In this document: piece by piece, positions 1-64,000 of the stretch | How positions within the stretch are numbered: position 1 is the first letter of the stretch | How the letters are laid out: each line of letters opens with the position of its first letter | NCBI RefSeq assembly: GCF_900104945.1 | Contig: NZ_LT629736.1 | Coordinates: forward strand, 992,001-1,056,000 | Direction of reading: 5' to 3' | Source of the DNA: Halopseudomonas xinjiangensis | GTDB taxonomy: Bacteria; Pseudomonadota; Gammaproteobacteria; Pseudomonadales; Pseudomonadaceae | DNA length: 64,000 nucleotides | Notes under the pieces: generated by a model | Seen by the model: the letters and a program-made list of their open reading frames with translations, nothing else | Told to the model about the DNA's origin: nothing | Database searches by the model: none | Position numbers and translations under genes: made by a program

Positions 1-1
1 T

Positions 2-670
2 TATCCGACGGGTACCACGGGCACCATGGCAGCGATCGTGGTCATCCCAGGCTTCGTTTCGTCCGAGTCGTCCATCGAGTGGTGGGGCCCCAAGCTCGCT
101 TCCCACGGCTTCGTGGTGATGACCATCGACACCAACTCCGGTTATGACCAGCCCGCCAGCCGCGCGCGCCAGATCAACGCCGCGCTCGACTACATGATCG
201 ACCGCAACAACACCTCCAGCAGTGCTATCAACGGACTGATTGACGTCAATCGCCTCGGCGTGGTTGGTTGGTCGATGGGCGGTGGCGGTACGCTGCGCGT
301 TGCCGAGGAAGGTCGCATCAAGGCGGCGATTCCGCTGGCTCCTTGGGATCAGACCACCTTCCGTGACGTTCAGGCTCCGACGCTGATCTTCGCTTGTGAA
401 TCGGACACCGTCGCTCCGGTTAGCCAGCATGCTTCGCCATTCTATAACCAGCTGCCAAGCGGCCTGCCGAAGGCGTTCTTCGAGTTGAACAACGGCAGCC
501 ACTACTGCGCCAATGGCGGCAACTCGTACAACCCTGCGCTGAGCCGCCTGGGCGTGTCCTGGATGAAATTGCACCTGGATAACGATGAGCGTTACGAGCA
601 GTTCCTGTGTGGTCCTAACCACACTTCGGACTACACTATCTCCGAGTACCGCGGTAACTGCCCGTACTAA
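2..670 (+). CDS. PETase-like polyester hydrolase (cutinase/dienelactone hydrolase fold), 5' partial
   Basis: 3' part of a secreted alpha/beta-hydrolase related to PET-degrading enzymes; the reading frame is open from base 2, so the signal peptide and N-terminus lie outside the window and the Met at base 26 is internal. Counting from that Met, the nucleophile is Ser83 in GWSMGG, the acid Asp127 in CESDTVAP and the histidine His159 in GSHYC. Cys124 and Cys161 sit where the PETase-specific active-site disulfide lies, and a second Cys pair is near the C-terminus (FLCGPN and GNCPY). The WW motif in SIEWWGP also matches this family. Tyr160, next to the catalytic His, is the residue I recall for the Halopseudomonas PE-H enzyme, where Ideonella PETase has Ser. 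Family knowledge: hydrolysis of aromatic or aliphatic polyesters outside the cell. The natural substrate is unknown. Confidence 0.9.
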
Positions 671-683
671 GCTGATAGTTGTG

Positions 684-721
684 AAAAGCTCCGGTCACCA
701 CAGGTGGCCGGAGCTTTTTTT
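684..721 (+). terminator. Rho-independent terminator after the polyester hydrolase
   Basis: Inverted repeat: AAAGCTCCGG-T-CACC pairs with GGTGGCCGGAGCTTT around a short loop and is followed by a run of seven T. It starts 13 bases after the hydrolase stop codon. The A-rich left flank means it could also serve the TetR gene that ends at 734 on the other strand. Confidence 0.9.
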
Positions 722-733
722 GTGCCGGCGAAT

Positions 734-1366
734 TCATGCGTGCACGAGTATCGCCGCGCGACAGAGCCGCTCCATCTCGTTAGCCCAGGCGGCGGTCTCG
801 TCACTTTCCAGCTGTAGCAACAAGGCGTAACGCCGCCCGCCCCACACAGCCAGATGCAGCGCTTCGATGGTCTGTGGCGATACTGAACAGGGCAGATCAT
901 CACAGGCATCGAATACCCGGTGCCACAGTTGCATGAACTCTTCATGAGCGCGCTGTTGATGTTTCAGCTCGGCCAGAGCCGGCTCCAGATCGAGCAGTTT
1001 CGGATGAAACCAGGGGAGGCCGGAGCGTTCGACACCACACACACGCTGCAGAAGACGGTGTATGCGCTCCTCCCACGGTAGACCGACCGGTTGTATAGCC
1101 GCCTCGTCCACGCAGCGGATGAGACTTTCGATGCAATACCGAATATATCCGGAATGCAGTGCCATCTTGTTGGGGAAATATTCGTACAGAGTGCCTACGC
1201 CAATTCCGCATTCAAGCGCGATGGCGCGGGTAGTAATCCGCTCCCAGCCATCGCGCTGCCAAATCCGAACATAGGTATCGAAAATGGCCTGCACGGTCGC
1301 TTTGGCACGGGCTTGAGAAGGGCGTTTCAGTGGCTTGAGCTTGGTTTCCGGCGGCGTCTTTTGCAT
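734..1366 (-). CDS. TetR family transcriptional regulator
   Basis: 210 aa, usual length for the family. The N-terminal helix-turn-helix (about residues 20-68) has the typical TetR pattern: RAKATVQAIFDTYVRIW, then a recognition helix with GIGVGTLYEYFPNK. The rest is the all-helical ligand/dimer domain, which I cannot assign to a ligand. It is transcribed divergently from the DUF2855 gene with 83 bases between the start codons, so the DUF2855-GST pair is the likely target together with itself (inference). No clear palindrome stands out in the gap. Confidence 0.85.
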   Translation of the reverse strand: MQKTPPETKLKPLKRPSQARAKATVQAIFDTYVRIWQRDGWERITTRAIALECGIGVGTLYEYFPNKMALHSGYIRYCIESLIRCVDEAAIQPVGLPWEERIHRLLQRVCGVERSGLPWFHPKLLDLEPALAELKHQQRAHEEFMQLWHRVFDACDDLPCSVSPQTIEALHLAVWGGRRYALLLQLESDETAAWANEMERLCRAAILVHA

Positions 1367-1449
1367 GTCAGTGATAACCGAACCCGATAGGCGGAGCGAT
1401 GCGATACAGTCCCTTCACACTTGGCCTCAGTCACGGAGAATAACGAGAG

Positions 1450-2568
1450 ATGACTACTGTAACGCAGTTGCAAACCGACAAGTCTGCCTTGCATCACACC
1501 CGCATCGTCAGCGCGGGGCTGCCTGAGCTCAAGGCCGGCGAGGCGTTGTTGAAGATAACCGATCTGGCGGTCACGACAAACAACATCACCTACGCGGCCT
1601 TTGGCGACACCCCACATTTACGCTATTGGAGCTTTTTTCCGACGCACGCGGACGGCTGGGGGCTCATGCCTGCCTGGGGCTTCGCTGAAGTAGTCGAGTC
1701 GACCGTTGAGGGGCTAGCGAAGGGCGAGCGTTTCTACGGATACTGGCCGATTGCAACGCACCTGGTCATGCAGCCGGTCCGTGTCAGCGAGCGTGGATTC
1801 TACGATGGCACGCCGCATCGCCTGGAGCTGACCTCGGCCTATAACCAGTATCAGCGTACGACTACCGATGCGGCTTACCGTCCGGAGTACGAGCCCTATC
1901 AGGCGCTGCTACGTCCGCTGTTCATCACCTCGTTCATGCTTGCAGACTTTCTCGAAGACAACGACTTCTTCGGTGCCAGGCAGATCATCTTTTCCAGCGC
2001 CTCCAGCAAGACGGCATACGGCACGGCCTTTTGTCTGGAAAACCGCGATGACGTTCGCTTGCTCGGCTGGACCTCGACAGGCAACCGCCAGTTCGTCGAA
2101 TCCCTGGGCTGCTACGCGCAAACCATCAGCTACGACGAGTTGGAATCGCTGGACCCCTCGATTCCGACGCTCTACGTCGACTTCGCCGGCAACAACGATC
2201 TGAGGGCGCGGGTGCATCGTCATTTCGGCGATCAGCTCAAGCACGACTGCTATGCCGGTTCGGCACAATCGCAGGACCATCTGGACAAGGCCGAGAAGAA
2301 CCTCCCCGGCCCGCAACCACAGCCCTATTTCGCGCCCTATCAGATCAAGAAGCGAAACACTGACTGGGGCCCTGGTGAAGTCACCAGACGTTTCAATGAA
2401 GCGCAGCTGGCATTCATCAACCGCGTGAGCGATAGCAGCAACCCATGGATGAAGATCAATCAGCATGAAGGCTTCGAGGCGGCGCAAACGCTCGTCGCAG
2501 ACTTGTGCGAAGGTCGGGTCGATCCCCGCGATGGCCATATCGTCTCGGTGAAGCAGGGCGCGAACTAA
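1450..2568 (+). CDS. DUF2855 family protein (MDR-like fold)
   Basis: 372 aa and co-linear with DUF2855 proteins, a family of unknown function distantly related to medium-chain dehydrogenases. The alternation around residues 170-230 (QIIFSSASSKTAYGTAF, then VRLLGWTSTGNRQFVESLGCY) resembles the nucleotide-binding half of MDR enzymes, without the classical GxGxxG. No catalytic zinc ligands are obvious. The start ATG follows a weak purine stretch (GGAGAATAACGAGAG). It is divergent from the TetR gene and followed after 114 bases by a GST on the same strand, so a co-regulated detoxification or redox function is possible, but that is inference. Confidence 0.8.
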   Translation: MTTVTQLQTDKSALHHTRIVSAGLPELKAGEALLKITDLAVTTNNITYAAFGDTPHLRYWSFFPTHADGWGLMPAWGFAEVVESTVEGLAKGERFYGYWPIATHLVMQPVRVSERGFYDGTPHRLELTSAYNQYQRTTTDAAYRPEYEPYQALLRPLFITSFMLADFLEDNDFFGARQIIFSSASSKTAYGTAFCLENRDDVRLLGWTSTGNRQFVESLGCYAQTISYDELESLDPSIPTLYVDFAGNNDLRARVHRHFGDQLKHDCYAGSAQSQDHLDKAEKNLPGPQPQPYFAPYQIKKRNTDWGPGEVTRRFNEAQLAFINRVSDSSNPWMKINQHEGFEAAQTLVADLCEGRVDPRDGHIVSVKQGAN

Positions 2569-2682
2569 GCGCAGTGCGCCGATGGATCAGATGATCGAGC
2601 ATTCATGTGGTTCATCGGCTTGTCGATTGCCAGACAGGGTTATACCGTCAGGCAAATTCGAACACGATCATCGGAGCTCAAC

Positions 2683-3816
2683 ATGTCCACCGACGCCCCT
2701 GTCTACACTCTCTATGGTGTATCGCATTCGCTCTATACCGGCAAAGCGCGTTGTTATCTGCGTAACCAGGGCATCGCCTACGTAGAACGGCCTACCTCCC
2801 ACCCGGACTTTGCCAGCCGCATCCTGCCGCACATCGGTCGCGGCATCATTCCAGTGCTGGAAACGCCTGACGGCGAGATTATCCAGGACACCATCGACAT
2901 CATCGATCACTTCGAGAAGCAGGGCGTGCCGTATCCCGCTTATCCCCAAGGTCCGCTTCAGCGGGTCATCGCGATCATCATCGAGTACTACGGCGGTCAG
3001 GCGATGCTCAAGCAGGCCATGCATTATCGATGGTCATATCGCGAGCAACAGGAAGCGTTTCTGCATCACGCGTTTGCCAGCGGCTCGGGCGCCGATTTCG
3101 CCGACAAGGTAATGGGCCGCATGCAGTCTTATTTGCCACGGTTGGGTGTCACCGAACAAAGCATCTCGCCTATCGAACGCTCCTACGAAACCTTGCTGGA
3201 CCTGCTCGAAGAGCATTTCAGACACCTGCCGTATCTGCTGGGCGGTCGCCCATGCATCGCCGACTATGGGCTGATCGCCTCGATGTTCGCCCACCTCGGG
3301 CGCGATCCGGTTCCTGCACAGATCATGAAGACCCGGGCGCCGCGGGTATATCGTTGGGTCGAGCGCATGACTGCGCCAGGCCTGGACGTCGTCGAATATC
3401 AGAATGTGAACGCTGAGTTGTATGCCGATGATGAGATCCCGCCGAGCCTTGAGCCGGTGCTCAAGCACATCGCCGCCGATATATTCCCAGAGCTCAGCGA
3501 CAAACTGGGTTTCATGGATGACTGGGTGGAGCGTGAACAGCCCGCTGACGGCCAACCTGTCACCGAGAAGCCGCAGCAGCGACAGCTGGGTATGGTGCAG
3601 ACCCGCTACCACGATGCACCGATCGAAGTAGGCGTCGAGCCTTACCTGATGTTCGTCCTACAGCGTGCCGTGGATGTGTTCGATGGCCTTGAGGCAAGCC
3701 AGGCGGACCAGTTGAAAACCAGCTTGCGCCAGTACGGCCTCGAAGGCGCAGTACCGCTGGGACGCCGTTATGGCGTTGGCCGACAGAACAACATCGAGGT
3801 GTGGCGTCGGGGTTGA
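2683..3816 (+). CDS. Glutathione S-transferase family protein
   Basis: 377 aa from the ATG at 2683, chosen because GGAG lies about 8 bases upstream and the thioredoxin-like GST domain begins directly after it; an in-frame upstream ATG at 2605 has no better support. Residues 7-80 form the N-terminal GST domain: YTLYGVSHSLYTGKAR, the cis-Pro in GIIPVLE and the ETPDGEIIQD glutathione-site segment. A helical C-terminal domain follows (about 120-245), with DYGLIASMFAHLG typical of GSTs. The roughly 100-residue C-terminal extension makes it longer than ordinary GSTs (about 210 aa). Substrate unknown. Confidence 0.85.
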   Translation: MSTDAPVYTLYGVSHSLYTGKARCYLRNQGIAYVERPTSHPDFASRILPHIGRGIIPVLETPDGEIIQDTIDIIDHFEKQGVPYPAYPQGPLQRVIAIIIEYYGGQAMLKQAMHYRWSYREQQEAFLHHAFASGSGADFADKVMGRMQSYLPRLGVTEQSISPIERSYETLLDLLEEHFRHLPYLLGGRPCIADYGLIASMFAHLGRDPVPAQIMKTRAPRVYRWVERMTAPGLDVVEYQNVNAELYADDEIPPSLEPVLKHIAADIFPELSDKLGFMDDWVEREQPADGQPVTEKPQQRQLGMVQTRYHDAPIEVGVEPYLMFVLQRAVDVFDGLEASQADQLKTSLRQYGLEGAVPLGRRYGVGRQNNIEVWRRG

Positions 3817-3831
3817 GTCGGCGGATTCTGC

Positions 3832-3901
3832 TTCGCGGTCATGCCCGCTCCTACTGGCAGGCGAGTCGAGCATCCACTGTAGGAGCGCACCTGGGCGCGA
3901 A
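3832..3901. repeat. REP-type inverted repeat pair
   Basis: TTCGCGGTCATGCCCGCTCCTAC at the left and TGTAGGAGCGCACCTGGGCGCGAA at the right are imperfect inverted copies flanking a short spacer. This is the layout of Pseudomonas REP doublets (core GCTCCTAC). A related copy lies at 13576-13626. It sits between the GST and SDR genes. Confidence 0.6.
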
Positions 3902-3983
3902 CGGGGTGGCGAAACGCGAGTTGACGGGTTCGATGCTACCTTGTCTGGTTGAACCGTAACCGATTCGACAGGGGAGCAATGAT

Positions 3984-4646
3984 ATGCGACAGGTACTTAT
4001 CACCGGCGCCAACCGCGGTATTGGTCTGGAACTGGCGCGGCTGTATGCAGGCCGCGGCGACCAGGTTATCGGCGTATGCAGGGATACCTCTACAGAGCTC
4101 GACCAAGTGGCCACCCGGGTCATCAGCGGCATAGACGTGACGCGGCAGGAGAGTGTGGCGAAGCTGGTCGAGGCGCTCGGCAGCCAGCAAATCGACGTAC
4201 TCATCAACAATGCCGGACTGCTGCACGACGAGCGCCTGGGCAGCATCGACTTCGACTCGATCCGCCAACAGATGGAAGTCAACGCCTATGCTCCGCTGCG
4301 CGTGACCGAAGCGCTGCTACCATTGCTGGGGCAGGGCGCCAAAATCGCCAACATCACCAGCCGTATGGGGTCCATGGCGGACAACGACTCCGGTGGGCGC
4401 TATGGCTATCGAGCTTCGAAAGCGGCGCTCAATGCATTCGGCAAGTCGCTGGCGATGGATCTCAAGCCTCGCGGCATTGCGGTCGCACTGCTGCACCCGG
4501 GGTATGTGAAAACCAGAATGACTGGGAACACCGGACAGCTCACCCCTGAAGAATCCGCTCGCGGCTTGGTGGCAAGAATCGATGCACTCAGTCTGGAGAA
4601 CACCGGTTCGTTCTGGCATAGCAACGGTGAGTCGCTGCCCTGGTAA
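3984..4646 (+). CDS. SDR family oxidoreductase (C-factor/sniffer-like)
   Basis: 220 aa classical short-chain dehydrogenase. Residues 8-14 (GANRGIG) form the dinucleotide-binding glycine motif, NNAG is at 75-78, the serine is in ITSRMGS (about 125-130) and the active-site YRASK is at 142-146. The short length and the N-terminus resemble C-factor-like or sniffer-like carbonyl reductases. A strong RBS (GGGGAG) precedes the ATG. NAD(P)-dependent carbonyl reduction is expected; substrate unknown. It follows the REP pair and appears to be a separate unit. Confidence 0.88.
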   Translation: MRQVLITGANRGIGLELARLYAGRGDQVIGVCRDTSTELDQVATRVISGIDVTRQESVAKLVEALGSQQIDVLINNAGLLHDERLGSIDFDSIRQQMEVNAYAPLRVTEALLPLLGQGAKIANITSRMGSMADNDSGGRYGYRASKAALNAFGKSLAMDLKPRGIAVALLHPGYVKTRMTGNTGQLTPEESARGLVARIDALSLENTGSFWHSNGESLPW

Positions 4647-4718
4647 TGGCAGCGACTCTGCGATTCGACGCGTTTCGGTGTATCGTTGCGGCTTCCTTTC
4701 CAAAACATCAGGCTCACC

Positions 4719-5201
4719 ATGCACTGCGTTGTCACACAAGCCGACTACCATGACGCTGCGCACGCCCGCGCGATCGTCGAACTGCTCGATGCCTATGCAC
4801 TGGACCCGATGGGCGGCGGCGAGCCGCTTCCCGAGCTGGTCCGGACTACGTTGGTCGGGCGTCTCGCATCGCTGCCGCACGCATTCAGCGTGTTGTGTTT
4901 CGTCGACGGCGTTCCCGCCGGGCTGGTGAATTGCTTCGAAGGGTTTTCCACTTTCGAAGCTCGGCCTCTGGTGAATATCCATGACGTCATCGTGTCGGCG
5001 CAGCATCGTGGCCAGGGCATCAGCCAGCAGATGATCGCAGAGGTCGAGCGCATTGCTCGGGAGCGCGATTGCTGCAAGTTGACCCTGGAGGTGCTGGAAG
5101 GCAACGAGGTCGCGCAAGGCGCCTACAGAAAGATCGGCTTCGCGAACTATGAGCTTGATCCGGCCATGGGGCGGGCCATGTTCTGGCAGAAGAAACTCTA
5201 A
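4719..5201 (+). CDS. GNAT family N-acetyltransferase
   Basis: 160 aa from the ATG at 4719. The acetyl-CoA binding motif A is HDVIVSAQHRGQGISQQMI (about residues 88-106), of R/Q-x-x-G-x-G/A type, followed by CCKLTLEVLEGN and AYRKIGFANYE, the usual motif B. Acceptor substrate cannot be told from sequence. A run-in from a TTG at 4686 is possible, but that stretch lacks GNAT features. It ends 29 bases before the MFS gene on the same strand. Confidence 0.88.
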   Translation: MHCVVTQADYHDAAHARAIVELLDAYALDPMGGGEPLPELVRTTLVGRLASLPHAFSVLCFVDGVPAGLVNCFEGFSTFEARPLVNIHDVIVSAQHRGQGISQQMIAEVERIARERDCCKLTLEVLEGNEVAQGAYRKIGFANYELDPAMGRAMFWQKKL

Positions 5202-5230
5202 CCACCCAAACGAGCGAGCCAGGAGCGAGC

Positions 5231-6568
5231 ATGAGCCACAGCGAGTTGGCACCGAAGAAGGAAATATTCGGCTGGGCCATGTTCGACTTTGCCAACCAGG
5301 GCTATACGCTGCTGATCATTACGGTGATCTACGGCGATCTGTTCACCCGTGTGATCGTTGGTGACGCGCCGGACTACCGACTCGGCAACCTGCTGTGGAG
5401 CGTCGCGCTGGCGGCCAGCTATCTGCTGGTAGTGGTCGCCAACCCGATATGCGGTGCGATCATGGACTACACGCAGAGCCGCAAGCGTTTCCTGTTCGGC
5501 AGTTACGTGCTCACGGTCATCTCCACCGCCTTGCTGTACTTCATCGAACCGGGGTGGCACACCGCGGCGGTGCTGCTGATTATCCTGTCGAACTTCGCCT
5601 ATTCCATCGGCGAAGGTTTCATCGCCAGCTTCCTGCCCGACCTCGGCCCGCGCAAGGCGCTTGGCTGGATTTCCGGCCTCGGCTGGGGGCTGGGGTACAT
5701 AGGTGGACTGGTTGCCGCCATTTTTGCGCTGCTGTTTCTGGGCGATGTCTCGGCAGCGAACTACGAGACGATCCGCTGGGTCGGGCCCTTCGCTGGCGCC
5801 TTCTTTCTCATAGCGGCCATCCCGACCTTCCTCTGGCTCAAGGAACGACATGCGACGATGCCACCCGTCTCACAAACCGGGCTGGTGCGGATTGGCCTGC
5901 GTCGCGTGGCCACCACCTGGCGGGAAGTTCATCACTTCCGGGATCTTCGCGCGCTGCTGGTCTCGGTGTTCTTCACCATGTCCGGCGTGTACATCATCAT
6001 CGCCTTCTCTTTCATCTACGGTGCGCAGGTCATCGGCTGGGACGAGGATGTGCGCGTGCTCATGTTCATTATCGTCCAGATCACCGCGGCGCTTGGCGCG
6101 GTAGGCTTTGGGTGGCTACAAAGCCGGCTCGGCGCGCGTACTACTTATCTGATGACGCTGGTGCTGTGGCTGGTGGCGATTCTGGCGATCTGGCAAACCC
6201 CGGCGCTGACCGAGGCGATGCGGGCCGGCTTTGGCGTCGATTGGGAAGCCCAATACGTGTTTCTAGTGGCCGGTGTGCTGGCTGGCGCAAGCCTCGGATC
6301 GTCCCAATCGGCAACGCGAGCGTTGGTCGGGGTACTGACGCCGCGCGGCAAGGAAGGGGAGTTTTTCGGCCTGTGGGGCATGGCCTCGAAGCTTGCTGCG
6401 GTGTTCGGCATGCTCGGCCTGGGTGCGCTGCAATGGGGGCTGGGGCTGGCCGATGCGATCGTGTTTTGCCTAGTGCTGTTCGCCATGGCGATCGTCACGG
6501 TATTGCCGGTCAACGAGAGCCGCGGCGCCGAGGCTGCCGAGCAGTGGCGTGACGCAGCGGCGCCTTAA
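5231..6568 (+). CDS. MFS transporter, UMF1/Atg22-like family
   Basis: 445 aa with about 12 hydrophobic segments. The N-terminus EIFGWAMFDFANQGYT is the signature of the UMF1 family (named after yeast vacuolar Atg22). The MFS loop 2-3 motif is degenerate (MDYTQSRKRFLFGSY). The ATG has a good AGGAG RBS. Family members in bacteria are inner-membrane transporters, mostly of unknown substrate. It follows the GNAT gene closely, so the two may be co-transcribed. Confidence 0.88.
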   Translation: MSHSELAPKKEIFGWAMFDFANQGYTLLIITVIYGDLFTRVIVGDAPDYRLGNLLWSVALAASYLLVVVANPICGAIMDYTQSRKRFLFGSYVLTVISTALLYFIEPGWHTAAVLLIILSNFAYSIGEGFIASFLPDLGPRKALGWISGLGWGLGYIGGLVAAIFALLFLGDVSAANYETIRWVGPFAGAFFLIAAIPTFLWLKERHATMPPVSQTGLVRIGLRRVATTWREVHHFRDLRALLVSVFFTMSGVYIIIAFSFIYGAQVIGWDEDVRVLMFIIVQITAALGAVGFGWLQSRLGARTTYLMTLVLWLVAILAIWQTPALTEAMRAGFGVDWEAQYVFLVAGVLAGASLGSSQSATRALVGVLTPRGKEGEFFGLWGMASKLAAVFGMLGLGALQWGLGLADAIVFCLVLFAMAIVTVLPVNESRGAEAAEQWRDAAAP

Positions 6569-6673
6569 CTCGGAAGGGCAGTGTTCTCGGTAGTACTGTT
6601 GCTCAACGACTGTATCGCTCGGCCTAGCGTTCTGTTGCGTACACTGTCAGCCATTCCACCTGCAGGTGCCGAC

Positions 6674-7603
6674 ATGAGTCGAACGATTCCGGAATCGACC
6701 AAAGGCGTACTCTTCGGCCTGAGCGCCTATACGCTCTGGGGCTCGTTCCCATTGTTCTTTGCCCTGTTCGAAGGCGTCCCGGCCTTCGAAGTGCTCACCC
6801 ACCGCATCATCTGGTCCTGCGTGTTCCTGGCATTGGTCATCAGCATTCTGCGGCGTTGGAATCCGGTGCTCGCAGCCTTGGCGCAGCCCCGGCGTCTGGG
6901 TCGGGTGCTGGGCTGTGCGGTGCTGATTGCGCTCAATTGGGGGATTTATATCTACGCCGTGGAAACGCGGCATGTGCTGCAGGCCAGTCTCGGTTACTTT
7001 CTGACGCCCTTGATCAACGTCGCGTTGGGTATGCTGGTGCTGCGCGAGCGAATGGAGCGCGTACAGGGGGTGGCGGTCGTTGTGGCTGCAATCGCCATCG
7101 TGGTGCAGATGGTCATGCTTGGCAGTCTGCCCTGGATCACGCTGGCGCTGGCTTTCAGCTTCGGTATGTACGGTCTGCTACGTAAGCAGGTCGAGCTTGA
7201 CGGGCTTTCCGGCCTGTTCGTGGAGACCTTGCTGCTGCTGCCGCTGGGGCTGCTGGTGCTAGGTGGAATGGTGTGGATCGATGTCTCACACTTTGCCGAC
7301 GAACCTCGTCTTACCGTTTTGCTGGTCGCCAGCGGGGTGGTTACCGCGGTGCCCTTGTTGGCCTTTGCCGGAGCGGCCCGGCGGCTGCGATTGGCCACGG
7401 TCGGTTTTCTGATGTACATCAACCCGACCCTGCAGTTCTTCATCGCTCTGCTGGTGTTCGACGAGCCGCTGAACCGCATCCAGCTGATCAGCTTCGTGAT
7501 GATCTGGGCCGCGCTCGCTCTGTATTCATGGTCGGCCTGGCGCACTGCGGCCGGAGAGCGGCTGCGCGCACGTACCCATGCCAGCTCGACGGTTGCAGAC
7601 TGA
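6674..7603 (+). CDS. rarD: RarD-type EamA/DMT permease
   Basis: 309 aa from the ATG at 6674, which puts MSRTIPESTKGVLFGLSAY at the N-terminus as in RarD proteins; the upstream Met at 6581 would add an unlikely 31-residue tail. About ten membrane segments and two EamA halves. YTLWGSFPLFFAL and ALNWGIYIYAVETRHVLQAS are characteristic of the RarD subfamily, as is the C-terminal FMYINPTLQF-type segment. RarD was named from a chloramphenicol-sensitivity phenotype; the true substrate is uncertain. The stop is only 17 bases from the convergent RHH gene. Confidence 0.88.
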   Translation: MSRTIPESTKGVLFGLSAYTLWGSFPLFFALFEGVPAFEVLTHRIIWSCVFLALVISILRRWNPVLAALAQPRRLGRVLGCAVLIALNWGIYIYAVETRHVLQASLGYFLTPLINVALGMLVLRERMERVQGVAVVVAAIAIVVQMVMLGSLPWITLALAFSFGMYGLLRKQVELDGLSGLFVETLLLLPLGLLVLGGMVWIDVSHFADEPRLTVLLVASGVVTAVPLLAFAGAARRLRLATVGFLMYINPTLQFFIALLVFDEPLNRIQLISFVMIWAALALYSWSAWRTAAGERLRARTHASSTVAD

Positions 7604-7620
7604 TTCGCCTCTGGCCTTTT

Positions 7621-7920
7621 TCAGGCGCTGCGGACCACCGACAGCGGCACCGGGCGCGCTTCCCGCTGGGTTAGAAATCGGGTGCAGCTGACTCGGAGGA
7701 AGGAGGCGAAGTTGACCACCTCGCCGCGATACTCCATCAGTTCGTCGTATAGCTTGGTGATCAGCTGATTGGTGGTCATGCCGTCTACCTCGGCGATTTC
7801 CTGCAGGATGTTCCAGAACTGGTTTTCCAGGCGCAGTGTCGTCACCACCCCGCGAATGCGTAACGAGCGCGAGCGCGATTCATACAGAATCGGGTCGGCT
7901 TTGACGTAGAGTTCGCACAT
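7621..7920 (-). CDS. Ribbon-helix-helix domain protein
   Basis: 99 aa. The stretch RIRGVVTTLRLENQFWNILQEIAEVDGMTTNQLITKLYDEL has the beta-strand plus two-helix layout of the RHH_4 family (intrinsically dimeric DNA-binding fold). The start at 7920 has a GGAG about 5 bases upstream; longer readings run into the neighbouring spacer. The PfpI-like gene lies immediately upstream on the same strand (44-base gap), so the two are probably one transcript. Target DNA unknown. Confidence 0.8.
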   Translation of the reverse strand: MCELYVKADPILYESRSRSLRIRGVVTTLRLENQFWNILQEIAEVDGMTTNQLITKLYDELMEYRGEVVNFASFLRVSCTRFLTQREARPVPLSVVRSA

Positions 7921-7964
7921 GTCGTTCTCCCAGCGAGGCCGCCCACCAGGGCGGCCAAAGCGAT

Positions 7965-8546
7965 TTAAAGCGTGATCTTCGCGCCCAGCAGCTTGACGAA
8001 CGCAGCCAGCCAGGCGGGGTGGGACGGCCATGCAGGAGCGGTCGCCAGATTGCCCTGCACGTGAACCTGGTCGGCCGGGATGTCGATGAAGGTGCCGCCT
8101 GCCATGCGTACATCCGGGCCACAGGCCGGGTAAGCGCTGCACTCGCGGCCTTCCAGAATGCCAGCCGCAGCGAGCAGTTGCGCACCGTGGCAAACCGCGG
8201 CGATCGGCTTGTCGGCCTGATCGAAGCTGCGCACGATATCATTAACCTTCTGGTTCAGCCGAAGATACTCCGGGGCGCGTCCACCCGGTACGACCAGCCC
8301 GACATATTCGGTCGTGTCGACCCGATCAAAATCGTAATTCAACACGAAGTTGTGGCCGGGCTTTTCAGTATAGGTCTGGTCGCCCTCGAAGTCGTGGATT
8401 GCCGTACGGACGCTATCGCCGGCGCGCTTGTCCGGACATACCGCGTGGACCACATAGCCGAGCATGCTCAGCGCTTGAAAGGGCACCATGGTTTCGTAGT
8501 CTTCGGTAAAGTCGCCGGCCAGCAACAGGATCTTCTTTTCGCTCAT
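7965..8546 (-). CDS. DJ-1/PfpI family protein
   Basis: 193 aa with the class I glutamine amidotransferase-like fold. The nucleophile elbow [10 protein letters not shown] puts the reactive Cys at about residue 119, followed by His. [17 protein letters not shown] carries the conserved GGR segment. Members act as proteases, glyoxalases, deglycases or chaperones; which applies here cannot be decided. It begins with a near-canonical N-terminus ([18 protein letters not shown]) and precedes the RHH gene in the same direction. Confidence 0.88.
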
Positions 8547-8708
8547 GCTGTGTTACTCCGCACCGTTTAGTGGAGAGCAGAGCTTGACGCGTATTGGGCT
8601 GGGGCGGGTAACAGCGGGGTACTACATGACCTTTGCACTTCCCGTTCTTCGGCGCACAGGTGCGCTGAGGTGGGCAGGAAAGCCGTGCTGACGGACGTGT
8701 GGAAGCCA

Positions 8709-8735
8709 GAAGGGCGCGGCTTTGCCGCGCCCTTC
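8709..8735. terminator. GC-rich hairpin, probable terminator of the secreted hydrolase gene
   Basis: GAAGGGCGCGGC and GCCGCGCCCTTC form a perfect 12-bp stem around a TTT loop, 14 bases past the stop of the minus-strand gene that ends at 8750. The T-run on the minus side is poor, so termination efficiency is uncertain. Confidence 0.6.
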
Positions 8736-8749
8736 GTTGCGTCAATCGA

Positions 8750-10153
8750 TCAGATCCCGGCCGAGCAGGACGGCAGGGACGGACGCTCTGGGGTGGTGAA
8801 GGTACAACCGTAGTCCGGGTCTGCGACCACCTTCGCATCGAGCACCTCGTCGCCCGCCGGCTTAATGCCGTTCTGCTCCCAGTTGATCATGTCGACGAAC
8901 GCTTGCACCTGCTCCTCAGCGCTGAAGTCGCAATGCGAAGGAGCCCGAATGGCGCGCTGCACCAGTAGGTCATCGCTGCCACTGGCTTCGGCGCGCTCGC
9001 GGTGAATCTGCATGTGCTTGAAGGGCACGTACAGGTCGCCCAGTGTATGGATGCTCACGACCGGTACATCGAAGTCGCCGTTCACAACCGGAATCCAGCG
9101 CAGCCCGTCGTCACGCATGCCGTTAGCGGGCGGATGTCCAATTACGCGCAGAATGCTCTTGTTGAATTCGCGCTCTTCCTTGCTCTGACCGTCCTGTCCG
9201 TCGACGTTATAGCGGACCCCCTGATTGCCAGTAAGCGGCTTGGCCAGGATGCCGTTGATGCGACCATCACCGCCGCCGGTAGACATGACCGTGAACTGCA
9301 GAAAGGAGCGGAAACCTTCGGCGAAGATCGGGCGCTCGCCGCCGCTAAGGTCGCGTACGATATTCTCCAGCTTGAGCCCCTGCTCGTTAGGCACGAACGG
9401 GTAAGCTGTCCACAACTTGGTCTGAATCTGCGGTAGCTTCGCCTGGAAGTCAGTCGCCGGATAGCTGGTCGGCCCTAGCCCTGCCAGATGCTGGGCGGCG
9501 AAGGTGAAGTTGGCCAGATACTCGAACTCGTAGGTATCCCCCGTAACACCGCACATCGGCACCGAGCCCGCATAGCGCACTGGATTGTTGGCCGTCGCGA
9601 GGGTTTCTGCTTCCACGGCTGCCGCGGCTACATGACCGCCCATCGAGTGCCCGGTAATGTAGATCTTCGCAGGCTCCGCCTGGCCGGTAATCGAGCTGAA
9701 TGCCAGCGCCAGGGCGTTGGTATCCTCCACGCCTACGCGCACGTCGTAGTAGTTCTTGCTATAGCTGGACGCTGCCCAGGCATAGCCGTTTTCCAGCAGC
9801 CAGGGCCGGAGTGCGGCCGGCGGCCCGACGGTCAGCGCGCTACCGGTTCCGCGATAGCCATGCGCATACATGACCAGCATGCCGTTCCAGTTCTGCGGCA
9901 CCTCAACCTGATACGCGGCGCCCTGATTCACGCCAGTGAAGCGCTGTGTATCAGGAAAGGCCGCCAGTGGGGCAAGGGGCGATACGAGGGGAGTGAACTC
10001 GCGCGAATCCTGTTCGCGAACGTCGCTCCATTGCGATGGCGTCGGCGTTACGGGCTTGCCTTTGGCCATAGCTGGCGCAGTTGCAGCCACTCCGAGGGAC
10101 AGCAGACCGGCGCAGATAAGCGCGGCCACGGGCTTTGTGGGGGTCAGGCTCAT
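8750..10153 (-). CDS. Secreted alpha/beta-hydrolase (lipase/esterase-like)
   Basis: 467 aa. A Sec signal peptide ends at about AMA (residue 30). Catalytic features: oxyanion segment YAHGYRG (about 96-102), nucleophile Ser170 in ITGHSMGGH, a candidate acid in HTLGDLYVP and the histidine in APSHCDFS near the C-terminus. The size and the HGYRGTGS region suggest a lipase-like or tannase-like carboxylesterase rather than a small esterase. Exported to the periplasm or outside. The substrate is unknown; polyester or lipid hydrolysis would fit other hydrolases in the window, but this is inference. It is a single-gene unit with its own hairpin. Confidence 0.8.
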   Translation of the reverse strand: MSLTPTKPVAALICAGLLSLGVAATAPAMAKGKPVTPTPSQWSDVREQDSREFTPLVSPLAPLAAFPDTQRFTGVNQGAAYQVEVPQNWNGMLVMYAHGYRGTGSALTVGPPAALRPWLLENGYAWAASSYSKNYYDVRVGVEDTNALALAFSSITGQAEPAKIYITGHSMGGHVAAAAVEAETLATANNPVRYAGSVPMCGVTGDTYEFEYLANFTFAAQHLAGLGPTSYPATDFQAKLPQIQTKLWTAYPFVPNEQGLKLENIVRDLSGGERPIFAEGFRSFLQFTVMSTGGGDGRINGILAKPLTGNQGVRYNVDGQDGQSKEEREFNKSILRVIGHPPANGMRDDGLRWIPVVNGDFDVPVVSIHTLGDLYVPFKHMQIHRERAEASGSDDLLVQRAIRAPSHCDFSAEEQVQAFVDMINWEQNGIKPAGDEVLDAKVVADPDYGCTFTTPERPSLPSCSAGI

Positions 10154-10438
10154 GGAAACTCCAGATATTGTTTTTATTGGTCAGGGTGCAGATCAGCAGG
10201 ACCGAATGGGCGATCGAAGACTCGGCAAAACTGGCCAGCCATTCTGATATAAAGGGATACGCAAGCGGCGTCAACGAAGCGGCACTACCGCTGATCGGAA
10301 GAACTAATGTCAAATATCAGGCGTTTGGCGGGGAGGGCTCTGGCTCAGGTGTCTGGCAGTCCGGCAGACAGTGCGGGTTTGAAGCAGTGAGTCGGACTCG
10401 CCCGGGGCTCGGGACGAATCCGACCGATGGCGGAGGGA

Positions 10439-11776
10439 TCAGTTGCCTTCGCGGCGCAAAGCCTGCGGCGAGAAGTCACGAGGCGACATCTGTGCGGTGA
10501 AATCGTACATCGGCTCGTTGTTGTCCAACCCGTCTACGAAGTAGTCACCGCTCTTGAGGTGATACAGCGTTTCCAGTGTGCTGTTGAACATCGGCAGCTC
10601 GTAATAGCTGATCGGATGGCTTTCCTGAACGCCAATCAGCTCACCTTTGCTGTCACGAAGGTCGACCGCAACGATCTGCCAGCTGTCTTCGTCGACGTAA
10701 AAACGGCGCGTCTGGTATGGGTGGTTATATCCGGTACGCAGGGTGGCATCGACTACCCAGACGCGGTGCAGCTCGTAGCGCAGCAGCTCGGGGTTCAAGT
10801 GCTGGGATTTGACGATACTGTCGTACGCGATGCCTTTCTGGTGTACGGCATAGCTGTTGTACGGAACGATCATCTCCTGCTTGCCTACCAGCTGCCATTC
10901 ATAGCGATCCGGTGCGCCGTTGTAGGAATCCACGACGTCGGCGGTGGCCAGCCCGCTGGTGTCTGGTTGTACCGAATCGTAGGCGAGCGTGGGCAGGCGA
11001 CGCACCCGGCGGTTGTCAGGGCTGTATCGCCAGGCTTTGCGAGTCGTCAGTACCTGGTCGAGCGGATCCTGCACCACCAATGCTGTGCCAGCCAGTTTGG
11101 CCGGCGCGGTAACGACGTATTTGTAGTACAGCAGGGTGTTGTCGAGATTCTCGAGCGTGGTGCCTTCGCGGTTGTATACGTAGTACAGATGGCGGTCGCG
11201 TCTGATCAGGCTGGTCTTGCCGTTGACGACTACCGCCTGGTTGTTGATGAAGCGGTTCTGCTCGCCCTTGTAGTGCAGGATGTGGTTCCAGATCACTTCC
11301 ATCCCGTCCTGCGGGATCGGGAAGGGGATGCCGGCGGCAGCGCCACGAACGCCATTACCGTTGGCTATCAGCTCGGCGTTGACGGCATTTTCACGCGTGG
11401 CATCGTAAATGCGTTGGGGAGCGGCTGCGCTGCGGCGAGTAGGAAACACTTGCAGGAAATAATCGGGATAGCGCACGAGCAGATCGCTCAGACCTTCCGG
11501 AAGTTGCTGCCGATGCTGATCCAGGTTGCCGGCGTCGATGCGATAGAGCGATGCGTCCGCGCTATACGGATCGGGGTGGTGCATGCCCACTTCGTATCCT
11601 GCTGGCGGCTGTACGCCCCCGGTCCAGGCGGGAATGGTGCCGGCCTGATTGCCTGCAGCCTCGGCCCCGAGCGGGGTCAGATCGCGCCCGAGACGTTCTG
11701 CCTGGGTTGCGTCTACCTTGGCCTGCGTCTGACCGACGAACGCGGCCAGCATTGCGATTGCAAACTTCCTGTACAT
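10439..11776 (-). CDS. DUF1329 domain-containing periplasmic protein
   Basis: 445 aa with a short signal peptide (MYRKFAIAMLAAFVGQTQA) and an outer-membrane-lipoprotein-sorting-like (LolB/LppX-like) beta fold expected for DUF1329. Family landmarks: TPLGAEAAGNQAGTIPAWTGG near the N-terminus, PFPIPQDGMEVIWNH in the middle and ADVVDSYNGAPDRYEWQLVGKQEM later. DUF1329 genes usually lie with DUF1302 and RND-permease genes in a lipid-transport locus; here it stands alone. RBS GGGAG lies 8 bases before the ATG. Role in envelope lipid handling is inferred from family context only. Confidence 0.85.
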   Translation of the reverse strand: MYRKFAIAMLAAFVGQTQAKVDATQAERLGRDLTPLGAEAAGNQAGTIPAWTGGVQPPAGYEVGMHHPDPYSADASLYRIDAGNLDQHRQQLPEGLSDLLVRYPDYFLQVFPTRRSAAAPQRIYDATRENAVNAELIANGNGVRGAAAGIPFPIPQDGMEVIWNHILHYKGEQNRFINNQAVVVNGKTSLIRRDRHLYYVYNREGTTLENLDNTLLYYKYVVTAPAKLAGTALVVQDPLDQVLTTRKAWRYSPDNRRVRRLPTLAYDSVQPDTSGLATADVVDSYNGAPDRYEWQLVGKQEMIVPYNSYAVHQKGIAYDSIVKSQHLNPELLRYELHRVWVVDATLRTGYNHPYQTRRFYVDEDSWQIVAVDLRDSKGELIGVQESHPISYYELPMFNSTLETLYHLKSGDYFVDGLDNNEPMYDFTAQMSPRDFSPQALRREGN

Positions 11777-12152
11777 GTTTCACTCCCTGCAGCGCAGGCG
11801 CGGGCAAGCCCCGGCCTAGGGCTGATTCGGTTTGGTATAGGGGGGATTCGGCGGGATGCCTGGTTATTTTTCCGCCGATTGTAACCACGAAACAGGACGG
11901 CAAGCGCAGCGGCTACAAAAAGACACAATACATATCGACGAAAAGCGTGCGGCGAGTGTCGTTGCCCTATGGTGGCGCGTAATGGCGCGACTTTTCGGCG
12001 TCTGGAAGTTGTCATAATCGACTTTGGCGCGCGAACCTCGTCACAAATCCGCCACTGCAGATGTGCTCGGTTCCAGCATTGTCCTTATTCTTCTGGTCAT
12101 GGATACGCTCGGTGCGCAACGCGCCGGGGCATGGCAGGAACAGGGTACGGAC
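11777..12152. other. Intergenic region of 376 bp between divergent genes
   Basis: Separates the DUF1329 gene (leftward) from the response-regulator gene (rightward) and must hold both promoters. It is somewhat less GC-rich in its centre. A possible -10 (CATAAT at about 12015) lies upstream of the regulator, without a convincing -35. I see no gene, tRNA or strong hairpin. Confidence 0.5.
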
Positions 12153-13490
12153 ATGAGTTCTAAACGGGTTCTGATCGTCGACGATTCGCGCTCCGCTCGC
12201 CACGTCTTGAAGCGACAGCTGGTTCAATACGGTATTACCGTAGATGAGGTGGAGTCAGCCGAGGACGGACTGCAATATCTCCTATACAACAAGCCGCATG
12301 CGATTTTCATGGATCACATGATGCCCGGCATGGACGGGCTGCAGGCTGTGCGCATTATCAAGGGCAATCCGGCTACCGGCCTGATACCTATCATGATGTA
12401 TACCTCCAAGGACGGTGGTGAAGTCTATGTCGGTCAAGCGCGTGCCCTGGGCGCGGTCGGCGTTCTACCCAAGGAAATCAAATCGGTCGACCTCGAGGCG
12501 GTGCTTCATTCCCTGCACTTGCTTGATGAAGAGCCTTCCGAGGCGCCGCCTGAGCAAGCGTGGCAGTCGTCTGCTGCCAGCGCAGCCGACCAGACGCGCT
12601 TGAAGGCCGATGCCGAAGCAGCCGCCATCGGCCCGCAACTGTCTGAACGGGAACTCGAAGTTCTGGCGCGCGAGGCAGCCGATGACGCCGTGGTCCGGCT
12701 ACTGCGTCCGCATCTCGACGCGCACGCGCGCCGTCTGCAATCGAGCTTCAAGGCGGAGCTGCGCAATCTGGTCGAGAGCATTCCCGCCCCGCAAAACGAA
12801 GCGCCTCGGCGACGCTGGTCGACGACTGCCGCGGGAGTCGTGCTTGGCGCGTTGCTAGCGGGGGGGCTGCCACATCTGTTCGATGAAGATGAAGTGAGCG
12901 AGCCTGCGCAGGTGACGGTCGATCCTGCTCCTGCGAGAAGTGCTGCTCCGAAGGCCGGATTTTCACTGGCGTCGATGCCCCTCGGTCAGAGTGCTGCCCC
13001 GGCACCTGACGAGCCGCTCCTGCAGGCTCTGGAATGGGCGGTCAATCGAAACGGCGAATTCGCGCCGGGTGCAATGCCTTTCGACGATGCACGGCTGCGT
13101 TTCGTCGAAGAACTGGCCACGCGCCTGGATGCAAGCGGTTTCGCAGGCGTGATGCACGTCACTGCGTACCCGGGCAGCTTCTGCATGGTGCCGGACGATG
13201 AAGGCGTCATGAGGGTAGCGCCGGCCGACCTGCCGGTGACCGAGTGCCTGGACTTTGGTGTCGAAGCCGAGCGCCTGGAGCGTCGAGCTGAACTCGAGTC
13301 GGTTGCTTTCGCGTCGTTCGCCAATCGCAAGCCGTTATTTGACGATACAGCGCTGCGCATGGTTGTCGAAGCTTCGGCAGAGCCTGATGCGCGGGTCCCC
13401 TATCCGGTAATTGACGATCAGGTAGTCGCAGGGGAGTGGAACGCCATAGCACAGCAGAACCAGCGCGTTGAAGTGAAGCTTGTGCGTTGA
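12153..13490 (+). CDS. Orphan CheY-like response regulator with membrane anchor
   Basis: 445 aa from the ATG at 12153. Residues 4-125 form a complete receiver: DD at 10-11, phospho-acceptor Asp54 in FMDHMMPGMDG, switch Thr/Ser in MMYTSKDG and Lys in VLPKE. An Ala/Glu-rich helical linker (about 130-225) follows, then one predicted transmembrane segment (STTAAGVVLGALLAGGLPHL). The remaining 200 residues contain no known output domain; the last stretch, ending NQRVEVKLVR, vaguely resembles an OmpA-like C-terminus. If the segment spans the membrane, the C-terminal part is periplasmic. No histidine kinase is adjacent. Function unknown. Confidence 0.82.
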   Translation: MSSKRVLIVDDSRSARHVLKRQLVQYGITVDEVESAEDGLQYLLYNKPHAIFMDHMMPGMDGLQAVRIIKGNPATGLIPIMMYTSKDGGEVYVGQARALGAVGVLPKEIKSVDLEAVLHSLHLLDEEPSEAPPEQAWQSSAASAADQTRLKADAEAAAIGPQLSERELEVLAREAADDAVVRLLRPHLDAHARRLQSSFKAELRNLVESIPAPQNEAPRRRWSTTAAGVVLGALLAGGLPHLFDEDEVSEPAQVTVDPAPARSAAPKAGFSLASMPLGQSAAPAPDEPLLQALEWAVNRNGEFAPGAMPFDDARLRFVEELATRLDASGFAGVMHVTAYPGSFCMVPDDEGVMRVAPADLPVTECLDFGVEAERLERRAELESVAFASFANRKPLFDDTALRMVVEASAEPDARVPYPVIDDQVVAGEWNAIAQQNQRVEVKLVR

Positions 13491-13575
13491 CTGTCGCGCG
13501 GTTTATGAGATGCAATAGCCCGTTGGCATATATTCGAAACGCCTGGTTGGGCGCCTGACACGTCCGGCCAGTTCC

Positions 13576-13626
13576 TTCACGGTCATGCCCGCTCCTGCGT
13601 GTTCCAGCGCAGGAGCCAGGCATGGA
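13576..13626. repeat. REP-like palindrome
   Basis: TTCACGGTCATGCCCGCTCCTGCG and CGCAGGAGCCAGGCATGG form a long imperfect hairpin around an 8-base loop. The left arm matches the REP arm at 3832. Between the ends of two convergent genes, it may also act as a terminator or mRNA-stabilising element. Confidence 0.6.
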
Positions 13627-13635
13627 CGCAGGCTG

Positions 13636-14760
13636 CTAACCAGGTACGGGAGCGTTCTCTTCCATCAAACCCTGTTGTTTCGCCGCTTTCCAGAATTCCG
13701 GGTTCACGGTTGCCGACATCGACGCTACGTTCTGGCGTACCTGTTCGGGAGTACTGGCGCCGTGGAGAACCGAGCTGACTACCGAAGGCGCGTTGCAGAA
13801 ATGCAGAGCAGCGGTACGCAGATCGACATCGTGATCTTTCGCGAGCTGGCGGTAGCGCTCACGCTTCTGCTGCATCTCTTTCGGAACATCACGGCTGTAG
13901 TTGTAATACTCGCTACCCGCGAGATAACCGGAATTCAATGGCGCGCCCAACACGAACGATACATTGCGCTGTTCAGCCAGCGGAAACAGGTTGTCCAGGG
14001 CATCAGCGTGTTTGAGCAGCGAATACTGCGTGGCGAGCAAAATTACATCCGGATCCGATTCTTCGATGGCGCGCCGGGCTGGAGGGAGCTCGTTCACACC
14101 CATTCCCCACCCCTTGATCAGGCCTTCGTCACGCATCTTGCTGAGCTCGGGCATGGCCCCCTTCACCGCCACGTCGAAGTATTCGGTCCATTCGTCTCCC
14201 ATGTCTTCGTTGTCTGGAGACAGATCATGGATGAACACCATGTCCAGGCTCGGCACACCCATGCGTTGCAGACTGTCTTCTATGGAACGACGGGTGGCAG
14301 AGGCGCTGTAGTCGTATTTGTAGTTGAAGTGGTTGGTGCCCTGCCAGGCCTCGTGTGAATAACCGGGGTCGGGGTAGAGCAGGCGGCCGGTCTTGGACGA
14401 TAGCAGGTAGCTGTCGCGCTCGCGTGGCGACAACAGCATGGCATGGCGTCGTTCGCTCAGGCCCAAGCCGTACCAGGGAGAGGTGTCGTAATAACGGATG
14501 CCCTGTTCCCAGGCGGTCTTCAACAGCTCGAGCGCCTGCTCTTCGGACAGTTCCCGACGCATATCACCCAGGCCCACCGCGCCACCGAGTCCGACCCGCT
14601 GGGGTGGACGGTAGCGAGGTGAGTCGCCCGTGTTCATGGGTAATGCCTGGGAGGAACGGCCACCTTGGGAGCCCTGTGCATGAGCCAGAGCCAGAGCCGG
14701 TGCCAGCGCCAGACCGGCTCCGGCTATCGCGACATTTGAAAGAAAGGTACGGCGTTGCAT
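13636..14760 (-). CDS. Aldo/keto reductase with Tat-type signal
   Basis: 374 aa. The N-terminus MQRRTFLSNVAIAGAGLALAP has the Tat pattern (RRTFL) and a hydrophobic h-region, suggesting export of a folded NAD(P)H-dependent enzyme, which is uncommon for this family. AKR landmarks: the catalytic Asp and Tyr in YYDTSPWYG, Lys in SSKTGR, His in VFIHDLS, and a C-terminal GASTPEQVRQNV cofactor segment. Closest in style to D-threo-aldose (L-fucose) 1-dehydrogenase proteins. Substrate unknown. Confidence 0.85.
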   Translation of the reverse strand: MQRRTFLSNVAIAGAGLALAPALALAHAQGSQGGRSSQALPMNTGDSPRYRPPQRVGLGGAVGLGDMRRELSEEQALELLKTAWEQGIRYYDTSPWYGLGLSERRHAMLLSPRERDSYLLSSKTGRLLYPDPGYSHEAWQGTNHFNYKYDYSASATRRSIEDSLQRMGVPSLDMVFIHDLSPDNEDMGDEWTEYFDVAVKGAMPELSKMRDEGLIKGWGMGVNELPPARRAIEESDPDVILLATQYSLLKHADALDNLFPLAEQRNVSFVLGAPLNSGYLAGSEYYNYSRDVPKEMQQKRERYRQLAKDHDVDLRTAALHFCNAPSVVSSVLHGASTPEQVRQNVASMSATVNPEFWKAAKQQGLMEENAPVPG

Positions 14761-14897
14761 GTTGCCTCCGATGGGTTAGGACGAGGACGGATGCTGCATT
14801 GGCTGTAGACGGGCTGGGTCATGACGGGTTCCGGGCTTCTGTGCAAATGCCAACCCATCGCAGCGACCACAACGACTTTCGGCTACGCTGAGTACCC

Positions 14898-15638
14898 ATG
14901 ACAGACATTCACCCGAGCCGTTTCGGCCTGCTGCTGATCGGCGACGAAATTCTCAACGGTCGCAAACAGGATGCTCATCTCCCTGCGATGATTCCGCGCT
15001 TCGCGCAGCGGGGCCTGGACATATCCTGGGTGCGTATGGTTACCGACGACGCGACGCTCATCACCGAAACGTTGAGTCAGACCTTTGCCGGCCCGGATAT
15101 CGTTTTCAGTTTCGGTGGGATAGGGGCCACCCCGGATGATCTGACTCGTCAGTGTGCCGCCGCCGCCCTTGGTGTCGACATCGTCCTGCATCCTGAGGCG
15201 GAAAAGGAGATTCGGGCACAGCTTGGAGACCGGCTCAATGCCAATCACCTGCGCATGGGCGAGTTTCCGGTCGGCAGCCGCATAATTCCAAACCCTATCA
15301 ATCGTATTCCGGGGTTTTCTCTCGGACGGCATCATTTCCTACCGGGTTTTCCCGACATGGCCTGGCCTATGGTCGAATGGGTGCTGGACCGGGATTATGC
15401 GGATATTCAGGCCCCGGGGCGCCAGGTTAGCCAGACGCTGCACCTGGCGGATACCAGCGAAGGGCCTCTGATTCCATTGATGGAAACCTTATTGCGCGAG
15501 TTTCCGGATCTGCGCCTGGCCTGTCTGCCGAACGCGCAGGGACGGCATGAAGTGGAGTTGAGCTTGAGGGGTGAGCCTGATCGCGTGGTGCAGGGCATGA
15601 ATCGCTTTCGAGACATGCTACGCTCGGTCGGTAGTTGA
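14898..15638 (+). CDS. CinA-like molybdopterin-binding domain protein
   Basis: 246 aa, containing only the N-terminal MoCF/MoaB-like domain of CinA: RFGLLLIGDEILNGRKQD, VRMVTDDATLI, FSFGGIGATPDDLTRQ. The C-terminal nicotinamide-nucleotide amidase domain of full CinA is absent, which is normal for the short Pseudomonas paralogue. Proposed activities in the family include ADP-ribose or FAD pyrophosphatase; which applies is unknown. It is divergent from the aldo/keto reductase gene. Confidence 0.85.
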   Translation: MTDIHPSRFGLLLIGDEILNGRKQDAHLPAMIPRFAQRGLDISWVRMVTDDATLITETLSQTFAGPDIVFSFGGIGATPDDLTRQCAAAALGVDIVLHPEAEKEIRAQLGDRLNANHLRMGEFPVGSRIIPNPINRIPGFSLGRHHFLPGFPDMAWPMVEWVLDRDYADIQAPGRQVSQTLHLADTSEGPLIPLMETLLREFPDLRLACLPNAQGRHEVELSLRGEPDRVVQGMNRFRDMLRSVGS

Positions 15639-15724
15639 GTGTGGCGAGACGCTTCGTTCATCTGAACTTCCGAGGCGGCTTCAGGGTCCCTCGGGTATCT
15701 GTCTGACTTTGGAAAAACGCGATC

Positions 15725-16333
15725 ATGCCTACCCTGCGCTATCGACTTCCCAGTGGCCTGCTGGCTTTGCTGTTTCTGACAACGTTGTTGTCCGGTTGCG
15801 GTATCAACAACATCCCGCGTTACGATGAACAGGTGAAATCAGCCTGGTCGCAAGTAGAAAACCAGTACCAGCGCCGCGCCGATCTCATCCCGAACCTGGT
15901 CGAGACGGTTCAGGGTTTTGCCCGTCAGGAGCGCGAGACCCTGCGTGAAGTGACCGAAGCCCGCTCCAGGGCTACGTCGATCCAGATCAGTGCCGAAGAT
16001 CTCGACGATCCGGAAAAGATGCGCCAGTTCGAACAGGCGCAAGCACAGTTGACCGGTGCACTCAGCCGGCTGATGGCGGTATCCGAGCGGTATCCTGAGC
16101 TACGTTCGAATGAGAACTTCCTGGCCTTGCAGTCTCAGCTCGAAGGCACCGAGAACCGCATCGCCGTAGCGCGTCGCGACTACGTGCAAGCCGTCGAGCG
16201 TTATAACACCGAGATTCGCACCTTCCCCGGCCGCATCTGGCACGGCATTCTTTATAGTGATATGCCGCTGCGCGAAAACTTCGAGGCGACCACAGCGAAT
16301 GCGGATCAGGCACCGCAGGTGCAGTTCGAATGA
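15725..16333 (+). CDS. LemA family lipoprotein
   Basis: 202 aa. The lipobox LLSGC puts the lipidated Cys at residue 25. The body is the LemA helical domain with family hallmarks YDEQVKSAWSQVENQYQRRADLIPNLVETV and YNTEIRTFPGRIW. LemA proteins are membrane-anchored coiled bundles of unclear function that are nearly always encoded with TPM-domain proteins, as here. The stop overlaps the next start by ATGA, showing translational coupling. Confidence 0.92.
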   Translation: MPTLRYRLPSGLLALLFLTTLLSGCGINNIPRYDEQVKSAWSQVENQYQRRADLIPNLVETVQGFARQERETLREVTEARSRATSIQISAEDLDDPEKMRQFEQAQAQLTGALSRLMAVSERYPELRSNENFLALQSQLEGTENRIAVARRDYVQAVERYNTEIRTFPGRIWHGILYSDMPLRENFEATTANADQAPQVQFE

Positions 16334-17094
16334 GGGTTGTCAGCCTTTGCCTGTTGGGTCTGCTGTGCTGGGCGACAGGGCTGGCTGCCCAGCAGGCTGG
16401 CGACGAAACGGCTTTACCTGCACTCACCGGTCGGGTGGTGGATCAGGCCGAACTGCTCGATACTCAGGCCGAAGCGCGGTTGACGCAGATGCTTGCCGCG
16501 CACGAACAGGCGACCAGCGAGCAGGTCGTGGTGGTCACCGTTCCTGATCTGCAGGGGCAGAGCATCGAAGAATACGGCGTCGAGCTCGGTCGTAGCTGGG
16601 GCATCGGTCAGGAAGGCGAAGACAATGGTGCTTTGCTGATCGTGGCGCGAGATGATCGTCTGGTTCGGATTGAAGTCGGCTATGGTCTGGAAGGTCGACT
16701 GACCGACGCGCAGTCGTCGATCATCATCAACCGTATCCTGCTGCCTGCGTTTCGCGAAGGCGAATTTGAACGGGGCATCGTCGAGGGCACCCAGGCGATA
16801 GTCAGTGTGTTGGGCGGCGATCCATTGCGGGTGCCAGCCCAGCGGCCTGTTGGTCAGCGGCCGGATCAACCTCCGGTAGGCATCTTCATCCTATTGCTGT
16901 TCGTCGTGCTCGGCATGCTGGGTGGCGGGCGTGGTGGACGTGGTGGCCGGCGCGGTCGTTTCGGTCGCGCGCTGCTCGCCGGTGCGCTGCTTGGTGGGAT
17001 GGGGCGTGGCGGCGGTGGCGGCTTTGGCGGCGGTGGTGGATTCGGTGGTGGTGGCGGCGGCTTTGGTGGCGGCGGTGCTTCAGGTGGCTGGTAA
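16330..17094 (+). CDS. TPM domain protein (YgcG-like) with glycine-rich tail
   Basis: 254 aa. Signal peptide (to about residue 21), TPM domain at about 30-155 (GRVVDQAELLD, EQVVVVTVPDLQGQSIEEYGVELGRSWGIG, DDRLVRIEVGYGLEG), a single membrane segment (FILLLFVVLGML) and then an Arg/Gly-rich and finally GGGGFGGG-type tail of about 60 residues. This arrangement is standard for YgcG proteins in Pseudomonas. Overlaps LemA by 4 bases and is followed 18 bases later by a second TPM gene; the three form an operon, probably an envelope complex. Confidence 0.9.
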   Translation: MRVVSLCLLGLLCWATGLAAQQAGDETALPALTGRVVDQAELLDTQAEARLTQMLAAHEQATSEQVVVVTVPDLQGQSIEEYGVELGRSWGIGQEGEDNGALLIVARDDRLVRIEVGYGLEGRLTDAQSSIIINRILLPAFREGEFERGIVEGTQAIVSVLGGDPLRVPAQRPVGQRPDQPPVGIFILLLFVVLGMLGGGRGGRGGRRGRFGRALLAGALLGGMGRGGGGGFGGGGGFGGGGGGFGGGGASGGW

Positions 17095-17112
17095 AACAAA
17101 GGACGACACAAT

Positions 17113-17727
17113 ATGACGCTTTTAACTGAGGCAGAGCAGCGCCAGGTCGCCGAGGCGATCGACCGCATCGAGCTGAAGACCGACGCCGAGGTGGTCACGG
17201 TGCTCGCCGAGCAAGCCGACGACTATCGCTATATTCCGGTATTATGGGCCAGTCTCATTGCGCTGATCGTGCCTGGCGCACTGCTGTTTTTGCCTGGGCT
17301 GCTCGGGGCCGGATACCTGTTGCTGGTGCAGTGGATCACCTTCGTGGTGCTCGCGTTGCTGTTTCGCATCCCGCGTATTGGCACCAACCTGATCCCGCGT
17401 TCGGTGAGGCATTGGCGGGCCAGCAATCTCGCACGTCGCAAGTTCGTCGAGCTTGATCTGCACCACACCGCTGGCGAGACCGGTATGCTGATTTTCGTCT
17501 CGGAGGCCGAGCGTTACGTGGAAATCATGGTCGATCGGGGCATTGCCAGCCACATCGACGACAGTGTCTGGGAGGCGATTGTCGAACGTTTCACCACGCG
17601 GGTTCGTCAGGGACAGGTGCTTGAAGGTTTCATCGAGTGCATCGACGCCTGTGGCAAGCAGCTCGAAACGCACCTCCCCGCCACCCATGAGCGAAACGAA
17701 CTGCCCAATCGCCTGGTGGTGCTGTGA
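17113..17727 (+). CDS. Second TPM domain protein, membrane-bound
   Basis: 204 aa without signal peptide. A short N-terminal segment (EAIDRIELKTDAEVVTVLAEQADDY) is followed by two hydrophobic helices (LWASLIALIVPGALLFLPG and LLLVQWITFVVLALLF), then the second half of the TPM fold (HHTAGETGMLIFVSEAERYVEIMVDRGIA). The TPM domain is thus split by a membrane hairpin, as in other partners of LemA-YgcG operons. Function unknown; operon membership is clear from spacing. Confidence 0.88.
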   Translation: MTLLTEAEQRQVAEAIDRIELKTDAEVVTVLAEQADDYRYIPVLWASLIALIVPGALLFLPGLLGAGYLLLVQWITFVVLALLFRIPRIGTNLIPRSVRHWRASNLARRKFVELDLHHTAGETGMLIFVSEAERYVEIMVDRGIASHIDDSVWEAIVERFTTRVRQGQVLEGFIECIDACGKQLETHLPATHERNELPNRLVVL

Positions 17728-17780
17728 GGGTGGGGCGGGCTGTCTTCGTCATTGATTCAGATCAAGGCGAGATGACCGTC

Positions 17781-17807
17781 TAAAGAGTAGGGTTACTGCG
17801 CCGATAT
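17781..17807 (+). promoter_or_regulatory. Sigma-28 (FliA) type promoter
   Basis: TAAA, then 15 bases, then GCCGATAT: seven of eight bases of the -10 consensus GCCGATAA at the canonical spacing. It lies 75 bases upstream of the chemoreceptor start, as expected for flagellar/chemotaxis class genes. Confidence 0.75.
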
Positions 17808-17881
17808 AGGAGAAGCTGGATGTAAAACGGACTTTGCCCGAACGGGCCCCAGCATCTCTGATGACTTTCGCTGGAGTGACC

Positions 17882-19528
17882 ATGTTCAAGCTGTTCCGCA
17901 ATATTGGCTTCCGTTGGAAGCTGACGCTGCCCCTAGGTTTGCTAGTAGCGCTCTTCTGCACGCTGGGGGCCGTATCCTATCTCGCCGTTTCCCAGCTGAC
18001 CGGGCGGCTGCAACTGTTTTCCTCCGAACTCCTGCCGCAGGCTACCAACCTGCTCGAGGCCGACCGAGACCTTTACCAGGCGCTGGTGGCCGAGCGAACG
18101 CTGGTCCAGCTCGCGGGCAGCGCTAACCGATCCGAGCTTGAAGCAGAGCATCGGGACAATCTGCAGCAGGCCATGGATCGGGTGAAGGTCTATGCCGGCA
18201 AGACCGACTCCGCGCAGGGCCAGGCCCTGGCTCAGCGGTTTTACCAGGCGTTCGAGAGTTGGAAGCGGGCGAGCGATGAAGTGGTCGGGTTGACGCGCAG
18301 CGTGGCGCCGGCCGACGCCGAGCGAGCGCGTGCACTGAGCTTCGGTAGCTCGTATGAGCTGTTCAGCCAGGCGCGAGACCTGATCGATCAGATGACCCAG
18401 CAGGTCGATAGTCAGGCCGCGGCAGAATTGGCTGCTGCCGAGGCGGCGACCGCCCGCGACACGGCTACCTTCACTACGGTCGTACTGGTCGGCCTGGCCA
18501 TCTGCGCGCTGTTGATCGTGTTCCTGCCTGGCCTAATCCTGAAGCCGTTGAACGCGATCCTCGGTCGGATCCGCGACATCGCGGACGGCGAGGGAGACCT
18601 CACCAAACGTGTCGAAGTCACCTCCACCGATGAGATCGGTCAGCTTGGTAGCAGCGTCAATACATTCCTCGAACAGCTGCAAGTGCTGATTCAGCAGGTA
18701 GCTGACTCGACTCTGCAGGTGGCCTCTGCCTCCCAGCAGATGAGTACGATAGCCGTCACTCAGCAGCAGCTGGTGACCGAACAATATTCGGCGATCGACC
18801 AGGTGAGTACGGCAGCGACAGAAATGAGCGCGGCGATTCACGAGGTCTCCGGTAACGCACACAACACCGCCGAAGCAGCTCGCCAGGCAGATATTCAGGG
18901 GCATTCAGCTTCGGGTCTGGTGGGCCAGACGATGGGAGCCCTGCGCAGACTGGCTGGCGACGTCGCCGAAGCAGCAGGCGTCATCAATCGCCTGGAGGAA
19001 GACAGCGACAGGATTGGCGGCGTGTTGAGCGTTATTCAGGCGATTGCCGAGCAGACCAATCTACTGGCGCTGAATGCCGCCATCGAAGCAGCACGCGCTG
19101 GCGAACAGGGCCGCGGCTTTGCGGTGGTGGCCGACGAAGTCCGCGCATTGGCTGGCCGTACCCAGGCTTCGACCCAGGACATCCAGAAGATGATACAAAG
19201 CTTGCAGACGGGCAGTGCTCAAGCGGTAAGCGTCATGCAGCGCAGCGCAGCGCTGGCAGCCGAGAGCGTCGAACAGGCCTCGGGCGCCGAGCGCTCGCTA
19301 GGCGAGACGGCTCAGTCGGTGGTGCGGATAAACGATATGGCCGCCCAGATCGCTGCGGCCTGTGAAGAGCAGAGCCAGACGACCGAGGAGATCGCCCGCA
19401 ATATCAGTGGCATTCGAGACTTGTCGAATCAGGCCGCGCAAAGCTCTGAGGAAAGCCGTGACGCCAGCGAATCGTTGGCGCGCCTTGCGGCGGGACTGCA
19501 GCAGCAGGTGGGACGCTTCAGAACCTGA
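17882..19528 (+). CDS. Methyl-accepting chemotaxis protein
   Basis: 548 aa from the ATG at 17882 (TGGAG just upstream; the in-frame ATG at 17834 would add 16 residues). First TM at about 13-35, a periplasmic helical sensor domain of about 150 residues (four-helix type, no Cache motifs), second TM at about 195-217, HAMP at 218-270 ([20 protein letters not shown]) and the signalling domain with the hairpin tip [32 protein letters not shown]. The FliA promoter upstream ties it to motility. Ligand unknown. Confidence 0.93.
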
Positions 19529-19543
19529 CAGGGAAAGACGCAA

Positions 19544-19571
19544 CGGCCGGGCACGATGAGGCACCCGGCCG
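19544..19571. terminator. Bidirectional hairpin between convergent genes
   Basis: CGGCCGGG and CCCGGCCG form an 8-bp stem around a 12-base loop, in the 49-base gap between the chemoreceptor and hydrolase stops. No strong T-run. Confidence 0.55.
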
Positions 19572-19577
19572 ATACGA

Positions 19578-20531
19578 CTAGTGAGGAGCGGCAGCTACCT
19601 TATCGTGGCTGCTGCGGATGAACTCGGTGGTCACTTCCGGTTGGGTAATCGGAAGCATGTGCCCGCCGTCGACCAGTGTCAGCTCCGCCTGTGGCACGAT
19701 GTCCTTCAAGGCCTGGCCCTGTTCGGCAGGATCGAGGATGCGGTCCTGGCGACCGTAGAGTATCGAGATCGGCAGCTGAAGGGTCGGGTAGCGCTGTTGC
19801 ATCATCGGCAGGACGTCTTCCAGTGCATTCAGATCACGCGATGAAGCGATGAACTGACTGGGCCGCAGTCCAAGAAAGCCCCCGCCACGTACTCCAAAAT
19901 CCTCCGGCGCGGCTTCCGGCCCGAATACGATGTTCATCACCTTGTCACGGTTGAGGATGGTCATCGGCGTCGCCAGGGTCCAGGCGATCAGGCGGCGCAG
20001 CCAGCTCTGGCGTACGGTCAGGCCAGCGAACGCCTTCGAAACGCCCTGCGGAAGATGCGTCAGCGGTGCGACCAGCGCCAGGCCGGAGACCTGGGTCGGG
20101 TGTCGCAACGCTGTGGCGAGGGCGACGGCTCCCCCCAGCGAGTGACCGACGATCAGCGGTCGTCTCAGGTCGAGCGCCTGAATCAGGCCGGCCATCACAT
20201 CGGCTTGCACGTCCAGTCTGGCAGATGAGCGCCGGTGACGGCTGGAGTAACCGCTGCCAGGCCGGTCTACAGCCACCACCCGGAACTGCGTGGCGAGTTC
20301 GCCGAGTACCTGATAGTTGAAGTTGCGCGCGACGCCCCCCAGACCGTGGATCAGCAGAATGGTGGGGCCCTTACCGGCCTCGATGACGTGTAACCTGGCA
20401 CCCATGACCTCGACGAACCGGCCTTCCGGGGGCAGGCCCGCTTCGACCCGCTTGGCGGTGAACAGGGTAAACAGCCAGAGTCCGGCCAGAACCAGCAGAA
20501 CGATGACTGCCAATATCCCAATGATCTTCAT
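19578..20531 (-). CDS. Membrane-anchored alpha/beta-hydrolase
   Basis: 317 aa. One N-terminal hydrophobic segment (IIGILAVIVLLVLAGLWLF) suggests a signal anchor. Hydrolase features: oxyanion motif IHGLGG (61-66), nucleophile Ser131 in VGHSLGGA, Asp in YGRQDRILDP and His in DGGHMLP. Third gene of a minus-strand operon after a Baeyer-Villiger-type monooxygenase and an SDR. An esterase that hydrolyses the ester made by the monooxygenase would be a coherent role, but this is inference. Confidence 0.87.
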   Translation of the reverse strand: MKIIGILAVIVLLVLAGLWLFTLFTAKRVEAGLPPEGRFVEVMGARLHVIEAGKGPTILLIHGLGGVARNFNYQVLGELATQFRVVAVDRPGSGYSSRHRRSSARLDVQADVMAGLIQALDLRRPLIVGHSLGGAVALATALRHPTQVSGLALVAPLTHLPQGVSKAFAGLTVRQSWLRRLIAWTLATPMTILNRDKVMNIVFGPEAAPEDFGVRGGGFLGLRPSQFIASSRDLNALEDVLPMMQQRYPTLQLPISILYGRQDRILDPAEQGQALKDIVPQAELTLVDGGHMLPITQPEVTTEFIRSSHDKVAAAPH

Positions 20532-20551
20532 GTCGATGTCTTCCCGGATGG

Positions 20552-21385
20552 TTAGGGTCGGTTGTTGGATGGCGCGGCCGGTTTGGCCAGCGCCGGGAAG
20601 AGGCGCCAGTAATTGACCGGTAGCAGCCGTTCAAGCCAGGACAGGATGCGCGCGTCGTTGCCGACCAGAACTCTGGGCTTATCGCGCTCGATGGCGGCAA
20701 CGATGATCTCCGCCGCACGTTCCGGCGGCATGCGCAGCAGCTTCTGTGCTTGCTTGCGATTGCGCTCGACCTCTTCCGGGGCCACGTCTGCCGAGACCCG
20801 GGCGCTGGTGGCGATGGATGTCGCAACACCGCCCGGGTGCACGACGGTAACGCCTACGCTGGTGTCCTGCAGTTCCAGACGCAGCGCGTTGGAAAAGCCG
20901 CGTACGGCGAACTTGCTGGCGCAGTAGGCGGTCTGGCCGGCTGGAGTAACCAGCCCGAACAGGCTCGACACGTTGACGATGCGGGCCGCTGGGCGCTCCT
21001 GCAGAAACGGCAGGAAGGCCCGTGTCATGCGTACCACCGCTTCGAAGTTGATAGCCATGAGCCAATCGAAGTCGGCTTCGCTGACCTGATGAAAGTGACC
21101 GCCAAGCGCGACGCCAGCGTTGTTTATCAAAAGGTCCACCTGGCCATGCTCGGCAATGACGGCCTGGGGCAGGGCGGCAACCTGCTCCCGGCTGGCAACG
21201 TCGAGCTTATGCTCGCTGACGCGCACGCCCATCGCGCGAGCCTGTCGAGCCGTCTCCGCGAGCCCTTCCTCATTGATGTCGGCAATCGCCAGATGGCAGC
21301 TGCGACTTGCCAGTGCCAACGCGACCGCACGGCCTATGCCGCTACCTGCTCCGGTCAGAACCGCAACACAATCATTGATCTGCAT
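20552..21385 (-). CDS. SDR family oxidoreductase
   Basis: 277 aa classical SDR: TGAGSGIG (11-18), NNAG (88-91), catalytic Ser at about 140-141 in VNVSSLFG, and Tyr154/Lys158 in YCASK. Position between the monooxygenase (13-base gap) and the hydrolase (20-base gap) makes it part of the same transcript. It could oxidise or reduce an alcohol/ketone that feeds or follows the monooxygenase step (inference). Confidence 0.9.
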   Translation of the reverse strand: MQINDCVAVLTGAGSGIGRAVALALASRSCHLAIADINEEGLAETARQARAMGVRVSEHKLDVASREQVAALPQAVIAEHGQVDLLINNAGVALGGHFHQVSEADFDWLMAINFEAVVRMTRAFLPFLQERPAARIVNVSSLFGLVTPAGQTAYCASKFAVRGFSNALRLELQDTSVGVTVVHPGGVATSIATSARVSADVAPEEVERNRKQAQKLLRMPPERAAEIIVAAIERDKPRVLVGNDARILSWLERLLPVNYWRLFPALAKPAAPSNNRP

Positions 21386-21398
21386 GGCCTTTTCCCTG

Positions 21399-22874
21399 TT
21401 ATTTGAATTGCATTACGCCGTCGTCGACACGGCCATATTGAATGGTAAGTTTGTCCTGCATGTAGTTCTGATAGACCTGCCAGGGCTTACGGTCGCCCTG
21501 ACGCGGTAGCATCCCGGCGGCTCGCTGTACGTACCCCGAGGTGAAATCGAGGAATGGCGCGTCAGCTACCTGAGGGTCGCGTTTGGGCATGGCGATCTGG
21601 TAACCCTTGCGATCCATGTAACGCAGCAGTCGGCAGGTGTAATTCGCGGTGAGCTCAGCCTTCAATGTCCAGGACGAGTTGGTGTAGCCGAAGGTCAGCA
21701 CGAGGTTGGGGATGTCGCTGAGCATCATTCCCTTGTAGGCCATGTGGTCGCCGGGCTTGACCGCCTCGCCGTCAACCGTGACTTTCACGTCGCCCAGCGC
21801 ATTAAGCTTGAGCCCGGTGGCCGTGACGATGATGTCTGCCTCGATCTCTTCGCCAGAGCCAAGTTTGATGCCGGTCGGTGTGAAGCTGTCGATAGTATCG
21901 GTTACCACCGAGGCGCGACCGCTTCGTAGATCCTGGAACAGATCGCCGTCGGGCACCGCACAGATGCGTTGATCCCAGGGTTTGTATGATGGAGTGAAGT
22001 GCTTCATGTCGACCCCAGGGCCGACGTGCATCTTGACCATCTGCAACAACCGATCCTTGAACAGCTCCGGCTTGGTACGAGCGATACGGTAGAAGAAGCT
22101 GCCAACCAGAACGTTCTTCCATCGGGTGGCAGCATGCGCGGCCGGGAGCGGCAGCCATTTCTGCAAGTTCCTGGCGATACCGTCTTCGAGCGGGCGCGAC
22201 ACGACGTAGCTGGGAGAGCGTTGAAGCATGGTGACATGCGCGGCAGTCTTGGCCATTGCCGGGATCAGCGTAACGGCGGTCGCGCCACTGCCGATCACCA
22301 CTACCCGCTTGCCAGCGTAATCGAGATTTTCCGGCCAGAACTGCGGATGGATGATCTGTCCCTTGAAGGCGGACTCGTTGGGAAAGTCCGGCCGGTAGCC
22401 TTCATCGTAGCTGTAGTAGCCAGCGCAAACAGAGAGAAGCCGTGCTTTGAAGATCTTGTCCTCGACCGTGCCGTCACTCACCGTCACCTGTGCGGTGACG
22501 GTCCAGCACGCTTCTTCCGTCGACCACTCAGCGGCTTTGACCTTGTGATGAAAACGGATGTTGTGGGCAATGCCGGCTTCTTCGGCTGTTTCTTCGATAT
22601 AGCGCCGGATGTCCGCGCCGTCAGCGATCGCCTTGCGGTTGTACCAGGGCTTGAAGCTGTAGCTCAAGGTATACATGTCCGAGTCGGAACGGATACCCGG
22701 ATAGCGAAACAGGTCCCAGGTGCCTCCAATCGTGTGGCGCGCTTCGAGGATCGTATAGCGCTTGTCCGGACATTGCGAGGCGAGCGCATGCGCTGTGCCG
22801 ATGCCGGACAGGCCGGCACCGATAATCAGGACGTCCAGAGGCATGGGCTGGAATGTATTGTGTTGTGTGTTCAT
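21399..22874 (-). CDS. Flavin-dependent monooxygenase, Baeyer-Villiger type (EthA/AlmA-like)
   Basis: 491 aa. FAD-binding GAGLSG at 19-24, NADPH-binding GSGATAV at about 195-201, and between them FKGQIIHPQFWP (170-181), which fits the Baeyer-Villiger fingerprint FxGxxxHxxxWP exactly. GGTWDLFRYPGIRSDSDMYT is typical of the EthA/AlmA branch. Family activities: conversion of ketones to esters or, for AlmA, oxidation of long-chain alkanes. Flavin and NADPH dependent, cytoplasmic. First gene of the operon with SDR and hydrolase, divergent from its probable TetR regulator. Confidence 0.9.
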   Translation of the reverse strand: MNTQHNTFQPMPLDVLIIGAGLSGIGTAHALASQCPDKRYTILEARHTIGGTWDLFRYPGIRSDSDMYTLSYSFKPWYNRKAIADGADIRRYIEETAEEAGIAHNIRFHHKVKAAEWSTEEACWTVTAQVTVSDGTVEDKIFKARLLSVCAGYYSYDEGYRPDFPNESAFKGQIIHPQFWPENLDYAGKRVVVIGSGATAVTLIPAMAKTAAHVTMLQRSPSYVVSRPLEDGIARNLQKWLPLPAAHAATRWKNVLVGSFFYRIARTKPELFKDRLLQMVKMHVGPGVDMKHFTPSYKPWDQRICAVPDGDLFQDLRSGRASVVTDTIDSFTPTGIKLGSGEEIEADIIVTATGLKLNALGDVKVTVDGEAVKPGDHMAYKGMMLSDIPNLVLTFGYTNSSWTLKAELTANYTCRLLRYMDRKGYQIAMPKRDPQVADAPFLDFTSGYVQRAAGMLPRQGDRKPWQVYQNYMQDKLTIQYGRVDDGVMQFK

Positions 22875-22898
22875 GTTGTTTTACCCACCGTGGTAGTG

Positions 22899-22918
22899 GT
22901 GACAATCTAAATTGTCAC
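22899..22918. promoter_or_regulatory. Palindromic operator candidate for the TetR regulator
   Basis: GTGACAAT and ATTGTCAC are perfect inverted 8-base arms around CTAA. It lies in the 83-base gap between the divergent monooxygenase and TetR genes. A further copy of the right half-site, ATTGTCAG, follows at about 22939. Position and symmetry fit a TetR dimer site controlling both directions. Confidence 0.7.
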
Positions 22919-22957
22919 TTACAATTTGGCAATGCCCATTGTCAGAAACTAAACAAC

Positions 22958-23569
22958 ATGAATACACCGACCCCTGCGCAGCGGCGTTATCGCGGTTCCG
23001 CAGCAGAGGAACGCAAGGCGTTGAGACGGCAGCAACTGATCGACGCGGCGATAGATGTTTACGGGCGCAACGGCTACCGGCATTCCGGTGTGAAGCAGGT
23101 ATGCGACGCGGCCGGGCTGACTCAACGTTACTTCTATGAGTCCTTTACGCATAGCGACGAGCTCCTCATCGCCTGTTATGAACAGGCTGCCAGGCAGATG
23201 CGCGAGGAGATCACCGCTGCGGCGGAAGCGGCTGGACCCGACCGAACGGAGCGGGGCAGGGCGATGCTCTTGGCCTATTTCCGCGCGCTCAAGGAGCGGC
23301 CGCTGATCGCGAACCTGCTCCTGGTGGAGATACGTGGTATCAGCCCGGCGGTAGACAAGGCGATCATCCGCGCGCTACAGGACATGAGCCGCGATATCAC
23401 CCGCGTCGTCGCGCGTCCGGACCAGCAACCGGATGAGCTGTTGCGAGCCGGGATCATGGGCGGCGTCATCCATATCGCGTTGCACTGGATGGGTACCGGC
23501 TATCGGCAGCCAGCCGACATGGTCGCCGAGACGGCAGTCAAGCTCAGCGGTGCCATGCTCGGCGGCTGA
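22958..23569 (+). CDS. TetR family regulator of the monooxygenase operon
   Basis: 203 aa from the ATG at 22958. HTH at about residues 20-65 (RRQQLIDAAIDVYGRNGYRHSGVKQVCDAAGLTQRYFYESF); here Arg replaces the more usual Gly in the TQRYFYESF helix. The C-terminal domain ends in a typical helical pair. An upstream in-frame Met at 22853 would overlap the divergent gene and is unlikely. Adjacent divergent palindrome and gene layout support local repression of the monooxygenase-SDR-hydrolase operon (inference). Confidence 0.88.
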   Translation: MNTPTPAQRRYRGSAAEERKALRRQQLIDAAIDVYGRNGYRHSGVKQVCDAAGLTQRYFYESFTHSDELLIACYEQAARQMREEITAAAEAAGPDRTERGRAMLLAYFRALKERPLIANLLLVEIRGISPAVDKAIIRALQDMSRDITRVVARPDQQPDELLRAGIMGGVIHIALHWMGTGYRQPADMVAETAVKLSGAMLGG

Positions 23570-23588
23570 GCAGGGAAACTTAACCGAA

Positions 23589-23606
23589 GCGTCACCAACG
23601 CGTCAT
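23589..23606 (+). promoter_or_regulatory. Pho-box candidate upstream of the GDPD gene
   Basis: Two 7-base direct repeats, GCGTCAC and GCGTCAT, separated by exactly 4 bases, as in the PhoB-binding consensus CTGTCAT-N4-CTGTCAT (5 of 7 matches or better in each). A possible -10 (AATATC) starts 11 bases downstream, and the start codon is 58 bases away. The phosphodiesterase function of the gene supports phosphate control. Confidence 0.5.
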
Positions 23607-23663
23607 TTCGGTGGGCCAATATCAAGCGCGCTACATCCACTCAACTTGTAAAGGGAGTCTGGT

Positions 23664-24974
23664 ATGAAGTTACGCACGATGGCCGCGATGGTGCTGACCG
23701 CAGGAACGTTCGTTGTCGCTAGTCCGGTGGCACTGGGCAATAACTGGCAGAAACACGAGGATCGGTCCGCTCGACTGGAACATTTGCGCGATAAGATCGA
23801 GCAATTGCGACACAAGCACCGCAGGAGCAAATCGGTGGTGGAGTTGGGTCCACGTCCGATGTGGCTGGTTGACGACATGGACGACGGTCCGCTGAAGACC
23901 CGCCTGCAGGCATGCAGCAGCAAGCAGGCGAGGCCTACCGATTTTTCCATCGGCCATCGTGGCGCACCGCTGCAATTTCCTGAGCATACGTTGGAGTCGT
24001 ATGTAGCTGCCGCTCGCATGGGCGCCGGAATCGTCGAGTGTGATGTCGCTTTCACCAAGGATCGGCAACTGGTATGTCGCCATGCGCAAAACGATCTGCA
24101 CACTACGACCAACATCGTGGTCGTCCCCGAGCTGAACGCCAAGTGTACACAACCGTTCGTCCCGGCAGATCCGGCTACTGGTACTCCGGCAAAAGCCGAG
24201 TGCCGCACCAGCGACATTACCCTTGCCGAATTCAAGTCGCTCGAGGGCAAGATGGACGCATCCAATCCGATGGCCACCACCCCAGAGGAGTATCTTGGCG
24301 GTACGGCCGACTGGCGAACCGATCTGTATGCTTCACGAGGCACGCTGCTCAGCCACAAGGAAAGCATCGAGCTGTTCCAGGCGCTGGGTGTGAAGTACAC
24401 GCCGGAATTGAAAACGCCGGTAGTCGATATGCCGTACGAGGGTGACTACAGTCAGGAGGACTACGCACGGCAGATGGTTGAGGAGTACGTGCAGGCTGGA
24501 ATCGATCCGCGCAATGTCTGGCCGCAATCGTTCCGCCTCGATGACGTTCTGTTCTGGATTAACGAAACGCCCGAATTTGCATCCCAGGCGGTCTTCCTCG
24601 ATGAGTCGCCTATCACGCCGGACACCAGCTCGCTGGCGTATATGGAAGAGTTGAGAGCGCAGGGGGTCCAGGTCTTGGCGCCGGCCATCTGGAAAATGCT
24701 GACGCTGAACGGCCGGGGCGACATCGTTCCGTCCGAGTATGCTGAAAATGCTCGCACCGCGGGGCTCGACATGATCGCCTGGTCAATGGAGCGCAGCGGT
24801 CCGCTCGCCAATGGCGGCGGTTGGTATTATCAGTCTATAAACGATGCGATTAACAACGACGGCGACATGCTCACGGTTATCGACGTGCTGGCACGTGACG
24901 TCGGGGTTATCGGGATCTTCTCCGATTGGCCGGCTACTACTACCTTCTATGCGAACTGCATGGGCCTGAAGTAA
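23664..24974 (+). CDS. Secreted glycerophosphodiester phosphodiesterase
   Basis: 436 aa with a signal peptide (to about residue 25). The GDPD domain starts with [18 protein letters not shown]: catalytic His98 and Arg99, the Glu107/His108 pair, metal-binding Glu125 and Asp127 in VECDVAF, and general acid His140 in VCRHAQ. A second metal ligand lies in KYTPELKTP. Releases glycerol-3-phosphate from glycerophosphodiesters in the periplasm. The 90-residue charged N-terminal region before the domain is unusual but not recognised. A Pho box candidate upstream and a strong hairpin downstream make it a single-gene unit. Confidence 0.9.
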
Positions 24975-24980
24975 GCAAGA

Positions 24981-25009
24981 CTGATCGGGGCCGATATGGC
25001 CCCGATCAG
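24981..25009 (+). terminator. Terminator hairpin after the GDPD gene
   Basis: CTGATCGGGGCC and GGCCCCGATCAG form a perfect 12-bp stem with a 5-base loop, 6 bases after the stop. The following T-run is short (TTGCT). The yebG gene converges from the other side. Confidence 0.75.
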
Positions 25010-25037
25010 ATTGCTGATGCCGCTTGGCCTCTCAAGT

Positions 25038-25298
25038 TCATTCGGTCGCTGGTTCGGTGAGGGCTTGAAGTGCTTCGGGGGTGCTTTTGAATGCCTTGGC
25101 AAATATGTCGCGATGCCGTGCCATATAGATGCTCACTTCCTCCGCATGTCGCTCACTCAGATCCGGAACACCGGCCTGCAATACAACCGATAGCGTTTCG
25201 GCCAGCTCCAGCATCTTGTCGTGACGGTCGGCTTCGGCTTTGTCCATGAACAGTTGCTCCGGGTCTCTGCTGCTTCGGTATACGATTTCTACGGCCAC
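25038..25298 (-). CDS. yebG: YebG family SOS-induced protein
   Basis: 86 aa with the YebG pattern: MAVEIVYRSSRDPEQLFMDKAEADRHDKMLE, then a helical acidic C-terminus. Starts with GTG at 25298; GAGGT lies 8 bases upstream. YebG is a small DNA-damage-inducible protein, a LexA regulon member in E. coli, of unknown biochemical role. A perfect LexA box lies about 70 bases upstream (25368-25383), confirming SOS control here. Confidence 0.9.
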   Translation of the reverse strand: MAVEIVYRSSRDPEQLFMDKAEADRHDKMLELAETLSVVLQAGVPDLSERHAEEVSIYMARHRDIFAKAFKSTPEALQALTEPATE

Positions 25299-25367
25299 GT
25301 CGGCACCTCAAGCTGAATGAATCATTGGCTGCCCCTTGGGCCACCTGCAATGCAGGGCACGAGGATA

Positions 25368-25383
25368 CTGTATATTCATACAG
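25368..25383. promoter_or_regulatory. LexA (SOS) box
   Basis: CTGT-N8-ACAG with the inner bases ATATTCAT, a perfect match to the CTG-TATATATATA-CAG style consensus. Lies between yebG and the terminator of the GH5 gene, so it controls yebG. Confidence 0.9.
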
Positions 25384-25401
25384 ATATCGAGTGTCGGGCA
25401 C

Positions 25402-25431
25402 AAAAAAGGGCAGCCGAAGCTGCCCCTTTTC
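25402..25431 (-). terminator. Rho-independent terminator of the GH5 gene
   Basis: AAAAGGGCAGC and GCTGCCCCTTTT pair around CGAA; on the minus strand the stem ends in a run of six T. It begins 16 bases after the GH5 stop codon. Confidence 0.9.
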
Positions 25432-25446
25432 AACTGTTGCTCTGGC

Positions 25447-26487
25447 TTATGCCTTGGGACCGAAGTCCGAGCAATTGCCTTTGCCAACGTATTTCTTCAA
25501 CACTTTCCACTGCGGCTTTTCCTTGCCCTTCTTCGGTTCCATGGAAAGGAAATGGTTGCCCCATGCCGGGCCGCCAGCGAAGTAGGTGACCGGGATGCAG
25601 TTCTTCTGCAGGTGTGCCAGCGTGTTGTCCATCGCCTTCAACCAGCGCGCATCGTGCGGGGGAACACCCAGCTCGCCAATATGACCGCGCTTGCCGTTCT
25701 TCTTCAGCCAGTTGATGAAAGGTGTGACTCGCTTGACACCGACATTCATGTCGAAGTCCTTACCGGGCGACTCGACGTAGCGACCGCTGGCATCCTTGTC
25801 CAGGTATACGTGGGCAGAAAACACGATGTTGTCGGACGGATCCTTCAGGGCCAACAGTTTATCGGCGTACTTGGGCCAGCGCGCAGCGCTTGAATAAGAC
25901 GCGCCTTCCACAAAGATGATGTTTTCACGGTCATACTTGCGCACGCCGTTGATGCCTGCCTGTGCTGCCTTCGGCCAATACTTGTCGGCCAGGCCGTAGG
26001 GCTCGTTCATTATGTCGTAGCCATACAGTGCCGAGTGCTTGCCCCAGCGCTTGGACATGCGTTGCAGAAGGTTCTGGTATGCGCCGTAGGGAACTGCTTT
26101 GGTACCCACGACTTGCTTGCGATACCGACCGTAATTGTGTACGTCGAGAATTACATCAATGTCGTTCAGTGCAGCGTTTGTCAGCATCTTGTCGATCTGT
26201 GCCGCGTAGAACGGATCGAACGCGCCGCGGAGTTTGGGCTGCAGACGTTCCCATTTGATCGGGAAGCGAATGGTTTTTATACCCCGCTCGGCCCAGTACT
26301 CAAAATAGGTGTTCTTGGGGAAGAAATAATGCTTGTTAAGTTGTCCCGGAAGAACGCCTCCGGTGAACTCGGCTCCTGCTACGTTCATGCCTACAAGATC
26401 AACTTTGGCGTGTGCGACGCCGGTAGTTACAAACAAGCCAAGTGCAATAGGTGCAAGCCACTTTCCGACTACTTTCTGGAATGTCAT
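25447..26487 (-). CDS. Secreted glycoside hydrolase family 5 protein
   Basis: 346 aa. Signal peptide cleaved at about AHA (27). GH5 landmarks: FEYWAERGIKTIRFPIKWERLQP, then ILDVHNYGRY, general acid/base Glu162 in YDIMNEPYG and nucleophile Glu272 in HIGELGVP. No carbohydrate-binding module. Endoglucanase-type action on beta-glucan is the common activity; the exact polysaccharide is unknown. The upstream region is gene-poor and AT-richer than the rest of the window, so the gene may have been acquired (inference). RBS GGAGAG precedes the ATG. Confidence 0.9.
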   Translation of the reverse strand: MTFQKVVGKWLAPIALGLFVTTGVAHAKVDLVGMNVAGAEFTGGVLPGQLNKHYFFPKNTYFEYWAERGIKTIRFPIKWERLQPKLRGAFDPFYAAQIDKMLTNAALNDIDVILDVHNYGRYRKQVVGTKAVPYGAYQNLLQRMSKRWGKHSALYGYDIMNEPYGLADKYWPKAAQAGINGVRKYDRENIIFVEGASYSSAARWPKYADKLLALKDPSDNIVFSAHVYLDKDASGRYVESPGKDFDMNVGVKRVTPFINWLKKNGKRGHIGELGVPPHDARWLKAMDNTLAHLQKNCIPVTYFAGGPAWGNHFLSMEPKKGKEKPQWKVLKKYVGKGNCSDFGPKA

Positions 26488-27168
26488 GCTAGCGATCTCT
26501 CCGCGTTTAATATATTTGTTACGCCACTACGAAGCCGTGGCCAAGCGCACTTATAAGTGCGGAGACCCGGGATCGAAACTTAAGGGTTGTTGTTTTCGAA
26601 GTGTTCGGAAAGTTGTCTTTCAGTTCGCTGCGAGAACGTGGGCATCCTACCCCAGGGTTCTAACTTGAAAAAGCATAAATTTGACGCCAGAACACGATCT
26701 GGGTAAGCGAAGCGGCGATATCGTTGTGACCTCATATAGATATCATTTGAAGGGCGACGGAGGACCGGCGTCAAAAACAAACCGCGCTATTTCGGTAAGC
26801 GAAGCATGATGGCACTTGGCGGAGACAAAAATAGGAAATGGATCACGCAGGGACTAGGAAGGGCTTGACGAGTCAGTAAAAGGCCGACGAACGGTCTAAA
26901 GAAAGTTCATTCACTACCGACGAGCGGTATCGATTTGTTTCAAGTTGGAAATACCTGGCGGCTTAGCCGCCTATGAGACGGTCAGATTTCGTGCATTGGC
27001 TGGTTTGAAGAAGGGAGCCGAGGCCGCCGTCGTCTGCAAGCAGAGTCGGACTGCGGCCACACCACGCCTAAGCCACGGGACCGAGGATCGACTATTACAA
27101 GCGCTAACGGGTAAGGCAGGACGAGAAGGTTGCTTTGTCAGTATTTGGGCTGGTGCAAGAAGGGCTTG
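26488..27168. other. Gene-free stretch of 681 bp with small repeats
   Basis: No supported gene on either strand. AT-richer than the surroundings up to about 26945. It holds a 16-base perfect palindrome CGCACTTATAAGTGCG (26546-26561) in the GH5 leader, two copies of GGTAAGCGAAGC (26702 and 26794), two near-identical 12-mers CCGACGA(A/G)CGGT (26884 and 26917), a hairpin GGCGGC-TTA-GCCGCC (26957-26971), and an imperfect direct repeat GGCTGGT..AAGAAGGG (26998 and 27148). It may be a decayed segment or hold an unrecognised RNA. Confidence 0.5.
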
Positions 27169-27498
27169 TCAGCCGGAACGTTGCGAGAGGTCGCTTGGGC
27201 CGCGCCGTTGTTCATAGTCCGCTTCGTAAGCCCCGCCTGCCGAGAGGCAATGTTTTACCCAGGCCGAGCCGCGACTGGTGCTGAAATCCTCGTGAGGGCC
27301 AGTGATGATTGCTCGTTCCGCCTGTTCCCGGGAGTCGAATCGAACGGGCACGTGAAAGCCCGCCGCAGGCAGATTACTCATCGAAACCATCTGTATCCCA
27401 GGTCCATCCGCTACGCTCCATCCGGAATCGCTGAGCTGAACGGCAAATAGCCCCCGTTCGATGGGTACGGCCTGGATATAGTCGTTGCGTAGGGGCAT
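27169..27498 (-). CDS. Hypothetical protein
   Basis: 109 aa from the ATG at 27498, preceded by GGAG 10 bases upstream; I do not recognise a family. The N-terminal 65 residues look like a compact beta-rich domain (QAVPIERGLFAVQLSDSGWSV, then FHVPVRFDSREQAERAI), which resembles small proteins that handle a modified query string of the DUF type. The C-terminus is polar and low in structure. No signal peptide. It lies next to the LuxR remnant in a poorly conserved stretch. Moderate confidence that it is expressed. Confidence 0.5.
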   Translation of the reverse strand: MPLRNDYIQAVPIERGLFAVQLSDSGWSVADGPGIQMVSMSNLPAAGFHVPVRFDSREQAERAIITGPHEDFSTSRGSAWVKHCLSAGGAYEADYEQRRGPSDLSQRSG

Positions 27499-27749
27499 CA
27501 GTATGTATCTCCGAGGAGGCGGGAGGGCACGGAAGCGAAACGTCTGAGGTTTGCTTCGATGTTTCATGCTGATCCGACATCCGGCAACTGGTGCGGTTCC
27601 TGAACCGCAGCCGTCTCCCGGCGGCTACGGTGCGGGTGCTGGATCGCTGGGAACAGTTGCGCCTGCCAGTACGCGCAACTGTCCGGGTACGGGTCCGCCT
27701 GCGCCACCACCGCGGGACTGGGCCCGGTAAGCTGCAGAACAACCTTCGG

Positions 27750-28041
27750 TTTCCGGCCGCAGGTGCAGGTGATCGTCAGGGGCTGAATCATGACGACAGT
27801 CAGCTGGTTGGCGCATTGCGGGCAGGCTTGAAGCTGACTGCTGCCGAGGCGGAGGTTGCGTTGATGCTGGCGGAAGGGGAGGGCGCGAACGATCGCAGAA
27901 GCGCGAAGCGTCTCTATCAATACGGTGCGCACCCAGTTACGCAATATTTACGACAAATTTGGGGAAAACGGCAGAGCGAGCCGGCCGCGCGTCTGCGGCC
28001 GCTTCGCTGAAAGCGGTCTGCGTCAGGAATCTGTCCGCTGA
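27750..28041 (+). pseudogene. LuxR-type HTH regulator remnant with a frameshift
   Basis: The plus strand encodes SQLVGALRAGLKLTAAEAEVALMLAEGEGAND, the first half of a LuxR C-terminal HTH (LTxAEAxVALxLAEG). At about 27892 the frame breaks; one base over, it continues as IAEARSVSINTVRTQLRNIYDKFG, the second half including the recognition helix, and ends at TGA 28039. Upstream of about 27750 the frame is low in structure and the start cannot be placed. A single-base indel thus separates two halves of one domain. Either the gene is dead, or this is a sequencing error. Confidence 0.7.
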
Positions 28042-28044
28042 GCC

Positions 28045-28680
28045 TTAACTCTCGTTTCGTGCCCCTTCGTCGATGGTGATGATGGAGTCCGCTGTGACGG
28101 TGCGCGACCTGCCCAGCTCGGCGTCAAGAACGCCGTATACCATCACCGTGTCGCCCTGCTCGATTCGCATGGCGCCTTGCTCGTCCAAAGGGTTGTCCTT
28201 CATGGCGGACACGTCGACCATGAGCTCGCGGCGTCCGGTATCGATGGTAAAACGATCATCCTGGACCTTCCCCACCTCTCCCGTGTAGGTGAAAGCGCCC
28301 ACGCGAACCGGAACGACCGGGATGATTTCTGGTTTGCCGAAGACCGTGTCGGTACGGGTGAAGAGCCTGCCCTCGCTTTCGACAAATACGCTGTTCGCGA
28401 CGATTTCCGCAGCCGAGTCGGCCTGGTTGACTTCGCCATAGACCGAAACCGTAGCGCCTTCCTGAAACGGCCCCTGGGGCGCGTACCAGTCGGCATCGTT
28501 CATGTCGACACGAATCTGCCCTTCACCGTAGTTCAGCGTGAAGCCTTCTTCGGTGGGATTGGTTATCTGGCCGCTGATACTGACCCACGAGTTATGACTC
28601 TGCTCATGCGGTGCTTGAGCGTAGGAGAGGGGTGAGACAAGAGCGCTGGCTAGCGCGAGGGCGAGAAAATGGCGCTTCAT
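28045..28680 (-). CDS. Secreted protein with two OB-fold-like repeats
   Basis: 211 aa with a signal peptide (to AQA, residue 23). Two related halves, about 32-105 (VSISGQITNPTEEGFTLNYG, then GATVSVYGEVN) and about 130-205 (YTGEVGKVQDDRFTIDTG, then GDTVMVYGVLD), each of the strand pattern seen in DUF5666/BOF-like OB folds. Acidic overall. Probably a periplasmic binding or stress protein; no ligand can be named. It has its own RBS (GGAG). Confidence 0.75.
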   Translation of the reverse strand: MKRHFLALALASALVSPLSYAQAPHEQSHNSWVSISGQITNPTEEGFTLNYGEGQIRVDMNDADWYAPQGPFQEGATVSVYGEVNQADSAAEIVANSVFVESEGRLFTRTDTVFGKPEIIPVVPVRVGAFTYTGEVGKVQDDRFTIDTGRRELMVDVSAMKDNPLDEQGAMRIEQGDTVMVYGVLDAELGRSRTVTADSIITIDEGARNES

Positions 28681-28872
28681 GATTCTTCTCCTGCCGAATG
28701 ATTCGGGTCAATGAGCAGGCGTGCTACCCGGTTCTCCGACTGCCATGACAAGGCACTGACCGGGAGGGTCACAGTGATGCTCTGCCGTCTGGCGCGGGCT
28801 ACCGCTGCTTTTGGCCGCATCGCTCGGTAATTCCTGCAGCGTCGTGCAGCCGTGCGGTACTCGTATCGACCA

Positions 28873-28908
28873 GCGGCCTGCCGGACCTTTTCTGGTCCGG
28901 CAGGCCGC
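28873..28908. terminator. Long perfect hairpin after the Ser/Gly-rich gene
   Basis: GCGGCCTGCCGGACC and GGTCCGGCAGGCCGC form a perfect 15-bp stem with a 6-base loop, 13 bases downstream of the minus-strand stop at 28922. The T-run is missing on the minus side. Confidence 0.6.
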
Positions 28909-28921
28909 AGTCGTTCGCCGG

Positions 28922-29305
28922 TTATTGTTGCTGGCTGTTCTGCCCGCTGGTGCCGTTTTTCTGGTTATCGTCGGGCCCCAGCTCGCCGCCACCAATGGGC
29001 TTTTCGTTAGGGTAGGTCTTCTTGTACGCGCTTTCGTGCGTATCACGCGCATGCTTGGGGTCTTCGCGAGTCGTGGCTTCGCTTTGGCCCTGCTGCGAAC
29101 CTTGGTTGCCAGCCGAGCTCTGGTTACCCGACGAGCCCATGCTGCCGGTTGTGCCCGAAGCGGAGCCCTGACCGGTGCTTTGAGTAGTGCTGGTAGTCTG
29201 ACCACCAGCGGAGCCTGCCGAAGTAGAGCTTTCGGCCATAGCGGTGCCGGCCATGCCGAGCGAGGCAAAGGTGATTGCAGCTGTGAGCATCTTGAGGGTC
29301 TGCAT
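28922..29305 (-). CDS. Secreted Ser/Gly/Thr/Gln-rich low-complexity protein
   Basis: 127 aa. Signal peptide cleaved at about AMA (24), then a low-complexity region of Ser, Gly, Thr and Gln (about 25-80), a more ordered charged stretch (REDPKHARDTHESAYKKTYPNEKP) and a Gln/Asn-rich tail. Such proteins are common as unannotated secreted proteins in Pseudomonas. No function can be named. A good RBS (GGAG) precedes the start. Confidence 0.7.
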   Translation of the reverse strand: MQTLKMLTAAITFASLGMAGTAMAESSTSAGSAGGQTTSTTQSTGQGSASGTTGSMGSSGNQSSAGNQGSQQGQSEATTREDPKHARDTHESAYKKTYPNEKPIGGGELGPDDNQKNGTSGQNSQQQ

Positions 29306-29586
29306 TGTGCTTCTCCTTCTGTTAGAGGCCTAGTGCGCCTTTGTGCTATGGCGAGCCTCGGTTCTGGGTCGGACAGTCTGTCTGCGCTAGCGCAGCGGAG
29401 GCCTGAATCGACCACGGACTGTCGCTGGGTGTACGCAACGATAGACCAGTCCCAGGCCGGTCCGTTCAGCCGGTCTCGCTGTTCGGCTGCTGGCGGCTTG
29501 GCCGCAGGGGCCTGCTCAGCTATGCTCCGATTGTCGGGCGAGGCGTCTGGCATGGAGGTTTTCGAGTCATCAGGAGGAGTTTACGG

Positions 29587-29946
29587 ATGGGACTGCAAAG
29601 GAAGGTATGCCTGGCTCTTGTTTCGTGGATATGGCTTGTCCCGGGAGCAGCATCGGCTGAGTCATTTCGCTGTGCAAACGGCATCGCCAGCGACGGAGAC
29701 TCCAAAGCCGCCGTGCTGGGCAAGTGCGGTGAGCCGGTAATCCAGCATTCGTTTTGTCGCGCTGCTGCGCCGCCGAGCGAGGCGTCAGCGCGAGAGCCAG
29801 GGCCGGCGGTGACGGTAAATGTACTGCCTTGCATTACGGTCGATGAGTGGACCTTCAACCCCGGCAAGGGGAAATTTCTCACGACACTGCGATTCCACGA
29901 TGGCGAGCTGGTTTCCATCGAGCAGGGCGACCGCATTCGCGACTAG
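29587..29946 (+). CDS. DUF2845 domain-containing secreted protein
   Basis: 119 aa. Signal peptide to about residue 24 (ASA). The DUF2845 pattern follows: FRCANGIASDGDSKAAVLGKCGEP, Cys in SFC and LPC, and VDEWTFNPGKGKFLTTLRFHDGELVSIEQGDRIR. Small periplasmic protein of unknown function. The ATG is preceded by a strong AGGAGGAG. It converges on the flavodoxin-type gene, with the stops 16 bases apart. Confidence 0.88.
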   Translation: MGLQRKVCLALVSWIWLVPGAASAESFRCANGIASDGDSKAAVLGKCGEPVIQHSFCRAAAPPSEASAREPGPAVTVNVLPCITVDEWTFNPGKGKFLTTLRFHDGELVSIEQGDRIRD

Positions 29947-29961
29947 CGCTTCACCACGTTC

Positions 29962-30576
29962 TTACGCGTCGGGGTCGCCAGGATACTGCGACTCCTTGAG
30001 CAGTCTGGCCAAATGCAGGCAATTTCGCGCCATGGCTGCAGTCGTCTGCACGACCTTCTCCGGGGTTTCGTTCAATTCCTTGAAGTCGGTGCCATGCATG
30101 GCTTCGCCGACCCAGTACGTGCAGCTGTTCGCGGGGATGGTAAAGCCGCAATCGTTGAGGCCCTGGAACAGTTCGGCGCAGACGTGATGAGCACCATCTT
30201 CGTTGCCGACTACCGCGACACCGGCAACCCGGCCGTACGAAACCATCCGCCCCTGATCGTCCATTTCACCCAGAAAAGCATTGAGGCGCTCCAGTACCCG
30301 TTGGCAGATACTCGATTGATGTCCCAGCCAGATGGGCGTCCCCAGGATGAGGATATCGGCTGCCAGGACCCGGGCGCGGATCGCCGGCCATTCGTCTCCG
30401 TCGCCTTCGTCTGACGTGACACCTGGTTTGATAGTATGGTCGGCCGCGCGGACCAGCTCGCCTTTGACGCCCAGCTTTTCCAATTCAGCAAGACTTTGGC
30501 GAAGCAGCAGATCGCAGGAAGAAGACGCGGGGGATTGCTTCAGGGTGCAGTTTATTGCCAATGCGGTAATGGCCAT
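29962..30576 (-). CDS. Flavodoxin-fold NAD(P)H-dependent oxidoreductase
   Basis: 204 aa from the ATG at 30576 with GGAGG 5 bases upstream. Flavodoxin-like fold: LAINCTLKQSPASSSC as the FMN phosphate loop (SxxSxT-like) and ADILILGTPIWLGHQSS as the second FMN loop. VAGVAVVGNEDGAHHV carries the third. FMN-dependent quinone or azo/nitro reductase is the common role; substrate unknown. Confidence 0.85.
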   Translation of the reverse strand: MAITALAINCTLKQSPASSSCDLLLRQSLAELEKLGVKGELVRAADHTIKPGVTSDEGDGDEWPAIRARVLAADILILGTPIWLGHQSSICQRVLERLNAFLGEMDDQGRMVSYGRVAGVAVVGNEDGAHHVCAELFQGLNDCGFTIPANSCTYWVGEAMHGTDFKELNETPEKVVQTTAAMARNCLHLARLLKESQYPGDPDA

Positions 30577-30749
30577 GTCGCCTCCGTTTTGCTTGAAGTG
30601 GCAGGGCTTTTGTCTTTCATCGGCAGACCTCGTTCCTCGCTCGGGACGGACGGCCAGGGCGCGACCGAGGCTGGCACAGCGCAAACAGTCAGCGAACCCC
30701 GGGCCGGGCCGATGGTCCCAAGCGAACATCCTCAAAGCGAATCGTCGTT

Positions 30750-31742
30750 ATGGCTATTGTGCTAACGCTTCTTGCGGTCGTGCTGGCGGCCGTCATTCTC
30801 TGGGACCAGTTCGTCACGGTCTTCAGCACCAGTGGTGCCGGTCCGTTGACCCGCTTCGGTATGCGCCATGTATGGCACAGTTTGCTATTCGTTCACCGCC
30901 GGCGCCGCATGCACCGGGTATTAGCCTTCGCCGGCCCGTTTCTGTTGCTGCTGAGTATCGTGCTTTGGTATCTGCTGTTCGGTTTCGCGGTGTTTCTTGC
31001 TTTCGCGGCACATACCGGCTCGGTTATTGATAGCACCACGGACGTTCCGGCAAATAACATCGAAACGCTGTATTTCGTCAATACCACCATCTCAAGCCTC
31101 GGCTATGGCGATTGGGTTCCTTCGGGCTTTCCGTGGACGTTCGTCGGCACCCTGGCGACCCTGGCGGCCACGATCGTGCTCACGGTGTCGCTGTCCTATG
31201 TGCTGTCGGTGATATCGGCGGCGATTCAGCGACGAGCGCTGGCAAGCGGAATCTTCGCTATGGGCAGCAGCGTTTCGGAGGTCATCGAACACCTCCGGCT
31301 GGATGATCCTGAGGCATCGCTGAAAAACTATTTGCTGAGCCTGTCATCGACGATCGACAGTGTTGCTTTGCAGCATCTGGCTTACCCTGTGCTCAAGTAC
31401 TTTCACTCGGCACGCGTCGATCTTTCGCCAGCCAGGGCTGTACTTCTGCTCTCCGACACGCTGTTCGTGATGAGTGTGAGCGACAGCAAGATGCCGGCCG
31501 GGGTTGTGAGCGTCGTACGAAGCAGTATCGACAACTTCGCCAAATATTCGCGAGCTGAGACCGGGTCTGCGCAGACGGCCAGTTCATTCCCGGGTTTTCT
31601 CAAGCAGTTGAGCATTGATCGCGGGATTCCCGCCGACGTGGTAGCGGCGGAGTTTGAGGCTTATTCGAAGGTTCGCGCTGGCCTGGTGGCCTTGACTTCC
31701 GAAGACGGTTGGCTGGAAGAAGCGCCCGCCCGACTGGACTGA
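30750..31742 (+). CDS. Ion channel family protein (two-TM pore type)
   Basis: 330 aa. About three or four N-terminal hydrophobic segments, then a pore loop with filter ISSLGYGDWVPSG (canonical K+ filter is TVGYGD) and a following inner helix FVGTLATLAATIVLTVSLSYVL. The 170-residue cytoplasmic tail has no RCK domain or CNBD that I can see. Likely a potassium-type channel, though the Leu in place of Val in the filter leaves selectivity open. Start ATG overlaps no other gene; weak RBS. Confidence 0.82.
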   Translation: MAIVLTLLAVVLAAVILWDQFVTVFSTSGAGPLTRFGMRHVWHSLLFVHRRRRMHRVLAFAGPFLLLLSIVLWYLLFGFAVFLAFAAHTGSVIDSTTDVPANNIETLYFVNTTISSLGYGDWVPSGFPWTFVGTLATLAATIVLTVSLSYVLSVISAAIQRRALASGIFAMGSSVSEVIEHLRLDDPEASLKNYLLSLSSTIDSVALQHLAYPVLKYFHSARVDLSPARAVLLLSDTLFVMSVSDSKMPAGVVSVVRSSIDNFAKYSRAETGSAQTASSFPGFLKQLSIDRGIPADVVAAEFEAYSKVRAGLVALTSEDGWLEEAPARLD

Positions 31743-31803
31743 ACGCTGCGGTGCGCCGGGGTCAGGACTGAGGAGCTCAGATATCCGATGTACTAGCAGG
31801 CGC

Positions 31804-32925
31804 CTAGAACTCGGAGAATTCCACCCGGTTGCGTCCGTTTGCCTTGGCTCGGTAGAGGGCTTCGTCCGCGCGACGAATCAACTCGGCGGGCGTCACGGTG
31901 GTGGCTGGCGTCGCTACGCTGGTGACGCCCAGGCTGATGGTGACCTGTTGCTCGCTGCCCGGAACATGTGGCAGGCTCAGATCCTGCACTGCCAGCCGAA
32001 GTGTTTCGGCAACCTGCATGGCACCGAGTCGGTCGGTATTGGGAAGCACCACTGCGAATTCCTCGCCACCGTAGCGCGCCACCAGGTCGCCCTGACGGCA
32101 GACCGTATCACGCAGCGTATCGGCGATGCGCTGCAGGCAGGCGTCCCCGGCCGGATGGCCAAGAAGGTCGTTGTAGGGTTTGAAATGATCCACATCGCAC
32201 ATGATCAGTGACAGCGGCTGGAAGCGCCGCTGCAAGCGTTGGGAGGCTCGCTCGAGAAAATCATCCAGCCGCCTCCGGTTGGCCAGAGACGTGAGTGTGT
32301 CCGTGCTGCTCAGTTCTTCGAGGACGCGGTTGTTGCGCGTCATCTCCTGCTCGGCCATGTCGATTTCGCGATGGAACAGGTAGGAAAACACAGCCGAGAG
32401 CGTCAGGACGCCGAATACGCTTAGCGCGTACATGATCTGCAGATAGCGCTCAGGCAGAGTCAGCAGTGCGCGCTCGGGGGTGAAAACGAACTGGCAAACG
32501 CAATACAGTACGCCTACGCCCAGCGGTAACAGGATGAAACGCGAAGCGCGCATCTGTTCATGCACCAGCGCGAGGAATCCGGCTACCGCAAAGTAGAACA
32601 GATGTCCGCCCGCGGCCGAGCTCAGAAACACTGTCGCGGCCAGTGCATGCACGCAACCGCTTCCGACCAGCAAATTCCGCGCGGTAGTGCTTTCACCCCG
32701 GTAGTTCAGATACAGCACGGCCGCGTAGGCCAGCATGAACACCAGGTTGACGGTGAAGATGCCCGTGTACGGCGAGAGACCGTCCACCAGATAGAACAGC
32801 TGATACGGCAGAACGGTGACGCAGCCAAAAATCGCGACCTGATTGGTCAGGGCGATCTTCCTGCGCACGCGTGACGTCTTGCCCTGCGTCCCTGCCGACC
32901 AGAGCCAAGCGAGATTGTTTACCAC
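31804..32925 (-). CDS. Membrane-bound diguanylate cyclase (GGDEF)
   Basis: 373 aa, GTG start at 32925 with GAGGA upstream. Residues 20-190 contain about six hydrophobic segments, and the C-terminal 170 form a complete GGDEF domain: DTLTSLANRRRLDDFLERA, CDVDHFKPYNDLLGHPAGD, active site YGGEEF and the inhibitory I-site RQGD five residues before it. Expected to make c-di-GMP from GTP under control of an unknown signal sensed by the membrane part. Stand-alone gene. Confidence 0.92.
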   Translation of the reverse strand: MVNNLAWLWSAGTQGKTSRVRRKIALTNQVAIFGCVTVLPYQLFYLVDGLSPYTGIFTVNLVFMLAYAAVLYLNYRGESTTARNLLVGSGCVHALAATVFLSSAAGGHLFYFAVAGFLALVHEQMRASRFILLPLGVGVLYCVCQFVFTPERALLTLPERYLQIMYALSVFGVLTLSAVFSYLFHREIDMAEQEMTRNNRVLEELSSTDTLTSLANRRRLDDFLERASQRLQRRFQPLSLIMCDVDHFKPYNDLLGHPAGDACLQRIADTLRDTVCRQGDLVARYGGEEFAVVLPNTDRLGAMQVAETLRLAVQDLSLPHVPGSEQQVTISLGVTSVATPATTVTPAELIRRADEALYRAKANGRNRVEFSEF

Positions 32926-33070
32926 CGACTGTCCTCATAACTGCATACGATGAGCACGTATCTGATCGCCATCCGTGCGATTTGGTTCAATTAGTATCGA
33001 AGTGCCAGCATATTGCTTTCCGGCCTGTCATACCAGCCAAAATACTGGTCCGTCCGGCACGGCCGTGCGG

Positions 33071-33814
33071 TCACGGTCCGGTGCGCACTCCGATGATCAT
33101 CTCGCTGACCCATCGCGTCAACAAGTAGGTGTAAGCCTTCTGATGGCTTTCTCGGCTCAACGCATGATCTGCACCGTCGATGATCCGGTGGGTCAGCGAG
33201 TGGGCCTGCACGAAGGCTGACCGGTAGTTGACGATTGTCATGTGCGGGACATGCTCGTCGGATTCGGATTCAATCAGCAAGACGTCGCCGCGAAACGTGG
33301 CGCATGCCGCCAGAGCGCGGTTGGCTTCCGGACGAAGAGGCTGTTGGCGGTAATCGAGCAGCCGCGGCTTGTCGAGTTGTTGTTTCGGTGTCAGCCATTG
33401 GGCATCCCAGTAAATGGCTGGAACACGCAACGCCAGCCAGCACACTGGGCGCAGCTGCGTCAGGATGGCCGCCAGATAGCCTCCGTAGCTCGTGCCGATC
33501 ACAGCGATGCAGGACGGGTCCACGTCCGGGTGGGCTATCAGTTGATCATACGCAGCCAGGATGTCGGTCAGGTTTTGCTCGCGGGTGACGCTCTTCTTCT
33601 GGTCCTGGGTTCCCTCATGACCGCGGAGATCGAAAGTCAGACACACGCAGCCCAAGCCGGAGATGCCTTGGGCCCGCTCGAGATCGCGCTGCTGGCTGCC
33701 GCCCCAGCCGTGTACGAATAGGATGCCGGGCAGCTTTTTCTGCGGCTCCATGAAGGTGGCGGCGATATGCTCACCGTCAACCAGCAGATCGAACGGAATC
33801 TTAACTGCGCTCAT
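33071..33814 (-). CDS. Alpha/beta-hydrolase (dienelactone hydrolase/peptidase-like)
   Basis: 247 aa from the ATG at 33814, overlapping the DUF3182 stop by 14 bases. Oxyanion segment VHGWGGSQ (34-41), nucleophile Ser109 in VIGTSYGGY, Asp in ESESDEHVP and His in DGADHALS. Cytoplasmic, no signal. Translational coupling with DUF3182 indicates they work together; the substrate is unknown. Confidence 0.87.
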   Translation of the reverse strand: MSAVKIPFDLLVDGEHIAATFMEPQKKLPGILFVHGWGGSQQRDLERAQGISGLGCVCLTFDLRGHEGTQDQKKSVTREQNLTDILAAYDQLIAHPDVDPSCIAVIGTSYGGYLAAILTQLRPVCWLALRVPAIYWDAQWLTPKQQLDKPRLLDYRQQPLRPEANRALAACATFRGDVLLIESESDEHVPHMTIVNYRSAFVQAHSLTHRIIDGADHALSRESHQKAYTYLLTRWVSEMIIGVRTGP

Positions 33815-34907
33815 GACCCTGGATCCTTGTGTACTTGTTGATTCGTCCCGTCTCTTCGTCGTTACCAGAGTAGACAACGCTCGCACCGGCCGGTACGTCC
33901 TGTTCGGTACCGTAGCGCTCGATAGTCGACGCTTCGACGAAGGTCAGCGAAGGGTCGGTCGCGAATGCTTCCAGGGCGGCGATTTCGGCGCCGCTGGCGC
34001 CGCCGATGCGCCAGGATTGCTCCAGCACGCCGGATACCCGCTTGCCCTGCGCATCCTGCCCGGTCGCTACATCGTAATTGCGCCGCGATAGAATCAGGCC
34101 GGGCAAGGCGCTCAAGGCTGCAGCCTCGTACTGGCGTGCCTGCTTGATCACCAGTTGATAGCTTCGGGCCGCGGGGTGTTTCAACAGCGCTTCGTATTCC
34201 CCGCGGACTACGTATAGGTCAGACCCTCCGTATACCATTTGGCCGGTGGCGTCAGGTGTCAGATTTTGCGTGCCGCAATAGCTGGCGACAAGGCCGGCCG
34301 CGCGAACCTGCCCCACGCTGTAGGTGGCAACGTCGGTCAGATTGCTCTCTACCACCAGCCCCCAGGTGTTGAGCTCTCGTTCATCGAGCTGTCGAAGTGC
34401 TTGCCCCAGTTCTTTCGCGTCACGAATCACTACCTGTCCTCGGCCGGCCTTGGCGCGTACGGGCTTGATCCGAATCGATCCCGTTTCGAGCAAGTGTGTG
34501 CCGGCCATGCGCGCATCTTCTACACAGAACGCGCTGAAGCCGGGGAGCACGGAGTCGCCAGCAAGTTGGTGCAGCGCTTCGGCCCACCCGGATGGACGCT
34601 TACTGGCCCGAGGAAACAGCGGATGAGAAATCGCCTTGCCAGCCATATAAGGTTCGGAGACCACGCCGCCGAACAGGTCGGCTTCGCTGCGGATGCCGAG
34701 CGCTGCCGCTTCGCTCAGACTGGTGAGCGTGTCGGAAGGTATGTAGTAGGCGCGCTCGCCCTGGCCGGGTTCGTCACGACCAATAAAGGGGGCGTTCATC
34801 AGCCTCGACAGGCTCTGGCCGATGGCTTCATGGCAGGTTAGTTCGTGCGCAGGCACCGACTCGCTGGTAGGCAATAGTGCGATGCAGGTTGGTGATCTGG
34901 ATGTCAT
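33801..34907 (-). CDS. DUF3182 family protein (ATP-grasp-like)
   Basis: 368 aa, matching DUF3182 proteins, which are annotated as biotin-carboxylase-like (ATP-grasp fold). Seen: a Lys/Arg-rich segment SIRIKPVRAKAGRGQVVI in the middle followed by ELNTWGLVVESNLTDVATYSVGQVR, which matches the lid and the binding strand of ATP-grasp proteins. A ligase function is possible but no substrate is known. First gene of a two-gene unit with the hydrolase. Confidence 0.8.
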   Translation of the reverse strand: MTSRSPTCIALLPTSESVPAHELTCHEAIGQSLSRLMNAPFIGRDEPGQGERAYYIPSDTLTSLSEAAALGIRSEADLFGGVVSEPYMAGKAISHPLFPRASKRPSGWAEALHQLAGDSVLPGFSAFCVEDARMAGTHLLETGSIRIKPVRAKAGRGQVVIRDAKELGQALRQLDERELNTWGLVVESNLTDVATYSVGQVRAAGLVASYCGTQNLTPDATGQMVYGGSDLYVVRGEYEALLKHPAARSYQLVIKQARQYEAAALSALPGLILSRRNYDVATGQDAQGKRVSGVLEQSWRIGGASGAEIAALEAFATDPSLTFVEASTIERYGTEQDVPAGASVVYSGNDEETGRINKYTRIQGHERS

Positions 34908-35265
34908 GGATTCTCCGGCAGGGCAAACACCACCAGGCTGTCGCCCCGTTTGGTTTGCAATCGGACATGGCCGCCAGCGGCGATTGCCACATACAGGCGA
35001 CGCTTATTCCGTTGAGGTATCGAACGCATGCAGAACGCGGCTTGCGCAGCGACCAAGCACATCAAACCACTGGCTGTCGTCGAGGTCCGTCTACCAACAT
35101 GGATTTTCAGACGCGTCCTAGCCCTAAAAGGTCCCGTCTCATGACCAGTGCTGAGCGGCCGTATCGCCTTGCGTGCCTCAGTCCTTTATGAAGTGATTCG
35201 CTGAAAGTCGTTTTTCTCGAGTGTAGCGGTGTGCGCATGAGCGAACAGTTCCTGCTAGAACTCGA
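34908..35265. other. Intergenic region of 358 bp
   Basis: Lies between the DUF3182 gene (leftward) and the end of the helicase gene (leftward). Contains the DUF3182 promoter by position. I see no gene, clear terminator or repeat. Confidence 0.4.
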
Positions 35266-37572
35266 TCAATACTCCGGCAGCGGTTTGCGCCCGCGCTGCG
35301 GGTGTTCAACCGCGAAGGATCCGACCTGCCACCAGCCCGGTAATAGTTCACGGACCTGAGGCTGGCCGAAGCGATCATCCAGCAGCATCACCATGCCGCG
35401 GTCAGATGTGGTGCGGATAACCCGGCCTGCCGCCTGAACCACCTTCTGCAGACCGGGATACAGATAGGCGTAGTCGTAGCCATTGCCGAACATGGTTTGC
35501 ATGCGTGCACGGATTTCCTCGTTCACTGCGTTCACCTGAGGTAGACCTAGCGTGGCGATAAAGGCGCCAATCAGTCGCGCGCCAGGCAAATCGATGCCTT
35601 CGCCGAACGCCCCGCCGAGCACGGCGAAGCCGATGCCTCGCGACGAGTCGGTAAAACGGTCGAGGAAAGCCTGGCGCTCGGCTTCGCTCATACTGCGCGA
35701 TTGTTCCCACAGCGGCACGTCGGGATGATGGATACGCACATGATCGAGCACTTGCTGCAGGTAGGCGTAGCTGCTGAAGAACGCCAGATAGTTACCCGGC
35801 TGCCTCCTGTATCGGTCAGCCAGCACCCGGCCGATTGCCTCAAGACTACCGCCACGGTGCTGGTAGCGCGTCGAAACGTTGCGCGCGATGCTCACGTCCA
35901 GCTGGTCGGCGGAAAACGGGGATTCGACTTCCAGCCAACGGGTACTCGAGGGCAGCCCAAGCAGGTCCATGTAATACCGCGATGGGCTCAGGGTGGCGGA
36001 GAACAGCGTTGCGCTGTGAGCCAGCGCGAAACGGGTCGCCAGATAAGGCGCGGGTACGATATTGCGCAGGCAGAGCGTGGAAAGCGTGCGCTTACCCGGC
36101 CGTGCGTGACGGGTTATATCGAAAAGGGAGTGGTCGCCGTACGTTTCCGCCAGGCGCGTGAACAGCATGGCGTCGAGGTAAAAGCGCAGCAGTGCGGCAT
36201 CGTTGCCGGTGGGCTGGTCAGTCAGGTGATCCGTAATGGCGCTGACCGCTTTCTGCAAGCTGAGAATGAACAGGTCGGCGATGGCAGGATAGATCTGATA
36301 GTCGGCCTGCTGTTCCTTGTGTAGCTGGTTCCAGTGCCGGTTCACCCGGTCCAACGGTGACTTGAGCGCCGTCGGCGCGACCGCGCGCAACTCATTGAAG
36401 CGGCCCTGGTCGAGCTCGGCTGTGTACATGCCGCGCCCGCGATCGACCAGATTGTGCGCCTCGTCGACGAGCAGGGTCACACGCCACTCATTGAGCACGG
36501 TGAGACCGAACAGCAGTGCGGTCATGTCGAAATAATAGTTGTAGTCGCAGACCACCACGTCTACCCAGCGGCACAGCTCCTGACTCAGATAATACGGGCA
36601 CACCTGGTGTTTGAGCGCAACGTCGCGAACCTGCTGCTGTGTCAGCCAGTTGCCAGCCAATGCTTCCTGGCGAGCGGCCGGCAGTCGATCGTAGAAGCCT
36701 GTCGCCAGCGGACAGGACTCCCCATGGCAAGCGCGATCCGGGTACTCGCAGGCCTTGTCTCGTGCCACGTGTTCCAACACTCGCAGCGGCATCGACTCTT
36801 CCTGACTGCGCAGCACCGCCAGCGCATCGAGCGCCAGGCGCCGGCCGGGAGTTTTCGCAGTGAGAAAAAACAGGCGGTCGAGGTTTTGTCCCGGGAAGGC
36901 CTTGAGTTGCGGGAACAGCGTGGCCAGCGTCTTGCCGATGCCTGTGGTGGCCTGCGTCATCAGTGTGTCGCCATCCCGTGCAGCGCGATATACGGCTTCG
37001 GCCAATTGACGCTGACCCTTACGGAAACTGTCGAACGGAAAGCGCAACTGCTCCAGGCTGGCATTGCGCGCCTGGCGGTGCGCATCTTCCTGACGCGCCC
37101 AGGCGACGAATCGCGAGCACTGCAGCTCGAAGAACGCACGCAGAGTGTCGGCGTCGAAGCGCTCGCGGAGCACCGTTTCCTTCTGCGAAATCACATTGAA
37201 ATACACCACGGCCAGATCGATCTCGTCGAGCTCCTGCTCGGTGCACATCAGGTGTCCGTAGATTTTCGCCTGAGCCCAGTGCAGCATTCTATGGTTTTGC
37301 GGGATGCGATTGACGTCGCCGCGGTGAGTCTTGATCTCTTCGAGCAAATTGGCGACCGGGTCGTAGCCATCGGCGCGGCCAGCTACGAGCAGCCCCGGAT
37401 ACTCTCCGGCCAGCGATACCTCACTGAGGTAGGCAGGGCCCCTTCGCAGCACGACGGTGCGATGTCCGGCGATGCCTTCCTGGGCGGTGGGGGCGGGCGT
37501 GAAGCGCAGATCCAGATCGCCTTCCTTGGCGGTGAATTCGCACAGGGCGCGTACCGCGATGCGGTAGTTCAT
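35266..37572 (-). CDS. PD-(D/E)XK nuclease-DinG/XPD-type helicase fusion
   Basis: 768 aa from the ATG at 37572, which overlaps the upstream stop as ATGA. Residues 1-130 look like a RecB/Cas4-type nuclease domain: GRADGYDP (Asp), LLEEIKTH (E-x-K) and HWAQAKIYGHLM (Q-x3-Y). Then an SF2 helicase of the XPD/DinG group: Walker A ATTGIGKT (208-215), Fe-S cysteines C274, C281, C286 with further Cys at 324 and 333, and DEAH at 369-372. Motif VI-like QAAGRVIRTTSDRG is near the C-terminus. Probable ATP-dependent 5'-3' DNA unwinding in repair, working with the VRR-NUC nuclease encoded just upstream. Confidence 0.9.
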   Translation of the reverse strand: MNYRIAVRALCEFTAKEGDLDLRFTPAPTAQEGIAGHRTVVLRRGPAYLSEVSLAGEYPGLLVAGRADGYDPVANLLEEIKTHRGDVNRIPQNHRMLHWAQAKIYGHLMCTEQELDEIDLAVVYFNVISQKETVLRERFDADTLRAFFELQCSRFVAWARQEDAHRQARNASLEQLRFPFDSFRKGQRQLAEAVYRAARDGDTLMTQATTGIGKTLATLFPQLKAFPGQNLDRLFFLTAKTPGRRLALDALAVLRSQEESMPLRVLEHVARDKACEYPDRACHGESCPLATGFYDRLPAARQEALAGNWLTQQQVRDVALKHQVCPYYLSQELCRWVDVVVCDYNYYFDMTALLFGLTVLNEWRVTLLVDEAHNLVDRGRGMYTAELDQGRFNELRAVAPTALKSPLDRVNRHWNQLHKEQQADYQIYPAIADLFILSLQKAVSAITDHLTDQPTGNDAALLRFYLDAMLFTRLAETYGDHSLFDITRHARPGKRTLSTLCLRNIVPAPYLATRFALAHSATLFSATLSPSRYYMDLLGLPSSTRWLEVESPFSADQLDVSIARNVSTRYQHRGGSLEAIGRVLADRYRRQPGNYLAFFSSYAYLQQVLDHVRIHHPDVPLWEQSRSMSEAERQAFLDRFTDSSRGIGFAVLGGAFGEGIDLPGARLIGAFIATLGLPQVNAVNEEIRARMQTMFGNGYDYAYLYPGLQKVVQAAGRVIRTTSDRGMVMLLDDRFGQPQVRELLPGWWQVGSFAVEHPQRGRKPLPEY

Positions 37573-39215
37573 GCGCCCGCCCATCGGACCTGGCAGACGT
37601 CCACCGGTATGTCATGCACGGCACAGAACGCCAGCCAACGGCGCTGGTTATCCTGCAGCCGGTCGCCGGGGCCCTTCACCTCGATCATCCGGTAACGTTG
37701 CTCGGCTGGCCAGAACTGGATGAGGTCCGGCATGCCGGAACGGTTGGCCTTGATATCGTCAAGCAGGCGATGGAAGCAGGCCGAAAGCTGTCTGGCAGGC
37801 AAGCATTCGAGAGCAAGGTCGAGCAGGGCGTCATCCAGAGCGCCCCAGAACACGAACGGCGACTGAATCCCGCATTTCTCGCGAAACGCCCGGCGAATCT
37901 GCGTTGCGTGGCTTCCATCTTCCAGCGCGGCGAAACCCTTGGCGAACAAAGCCTGCCTGCGTGCGCGGAAATCGCTGTCGAGCAGGTCGGCAGGTGCGGC
38001 CTGGAACGGGTGGAAGAAGGCGCCCGGTAGCGGGGCGAAGATGGCATCCCAGAACAACAGCCCGAACAGGCCGTTGATGAGCGTGTTTTCAACGTAATAT
38101 ACCGGCGCTTCAGGCTGCGCGAGATGTTCGCGCACGGCATATTCCACCGAGCCGACGTCCGGGCGCGCTAGCACAAGCTCCAGCACCCCGTGGGTGGGCG
38201 TGGGGACGCGCGGGGGGCGGGGCTTGCCGAGCTTGCCCGCTAGCCGGGTCTGGGCGCGCAGCATGAGTTGCCGTTCGCTGTCGCTTTCCGGCGCTTCGAG
38301 TGCATTGCGTACAAGCTCCCAGGCCTCGTCAAAGCGCTCAAGCTTCTCCAGCACGCGGACGCAACGCTGACGCGCCCCGGGGAAAGCACTGATGCGGTAG
38401 AGCCCCAGCGCCATCTCGCAATCCTGGCTGCGTTCCAAGTGCTGAGCCATGCGAAACAGCAGCTTATGGTGACGCAGGCGCAGCTGACGGTTGGCGCTTT
38501 GGAACCCACTGACGCGTTCGAGCACAGCGTTTACGTCTTCGCCATTGTCGAATGCTTCGCGACAGCGGAACAGGTGCAAATAGTCATCCACGTCCTGGCG
38601 GCAGTCGAACCCACGTGATGCGCTGCAGAAAGCCACCTGTTCATAGCGGAACACTCCCAGATCCGCCAGTACGAACTCGGACCAGTCCTGATTCAGATTG
38701 CCGAAGAACATCAGCCGCAACCGATCACAGCAATCGCCGACGGTCAGGGTGAGGACGGTATCGGTCAGCGCAGGGCACCAGTCCGCCAGCGGCTGCTCGG
38801 CAGTGCAGGGCATCTTTAGCAAGACAACCAGTTCGCTCTTGGCGATCGAGCGGTGAGGCACCTTTTCGGCGAAGTGTTCGACCAGCTCATGGCGGCGCAG
38901 CAGGCTGCACACCTCGGCGATACTCAGGGGGTGATTATTTTTCAGCCAGCCGTTATCGAGCAGCGCAGCCGCGGCGGTGCGAATATCGCCGATCTCCACG
39001 TAGCTCAAGCGCGACAGCCGGAAGTGTGGCCCCTTCCGCATCACCAGGCGCACCAGTAACGCCTGACTCGGTTCTGGCAGCTGGGCGAACCCTGCAAGGA
39101 AGGTGGATTCGTCCTCGCCCAGCAGATCGCCGTAGCGGGTCGCCACCCAGTCCATTGCTGTGCGGAAGTTGCGCAGATAGTAATCGCTGGGAAGGTCTGG
39201 GAGCTGCATGGTCAT
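37569..39215 (-). CDS. VRR-NUC domain nuclease (Fan1-like)
   Basis: 548 aa, the length of bacterial Fan1 proteins. The N-terminal half is helical (SAP/wHTH-like region, LVRLVMRKGPHFRLSRLSYVEI typical of Fan1), a TPR-like middle follows, and the C-terminal VRR-NUC domain carries Asp in SGMPDLIQFW and the E-x-K in YRMIEVKGPGDRLQDNQ. Family: structure-specific 5' flap nuclease that acts at DNA crosslinks. Overlaps the helicase start by 4 bases (ATGA), so both products are made together. Confidence 0.92.
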   Translation of the reverse strand: MTMQLPDLPSDYYLRNFRTAMDWVATRYGDLLGEDESTFLAGFAQLPEPSQALLVRLVMRKGPHFRLSRLSYVEIGDIRTAAAALLDNGWLKNNHPLSIAEVCSLLRRHELVEHFAEKVPHRSIAKSELVVLLKMPCTAEQPLADWCPALTDTVLTLTVGDCCDRLRLMFFGNLNQDWSEFVLADLGVFRYEQVAFCSASRGFDCRQDVDDYLHLFRCREAFDNGEDVNAVLERVSGFQSANRQLRLRHHKLLFRMAQHLERSQDCEMALGLYRISAFPGARQRCVRVLEKLERFDEAWELVRNALEAPESDSERQLMLRAQTRLAGKLGKPRPPRVPTPTHGVLELVLARPDVGSVEYAVREHLAQPEAPVYYVENTLINGLFGLLFWDAIFAPLPGAFFHPFQAAPADLLDSDFRARRQALFAKGFAALEDGSHATQIRRAFREKCGIQSPFVFWGALDDALLDLALECLPARQLSACFHRLLDDIKANRSGMPDLIQFWPAEQRYRMIEVKGPGDRLQDNQRRWLAFCAVHDIPVDVCQVRWAGA

Positions 39216-39415
39216 CTAGCTGGTTGGTTATCCAGTATTCTCCTCGGCTACGCTGCACGGAACAAGTCGGCAAGGCTGCAGCCCGTCGGACATTCGCCAA
39301 CACCCCCCGCCAGCCCGATACCCAGGCAAAAGGATCCCGAGTATCGGCCTGGAGCGCTGCGGGCTGGTGGGCCGCGGTGCTACTATTTCGCACATCGCGC
39401 TCAAGCGCCTCGTTC

Positions 39416-40060
39416 ATGGACAAGCACGTGACTTTGGAAACCTGGCTGGCCTTTTTGCTGGCATGCTGGATCATCAGCCTCTCGCCAGGGGCCGGCGCAA
39501 TCGCGTCGATGGCCAGCGGGCTCAACTACGGGTTCGCCCGTGGGTACTGGAACGCCATCGGGCTGCAGCTGGGGCTGCTGATGCAGGTCGGTATCGTCGC
39601 CGCTGGTGTCGGAGCGGTGTTGGCGACGTCTGCACTGGCGTTCACGCTGATCAAATGGTTCGGTGTGTTGTATCTGCTTTATCTCGCTTATCGGCAATGG
39701 AAGGCGCCGGTGGGGCAGATCGAGCCTAGCGCGCAACCCGCGCCTGCGGGCCGGCCTTTTGAACTGATAATGCGTGGTCTGGTTATCAACGCCAGCAATC
39801 CGAAGGCCGTGGTCTTCATGCTCGCCGTGCTGCCGCAGTTTCTCGACGTGACCAGGCCCTTGCTGGCCCAGTACACGGTTATTGCCGTGACGATGGTCGT
39901 CGTGGATCTGATCGTGATGGCCGGCTACACCGGGCTGGCCTCGAAAGTTCTGCGACTGCTGCGCTCGCAGCGTCAACAAAGGGTGGTTAACCGCAGCTTC
40001 GCCGGGTTGTTTGCCGCCGCGGCCGGGCTTCTCGCGCTGGTGAAGAAAGCCAGCGTCTAA
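39416..40060 (+). CDS. LysE/RhtB family exporter
   Basis: 214 aa, six membrane segments. Family signature WLAFLLACWIISLSPGAGAI (near start), then GLNYGFARGYWNAIG and NASNPKAVVFMLAVLPQF. A GTG at 39428 (giving TLETWLAFL, the common family N-terminus) is an equally plausible start. Amino-acid or homoserine (lactone) export is usual; substrate unknown. Transcribed divergently from the Fan1 gene; the spacer is 200 bp. Confidence 0.88.
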   Translation: MDKHVTLETWLAFLLACWIISLSPGAGAIASMASGLNYGFARGYWNAIGLQLGLLMQVGIVAAGVGAVLATSALAFTLIKWFGVLYLLYLAYRQWKAPVGQIEPSAQPAPAGRPFELIMRGLVINASNPKAVVFMLAVLPQFLDVTRPLLAQYTVIAVTMVVVDLIVMAGYTGLASKVLRLLRSQRQQRVVNRSFAGLFAAAAGLLALVKKASV

Positions 40061-40367
40061 TCGGGCGGTGCTGTGTGCACCCGCTACGTAACCCCGATTT
40101 TTGAATGACTCGTCCTCTCGCCTGGGAGTGTAGTTGAACGGTCCTGGGCATTTCCGTGGTCGATGCTCTGTAGCGCGAATCGTCGCGGTTTCGACAGGGC
40201 GTGAACCCGGCCGAGCGTATATTTGCGTGCAAAAAGATCCGCAGTTTCCGCACTTTTTGTGTCTTCTGGTTTCAGACCGAATGGTACCCAGCGAAGCGAT
40301 ACGCACCCGCCGCGTACCGGCTCGATCAAACCAAACGTTCCAGACCGGACGGAAATGAGGAGGCACC
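40061..40367. other. Intergenic region of 307 bp
   Basis: Between LysE and the lipoprotein esterase, both rightward. It must contain the esterase promoter; GAGGAGG lies 8 bases before that start. No gene or clear repeat seen. Confidence 0.4.
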
Positions 40368-41417
40368 GTGAGCCTGAAAGCGATCTGTTGGGCTTCTCTA
40401 TTACTGTTAGCCACCGGGTGTGGCGGTGGCGGGGGCGGTTCAGATAGCCCGCCTCCAGAAGAGCCAGTTGAAACGCCTACAGAGCCAATTCCCGAGCCCG
40501 CGCCGACTCCGACGCCTGAGCCAGAACCCACCCCGGAACCGGAACCGGAACCAGAGCCGGATCCGGGTGGCGGAGGCGGAACAACCGATCCAGAACCAGA
40601 ACCCGAGCCGGAACCTGAGCCCGAACCACTCCCTCCATCAGCCTCGCTGGGCTGCGGCGCAACCCAAATGTCTGCCGGCGTCAAATCGCTAACCATCAAC
40701 GGCGTCCAGCGTCAGTACGAAGTGCAGCTTCCCAGTGGCTACGATGCGGACACGCCATACCCGGTGGTGTTCGGCTTCCATGGCCGCGGTCGAGAGGGAG
40801 AATTCCAGAATTCGTCATACGGCAATCTCCAGTCGACCATGGGCGACAGCGCCATTCTCGTTTATCCGAACGGACTCTACATCGAGGACCAGACTGCCAC
40901 TGGAGAAAAGGTATCCAACAACGACGGAGAAAGCTGGGAGACCAGTGGGCCCGACGACTTGCTCTTTTTCGATGCCATGCTGACCGATCTTACCGAGGGC
41001 CTGTGCGTCAACGAAAATCGGGTGTTCGCCGCCGGTTTCAGCATGGGCGGGTACTTCAGCGCGAGGCTGGGCTGCGAACGCGGGGATGTCATCAGGGCAT
41101 TCGCGGCAGCCGGAGCCGGGCCGCCGGAAGCCAGCGTGAACAGCTGCCCTGGTTTGTCTGGCGCCTGGGTCGCGCATGACCCGGAAGACGTCTATATCGA
41201 CTACACCACAGGTGGTGTGGCGCTGCGCGAATATTGGAAGGACGCCAATATGTGCGGCGACGTCGAGACCGCGGTCGGTAGCAATGGCTGCGTTGAGTAC
41301 ACTTGTGGCGGCGAGAAGACCCGCTGGTGCGAATACAGCGAGGGCGCGCCCAACCACCACAGGTGGCCGGGCTTTGCGCCAAGCGAAGTGTGGAATTTCT
41401 TCCAGGCATTCAACTGA
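40368..41417 (+). CDS. Lipoprotein esterase of the PHB-depolymerase/feruloyl esterase type with Pro-Glu linker
   Basis: 349 aa. Lipobox LLATGC puts lipid-modified Cys at residue 18, followed by poly-Gly and a linker of about 65 residues made of Pro-Glu and Pro-Thr repeats (28-92). The catalytic domain (about 95-349) has VVFGFHGRG, nucleophile Ser225 in [10 protein letters not shown], probable Asp271 in VAHDPED and a C-terminal His in PNHHRWPG. Cys residues suggest several disulfides. Extracellular or outer-membrane esterase acting on polymers or plant-type esters; exact substrate unknown. The linker would hold the domain away from the cell surface. Confidence 0.87.
40483..40629 (+). repeat. 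Hexanucleotide-rich repeat coding the Pro-Glu linker
   Basis: Two blocks of GAACCG/GAACCA-type units (Pro-Glu dipeptides) separated by a Gly-rich spacer. Slippage in such repeats could change linker length. It is coding, not CRISPR. Confidence 0.8.
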
Positions 41418-41428
41418 AGCGATCTATC

Positions 41429-41457
41429 CGACCGGCCCGCGTTGGGGGCCGGTCGGG
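41429..41457 (+). terminator. Terminator hairpin after the lipoprotein esterase gene
   Basis: CCGACCGGCCC and GGGCCGGTCGG form a perfect 11-bp stem with a 7-base loop, 11 bases past the stop; followed by a mixed T/C stretch. Confidence 0.7.
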
Positions 41458-41525
41458 CTGCTTCTCTGTTTGTGATACCCTTGCGCGCCGAGACAGCCTG
41501 AATCAGCAACTCGGATCAAAAATCA

Positions 41526-42962
41526 ATGACTTCCAGCAAAGTATGGACCCACAAGGGTACCTTCCTTCTCGCCGCGGTAGGCTCTGCCGTCGGCCTCGGC
41601 AATCTGTGGCGCTTCCCGTATCTCGCCGGTGAAAACGGCGGTGGCGCGTTCATCCTCATATACGCGCTCACCATCGCCATGGTCGGCATCCCGATACTGA
41701 TTGCCGAAACGCTCATCGGCCGGAACAGTCGGCGCAGCCCGATCATGGGTATGGCGCACCTGACCCGTACGCACGGGGCAAGCAGTGCCTGGCGCGTCAT
41801 CGGCTGGATGGGTGCCGCGGCGGCGTTCATCATTCTGAGCTTCTATTCGGTCATTGCCGGGTGGGCGGTTCATTACACCGGGCTCATGTTCTCCGGATCC
41901 CTGGCCGGGGCGAGCGCCGAAACGATCAGCGGCTCGTTCGATACCTTGCTGGGTTCGCCCGGTTTGCTGCTGGCCTACCACAGCGTATTCATCCTTGTAT
42001 CCGGTCTGATCGTGGGGATGGGCATTCACAAAGGTATCGAAGGCGGACTGCGCTTCATGATGCCGGCACTCTTTCTGATTCTGGTGATCGTGCTCGGATA
42101 CGGCCTGGTGGTCGGTGACGCGGCGGCCGCTTTCAGCTTCCTGTTTACCTTCAATTTCGACGATCTGAGTCTCGAAGGCTGGCTGGAAGCCATGGGCCAG
42201 TCGTTCTTCACGCTGAGCCTGGGCATGGGCGCGATCATGGCGTACGGCGCCTACATGTCCAGCGAAGCGTCTCTCACCCGTACCGCTTTCTGGATTGCCG
42301 CAGTCGATACATTGATCGCTCTCATGGCCGGGCTTGCGATATTTGCCATTGTTTTTGGCAGCGGACTGGAAGCAGGGCAGGGGCCGGGTTTGATGTTCGT
42401 CACCCTACCCATTGCTTTCGCCGGCTTGCCGGGCGGCGCGATCCTTGGCGGCGTGTTCTTCGTGCTGGTTATCGGTGCGGCGCTGACCTCGGCAATTTCG
42501 CTGATCGAGCCGGTGGCTGCCTGGTTGGTGGAGCGCTTCTCCATGAGCCGTCCCGCCGCCGTCGCGCTGATGGTCGTATTATGCTGGGCGCTGGGTTTGG
42601 TCACGGTACTGAGCTTCAACCTCTGGTCAGAGGGAACGCTGACTCACGAACTGTTCGGCAAGTCGCCCTTCGATGTGCTGGAGTTCATCACCAATATTCT
42701 GATGCCGCTTGGCGGGCTGCTCATCGCCTTGTTCGCTGGCTGGACCCTGAGCCGCAACGAGGTGCTACGCGAGATGAACACCTCGGAAGGCTGGTTCAAA
42801 CTGTGGCAATTCCTGGTGCGCTTCGTCGCACCGACCGCGGTCGCCTTCGTGTTCCTTCGGACCATCCCGCAGGTCGAAGGTTACGTAATCCCCGCAGTCG
42901 GCGCAGCGCTGATTATCGGCGGCTTTACCCTTGCGCGGACGCTCTTGGTGCGACGCTCCTGA
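41526..42962 (+). CDS. Sodium:neurotransmitter symporter (NSS/SNF) family transporter
   Basis: 478 aa with about 11-12 membrane segments. The N-terminus carries the family motif: LAAVGSAVGLGNLWRFPYLAGENGGGAFILIY, which builds the Na+ and substrate site. Bacterial members (LeuT-like, MhsT-like) import amino acids with Na+. The last 38 bases overlap the convergent ankyrin gene. Substrate unknown. Confidence 0.92.
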   Translation: MTSSKVWTHKGTFLLAAVGSAVGLGNLWRFPYLAGENGGGAFILIYALTIAMVGIPILIAETLIGRNSRRSPIMGMAHLTRTHGASSAWRVIGWMGAAAAFIILSFYSVIAGWAVHYTGLMFSGSLAGASAETISGSFDTLLGSPGLLLAYHSVFILVSGLIVGMGIHKGIEGGLRFMMPALFLILVIVLGYGLVVGDAAAAFSFLFTFNFDDLSLEGWLEAMGQSFFTLSLGMGAIMAYGAYMSSEASLTRTAFWIAAVDTLIALMAGLAIFAIVFGSGLEAGQGPGLMFVTLPIAFAGLPGGAILGGVFFVLVIGAALTSAISLIEPVAAWLVERFSMSRPAAVALMVVLCWALGLVTVLSFNLWSEGTLTHELFGKSPFDVLEFITNILMPLGGLLIALFAGWTLSRNEVLREMNTSEGWFKLWQFLVRFVAPTAVAFVFLRTIPQVEGYVIPAVGAALIIGGFTLARTLLVRRS

Positions 42963-43449
42963 GATAGGCAGCGGTATCCGTCGCTCCCATCGCCTGGGCA
43001 AGCTGCAGCGCAGTCTTGCCCTCGCTGTCGCGCATTTCGCTGTCGGCGCCTGCTTCGATCAATCGCAGCAGCAGGTCGGTGCGGTTGAACATCGCCGCGA
43101 ACATCAGCGCCGTCTTGCCGCCCGGAGGCAGCTGGTCCACCTCGGCGCCATACTCCAATAGCAACTCGACGATCGCGTGGTCTCCCTTGAATACGGCGCC
43201 GGCCAGCGGCGTCTGGGCGCGGTCGTTGGCCAGAGAAGGGTCACCGCCGTGATCAAGCAGCAGGCGAGTGGTCTCAGTCCGGCCATGGTAACTGGCGAGC
43301 ATGAGCAGACTGTCCCCGGTGGACGTCAACAAGTTGGCCGGCAAACCTGCGTCAAGCAGCGTGGCCAACTCGGCGGAATCCCCGTTGCGGCAGTGATTGA
43401 ACACCTTGTGGGCAAAGGCAAGGGTGTCGTCGTCTAGCATCGTTGGCAT
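42925..43449 (-). CDS. Ankyrin repeat protein
   Basis: 174 aa from the ATG at 43449 (AGGAA upstream). Four ankyrin repeats at about 40-165: GDSLLMLASYHGRTETTRLLLDHGGDP, then RAQTPLAGAVFKGDHAIVELLLEYGAEV, GKTALMFAAMFNRTDLLLRLIEAGAD and GKTALQLAQAMG. No signal. Small bacterial ankyrin proteins act in protein-protein binding; the partner is unknown. Converges on and overlaps the NSS gene by 38 bases. Confidence 0.88.
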   Translation of the reverse strand: MPTMLDDDTLAFAHKVFNHCRNGDSAELATLLDAGLPANLLTSTGDSLLMLASYHGRTETTRLLLDHGGDPSLANDRAQTPLAGAVFKGDHAIVELLLEYGAEVDQLPPGGKTALMFAAMFNRTDLLLRLIEAGADSEMRDSEGKTALQLAQAMGATDTAAYLRSVAPRASAQG

Positions 43450-43634
43450 GGAATGGTTCCTTTTGGCTACGGTCACAAGACTGGCACCGGATCGGGCGCA
43501 GGGAAAATAGATTTCGCCAATGCACTCGATCGGCACTGACAGCGCAACAGTCTGTTGCCGCCACGTCAGCGAGGTTTCTGTCATCATGTGTTGCTCCAGC
43601 GATCATTGTGTCTCGCTAGCCTTTCTGGTGGTTC

Positions 43635-44813
43635 ATGACTTTACGACTGCTGCTCATACTGGGCGGCCTCAGCGCATTCGGCCCGCTGGCCATCGATCTG
43701 TATCTGCCAGCTTTTCCGGCTATGGCCGCCTCGTTCGGTACGGACAGCGAGCACATACAGCTTAGCCTGTCTGCCTATTTCATTGGGTTGGCTTCCGGTC
43801 AGCTGTTTTACGGGCCGGTCGCCGACCGCTTTGGCCGTCGCAAACCGTTGCTGTTCGGCATCGTGCTGTTCTGTCTGGCTTCGCTGGCCTGCGCGCTGGC
43901 GCCGTCACTGGAATGGCTGTTGGCGGCGCGTTTCGCGCAGGCCTTGGGCGGTTGTGCCGGCATAGTGGTGAACCGGGCGGTTGTGCGCGATCTGTGTACA
44001 CCGATCGAAGCGGCGAAGGCGTTTTCCCAGTTGATGCTGGTGATGGGCGTCGCACCGATTCTCGCGCCTCTGGGCGGTGGCGCTCTGCTCGCCCTGGGCG
44101 GCTGGCCGCTGATCTTCCTGTTTCTGGCGGTGTTCTCCGGCGTGTATATCTTCGCGGTCTTCTTCGGCCTGCCGGAAACCATTTCGCAGACCACGCCCCG
44201 GGCGCCATTATCCAGTGCTTTGGGACGTTACGGCCGGCTGCTGCGCGAACCGGTGTTCATGTATCACGCGCTGACCGGTGGCATAGCCATGGCGGGGATG
44301 TTCGCTTACATCGCTGGTTCGCCTTTCGTCTTCATCGAACTCTATGGCGTGCCCGCGGAGCATTTCGGCTGGTTCTTCGGTGCGAACGCCGCAGGTTTCA
44401 TTCTCTTCGCCCAGTTCAACAGCCGCCTGTTGCGCCGCCGCTCGCCGGTCAAGGTGCTCAAGCTGACCAGCACGATCTACCTGGTGTGCACCCTGTTGCT
44501 GCTGATTGTAGCGCTCAGCAATCCCTCTTCGTTGTGGGTGATGATGCCGCCGCTGTTTGGCAGTGTCGCGGTTATCGCGTTGGTGCTGCCAAACTCTTCG
44601 GCCAGCGCGATGGCTGGTCATGGCCACCAAGCAGGCGTGGCTTCCGCCTTGATGGGCACCATGCAATTCGTGATCGCCGGCATTACCTCGGCCGCAGTGG
44701 GCGTGCTGCACAACGGTACCGCGGTGCCCATGGCCGCTGTCATGGCAAGCTGCGGCGTGCTTGTGGTCATCATGGCGAGGCAGGCCCGGCGAGCCAGCGC
44801 CGCCCAAGCCTGA
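43635..44813 (+). CDS. Bcr/CflA family multidrug efflux MFS transporter
   Basis: 392 aa, 12 membrane segments. FGPLAIDLYLPAFPAMAASFG at the N-terminus is the Bcr/CflA signature, followed by loop 2-3 motif GPVADRFGRRKPLL and motif C-like LVMGVAPILAPLGGGAL. Expected drug:H+ antiporter. The 3' end overlaps the convergent selB gene by 44 bases. Confidence 0.92.
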   Translation: MTLRLLLILGGLSAFGPLAIDLYLPAFPAMAASFGTDSEHIQLSLSAYFIGLASGQLFYGPVADRFGRRKPLLFGIVLFCLASLACALAPSLEWLLAARFAQALGGCAGIVVNRAVVRDLCTPIEAAKAFSQLMLVMGVAPILAPLGGGALLALGGWPLIFLFLAVFSGVYIFAVFFGLPETISQTTPRAPLSSALGRYGRLLREPVFMYHALTGGIAMAGMFAYIAGSPFVFIELYGVPAEHFGWFFGANAAGFILFAQFNSRLLRRRSPVKVLKLTSTIYLVCTLLLLIVALSNPSSLWVMMPPLFGSVAVIALVLPNSSASAMAGHGHQAGVASALMGTMQFVIAGITSAAVGVLHNGTAVPMAAVMASCGVLVVIMARQARRASAAQA

Positions 44814-46662
44814 GGCGAGTCAGTCCACTGCGGTCGAAGTATTCCAGCACGGCAATGCTGTGATTGCGCCCGATCTTGGTCAGGTCACGGAATTCGGCTG
44901 CGGTGAAACCGCCGTCGGCGCTCTGGTTGGCCATACATTGCGCCGATCGATATAGCTGGTCGGCCAATTTGGGCAGCAGGTAGCGATTGCGTCCGACGAA
45001 GACGAGGATGCCCAAGGCACTCAGTTCATCCAGCGCCGTTTGCAAAACGCCACGCTCCAGTTCGAGCTCGTCGAGCAGCTCGCCAATGACTGGCGGACGC
45101 GGTTCGCAAGCTTCGAACAGAGGTTGCATGCGTGCGAAAAGCTCCTCGGTTGCTGCACTGGGTCTGGGTTGATGATCTGGCCAATGCAGCGACGGACCTG
45201 TCTGGACAATGCTGCCATCATCCAGTGCCACGCGCACCGCGTGTGACAGCAGCTGGCTGGGAAGCTTGATCTGCAATCGCCGCGCCAGTGCTGCGAAAGT
45301 CGGTCCGCGCAGCTGCGGTGATTCGGCATGGAACTCGCGCACGGTGGCGATAAGCGCCTGAGTGCATTGCGCGAACTGAGACGTCTTACAGGCCCAGTTC
45401 CCGCGTCGATACAGCTGGCCGGCCGCGAGCATCGAGGCGACCAGTGAATCCATTGCCTGCTCGCTGATGTGGCGGCCGCGACGAAGGTCGGCCAGGTCTA
45501 TACCGTCTTCCGATGCCTCCAACCGATCCTGCAGGGTTCGCGGCAGGTCGCAGTTGTCCAACGCTCGCAGCATCACCAGGCGCTTGGCCGACTGCCGGCC
45601 GCGGGAAGGGGCCATTGGGTCGACGACGATCCCACTGCCGACCAGCCGATGGGTCGTCGCGTTGCGTATGACGAAACGATCGCCGCTGCGACAAGCGAGC
45701 GGTTCAGCGAGAATCCACTGTGAATAACCCTGGGGATGCCCGTCCTCGATACCGCGTAACGGCACCTGGCGCGCCACCACGGTACCACCACCCAGGTGCA
45801 GCTGCAGGTCGCCGCGTGCGGAATGCTTGGTCAGCCGATCCATCCGCGCGTCCAGCCGCTGGGTGAGCAGCCATGCCTTGTCGTCAAGCAATTGCGAGCC
45901 GCGCTCGTATGCGCCGTCTGCCAGGTCGCCGGCAAGGTCCAGTGCACCGCGTTGCCCAGCTGCCAAGCTGGCCGCTGGCTGGCCATGCCGTTGTATCGAG
46001 CGCACCCGGACCGTCGTGCCACCTGGTGTCAAGCGCAGCGTTTGACCCGGCTGCACCGACCCCTGGTACAGCGTACCGGTTACCACATGTGCCGCACCGG
46101 GGCGGTGGAAGTGCCGATCGATCCAGAACCGCGGCAGCAATTGCGTGTGAGCGGCGTGGTGACACCTGCCCAAAGCGAAGAGCATCTGGCGCAGGTGGTC
46201 GATGCCCAACCCGCTCAGACTGTCGACCTCTGCAATATGGACCGTCTCGATGCCGGCTTCGGCCAGCCGCTCACGCATGTCTTGCCGGAGCGCATCGCGC
46301 GCGTCGGCGGTGGCACGAGACACCTTCGTCAGTACTACGATCGCCATGTCCACTGCCAGTAAACGCATTAGTTCGACATGTTCCAGGGTCTGCGGCATCG
46401 GGCCGTCGTCTGCGGCCACCACGAGCATTACCGCATCAACCGCGCCGACTCCGGCCATAAGCGTGCGCATGAAGCGCTCATGCCCCGGAACGTCGACAAT
46501 GTCGATCCCGCTGCCGTCAGGGGTCTGTAGCCAGGCGAAGCCAAGCTCGATGCTCAGCCCGCGGCGGCGTTCTTCTTCTGTACGGTCGGTATCCTGGCCG
46601 GTCAGGGCGCGCACCAATGCAGTCTTGCCATGGTCGACATGACCCGCAGTTGCAAGAATCAC
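44770..46662 (-). CDS. selB: Selenocysteine-specific elongation factor SelB
   Basis: 630 aa. N-terminal GTPase with G1 GHVDHGKT, G3 VDVPGHERF and G4-like VLTKVS, EF-Tu-like domains 2-3, then about 250 residues of winged-helix repeats (domain 4) that bind the SECIS hairpin. GTP-dependent delivery of Sec-tRNA to UGA codons. GTG start overlapping the selA stop (GTGA). It is the last gene of the module whose client selenoprotein lies about 1.6 kb upstream. Confidence 0.96.
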   Translation of the reverse strand: MILATAGHVDHGKTALVRALTGQDTDRTEEERRRGLSIELGFAWLQTPDGSGIDIVDVPGHERFMRTLMAGVGAVDAVMLVVAADDGPMPQTLEHVELMRLLAVDMAIVVLTKVSRATADARDALRQDMRERLAEAGIETVHIAEVDSLSGLGIDHLRQMLFALGRCHHAAHTQLLPRFWIDRHFHRPGAAHVVTGTLYQGSVQPGQTLRLTPGGTTVRVRSIQRHGQPAASLAAGQRGALDLAGDLADGAYERGSQLLDDKAWLLTQRLDARMDRLTKHSARGDLQLHLGGGTVVARQVPLRGIEDGHPQGYSQWILAEPLACRSGDRFVIRNATTHRLVGSGIVVDPMAPSRGRQSAKRLVMLRALDNCDLPRTLQDRLEASEDGIDLADLRRGRHISEQAMDSLVASMLAAGQLYRRGNWACKTSQFAQCTQALIATVREFHAESPQLRGPTFAALARRLQIKLPSQLLSHAVRVALDDGSIVQTGPSLHWPDHQPRPSAATEELFARMQPLFEACEPRPPVIGELLDELELERGVLQTALDELSALGILVFVGRNRYLLPKLADQLYRSAQCMANQSADGGFTAAEFRDLTKIGRNHSIAVLEYFDRSGLTRLRLGRRWLAGPASP

Positions 46663-48050
46663 CGTCGATCCTTCAGCTGTTCAAGGAAAGCTGTTTCGTC
46701 ATCCAGGCAGCGACAATCAAGAATCACCGAAGCATCCTGAATGCGCCCGATAATGGGTACCGGGAGTCCACGCAAGCTGGCAGCCAGAGCATTAAGCTGG
46801 CTACCGGACCGCTTCGCAGTGGCGCTGCGTAGCACCAGGGCTTGACTGGGGAGTTGCTCGATTGGTAGGGCGCCACTGCCAATCTGTCCCATTACGGCTT
46901 CACTGGTAACCTCGTAACCTTGCCCGACCCAGGCGGCGAGCGGTGCCATCAGCCGCTCGCATTGTTCCGCGATATTCTCGCGTGAGCGGCTCAGTGCCCG
47001 AAGGCTCGGCAAGCGTTCACCAAGCCGTTCAGGATCGGAATACAGGCGTAGCACGGCCTCAAGCGCTGCGATCGTCAGCTTGTCGCAACGCAAGGCACGC
47101 TTGAGCGGATTCTTTTTCAGACGGCCGATCAGTTCACGGCGGCCGACGATGATGCCGCACTGTGGCCCGCCGAGCAGCTTGTCGCCGCTGAACGACACCA
47201 GATCGGCGCCGTTGGCGATGCTGTCCATTGGCGTCGGTTCGGCTGGCAGACCCCAGCGACGCAAGTCGACAAGGCTGCCACTTCCCAGATCCACGATGTA
47301 CGGCAGATCGTGATCGTGGGCGAGCTGAGCCAGGCGTTGTTCCGGCACGGTTGCCGTGAAGCCGACCACCTTGTAGTTGCTGGTGTGAACGGTCATCAGC
47401 AAGCTGGTGCGCGGGGTGATCGCCTCGGCGTAGTCGGCCAGGTGCGTGCGGTTGGTCGTGCCGACTTCGCGGAGTTTGCATTGGGCTCGGAGCATCACAT
47501 CCGGCATACGGAATGCGCCGCCGATTTCCACCAGCTCACCGCGCGAGACGGGCACTTCCTTGCCTTTGGCCAGTGTGTTGAGCATCAACAGCACGGCGGC
47601 TGCGTTGTTGTTGACCACGGTGGCAGCTTCCGCGCCGGTGAGCCGGCACAGCCACGCTTCGAGGTGGGCATCGCGATCGCCACGCCGGCCGCTATCCAGA
47701 TCGAACTCCAGATTGCTTGCGCCGCGAGCTACGGCTGTCATCGCCGCGATGGCTTCCTCGGGCAGTGGCGCGCGGCCCAGGTTGGTATGCAGCACGGTGC
47801 CGGTCAGGTTCAATACCCTGCGCAGCGAGGGCGATAGCCGGGTGGTCAGTATGTTTTGTACGGCGCCGCAGAAGGCATCGGCATCGAACGGAGTCACAGT
47901 GATTCGCAGCGTGGAAAGCGCCTGCGCAATGATCTCTTTTACCAGCGGCTGGCCATGCTGTGCAGCAAGCTCTGCCACCCACGGCCAGCGCAACAGCTGG
48001 TCGACCGAGGGAAGGGTGCGGCGGGGATCAGCGGAAAGGTCCATGTACAT
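46659..48050 (-). CDS. selA: L-seryl-tRNA(Sec) selenium transferase SelA
   Basis: 463 aa. PLP lysine in SFSGDKLLGGPQCG, with N-terminal core domain (VLNLTGTVLHTNLGRAPLPEEA) and NNNAAAVLLML typical of SelA. Converts Ser-tRNA(Sec) to Sec-tRNA(Sec) using selenophosphate. Translationally coupled to selB. selD (selenophosphate synthase) and selC (tRNA-Sec) are not seen in the window and must be elsewhere. Confidence 0.96.
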   Translation of the reverse strand: MYMDLSADPRRTLPSVDQLLRWPWVAELAAQHGQPLVKEIIAQALSTLRITVTPFDADAFCGAVQNILTTRLSPSLRRVLNLTGTVLHTNLGRAPLPEEAIAAMTAVARGASNLEFDLDSGRRGDRDAHLEAWLCRLTGAEAATVVNNNAAAVLLMLNTLAKGKEVPVSRGELVEIGGAFRMPDVMLRAQCKLREVGTTNRTHLADYAEAITPRTSLLMTVHTSNYKVVGFTATVPEQRLAQLAHDHDLPYIVDLGSGSLVDLRRWGLPAEPTPMDSIANGADLVSFSGDKLLGGPQCGIIVGRRELIGRLKKNPLKRALRCDKLTIAALEAVLRLYSDPERLGERLPSLRALSRSRENIAEQCERLMAPLAAWVGQGYEVTSEAVMGQIGSGALPIEQLPSQALVLRSATAKRSGSQLNALAASLRGLPVPIIGRIQDASVILDCRCLDDETAFLEQLKDRR

Positions 48051-48129
48051 CCATAGCGTAACGGTTGAAAGGTTCGTTGAAACGCGTGGTTTCGGATGCC
48101 CGATAGGGAAGGGACGGGGCGACGAACCG

Positions 48130-48152
48130 CCCGCTGCCGTAAAGGCAGCGGG
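48130..48152 (-). terminator. Hairpin between the selenoprotein and selA genes
   Basis: CCCGCTGCC and GGCAGCGGG pair around GTAAA, 78 bases after the UGSC stop. No T-run, so it may attenuate rather than end the transcript before selA. Confidence 0.45.
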
Positions 48153-48230
48153 AACTACGAGACGTACTCGCGCGTGCCCAGGTTCGTTTCCGATCGGACC
48201 CGCAGCGATAGGTCAGGCTCGCTTGATGAC

Positions 48231-48761
48231 TCAGGTGTCCTGTCTGGTCAGCGCCTCCAAGATGTTGGCGAACGCCTGATCAGCCAGTGCGCGTAGTTCA
48301 TCATCGGTCCGGTCCTGAATCGGATGTGGTACGAAGACCATGTCCGGATTCATGCCCAATGCCTTGCTCTGCAGCGCCGCCGCTTCGACAAACTCGGTTG
48401 AAGCGATACCAACGCCCGGGATCTTGCGGCCTTCGAGGTCGCCTATGTCATGCATACAGCACGACGTACAGGAGCCTCAGTCAGCCAATCCTTCTACCAA
48501 AACGTCGCACTCGCTGGCGATGAGTTGCTTTAGTTCGGTCGGAGCGATCCGGGCGAACGTCGGCTTGCGATACCGCTTCACTTCGATACCGCGCTCCGAG
48601 AGCAGGGCATCCAGTCGATCGAGAAATACATCGCCGCGTGATTTGGAGATGTCCAGGAGACCGACGGTCAATCCTTCCAGGCTTGCCGGCCTGGCACTCA
48701 GGCTACGGCCGGCCGGGGACGATTCGGCGGTCGGGTCGAGCAGTGTGGTCGGCGCGTTCAT
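48231..48761 (-). CDS. UGSC-family selenoprotein (in-frame UGA = Sec95)
   Basis: Read through TGA at 48477-48479, the frame gives 176 aa: 94 residues up to VLVEGLAD, Sec95, then GSCTSCC and 74 more residues to the TGA at 48231. The UGSC motif with extra Cys (98, 101, 102) is the hallmark of the UGSC family, reported from marine bacteria as a hypothetical selenoprotein. The N-terminal half is alpha/beta (LTVGLLDISKSRGDVFLDRLDALL). A SECIS hairpin lies just downstream (48447-48465). The start overlaps the upstream Trx-like gene (ATGA), and selA-selB follow. Probable redox role; substrate unknown. If read conventionally, it would appear as two short ORFs. Confidence 0.93.
48447..48465 (-). promoter_or_regulatory. 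Bacterial SECIS element
   Basis: Read on the minus strand, GUCGUGC (48465-48459) pairs with GCAUGAC (48453-48447), 7 bp with one G-U, around the loop UGUAU that has G in its second position. The UGA is 11 bases upstream of the stem and 18 from the loop, inside the window known for E. coli-type SECIS. It is within coding sequence. Confidence 0.85.
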
Positions 48762-50212
48762 GCCGTTACCTCCTTGCTTACCGGGGTGGAGCCAGTCGGG
48801 CCGGAGGCGGCCCAGCCAGCGATGACGGCGGAGAACAGACCGGCCGGACCTCCGGCCCGGACGATCAGCAACCCACCGGGTCGAAACTTGGGAATATCGG
48901 CGCTGGCGAAGTTCGCCGGCATGCCCTCGGCGATGCCATCGGCACCGACCACCAGATCCTTGCCAGGCATGACCAGCAACTTGTCCAACTCTTCGCGCAG
49001 GCGAGCCTTGCTCCAGCCCGCGTCAAGAAACACCCGCGCGTGCTCCGGAGAGACGACCAGCATGGCATCGCCATGCATGGCCAACTTGTAATGATCAACT
49101 GCGCGCAGCGAGAGGGCGAAGCTTCGGGCCAGCGACTCGGGCGTGCGGGACTTCTGATCGAGAATGCCCTGCACGCCTTCGGCAGCGAACAGGGTCACGA
49201 CTGACTGGTCCTTGCCGAAGCCGCGCTCGACAGCCAGGGAGTCCCACTCGCCGTCCTCGGCTTCGGCAAAGCAGAAGGTGTATTTGCCGGGCGTACCGAG
49301 GGTGGCGCGATCAATCTCGCCGGGACGGCCGCCGCCGACGTTGCGTACGACCAGCTGCAGCGCGCGACCGATACTGGCGTTGGCGCGGTTTCCTTGCCCC
49401 AATGCATTCACGCCCGAATTCATTCCGATCTGCGTGGCGGCGGGGCCGTTTACCAGAACTAGCGGGCCCGCGAACATGGTCGTGCAGAGGAGACCGTGCA
49501 TGCCGAACTCGTCGATCAGTGCAGCTTCCACTGCGGCAAGCACAACCGGCATATATTCGGGTTTGCAGCCAGCCATGACCGCGTTGATGGCGACTTTTTC
49601 GACGGTACAGGGCACCAGGTCTGGCGGCATCAACCCAAGCACTTCCTCCGGTTTGCGCGCGGTGCCTTGCAGCATCCGGTAAACGCGCTCCGGCGTCGGG
49701 GGCACAACCGGTAGTCCGTCGCTCCAGCCGCGATCGAAACAGGCTTCGATGGGGTCTTCGCTGTCGCCGATCTCAACTTCACGCGAAGCAAAGCTCACCG
49801 CGCCGAAGCGTATGGCGAGGCGATCCGAGACACCCGGGTCCTGGGTCTTCGAACCACAACCGGGACGGGAGGCGGGCAGGTCGGCGCCAAGCGCAGTGCA
49901 GCCGCTTATCCGCTCCCAATCTTCACGAAACCACCCGTAGGTCCGCTCGATCTCCGCACCGTGGTCACGGCGGATAAGCGTAGGGACGATTTCGCACTCA
50001 AGGGACCATGACCAGGCCAGGTCCGTGTCGTCTATCTGTCGCGCGTGACCGGCAGAGAAATCAGCGACGTCCTGGGCGACGACGGTGATGGGGATGCCGC
50101 TGTCGGACAGCTGAGCAAGCACCGGCTCGATGAGGCTGCAGGTCGGGCAGGCGCGCTTGACGATGACGATGAGTCCGTCAGGAAGAGCAGGGAGCAGATT
50201 ATGTGTTGTCAT
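48758..50212 (-). CDS. Thioredoxin-like protein fused to a UGSC-associated domain
   Basis: 484 aa from the ATG at 50212. Residues 10-110 form a thioredoxin-like domain with the redox motif CPTC (22-25) and the cis-Pro in CEIVPTLIRR. A Gly/Pro-rich linker with Cys follows, then about 330 residues of an alpha/beta domain that I know only from partners of UGSC proteins: WSDGLPVVPPTPERVYRML, and AMHGDAMLVVSPEHARVFLDAGW. Cytoplasmic, no signal. Its stop overlaps the selenoprotein start, so it and the UGSC protein probably act as an electron-transfer pair (inference). RBS weak (AAGGG adjacent to the ATG). Confidence 0.82.
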   Translation of the reverse strand: MTTHNLLPALPDGLIVIVKRACPTCSLIEPVLAQLSDSGIPITVVAQDVADFSAGHARQIDDTDLAWSWSLECEIVPTLIRRDHGAEIERTYGWFREDWERISGCTALGADLPASRPGCGSKTQDPGVSDRLAIRFGAVSFASREVEIGDSEDPIEACFDRGWSDGLPVVPPTPERVYRMLQGTARKPEEVLGLMPPDLVPCTVEKVAINAVMAGCKPEYMPVVLAAVEAALIDEFGMHGLLCTTMFAGPLVLVNGPAATQIGMNSGVNALGQGNRANASIGRALQLVVRNVGGGRPGEIDRATLGTPGKYTFCFAEAEDGEWDSLAVERGFGKDQSVVTLFAAEGVQGILDQKSRTPESLARSFALSLRAVDHYKLAMHGDAMLVVSPEHARVFLDAGWSKARLREELDKLLVMPGKDLVVGADGIAEGMPANFASADIPKFRPGGLLIVRAGGPAGLFSAVIAGWAASGPTGSTPVSKEVTA

Positions 50213-50299
50213 CCCTTGTTTGTAGCAGGTTCCGTTCGGCAGGCAAGCACTATCAGCTGGGCTGATGAGTGCCGCCTTTTGTCGCAAATCGAGACACCC

Positions 50300-51763
50300 T
50301 CACCGGGAAGGAAGCAGCCCCGCGCATGATTCGTCACCGGTAGCGGTCTGTGGTCGGCTCTGGCCGGGTTGATTAAGCAGCGCCGAAAGCCGTACGTCGG
50401 CGCCCAGCACATAGCGCAACTGGCCCTGGCGATCGAATACCGGCGCCGATAAGGTGAAGCAGAATGCGTCGGTTGCGGATGAACGATACACCGGGCTGAT
50501 GTACGGCTTGAGGTCGTCGCGCACGGCCTTGAACCACGGACGACCCACCCAGTTACGCCCACGGACGCTACCTTTGCCAGTGTCAGCCAGGTCTTTCGCA
50601 AAAATGTTCTCACTGACCTGGGTGCCATCGGCACCGACCAGATACATCAATTCGAAGCGATGATCACGCGCGATGTATTCCTGCATGGCGCGCTCGGCCT
50701 GAGCCGTTCCGTCGAGCAGAGCGGGTTCCGTTGCGAAGCGCTCGATTCGCTCGCGTACCTGCTGGTGCACGCCAAGCTGGAACCGGCCCAGTCCGTCGAG
50801 CAGGTGATCGCCTTCGCTTCTTACGGCCTCGCTGTGCTGGCTTACCTGAGCGGCCTTGCGCAGCAACTGATGGGCGACGCCCGAGATGCTTTGCACGTCT
50901 TCGCTAACCGAGCGAACTGCCGCACCGATCTGCTCGGTGCCGCTGGCCATGCTGGTCATGCGCTGATCGAGCTGCTCCATCCCCTGAACCGCATCGGCCA
51001 GCCGCTGATCGACGCGCAGGATGCCGTCGCGGCCCTCGGCGATCGAGCGATGCATGCTCTCACCGGCGTCCTGCAGGTGCTGCATGCCGCCACGAAACCC
51101 TTCGATGATGGTGCTTACCCGGTCGGTGGCTTCGGTGGTATGACCAGCCAGGCGCCGGACCTCCTCGGCGACGACGGCGAATCCACGACCCTGCTCGCCG
51201 GCGCGCGCCGCTTCGATGGCGGCATTCAGGGCGAGGAGGTTGGTCTGCTGGGAAATAGTGGCGATCATGCCGATTACCTGGGTGACTTCCTCGATCTGCT
51301 TGCCGAGTCGTTGTATTTCTCCGGCGAGCTGGCTCTCGGCATTTTGAATGGTGTCCACCTGTGTCAGCACCAGACGGCTGTCCGTTTCACACTGGCGAAG
51401 CTTGGAGGTGACCTGGCCGGCCAGGCCGGCAATCGCCGATGCGCTGGGCACCAGTTCCGACTCGAGCGTTGTGCTGATTTCCTCGATGGCGCTGGCAATC
51501 ATCTCGGCGGACTGCGAGAGCTGTTCGCCGTTGCGTTCGGTCTCACCGGCGATCGAGGCGAGCTGGGGAGCGTGCGCGGCGATGCCGACTGCAGCGTCAA
51601 GGCTGGTTGCTATGCGCTGGTGCAACCGTTCGACGAATTCAGGCAGGCCGCTCAGCGAGCCGCGTTGCGCGGACGGCTTCACGCTCAGGTCAAGGTTGCC
51701 GAACAGGCGCGTGTATACAAGCGAATCGGCTGAGTTGATACGGGAAAAGGTAAACAGGCCCAT
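50300..51763 (-). CDS. Soluble chemoreceptor with C-terminal Cache sensor
   Basis: 487 aa without membrane segments. The order is inverted compared with classical MCPs: the signalling domain comes first (hairpin tip [32 protein letters not shown] at about 180-215), then a coiled-coil, then a PDC/Cache-like sensor at about 365-470 ([56 protein letters not shown]). It should sense a small cytoplasmic ligand and signal to CheA. It lies just upstream of the fab genes' end, a position I recall for an MCP in P. aeruginosa. Confidence 0.88.
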
Positions 51764-51924
51764 GGTGTGTCCTTGCTCAGGGGGAACGATCAGGTTCGTC
51801 GAAGCAAGGATGGTGCCACTGGTACTGTGCCGATTTGTCAGGCTGGGAGACGGGAAGTTGCCCTGGAACAGGGCGAAACGGGAAGCAGATGCCCGCAGAC
51901 GGGCGAGAAAGAGCAGTCTGGCGA

Positions 51925-51941
51925 GCGGCCTGGCAGGCCGC
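51925..51941 (-). terminator. Hairpin after fabB
   Basis: GCGGCCT and AGGCCGC form a perfect 7-bp stem around GGC, 13 bases past the fabB stop. It is short and without a T-run. Confidence 0.35.
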
Positions 51942-51953
51942 CCGCCAGCCGTA

Positions 51954-53171
51954 TCAGGCTCCGGTCCAGCGCTTCATGATCAGGGTGGCGTTGGTGCCAC
52001 CGAAACCGAAGCTGTTGGACATCACCACATCGACCGCTTGATCCAGTCGTTCACGCAAGATCGGCAGGTCACCGGCGTTCTCGTCCAGCTCCTCGATGTT
52101 TGCCGAGGCGGCCAGGAAGTTATCCCGAAGCATCAGCAGGCAATAGATCGCCTCCTGCACACCAGCGGCGCCGAGTGAGTGACCAGACAGGCTCTTGGTA
52201 GAGCTGATCTTCGGCGCCTTGTCGCCGAACACTTCACGAATCGCCTTGAGTTCGGCGACATCCCCGACCGGAGTAGAAGTGCCGTGCGTGTTCAGGTATT
52301 CGATGGTGTCGTCGACAGTCGCCAAAGCCTGCTGCATGCAGCGCACTGCACCTTCGCCGCTCGGCGCGACCATGTCGTGGCCGTCGGAAGTAGCCCCGTA
52401 ACCAATGACCTCGGCATAGATCTTCGCACCGCGTGCCAGGGCATGCTCGAGCTCTTCCACCACGACCATGCCGCCACCGCCAGCGATCACGAAGCCGTCG
52501 CGCTTGGAGTCGTAGGCGCGCGATGCCTTCTCTGGTGTTTCGTTGTAATCGGTGGACAGGGCGCCCATGGCATCGAACAGCATCGCTTGGGACCAGTGCT
52601 CTTCCTCACCGCCACCGGCGAAGACGATGTCCTGTTTGCCGAGCTGAATCAGTTCCGCAGCGTGGCCAATACAATGCGCACTGGTCGCGCAGGCCGAGGA
52701 GATCGAATAGTTCACGCCCTTGATCTTGAAAGGCGTCGCCAGACAGGCCGATACGGTGCTGCCCATGGTACGCGGCACACGATATGGCCCGATCTTCTTG
52801 ACGCCTTTTTCCCGCAGGATATCGACCGCTTCCATCTGGTTCAGCGTCGAGGCGCCGCCGCTACCGGCGACCAGGCCGGTGCGGACGTGACTGATCTGTT
52901 CATCGGTCAGACCTGCGTCAGCAATCGCCTGCTGCATGGACAGGTAGGCGAAAGCCGCTGCATCACCCATGAAGCGCTTGAGCTTGCGGTCGATCGCGGC
53001 ATCCAGATCGATTTTCACGCTGCCGGAAACCTGACTGCGCAGGCCTTTCTCGGCGTATTCGGGGTTGAAGGTTATGCCCGGCTTGGCCGCCTTGAGGCTG
53101 GCCGCCACGCTGTCCAGATCCTGGCCAAGGCAGGAAATGATGCCCATGCCTGTAATCACGACGCGACGCAT
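51954..53171 (-). CDS. fabB: Beta-ketoacyl-ACP synthase I
   Basis: 405 aa, standard length. Nucleophile Cys in [12 protein letters not shown], His in [14 protein letters not shown] and second His in [11 protein letters not shown]; Lys in the [12 protein letters not shown] region. Elongates acyl-ACP and is needed for unsaturated fatty acids with FabA. Downstream of fabA with 10 bases between, one operon. Confidence 0.97.
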
Positions 53172-53181
53172 AATGGTGTCC

Positions 53182-53697
53182 TCAGAAGCTGTCTGTTGAA
53201 GTGAACAAACCTACCCGCAGCCCTTCCGCGGTGTAGATTTCACGGCCGTCGACGGCCATGCTGCCATCGGCGATGCCGAGGGTCAGCGAACGGTTGATGG
53301 TGCGCTTGATGTGAATGGTATAGGTCACTTTTTTCGCGACGGGAAGTACCTGACCAAAGAACTTGACTTCGCCGGAACCGAGTGCGCGACCGCGCCCTTC
53401 GTAGCCTAGCCAGCCGAGGTAAAAGCCGACCAGCTGCCACATCGCATCCAGCCCGAGACAGCCCGGCATTACCGGGTCGCCTTCGAAATGACAGGCGAAA
53501 AACCACAGATCAGGATGAATATCCAGCTCGGCCACGATCTCGCCCTTGCCGAACCGTCCCCCGGTATCGCTGATGTGCGTAACACGATCCATCATCAGCA
53601 TGTTGGGTGCGGGCAACTGCGGGTTACCGGGGCCGAACAACTCGCCGCGACTGCACTTGAGCAGCTCTTCCCGGTCGTACGCGTTCTGTCTAGACAT
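53182..53697 (-). CDS. fabA: 3-hydroxydecanoyl-ACP dehydratase/isomerase
   Basis: 171 aa from the ATG at 53697, exactly the usual FabA length; a longer in-frame start at 53763 is unlikely. Active-site His in [31 protein letters not shown] and Asp in LGLDAMW. Introduces the cis double bond that fabB then elongates. Membrane fluidity control; regulation by a FabR/DesT-type regulator would be expected but no site is clear. Confidence 0.97.
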
Positions 53698-53895
53698 TAA
53701 AAGCTCCTGCTGTACCCCGCCTGGGCGGGATGCTGATTGTTCTGCTGGACGGTACTGATCCATCCGCCGGCGTAAGCTCAGACTGCCTGGCAGCGGTGAA
53801 AGTCACACCCGGTTTTAACCAGGCGCAGAGGATACCCGCAAGCCAGCCAAGAACAAAATTTCTTCGGTTCAGGCCGGCCAGGGCGATGACGCAGA

Positions 53896-55464
53896 TCAAT
53901 CCAGCTCGCCGAACTCCGCCTGGAAGCGGTCGCGCAGTTCGCGTTTCAGTACCTTGCCGATGGCGCTTCGCGGCAATTCGTCGGTCAGGATCATGCGGTT
54001 GAGCCGCTGGGTTTTGCCGACGCGCTGGTTGAACCAGTCAAGGATGTCCTCTGCCGCCGTGTTCGCACCCGGTTTGAGTACAGCATAGCCCACCGGAGTT
54101 TCGCCCCAGCTTCGCGACTGTACTCCGATCACCGTGACCTCCAGCAAGTCTGGATGCTGGCGGAGCTCTGCCTCCAGGTCGCTCGGATAAATGTTGAAGC
54201 CGCCACTGATGATCATGTCCTTGCGACGGTCCATCAGCGTCAGGAAACCATCCTCGTCGAAGCGACCGACATCGCCGGTTCGAATGAAGCGCTTGCCGTC
54301 GCTGTCGTACCACTCGGCTTCACGGGTTTTTTCCGGTTTGTTGAGGTAACCGGTCATCATCGCAGGGGAGTGTCCGACGACTTCGCCGATCTCGCCGTGT
54401 GCGAGTTCGTTGCCGTCTTCGTCAATCACGCGCATGTCATGGTTTTCCAGCGGCTTGCCGACGGTGCCGAGCTTGTCCGGGAATTGGTGAGCCGCAAGCA
54501 TGCAAGAGCCACCGCCTTCGGTCATGCCGTAGAACTCGATCAGTCCGCCCGGCCAGCGAGCCAGGATGTCCGCCTTGAGTTCGGCATGGAAGGGTGCGCT
54601 GGTGCTGAATTTCATCACGAAGCTGGACAAGTCGTAGCTGCCGAAATCCTCCCGGGCCATGATGCGCTGGTACTGCACCGGCACCAGCATCGTATGAGTG
54701 ACTCGATGCTCGGCGGCCAGCTTGAGATACTTCGCTGCGTCGAACTTGGCCATCAGCACGACGGTTCCGCCCAGGCCCAGCGTGGGCAAGAACGAGACCA
54801 GAGTGGTATTGGAATACAACGGAGTGGAAATCAGCGTGACGCAGTCCGGACCATAGCCGAAGACAATCCCGCGCTGAATGTGCGACCAGCGCATGCCATG
54901 GGATTGCACGATGCCCTTGGGTTCGCCTGTGGTGCCGGACGAATAGATCACGTTGAAGGATTGCTCGGGCTGGATCTGTACCGGTGCCGGCGCGCCTTCG
55001 GACAGCCAACCACTGAAGCCCTGCGCTGGGCGGCTATCGTCCAGCGTGAACAGCGGAATTTCGATTCGCTCCTTCACTCCAGCAAGAGCCTGGTCACTGC
55101 TCTGGTCGACAAAAAACAGCTTCGCCGCGGAGTCCTTGAGCATGGTCAGCAGACTCTCCGGCGTGGATGAAGGTGCCAGGGGGGCGACGATCACGCCGGC
55201 GCGTAGTGCGCCGAGAAACAGTACCGCGTAGGGAATCGAATTGGCCGAGCATATCGCGACCGATTCGCCGGGACGTACCCCGTCGCGCTGTAATGTCGCA
55301 GCGACCTGATCAACCAGCTTGTCGAGCTCACGATAGGTAACGACGCGCGCATCCTGAACCAGCGCCGGATGGTCCGCGCGCTCCCTGGCGTGCAGGGAAA
55401 TCAAACTGGGCAGAGTGGTAAAAGGTGTCTCGAGGGTGATTGGAGAGCTGACGCTGGCATTCAT
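53896..55464 (-). CDS. AMP-forming acyl-CoA ligase
   Basis: 522 aa. AMP signature YSSGTTGEPKGIV, A5-like YGMTEGGG, A7/A8 RTGDVGRFDEDGFLTLMDRRKDMIISGG and A10 Lys in PRSAIGKVLKREL. Fatty-acid or aromatic acid activation as acyl-CoA; position upstream of fabA-fabB suggests lipid metabolism but chain length cannot be told. It is separated from fabA by about 200 bases, so probably its own promoter. Confidence 0.9.
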   Translation of the reverse strand: MNASVSSPITLETPFTTLPSLISLHARERADHPALVQDARVVTYRELDKLVDQVAATLQRDGVRPGESVAICSANSIPYAVLFLGALRAGVIVAPLAPSSTPESLLTMLKDSAAKLFFVDQSSDQALAGVKERIEIPLFTLDDSRPAQGFSGWLSEGAPAPVQIQPEQSFNVIYSSGTTGEPKGIVQSHGMRWSHIQRGIVFGYGPDCVTLISTPLYSNTTLVSFLPTLGLGGTVVLMAKFDAAKYLKLAAEHRVTHTMLVPVQYQRIMAREDFGSYDLSSFVMKFSTSAPFHAELKADILARWPGGLIEFYGMTEGGGSCMLAAHQFPDKLGTVGKPLENHDMRVIDEDGNELAHGEIGEVVGHSPAMMTGYLNKPEKTREAEWYDSDGKRFIRTGDVGRFDEDGFLTLMDRRKDMIISGGFNIYPSDLEAELRQHPDLLEVTVIGVQSRSWGETPVGYAVLKPGANTAAEDILDWFNQRVGKTQRLNRMILTDELPRSAIGKVLKRELRDRFQAEFGELD

Positions 55465-55576
55465 TGTTGTTGGCCCTTGTACGGATGGGAATGGTCGCTA
55501 GTGTCGCCATTTGGCGCAGCGGAATCCATGCCGGACTGCTGCCGGCGGGGCGAAGAATGGTGAGCGATCAGTCTGG

Positions 55577-57496
55577 TCAATGATCGACTGTAGCGTCACC
55601 TATCCAGCGGCTCAGTGTCTGCTGCAGAGATTGGCGCGCCAGGGGCTTGCCGAGAAATGCCTGCATGCCGGCGTTCAGGCAGCGGCTGCGGTCGCCTTCG
55701 GTGGCGCTAGCGCTAAGCGCGATACAGGTAGTGACCGGGCGGCCATGGTTCTGGGCGAGCCGGCGGTAGCTGAGATAGACGCTTACGCCATCGCTGTCAG
55801 GAAGCTGAAGGTCCATCAGAACCGCCGCGAAGGGCTGTGCCGACGTCAGGTATTCCAGGGCTTGCTCGCCCGATTCGGCGACCACGACCTCATGCGAGAG
55901 GCTGCGCAACATACCCTCGATGACCATGCGGTTCACCGGGTTGTCCTCGACCAGCAGTATCGGGTCGCGAGAGCCTGTTCTCGAGACGGGGACGGGGAGT
56001 TCCGGCTCGGCGGGCGAGTCAGCCAGCTGCAGGGGAATGCTTAGCGTGAAACACGAGCCCTGGCCTTCCACGCTGCTGGCATACAGGTCGCCACCCATGC
56101 GACGAGCGAAAGTGCGCGCGATGGACAGCCCGAGCCCGGTCCCACCGAATCGGCGCGAGGTGCTGCTGTCGCCCTGACGGAAGGCGTCGAACATACTCTC
56201 CAGCCGGTCGTTAGCGATCCCGATCCCGGTGTCCTTGACCTGGCACTGCAACCAGACCCGGTCCGGCCCGTCTTCGTCCCAGTTTGCATGCACCGTGATC
56301 TCGCCTGTCTCGGTGAACTTCAAGGCATTGCCGATCAGGTTGACCAGAATCTGTCGTATGCGGGTCGGATCGCCAATGACCCGAGTCAACTCGGTCGGTC
56401 CGTGCAGGTCCGTGCGCAAACGCAAGGTTTTCTGCGAGGCGGGATGTTCGAAGGCAGCGACCGTCTGCCTGATCAGATCGGGCAGATCGAAGGTGAGCTC
56501 TTCCAGTTCTACCGCACCGTTTTCGATGCGCGAGAAGTCGAGGATATCGTTGATCACCTTGAGGAGATGGTGTGTGGAATCGCCGGCGATCTGCACATAC
56601 TCGTCCTGCTCGCGATTGAGTTCGGTGGTTTCAAGCAGCTGCAGCATGCCCATTACCCCGTTCATCGGTGTGCGCAACTCGTGGCTCATCATCGCAAGAA
56701 ACTCGGACTTGGCGCGGTTGGCCTGCTCGGCTTCTTCGCGCGCGGCAACGAGCTGAGCGATACTGCGCTGCTGGCTGTCCCGCGCTTGTTCCAGGTTCTG
56801 CGCCAGGGCATTGATGTTGCTCATCAACTGGCCGATCTCGTATCTGTCCTGGACAGGAAGCCGGGTATCCAGCTGGCCACCTTGCAGTGCTTTGACCGCC
56901 TTGCTCATCTGCTCCATCGGGCGGGCCAGCGCACGCGCCAGACGCACGGCCAGCGCGAGGGAAGCGAGTAGCACGATGAATGCCAGCAGGAGCGTATCGA
57001 CCAGAATGTCAGCCTGCCGGGCGAGGAATGCACGCTTGCTGAGATACACCTGCACCTGACCCAGGTACTGGGAGCCCAATTCGGAAATGTCCGGCGCGTC
57101 GAGCAGGTAGCGGTCGCTGGCGATCGACACACGCTGGCGCCGGATGTCCGCAGTGAAAACGTTAAGCTCTTGCGACTCGATCTGTTCCGGTCTACTCAGA
57201 CTCGCCAACCGCGTTCCGCGCGCATCATAGACCTCGGCACGCTGCACATTGGGCAGTTCCAGCGCGGCCTGAAGGAGCGCGCGCAGGTTGGCGGAGTTGC
57301 CGCTGATCACACTGTATTCGGCTGCGGGGGCGAGCTGGCCTGCAATGAGTTCGCCAGTGTCGCGCAATTCCCGGTCTACATCTTCGAGGCGAGTCGCGGT
57401 GAACCAGATCACGGCGAGCAAGGCGAAGAGAAGGGCGGGCACTACCGCAATGATGATCAGGCGGCCCTGGATCGTGCCTCTCTGCAGGACATTCAC
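55577..57496 (-). CDS. Hybrid sensor histidine kinase/response regulator
   Basis: 639 aa, GTG start overlapping the upstream stop (GTGA). TM at about 12-32, periplasmic domain of about 130 residues, TM at about 170-190, HAMP (ARPMEQMSKAVKAL), HisKA with phospho-His in AMMSHELRTPMNG, HATPase (NLIGNALKFTETG, GTGLGLSIA) and a C-terminal receiver with Asp in AVLMDLQLPDSDG. Together with the substrate-binding protein and TonB receptor it forms a signalling cluster; the signal may be periplasmic, sensed via the binding protein (inference). Confidence 0.93.
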   Translation of the reverse strand: MNVLQRGTIQGRLIIIAVVPALLFALLAVIWFTATRLEDVDRELRDTGELIAGQLAPAAEYSVISGNSANLRALLQAALELPNVQRAEVYDARGTRLASLSRPEQIESQELNVFTADIRRQRVSIASDRYLLDAPDISELGSQYLGQVQVYLSKRAFLARQADILVDTLLLAFIVLLASLALAVRLARALARPMEQMSKAVKALQGGQLDTRLPVQDRYEIGQLMSNINALAQNLEQARDSQQRSIAQLVAAREEAEQANRAKSEFLAMMSHELRTPMNGVMGMLQLLETTELNREQDEYVQIAGDSTHHLLKVINDILDFSRIENGAVELEELTFDLPDLIRQTVAAFEHPASQKTLRLRTDLHGPTELTRVIGDPTRIRQILVNLIGNALKFTETGEITVHANWDEDGPDRVWLQCQVKDTGIGIANDRLESMFDAFRQGDSSTSRRFGGTGLGLSIARTFARRMGGDLYASSVEGQGSCFTLSIPLQLADSPAEPELPVPVSRTGSRDPILLVEDNPVNRMVIEGMLRSLSHEVVVAESGEQALEYLTSAQPFAAVLMDLQLPDSDGVSVYLSYRRLAQNHGRPVTTCIALSASATEGDRSRCLNAGMQAFLGKPLARQSLQQTLSRWIGDATVDH

Positions 57497-58377
57497 GGGA
57501 GCTGCTCCTGTTGGCTGAGGATCTCGGCCAGGCGGTCGTCGTCAGGAATCGGGAGCCCGAGCGAGCGCGCTACTTGCTGGTTGCTGAGTACGGAAAACTG
57601 CTCGGGATACCTCACTGCGGCGGGCGCCCAGGTCGCGTTGAGCATCTGATCGACGCTATCGGCCATCTCTCGCGCGGTGCTGTAAGTGGTGCTCAGGCTG
57701 CCAGCGGAGATGAACGGAGCGGAGGGCCCGATCAACACCTTGTTGCGCGCATAGCTGGTAAGCAGGATGGTCTTGAGGTTATCGGCGTTGTAAATGCTGG
57801 GATCGTCCAGCCCCACCAGCGCATCACTCGAGTCGAGTACATCGGCGACCCGGCGGGCCAGCTCGCTTGCTTCGCCAACCAGAGCCGCCGAAACCTCCAG
57901 CTGCTGCTCTTGCGCCGCCTTGCGCCAGGCATCAACCCGCGACGCCGTCGCCGGACTGTGCAACAGCCCGACCGTATCCAGGCGCGGTAGCAGCAGACGC
58001 GCCAGGGCCAACTGACGCTGTGGCTTCGGCGTTGCCAACAGTGCCTGAACCGAAGCCGGAAGCTGCGCTTCGATCGCCTGGACAGAGCTGGCAGTCACAT
58101 AGGTAGCAATGGTCGGAGTGTCGGTCTGGCTTGCCAGCCGCCAAGCCATGCTGCGCTGACCCATGGTGACCAGAACGTCGGCGTCGGGTGTCGATTGCTC
58201 GTACTGTTGAACACTGGCGACAGTGACGCGGTCTTCAGGTCTCCGCTCGCGCAGCGCTTCGACGAACTCCTGAGTCAATGCCGTTTCGCCGGGAATGACC
58301 ACGGCGATCTCGGCGGCATGCGCGAGCGAGGCTGCCAGCCAGACGAGTAGTGCCGATATCAGACGATGCGCGGGCAA
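57493..58377 (-). CDS. Periplasmic ABC-type substrate-binding-like protein
   Basis: 294 aa with a signal peptide to about AHA (21). The body matches the TrpX/PF04392-type binding proteins: AEIAVVIPGETALTQEFVEAL, then VLVTMGQRSMAW and the switch-like SDALVGLDDPSIYNADNLKTILLTSYARNKVLIGPS. No ABC permease is encoded nearby. Because the kinase follows with a 4-base overlap, it probably serves as a ligand-sensing partner rather than an importer (inference). Confidence 0.83.
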   Translation of the reverse strand: MPAHRLISALLVWLAASLAHAAEIAVVIPGETALTQEFVEALRERRPEDRVTVASVQQYEQSTPDADVLVTMGQRSMAWRLASQTDTPTIATYVTASSVQAIEAQLPASVQALLATPKPQRQLALARLLLPRLDTVGLLHSPATASRVDAWRKAAQEQQLEVSAALVGEASELARRVADVLDSSDALVGLDDPSIYNADNLKTILLTSYARNKVLIGPSAPFISAGSLSTTYSTAREMADSVDQMLNATWAPAAVRYPEQFSVLSNQQVARSLGLPIPDDDRLAEILSQQEQLP

Positions 58378-58463
58378 GGCCGGTTACCTGATCCAAACCG
58401 ATGAAGCATATGACATCCTTGTCTTGCGGTTGGGTGCGTTTTGGGTCGTTATTCGATCGGCCG

Positions 58464-60650
58464 TTAAAAACTCAATTCCGCGCTGAGATAGTACTGATCG
58501 CGTGTCTCGTACAGGTTTTCCGGCCAGGTAAGCCCTTCATCGTCCAGGCGATACTGCATGGTCAAGGCAAGCTCCAGGGCGCTGCTGGAGCCGATGGCCA
58601 ATCGCTTGGCCAGGCGTCCATCGAGCCGCTCGAAGCGCCGCTCGTTCAGCTGATCGGCTCCATAATAGATCAGGCTGCTGTGGATCGCTGCGGGCCATTG
58701 GCGCAACCATGCGGCAGAACCGCTGTTGCGCGCGGTGAGACGCTGATCCAACCGGTTGCTCGCGGTGAAATCGACATAGGCATAGGTCAGGCGCAGGCGG
58801 TCGTGGCGAGTGGCCTCCCAATCAACCTGGATTTCGCCGCCGGTAAAACGAGCCGAAGCGTCGTTGGTGGGCCTGAAGTTGACGATCTGCAGCGGGTCGC
58901 TGATCAGATTGTCGATGTCTTCGTAGAAGCCGCGCACGTCCACTGCTAAGGCCAGAGCATGAAAGTATCCGTTATAGCCGACTTCGCTCGAACGGATCCG
59001 CTCCTGATCCAGGCCGCCAGGGGCCTCGGCAATAGCGTAATACTCGGCTCCGCTCACAGCCGGTCCGCTGAGATTTCTCGGTACGTAGGTCCAGCGTGCG
59101 TTGTTCTCGTACATGTCCGGCGAACGAACGGCTTCGGAATAGACCAGGCGCAGGCTGTGCGTCGGGCGGATGAAGTACTGCGCTGCGAGTCGCGGCGAGA
59201 AGGAGAAGCCGCTCAGCCGATCCTGTTCCGCCATCGCGCCGGCGTGGAACATCCAGCGGTCGAACGGTCGATACTCGAGATGCCCGAACAGCTGTCCGAT
59301 GTGATTTTCCACCTTGCCACCAAACAGCGTTTCCGATTTGGCCTGGTCGTAGCGCAGATTGCCGCCGAAAACGCTGCGCAAGCGATCCGTGACCTGCAGT
59401 GTGTTCTGCAGCTCAGCCTCGTAGCGTGTTTCGCGCAGATTTTCATTGATGTCCCAGCAGGCTGGCGGGCCGCTGCGGGCGGCCGCGTGCTGGGCTACGA
59501 CGCTTTCGACCAGGGGTAGCATGTCAGCAGGCAGGCCGTCGCCGGTCACCAGATAATCACGGTAGAAATCCGGATCGCCCCATTTTCCCCGGTTGCGGAG
59601 AATGTAATTGATGCGCCGCGGATAGACGTTGCCGGCCTCGTACAACGCTCTTAGCTCCGGTGAGAAAACCACCGGCGAGTCGCAGGCGCGCCAGTCGCTG
59701 AGGCGCTCCATGTGCTGCGCATAGGTTTTCAGCTCAATGCTGTGGGTGGGTGTCAGCTCGTTTTTCCAGCGCAGCTGCACAAAGTAGTCGCGCGCTGTCA
59801 CGTCGGACACATCGTCATGCTGTGCCACCAGGCGGTCGTACAGATACGCATCGTTGGTCGGTTCGGCAAGCACGGTATAGTCGTTGTCGACCTGGTTGCT
59901 GCCTTCCTTCGCGCCAAGCTGCAAGTGAAGGCTTTGGCTCGCATCTATCTGCGTGGTCCCCAGCAGATTGACTGCGTTGAGTCGACGGCTGTCGCGATAG
60001 TCCTCGCCGTCATCGTCGAAATCGAAGCCGGTATCTTCCTTGGCAAAAAGGCTCAGCCGTGCGTGCGTACTGCCGATCACGCCCCCCTGACTGGCATACA
60101 GATCGCGCACGCCGCGGTTGCCGTCAGTGATTTTGAGGCGTGTGCCCTGACGCATCTCAGGGCGTGTGGAAATGATGTTGATGACGCCCATCAACGCGTT
60201 GGCACCGTAGGCGGCAGTATTCGGGCCGCGGAACACTTCGATGCGCTCGATGTCTTCGATGGCTAGCGGAATGTCGGTCCAATCGACCGTGGCCAGACCA
60301 GGACGGTAGACGGAGCGGCCATCAACCAGCACTTGCAGGCGCCGAGCCTCGGTAGTGTTCAGGCCATGATAATTGACGTTGCTACGATGGCCGACGGAAT
60401 AGCCGACCATCATCCCGGGGACCAGACGCATGAGTTCCGGCACGTCGCGGGCGCCGCTGGCGCGGATCAGATCCCGGTCGAGCACGGTCATGCTGCCCGG
60501 CACCTCGGAAGGCGCCTGCTTCAAGCGCGTGGCGCTAAGCACGGTGGGCAACTCCATGCCCTGCAATTCCGGCTCGTCCATGGCTGCTGCCGGAACCCCT
60601 ATCCCCATGAAAGCAAAAGAAAAAACAAAACCGCGTTGAAGCTTGTACAT
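58464..60650 (-). CDS. TonB-dependent outer membrane receptor
   Basis: 728 aa. Signal peptide, plug domain at about 35-165 (VPGSMTVLDRDLIRASGARDVPELMRLVPGM, VLVDGRSVYRP, IERIEVFRGPNTAAYGANALMGVINI) and a beta-barrel with terminal Phe (ELSF). Imports a chelate or sugar/vitamin; the ligand is unknown. Upstream of the substrate-binding protein and hybrid kinase on the same strand (86-base gap). Confidence 0.93.
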   Translation of the reverse strand: MYKLQRGFVFSFAFMGIGVPAAAMDEPELQGMELPTVLSATRLKQAPSEVPGSMTVLDRDLIRASGARDVPELMRLVPGMMVGYSVGHRSNVNYHGLNTTEARRLQVLVDGRSVYRPGLATVDWTDIPLAIEDIERIEVFRGPNTAAYGANALMGVINIISTRPEMRQGTRLKITDGNRGVRDLYASQGGVIGSTHARLSLFAKEDTGFDFDDDGEDYRDSRRLNAVNLLGTTQIDASQSLHLQLGAKEGSNQVDNDYTVLAEPTNDAYLYDRLVAQHDDVSDVTARDYFVQLRWKNELTPTHSIELKTYAQHMERLSDWRACDSPVVFSPELRALYEAGNVYPRRINYILRNRGKWGDPDFYRDYLVTGDGLPADMLPLVESVVAQHAAARSGPPACWDINENLRETRYEAELQNTLQVTDRLRSVFGGNLRYDQAKSETLFGGKVENHIGQLFGHLEYRPFDRWMFHAGAMAEQDRLSGFSFSPRLAAQYFIRPTHSLRLVYSEAVRSPDMYENNARWTYVPRNLSGPAVSGAEYYAIAEAPGGLDQERIRSSEVGYNGYFHALALAVDVRGFYEDIDNLISDPLQIVNFRPTNDASARFTGGEIQVDWEATRHDRLRLTYAYVDFTASNRLDQRLTARNSGSAAWLRQWPAAIHSSLIYYGADQLNERRFERLDGRLAKRLAIGSSSALELALTMQYRLDDEGLTWPENLYETRDQYYLSAELSF

Positions 60651-60782
60651 TTTTTAATTGCAACCTAGCACTGGCATTATGCGGCCATATTACCCAGCGC
60701 CATCCGATTTGCCAGCGGTTGTTCGCCGTCGGCGTGCCGGATGCTTATACTGGTCGGGTTTTGAACGACCAAGGAACTGTGC

Positions 60783-61829
60783 ATGAGCGAGCAAAAGCAA
60801 GCTGTCTGCGTGTTGGGAGGCGGCAGCTTCGGCACGACACTGGCCAACCTGATGGCGACGAACGGTATTTCCGTGACCCTCTGGCTGCGCGACGAAGCCG
60901 TTGCCCGCCAGATGAACGAGGAGCGCGAAAATCGACGGTATCTGCCAGGGTTCAAGCTGGACCCGAGCCTGCGCATCACCACCGGTATCCAGGCAGCGCT
61001 GGGTTCGGCCGACATCATCTTTCTTGCCATCCCCAGCGGTGCCTTCCGCAGCGTATTGCAGCAGATCGGTGGTTCACTGGCCGGCAAGGCTGTTGTCAGC
61101 ACGACCAAGGGAATCGAGCAGCCCGGCTTTCTGATGATGAGCGAAATCGTCGAGCAGGAGGCACCTGCCGCCCGTGTCGCGGTGCTCTCCGGCCCGAACC
61201 TGGCGAAGGAAATGGCCGCCGGCGCGTTGACGGCGACCGTCGTAGCCAGCGCCGACGAACAGCTTTGCCGTAAGGTTCAGGCTGTACTGGGCAGCAGGAC
61301 GCTTCGTGTTTATGCCAGCCAGGATCGCTACGGGGTGGAGCTGGGCGGGGCGCTGAAAAACGTCTACGCCATCATCTCCGGCATGGCTGCCGCCATGGGC
61401 GTTGGCGAAAACACCAAGAGTATGTTGATAACCCGCGCGCTGGCGGAGATGACCCGCTTCGCCGTGCATATGGGTGCCAACCCCATGACCTTCCTCGGGC
61501 TCGCCGGGGTGGGTGATCTGATCGTTACGTGCACTTCGCCCATGTCGCGCAACTATCAAGTCGGTCATGCGCTGGGCAAAGGGCAAACGCTGGAGGAAAG
61601 CGTTGCCCAGCTCGGGCAGGTCGCAGAGGGGGTGAACACCCTGCGCGTACTCAAGCAGAAATCCGAAGAGGAGGGCGTCTATATGCCTTTGGTCACCGGC
61701 CTGCACGCGATCATCTTCGAACAGCGCACGCTCGAGGACGTTATCGCCCGGCTGATGTCGGGTGAACAGAAGGATGACGTCGAGTTCGCCGCGTTTTCGC
61801 AGCTAGGTCGGCGGGAGACGGGGCAATGA
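60783..61829 (+). CDS. gpsA: NAD(P)-dependent glycerol-3-phosphate dehydrogenase
   Basis: 348 aa. Rossmann motif [16 protein letters not shown], catalytic Lys in STTKGIE, and [19 protein letters not shown] plus [19 protein letters not shown] typical of GpsA. Makes sn-glycerol-3-phosphate for phospholipids. RBS AAGGA upstream; ATGA overlap with the DUF4389 gene. Divergent from the TonB receptor gene. Confidence 0.97.
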
Positions 61830-62173
61830 GTCGTTTCGCCGAAAATCTAGGCTCAGCTGATTTCTGGCTTCGCCTGCTTTACACATTGCTGTTCGGCGTC
61901 GCCTGGCAGGTGACAGAACTTCTGTTGCTGGCCATCGCCTTGTTGCAACTGGGCTTTCTGCTATTTACCGGAGCTCCTCACGCCCGTCTGACCGCGTTCG
62001 GTACCAGCCTGTCTCAGTATGCACGGCAAATCGGGCGCTATGTCAGCCAGGCCACCGAACAGAAACCGTGGCCGTTTCTCGAATGGCCGGCCCCTGACGT
62101 GCCAGCCGCGCCGTCACAATCAGACAAGCCCGACGCGCAAGCGACGGCCAGCGACAAGCCACCGCAGCCATGA
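61826..62173 (+). CDS. DUF4389 domain membrane protein
   Basis: 115 aa with two membrane segments ([33 protein letters not shown]) and a C-terminal cytoplasmic Pro/Ala-rich tail. DUF4389 proteins are of unknown function and are found between gpsA and sixA in Pseudomonas. Overlaps both neighbours by 4 bases. Confidence 0.9.
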
Positions 62174-62655
62174 GAATCTGGATACTCCGGCATGGCCAGG
62201 CCGAGGCCCGCGCCGCCAGTGATCCGGAAAGGGCCCTGACCGAGGACGGCCGCACCGAAGTCGCCAAGGTCGCGGCCCTGTTGCGCGATCAGCCAATCGA
62301 CATGCTGCTGGCGAGTCCGTACCGCCGGGCGCAGCAAACCGCGGAAGTCGTTCGTGATGTGATCGGGTTCACCCGCGGCATTGCAACCGTGCCCTGGCTG
62401 ACCCCGGACGATGAACCGTCGCTCTGCGTGGACTTTCTCGCGGAGCGTCCGGAGAGCAATCTTCTGCTGGTCAGCCACCAACCGCTCGTCAGCCAGCTGG
62501 TCAGTCTGCTGGTAGAGGGCAACAGGCGCGGCCACTATCCTTTACCGACGGCCGGACTCGCCTGCCTGGATACCGATTTCGTCGCGGCTGGGCTGGCACG
62601 TCTCAGCCTGCTGACCAATCCTGCGGACCTTGCCCAGCACAATAAGCTGTGCTGA
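62170..62655 (+). CDS. sixA: Phosphohistidine phosphatase SixA
   Basis: 161 aa. RHG motif ILRHGQAEA with catalytic His, second His in [20 protein letters not shown] arginine pair. Removes phosphate from histidine phosphotransfer proteins, e.g. of the PTS-Ntr system. Third gene of the gpsA operon. Confidence 0.93.
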   Translation: MRIWILRHGQAEARAASDPERALTEDGRTEVAKVAALLRDQPIDMLLASPYRRAQQTAEVVRDVIGFTRGIATVPWLTPDDEPSLCVDFLAERPESNLLLVSHQPLVSQLVSLLVEGNRRGHYPLPTAGLACLDTDFVAAGLARLSLLTNPADLAQHNKLC

Positions 62656-62758
62656 CTGTGGCTTGGGCGAGGGTGCTGCGGGTAGGATAGCGGATCACCC
62701 AAACGGGTGAGCATGGCTTTATCTGTTGAGAACAAAAACAATACCAAGAGGTCGATGC

Positions 62759-64000
62759 ATGGCAGAACAGGCCAGGCCGGCGATATCGTCGGCTCTCGAG
62801 GCATTTTACCAGCGTGAGCTTGCGCACCCTGACAAGACCTATCTGGTCCAGCCGCTTGGCGATGGATCGGTTGTGTCGTATTCCTGGGCACAAGTAGGAG
62901 ACCAGGCGCGGCGTATGGCCGCCTATCTGCGGAGCCTTCAATTCCCGGCGTCCAGTCATATCGCGCTGTTATCGCGCAACTGCGCGCACTGGATTATCGC
63001 TGACCTGGCGATCTGGATGGCTGGGCACGTATCCGTTCCGGTATACCCGACCCTCACGGCTGACTCGGTACGGCAGGTCCTGGAGCACTCGGATTGCCGC
63101 GCTGTTTTTGTCGGCAAGCTGGAGAACTGGCAGCAGCTGCGTGGCGGCCTGCCCGAGCAGCTCCCGTGGATAGCATTGCCGCTTGGTCCGGAGGATGCCC
63201 ACCTGCTGCCCTGGCAGAGCCTGATCGACGCCAATGAACCCTGGACGCAAACGCATCGCGTAGCGCCTACCGATGTCGCGACGATCATCTATACCTCTGG
63301 CACGTCCGGAATCGCGAAAGGCGTCATGCTCAGCTTCGCGAGCATGTACTACGCCGCCAACAATGGTTTGCGGCTGTTCACTATCAGCGAGGATGACCGG
63401 CTGCTGTCCTACCTGCCGCTGAGCAACGTCGCCGAGCGTCAGTTCGTGGAAATCGCCTCGCTATTGTCCGGGCAGACCGTGTATTTCGTGCACAGCGCCC
63501 AGACGTTCGTCGAAGATAACCGACGCGCGCGTCCGACCGTGTTCTTCGGCGTACCGAGGATATGGTTCAAGCTCCAGCAAAGCGTGCTGCAGAAGGTCCC
63601 AGCGGGGCTGTTGAACACAGTGTTGGCGACGCCCCTGCTGGGTCCGCGTGTCGCAAGGCGTGTGCTGGAACGGCTCGGCTTCGACCAGATTCGCTACGCC
63701 GTCAGCGGCGCCGCTCCGATCGACGACCAGCTCCTGCTCTGGTATCACCGCCTCGGCATGAGCCTGGTGGAAATTTATGGCATGACCGAGAACGCCGGCT
63801 ATTCGCATCTGGGCCGACCCAAACGCTTCAAGAGCGGTTGGATCGGTCTGCCGAATCCCGGAGTAGAGTGCCGCCTGTCCGGGGATGGAGAACTTCTGGT
63901 CCGCAGCCCGGCGAATATGCTCGGCTATTACAAGGATCCGGTCCGGACGGCGGAAACGCTCGATGAACATGGTTTTCTTCACACCGGCGATTGCGGTGCA
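62759..64000 (+). CDS. AMP-forming acyl-CoA synthetase, 3' partial
   Basis: Open from the ATG at 62759 (AAGAGG 8 bases upstream) to the end of the window, 414 codons. AMP signature IIYTSGTSGIAKGVMLS, YGMTENAGYSH, and HTGDCG at the edge. Closest to long-chain acyl-CoA synthetases of the FadD15/AMP-binding type. C-terminal domain is cut off. Same direction as gpsA-sixA, 103 bases after sixA. Confidence 0.9.
   Translation, partial: MAEQARPAISSALEAFYQRELAHPDKTYLVQPLGDGSVVSYSWAQVGDQARRMAAYLRSLQFPASSHIALLSRNCAHWIIADLAIWMAGHVSVPVYPTLTADSVRQVLEHSDCRAVFVGKLENWQQLRGGLPEQLPWIALPLGPEDAHLLPWQSLIDANEPWTQTHRVAPTDVATIIYTSGTSGIAKGVMLSFASMYYAANNGLRLFTISEDDRLLSYLPLSNVAERQFVEIASLLSGQTVYFVHSAQTFVEDNRRARPTVFFGVPRIWFKLQQSVLQKVPAGLLNTVLATPLLGPRVARRVLERLGFDQIRYAVSGAAPIDDQLLLWYHRLGMSLVEIYGMTENAGYSHLGRPKRFKSGWIGLPNPGVECRLSGDGELLVRSPANMLGYYKDPVRTAETLDEHGFLHTGDCGA

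Follow-up and report, generated by a model that had tools for sequence, protein, structure and literature searches.

Kinship with GrdB suggests that UGSC selenoproteins and their thioredoxin-linked partner constitute a selenium-dependent reductase

Among the closest described systems are glycine reductase and D-proline reductase. The thioredoxin dithiol is the reductant of glycine reductase, and a link to thioredoxin is reportedly absent from proline reductase (PMC10298544); the PrdB subunit of D-proline reductase is a 26-kDa protein (PMC13188914). A GrdB/GrdE-type fluoroacetate reductase has furthermore been proposed for the farEB operon of Synergistota (PMC10838667). UGSC proteins were described separately as being among the most abundant selenoproteins of aquatic metagenomes, with 255 in the GOS survey, and the 2008 description noted, with no function given, a fusion to a conserved domain called 'Unknown_1' (PMC2398784). 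The available passages of that description are silent on a thioredoxin-domain partner and on GrdB. UGSC proteins are also mentioned in Geodermatophilaceae (PMC5330540, citing a recoding paper). Within the accessible portions of the open-access literature, neither a function for UGSC proteins, nor a link to GrdB, nor a thioredoxin-domain partner was found. Added here are the kinship of UGSC with GrdB, as judged from profile comparisons, and the finding that the partner domain of UGSC, termed TLPc, pairs with it even where TLPc lacks a thioredoxin domain, 8 of 18 such loci having a TrxB-like gene.

The window analyzed, a 64,000-nucleotide stretch of Halopseudomonas xinjiangensis, carries the genes for TLP, UGSC, selA and selB in a row (Table 1). 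This arrangement on one strand had been proposed in an earlier note made from the sequence alone; all four genes were recovered in place, and the ATGA and GTGA junctions were both verified. The description of the 484-aa product as a protein with a CPTC thioredoxin-like domain held for the motif, whose two cysteines were kept in all 45 alignment rows having the domain, but the thioredoxin domain forms the N-terminal quarter only, and the conserved partner of UGSC is TLPc. The predicted TLP model matched 3ios (VIA, Z 10.6, 2.3 Å over 100 residues), indicating a thioredoxin fold for this quarter. The spacer between UGSC and selA was highly divergent in sequence among the genus relatives compared. 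An Rfam scan of positions 44000-51000 returned a single match, below its gathering score, and a promoter and terminator scan of the locus gave a signal no higher than shuffles.

Table 1 Features of the TLP-UGSC-selA-selB locus, in positions of the window.
Feature	Position	Strand	Remarks
TLP, 484 aa	48758..50212	minus	thioredoxin domain (~aa 5-106, CPTC at 22-25) and TLPc (~aa 125-484)
UGSC family selenoprotein, 176 aa	48231..48761	minus	start overlaps TLP stop (ATGA)
In-frame UGA, predicted selenocysteine 95, motif UGSCTSC	48477..48479	minus	
Predicted bSECIS hairpin, starting at the UGA	48432..48479	minus	7-bp core stem 15-21/27-33, numbered from the U of UGA
UGSC-selA spacer, 180 bp	48051..48230	minus	strong hairpin
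selA, L-seryl-tRNA(Sec) selenium transferase	46659..48050	minus	TIGR00474
selB, Sec-specific elongation factor	44770..46662	minus	TIGR00475; GTG start overlaps selA stop (GTGA)

UGSC is related to the C-terminal region of GrdB, where the Sec lies, but exists as a protein by itself. Among 47 UGSC proteins, 34 matched the full-length GrdB model TIGR01917 at E<=0.5 (best 3.3e-4) and 31 matched the GrdF model at the same level (best 7.1e-5). Conversely, when a UGSC profile was run against all frames of nine stretches around GrdE genes, three matches passed the threshold for inclusion, with E-values from 8e-6 to 1.5e-5, all of them GrdB according to NCBIfam and Pfam; three further GrdB-containing stretches matched weakly (E 0.055-0.19). 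Alignment of UGSC with GrdB by hhalign gave 95% over 121 columns with Sec placed on Sec, a single pairwise comparison with five GrdB sequences whose E-value is not a database E-value. The GrdB Sec motifs read UGTCTRC or UGSCTRC, compared with UGSCTSC in the window, and the third Cys of the latter was lost in some UGSC relatives. Against PDB sequences, the UGSC profile gave chance-level matches only.

GrdB and UGSC share a UxxCxxC Sec site, a homologous domain that aligns over the 121 C-terminal columns, and the use of a separate partner subunit. The two differ in that GrdB has about 440 aa and UGSC lacks its N-terminal part: the UGSC protein scored 12.9 bits against TIGR01917, far under the cut-off of 602.2, and PF07355, the model for the portion of GrdB that ends at the Sec, had no match in this genome. 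PrdB, too, is a small Sec subunit akin to GrdB and has its own partner protein, PrdA; UGSC differs from D-proline reductase in that just 2 of the 47 UGSC proteins matched TIGR04483 at E<=0.5. The available text on farEB offers a further parallel, a GrdB-type system for another C-X bond, but concerns GrdB/GrdE relatives in anaerobes and mentions no UGSC-type stand-alone subunit (PMC10838667).

No Pfam or NCBIfam model fitted the partner domain, TLPc, and none of the known families searched with 49 TLP members scored above its curated cut-off, the only matches being weak ones of thioredoxin type. Cys216 was conserved in all 66 complete TLPc rows, while Cys314 was absent from some relatives. No relation to GrdE, the partner in glycine reductase, was detectable (hhalign probability 0.2% against an alignment of nine GrdE), nor to profiles of aconitase X (two sequences), GrdB or UGSC. 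Class I fumarase was the top Foldseek match of TLPc, but with a probability of 0.44 and an rmsd of 16, and comparison with a profile of 19 fumarase loci, taken from this genus and its order, gave an hhalign probability of 0.0%; this candidate was rejected. The VIA list of the whole TLP model was filled by the thioredoxin domain, so the fold of TLPc was barely probed by it.

Gene neighborhoods pointed to thioredoxin as the electron source. A TrxB-like gene was present in 8 of 18 loci with stand-alone TLPc (326 kb) versus 1 of 82 loci with the thioredoxin-fused form (1,124 kb); among the TrxB-like proteins of the 8 loci, two fell under the TIGR01292 cut-off, and one gene lay 5 kb off (L129). The gene order is trxB-trxA-TLPc-UGSC in Arthrobacter and TLPc-UGSC-trxB in Roseovarius. 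The thioredoxin-fused forms made up one side of a 100/100 branch, and genes neighboring this clade offered no hint of a substrate. Nine of the 13 plasmid stretches that were annotated held a TctC, TRAP or ABC solute-uptake gene, a context that may point to carboxylates; uptake genes are common in general.

The TLP-UGSC pair is probably a two-subunit reductase of the same kind as glycine and proline reductase, dependent on Sec and supplied by thioredoxin, in which the partner on the substrate side is new. UGSC would contribute the catalytic Sec, set in the UxxC(xxC) motif of a Rossmann-like domain akin to the C-terminal part of GrdB, and TLPc with Cys216 would be the substrate-side subunit in the position of GrdE or PrdA, the two presumably forming a physical complex. 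Electrons would pass from NADPH through thioredoxin reductase to thioredoxin, here fused to TLPc; the thioredoxin system is the reductant of glycine reductase, and for UGSC we in part infer the same. The Sec selenolate may attack and reductively cleave a polarized C-X bond in a small organic acid bound by TLPc, a selenenylsulfide may arise between Sec and Cys98 of the UxxC motif (or Cys216 of TLP), and the CPTC dithiol may then reduce it. The pair is clustered here with selA and selB, two genes needed for making the selenoenzyme. The reaction of the pair had been given as not known in the earlier note; its exact form and substrate are still conjectural, but the GrdB kinship suggests the reaction class. 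A near-constant partner, a GrdB-type Sec site and a thioredoxin link together make the UGSC family a testable enzyme, with a two-gene construct, a reductant and a reaction class predicted. It is conceivable, and is put forward tentatively, that the family represents a second class of small-molecule reductases that depend on selenium and draw on thioredoxin, in which the GrdB Sec domain became detached and paired with the unrelated TLPc across many phyla, thioredoxin was fused perhaps once, and an organic acid from the environment is cleaved at a C-X bond without GrdE, GrdA or GrdC, providing the reason why the Sec code is kept in lineages such as this genus.

The strongest competitor is a protein-thiol repair or redox relay, such as a peroxidase or a disulfide or sulfoxide reductase whose targets are proteins or peroxides; TLP would then serve as its dedicated thioredoxin, and UGSC would be a selenoprotein of Trx-like type. 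It would account for the CPTC domain of TLP and the UxxC motif, and the UGSC fold has been described as likely Trx-like (PMC2398784), with UGSC also listed in a sentence on Trx-like-fold proteins in which it can be read as included (PMC13188914). However, the AF2 model of UGSC (pLDDT 91) predicted a strand/helix alternation with five strands and the Sec just before the helix following strand 3, and the 50 VIA matches listed for it belonged for the most part to Rossmann, receiver and related domains; no thioredoxin was named among them, though a match to another fold may lie beyond these 50. The profile kinship with GrdB also argues against a relay, as does the finding that many stand-alone TLPc relatives sit amid small-molecule catabolic and transport genes. 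A relay is thus unlikely.

The reductase reading further draws on the spread of the pair. UGSC adjoined TLP in 79 of the 80 best-matching loci, the two families were confined to the identical five genomes among 398 from the phylum, and a TLP-like match adjoined UGSC in all nine plasmid records with a UGSC match. The earlier note had staked its proposal on a non-random neighborhood of the two families, which these counts bear out, and the treatment of TLP and UGSC as one system gains from a pairing that extends far outside the window. TLPc without its own thioredoxin domain likewise pairs or fuses with UGSC; natural UGSC-TLPc fusions occurred in L076 and L122, as well as in L123 and L126, where the UGSC part is weak or degenerate, and Unknown_1 is plausibly TLPc. 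When neighbors other than TLP, UGSC, SelA and SelB were clustered over 85 loci (the 80 plus 5), the largest clusters spanned 17, 15, 11 and 10 loci and by eye resembled a short-chain dehydrogenase, a wrong-frame ORF, a CoA ligase and an enoyl-CoA hydratase. As the clustering was single-linkage and some clusters mixed overlapping wrong-frame ORFs, they were left out of the evidence.

Linkage to the Sec-insertion genes was common, not universal. Among 37 genomes from the genus, the identical 27 had both UGSC and a complete selA, and neither of the two formate-dehydrogenase-family matches in this genome carries a UGA. The proposal that the sel genes are clustered with what may be a main client accordingly gained on both these counts, whereas the proximity itself varied, selA and selB both lying near UGSC in 25 of 52 loci having enough downstream sequence. 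UGSC thereby gains support as the main Sec client, formate dehydrogenase being the other family compared, though it is not claimed as the sole one. The genus-wide match would make this a clean case in which retaining or losing the 21st amino acid may hinge on one enzyme pair. The same match, together with the nearby selAB of many loci and a Paracoccus plasmid on which genes for DsrE, TusA and cysteine desulfurase lie close to TLPc, between selA and selB, would also fit a selenium-metabolism accessory that delivers or recycles selenium for SelD and SelA and is no metabolic enzyme. This is quite improbable: many Sec users probably manage without UGSC, a Sec-making factor that itself requires Sec would be awkward, and Cys forms of the pair are found in haloarchaea and Arthrobacter amid catabolic and transport genes.

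A Sec-dependent reductase presupposes that the UGA is decoded. The UGSC protein read across the UGA scored 145.2 bits against PF24696 (cut-off 25) and 152.3 bits against NF041046 (cut-off 125), and the residue at the Sec column was U or C in 47 of 47 aligned UGSC proteins. SelA and SelB scored 583 bits (cut-off 268) and 298 bits (cut-off 242) against their models. The earlier note had made its reading depend on selC and selD, and both were found outside the window, selC at C1:1944694 (77 bits; tRNA-SeC (tca) by ARAGORN) and selD at C1:1061935 (440 bits), completing the Sec-decoding gene set. The hairpin just 3' of the UGA reached z = -5.0 against dinucleotide shuffles at this locus. In 85 script-picked homologous stretches, 73 of them distinct, 6 or 7 pairs of the 7-bp stem were kept in 71 of the 73; the two failures, L041 (where the pattern seems to be on the wrong site) and L076 (a fused paralogue), were kept in the denominators. 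Mean z over the 85 stretches was -1.57 against a synonymous-codon null, weaker than the single-locus shuffle value. Among ten Cys-form genes, three had 6 or 7 of the 7 stem pairs (mean 4.8), so the stem is partly due to the protein sequence; covariation was nonetheless present at third codon positions. The family score across the UGA, the conserved SECIS, selC and selD together support decoding as Sec. An open frame beyond the UGA is itself weak proof, since chance read-through is frequent: of 160 stop-to-stop segments that were at least 94 codons long and closed by a single TGA, 27 were followed by at least 81 open codons. Such frames in a GC-rich window are what would favor a genuine stop with a decayed or separately produced C-terminal half, a reading rendered scarcely credible by the family score spanning the UGA, the U or C at its column, the SECIS covariation and the presence of selA, selB, selC and selD.

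TLP, the thioredoxin-fused 484-residue protein, and the selenoprotein UGSC almost certainly form one functional pair. Among the best 80 of 420 TLP relatives, examined by scanning their genome contigs, the closest named ones were from Halopseudomonas (82-84% identity), and in 79 (the exception being locus L074) UGSC was encoded on TLP's strand at most 400 bp away, with a median gap of 11 bp between aligned ends. The motif in these 79 paired loci was UGSC in 77 and UGAC in one (L076), and was lost at a contig end in one (L080). When 398 genomes of the phylum were searched from either side, TLP was found in five and UGSC in the same five. TLP-like matches occurred in 24 plasmid records and UGSC in nine, side by side in all nine. 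Within the genus, where the sample comprised 20 of the loci from the 27 UGSC-bearing genomes, one of these loci being the window's own, UGSC adjoined TLP in 19 of 19 further loci. The neighbourhood from which the earlier note had proposed a coupled pair is thus not a random one. PMC2398784 already describes the UGSC family and its fusion with Unknown_1; full-text searches of open-access papers turned up neither the relation of UGSC to GrdB, nor the thioredoxin-fused partner, nor the co-occurrence with selA.

UGSC is very probably homologous to GrdB, the selenoprotein B of glycine reductase, whose UxxCxxC motif is of the same type as the UGSCTSC of UGSC. At E≤0.5, the NCBIfam models of GrdB and GrdF matched 34 and 31 of 47 UGSC proteins (best E 3.3e-4 and 7.1e-5, respectively), and the window's UGSC aligned to positions 330-399 of the 431 of the GrdB model. 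Loci of GrdE, the partner of GrdB, were present at nine places in 6 of 198 genomes, and their surroundings were fetched. When every frame of these nine stretches was searched with the UGSC profile, three matches exceeded the inclusion threshold. All three were GrdB frames, and the two alignments printed placed CGSCTSC on CGTCTRC or CGSCTRC (Sec written as C); the remaining frames scored E 0.055 and worse. Five frames with UGTCTRC or UGSCTRC in the GrdE stretches all passed the cut-offs of TIGR01918 and PF07355, and two passed that of TIGR01917. Profile-profile comparison of UGSC with these five GrdB sequences returned a probability of 95.4% over 121 columns (UGSC 47-174 on GrdB 309-443), Sec on Sec, and four other pairings, UGSC-GrdE and TLPc-GrdB among them, returned 0.2-0.4%. 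PF07355, which covers the N-terminal part of GrdB, ends at Sec and so could not have found UGSC; its absence from the window's genome (G000) therefore means only that this N-terminal part was not found there. The UGSC family has also been called likely thioredoxin-like (PMC2398784). Such a fold may still apply but is not supported by the predicted AF2 model (pLDDT 91.2, pTM 0.84), in which strand and helix alternate through five strands and Sec stands just ahead of the helix following strand three; the solved structures listed as neighbours of the model were for the most part domains of the Rossmann, receiver and similar kinds (3.7 Å over 135 residues for the best, at Z 11.4).

In glycine reductase, thioredoxin is the electron source and protein B binds the substrate and releases the amine (PMC10298544, PMC13188914). 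By analogy, UGSC would supply the selenolate, TLPc, the C-terminal domain of TLP from about residue 125, would hold and polarise the substrate, and the thioredoxin domain would recycle the selenenylsulfide. Thioredoxin is likely the reductant of the pair. Structure comparison identified TLP residues 5-106 as a thioredoxin domain (Z 10.6, 2.3 Å, 100 residues), and where thioredoxin is not built in, a gene for its reductase is often near. The gene order was trxB-trxA-TLPc-UGSC in Arthrobacter ERGS1:01 and TLPc-UGSC-trxB in Roseovarius THAF8, and trxB was the third gene upstream of TLPc in Variovorax SRS16. With the Arthrobacter TrxB as query (E≤1e-12) in 100 loci (L020-L024, L028-L107, L117-L131), matches were obtained at 8 of 18 stand-alone-TLPc loci (326 kb) versus 1 of 82 Trx-fused loci (L020; 1,124 kb). 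The TrxB-like proteins of L122 and L127 were below the cut-off of TIGR01292, in a comparison covering five of the eight (all but L022, L129 and L130), and the TrxB-like gene of L129 was 5 kb off. At the same threshold, a separate TrxA was found among these loci in L117 only.

No family match was found for TLPc among Pfam and NCBIfam models. Its complete rows, counted without the two halves of the broken L130 frame, retained Cys216 in 66 of 66 and Cys314 in 63 (the exceptions being L122, L127 and, in L076, the fused copy). In an unrooted tree of 66 TLPc domains, the Trx-fused forms made up one side of a 100/100 branch, and several stand-alone rows were long branches. An adjoining or fused UGSC-type domain, in U, C or degenerate form, accompanied 17 of the 18 stand-alone TLPc loci (L022-L024, L117-L131; L131 was without one), and Cys forms were present in haloarchaea. 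UGSC-TLPc fusions occurred in L076 (UGSC) and L122 (CGAC); the L076 contig holds both forms, since it has a second TLPc alongside this fusion and also a Trx-fused TLP whose UGSC partner reads UGAC. The Pfam UGSC part scored 28.3 bits in L123 and 24.9 in L126 against a cut-off of 25, and the L126 fusion has lost the UxxC/CxxC motif. These weak or degenerate fusions adjoin aconitase X and DUF126 genes and possibly have a different activity.

Fifteen of the 24 plasmid records were fetched, and a TctC, TRAP or ABC solute-uptake gene lay at most 9 kb from TLPc in 9 of 13 annotated stretches (L117, L118, L120-L122, L124, L125, L130 and L131; L119, L123, L126 and L127 were without), often accompanied by LysR regulators, CoA-transferases or lyases. 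Since uptake genes are common generally and were counted without a control, a small carboxylate as substrate is a guess. Neighbourhoods of the Trx-fused clade yielded no substrate clue beyond selA/selB. Reductive C-X cleavage of a carboxylate is our tentative suggestion for the reaction.

The open frame after the UGA is weak evidence for decoding here, because 27 of 160 comparable cases in the window show the same. The strong evidence, at the level of sequence, is the family score together with the Sec column, which is U or C in all 47 aligned UGSC proteins, and the hairpin. A 48-nt stretch beginning with the UGA folded at -22.9 kcal/mol (z -5.0). The 7-bp SECIS stem had 6 or 7 pairs in 71 of 73 distinct stretches, with a mean of 6.66 that dropped to at most 3.75 when the partner was slid by 1 to 3 bases. 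Pairs 18-30 and 21-27, which connect third codon positions, were standard in all 73, the latter occurring as C-G, G-C and T-A. In ten Cys genes the average was 4.8 of the 7 pairs, with three genes reaching 6 or 7, and a synonymous-codon null gave a mean SECIS z of -1.57 (85 stretches). Bacterial SECIS elements generally need G at the second loop position, and this is the base found there in TGTAT and AGTNT, the main loop classes.

The order TLP, UGSC, selA, selB with its two overlaps was read in the sequence as first described; SelA and SelB passed curated cut-offs and UGSC exceeded two such cut-offs. Both selC and selD, sought in the whole genome (a single 3.54 Mb contig, 100% complete), were found. 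Directly after selD comes mnmH (selenouridine synthase), so selenophosphate is probably common to the Sec pathway and tRNA modification, whereas selA/selB adjoin UGSC; selenium in this genome probably also goes, separately from the selAB-UGSC cluster, into the selenouridine of tRNA.

Coordinates of selenium genes and accompanying features
Feature	Position	Remark
selC	C1:1944694-1944784	77 bits, over cut-off; ARAGORN: tRNA-SeC, anticodon tca
selD	C1:1061935	~6 kb beyond window end; then mnmH
selD-mnmH	L025 7921-10070	G000:C1 about 1061920-1064070
Convergent ORF	window 43635-44813	3' overlap with selB 44770-44813
UGSC-selA spacer	window 48051-48230	
Chemoreceptor-like ORF	window 50300-51763	L029 counterpart 6417-7853
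DsrE, TusA, cysteine desulfurase genes	L119 4610-6756	Paracoccus plasmid
Short UGSC annotation	L119 8396-8683	Paracoccus plasmid
Short UGSC annotation	L121 8419-8709	Acidovorax plasmid
Degenerate fusions	L123 4851-10005; L126 5001-9008	
Both TLPc forms	L076 2334-8347	one contig

The clustering of UGSC with selAB, which the earlier note proposed to check in other genomes, held at part of the loci only: within the fetched stretches of 52 loci with at least 4.5 kb downstream, selA was nearby at 25, selB at 28 and both at 25. By genome, selA was over cut-off in all 34 tested (G000 and those of 33 of 80 loci; 81 genomes were at hand). A formate-dehydrogenase-family match with in-frame TGA was present in 8 of the 34 (G410, G421, G423-G428), and G000 had two family matches, with in-frame TGA in neither. 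Of the 37 genomes of the genus, 27 contained UGSC, the same 27 had selA over cut-off and nine lacked both; G664 (79% complete) had a selA fragment, with UGSC not found. By coordinates, UGSC and selA adjoined in 23 of the 27, were both kept ~0.4 Mb apart on the single contig of G663, and lay on separate contigs in G637, G652 and G655. Because relatedness was uncorrected, few events may underlie these counts.

On the Paracoccus plasmid, DsrE, TusA and cysteine desulfurase genes lie near TLPc-UGSC, between selA and selB, and perhaps serve sulfur or selenium delivery. UGSC is annotated there, as on the Acidovorax plasmid, as a short hypothetical protein ending at the Sec UGA. In the window, the 3' end of selB overlaps by 44 bp that of a convergent ORF, a transporter by eye. 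Upstream of TLP is a chemoreceptor-like protein, also recognised by eye; a chemoreceptor-like cluster recurs in four TLP loci, L029, L030, L034 and L055 (Ectothiorhodospiraceae), the membership of the window ORF being judged by eye. The UGSC-selA spacer varies widely in sequence among genus relatives (L029, L170, L172, L179, L187), and in several of these spacers very strong inverted repeats give folds between -105 and -128 kcal/mol across 195-255 nt; they may be mobile repeats or form a regulatory hairpin.
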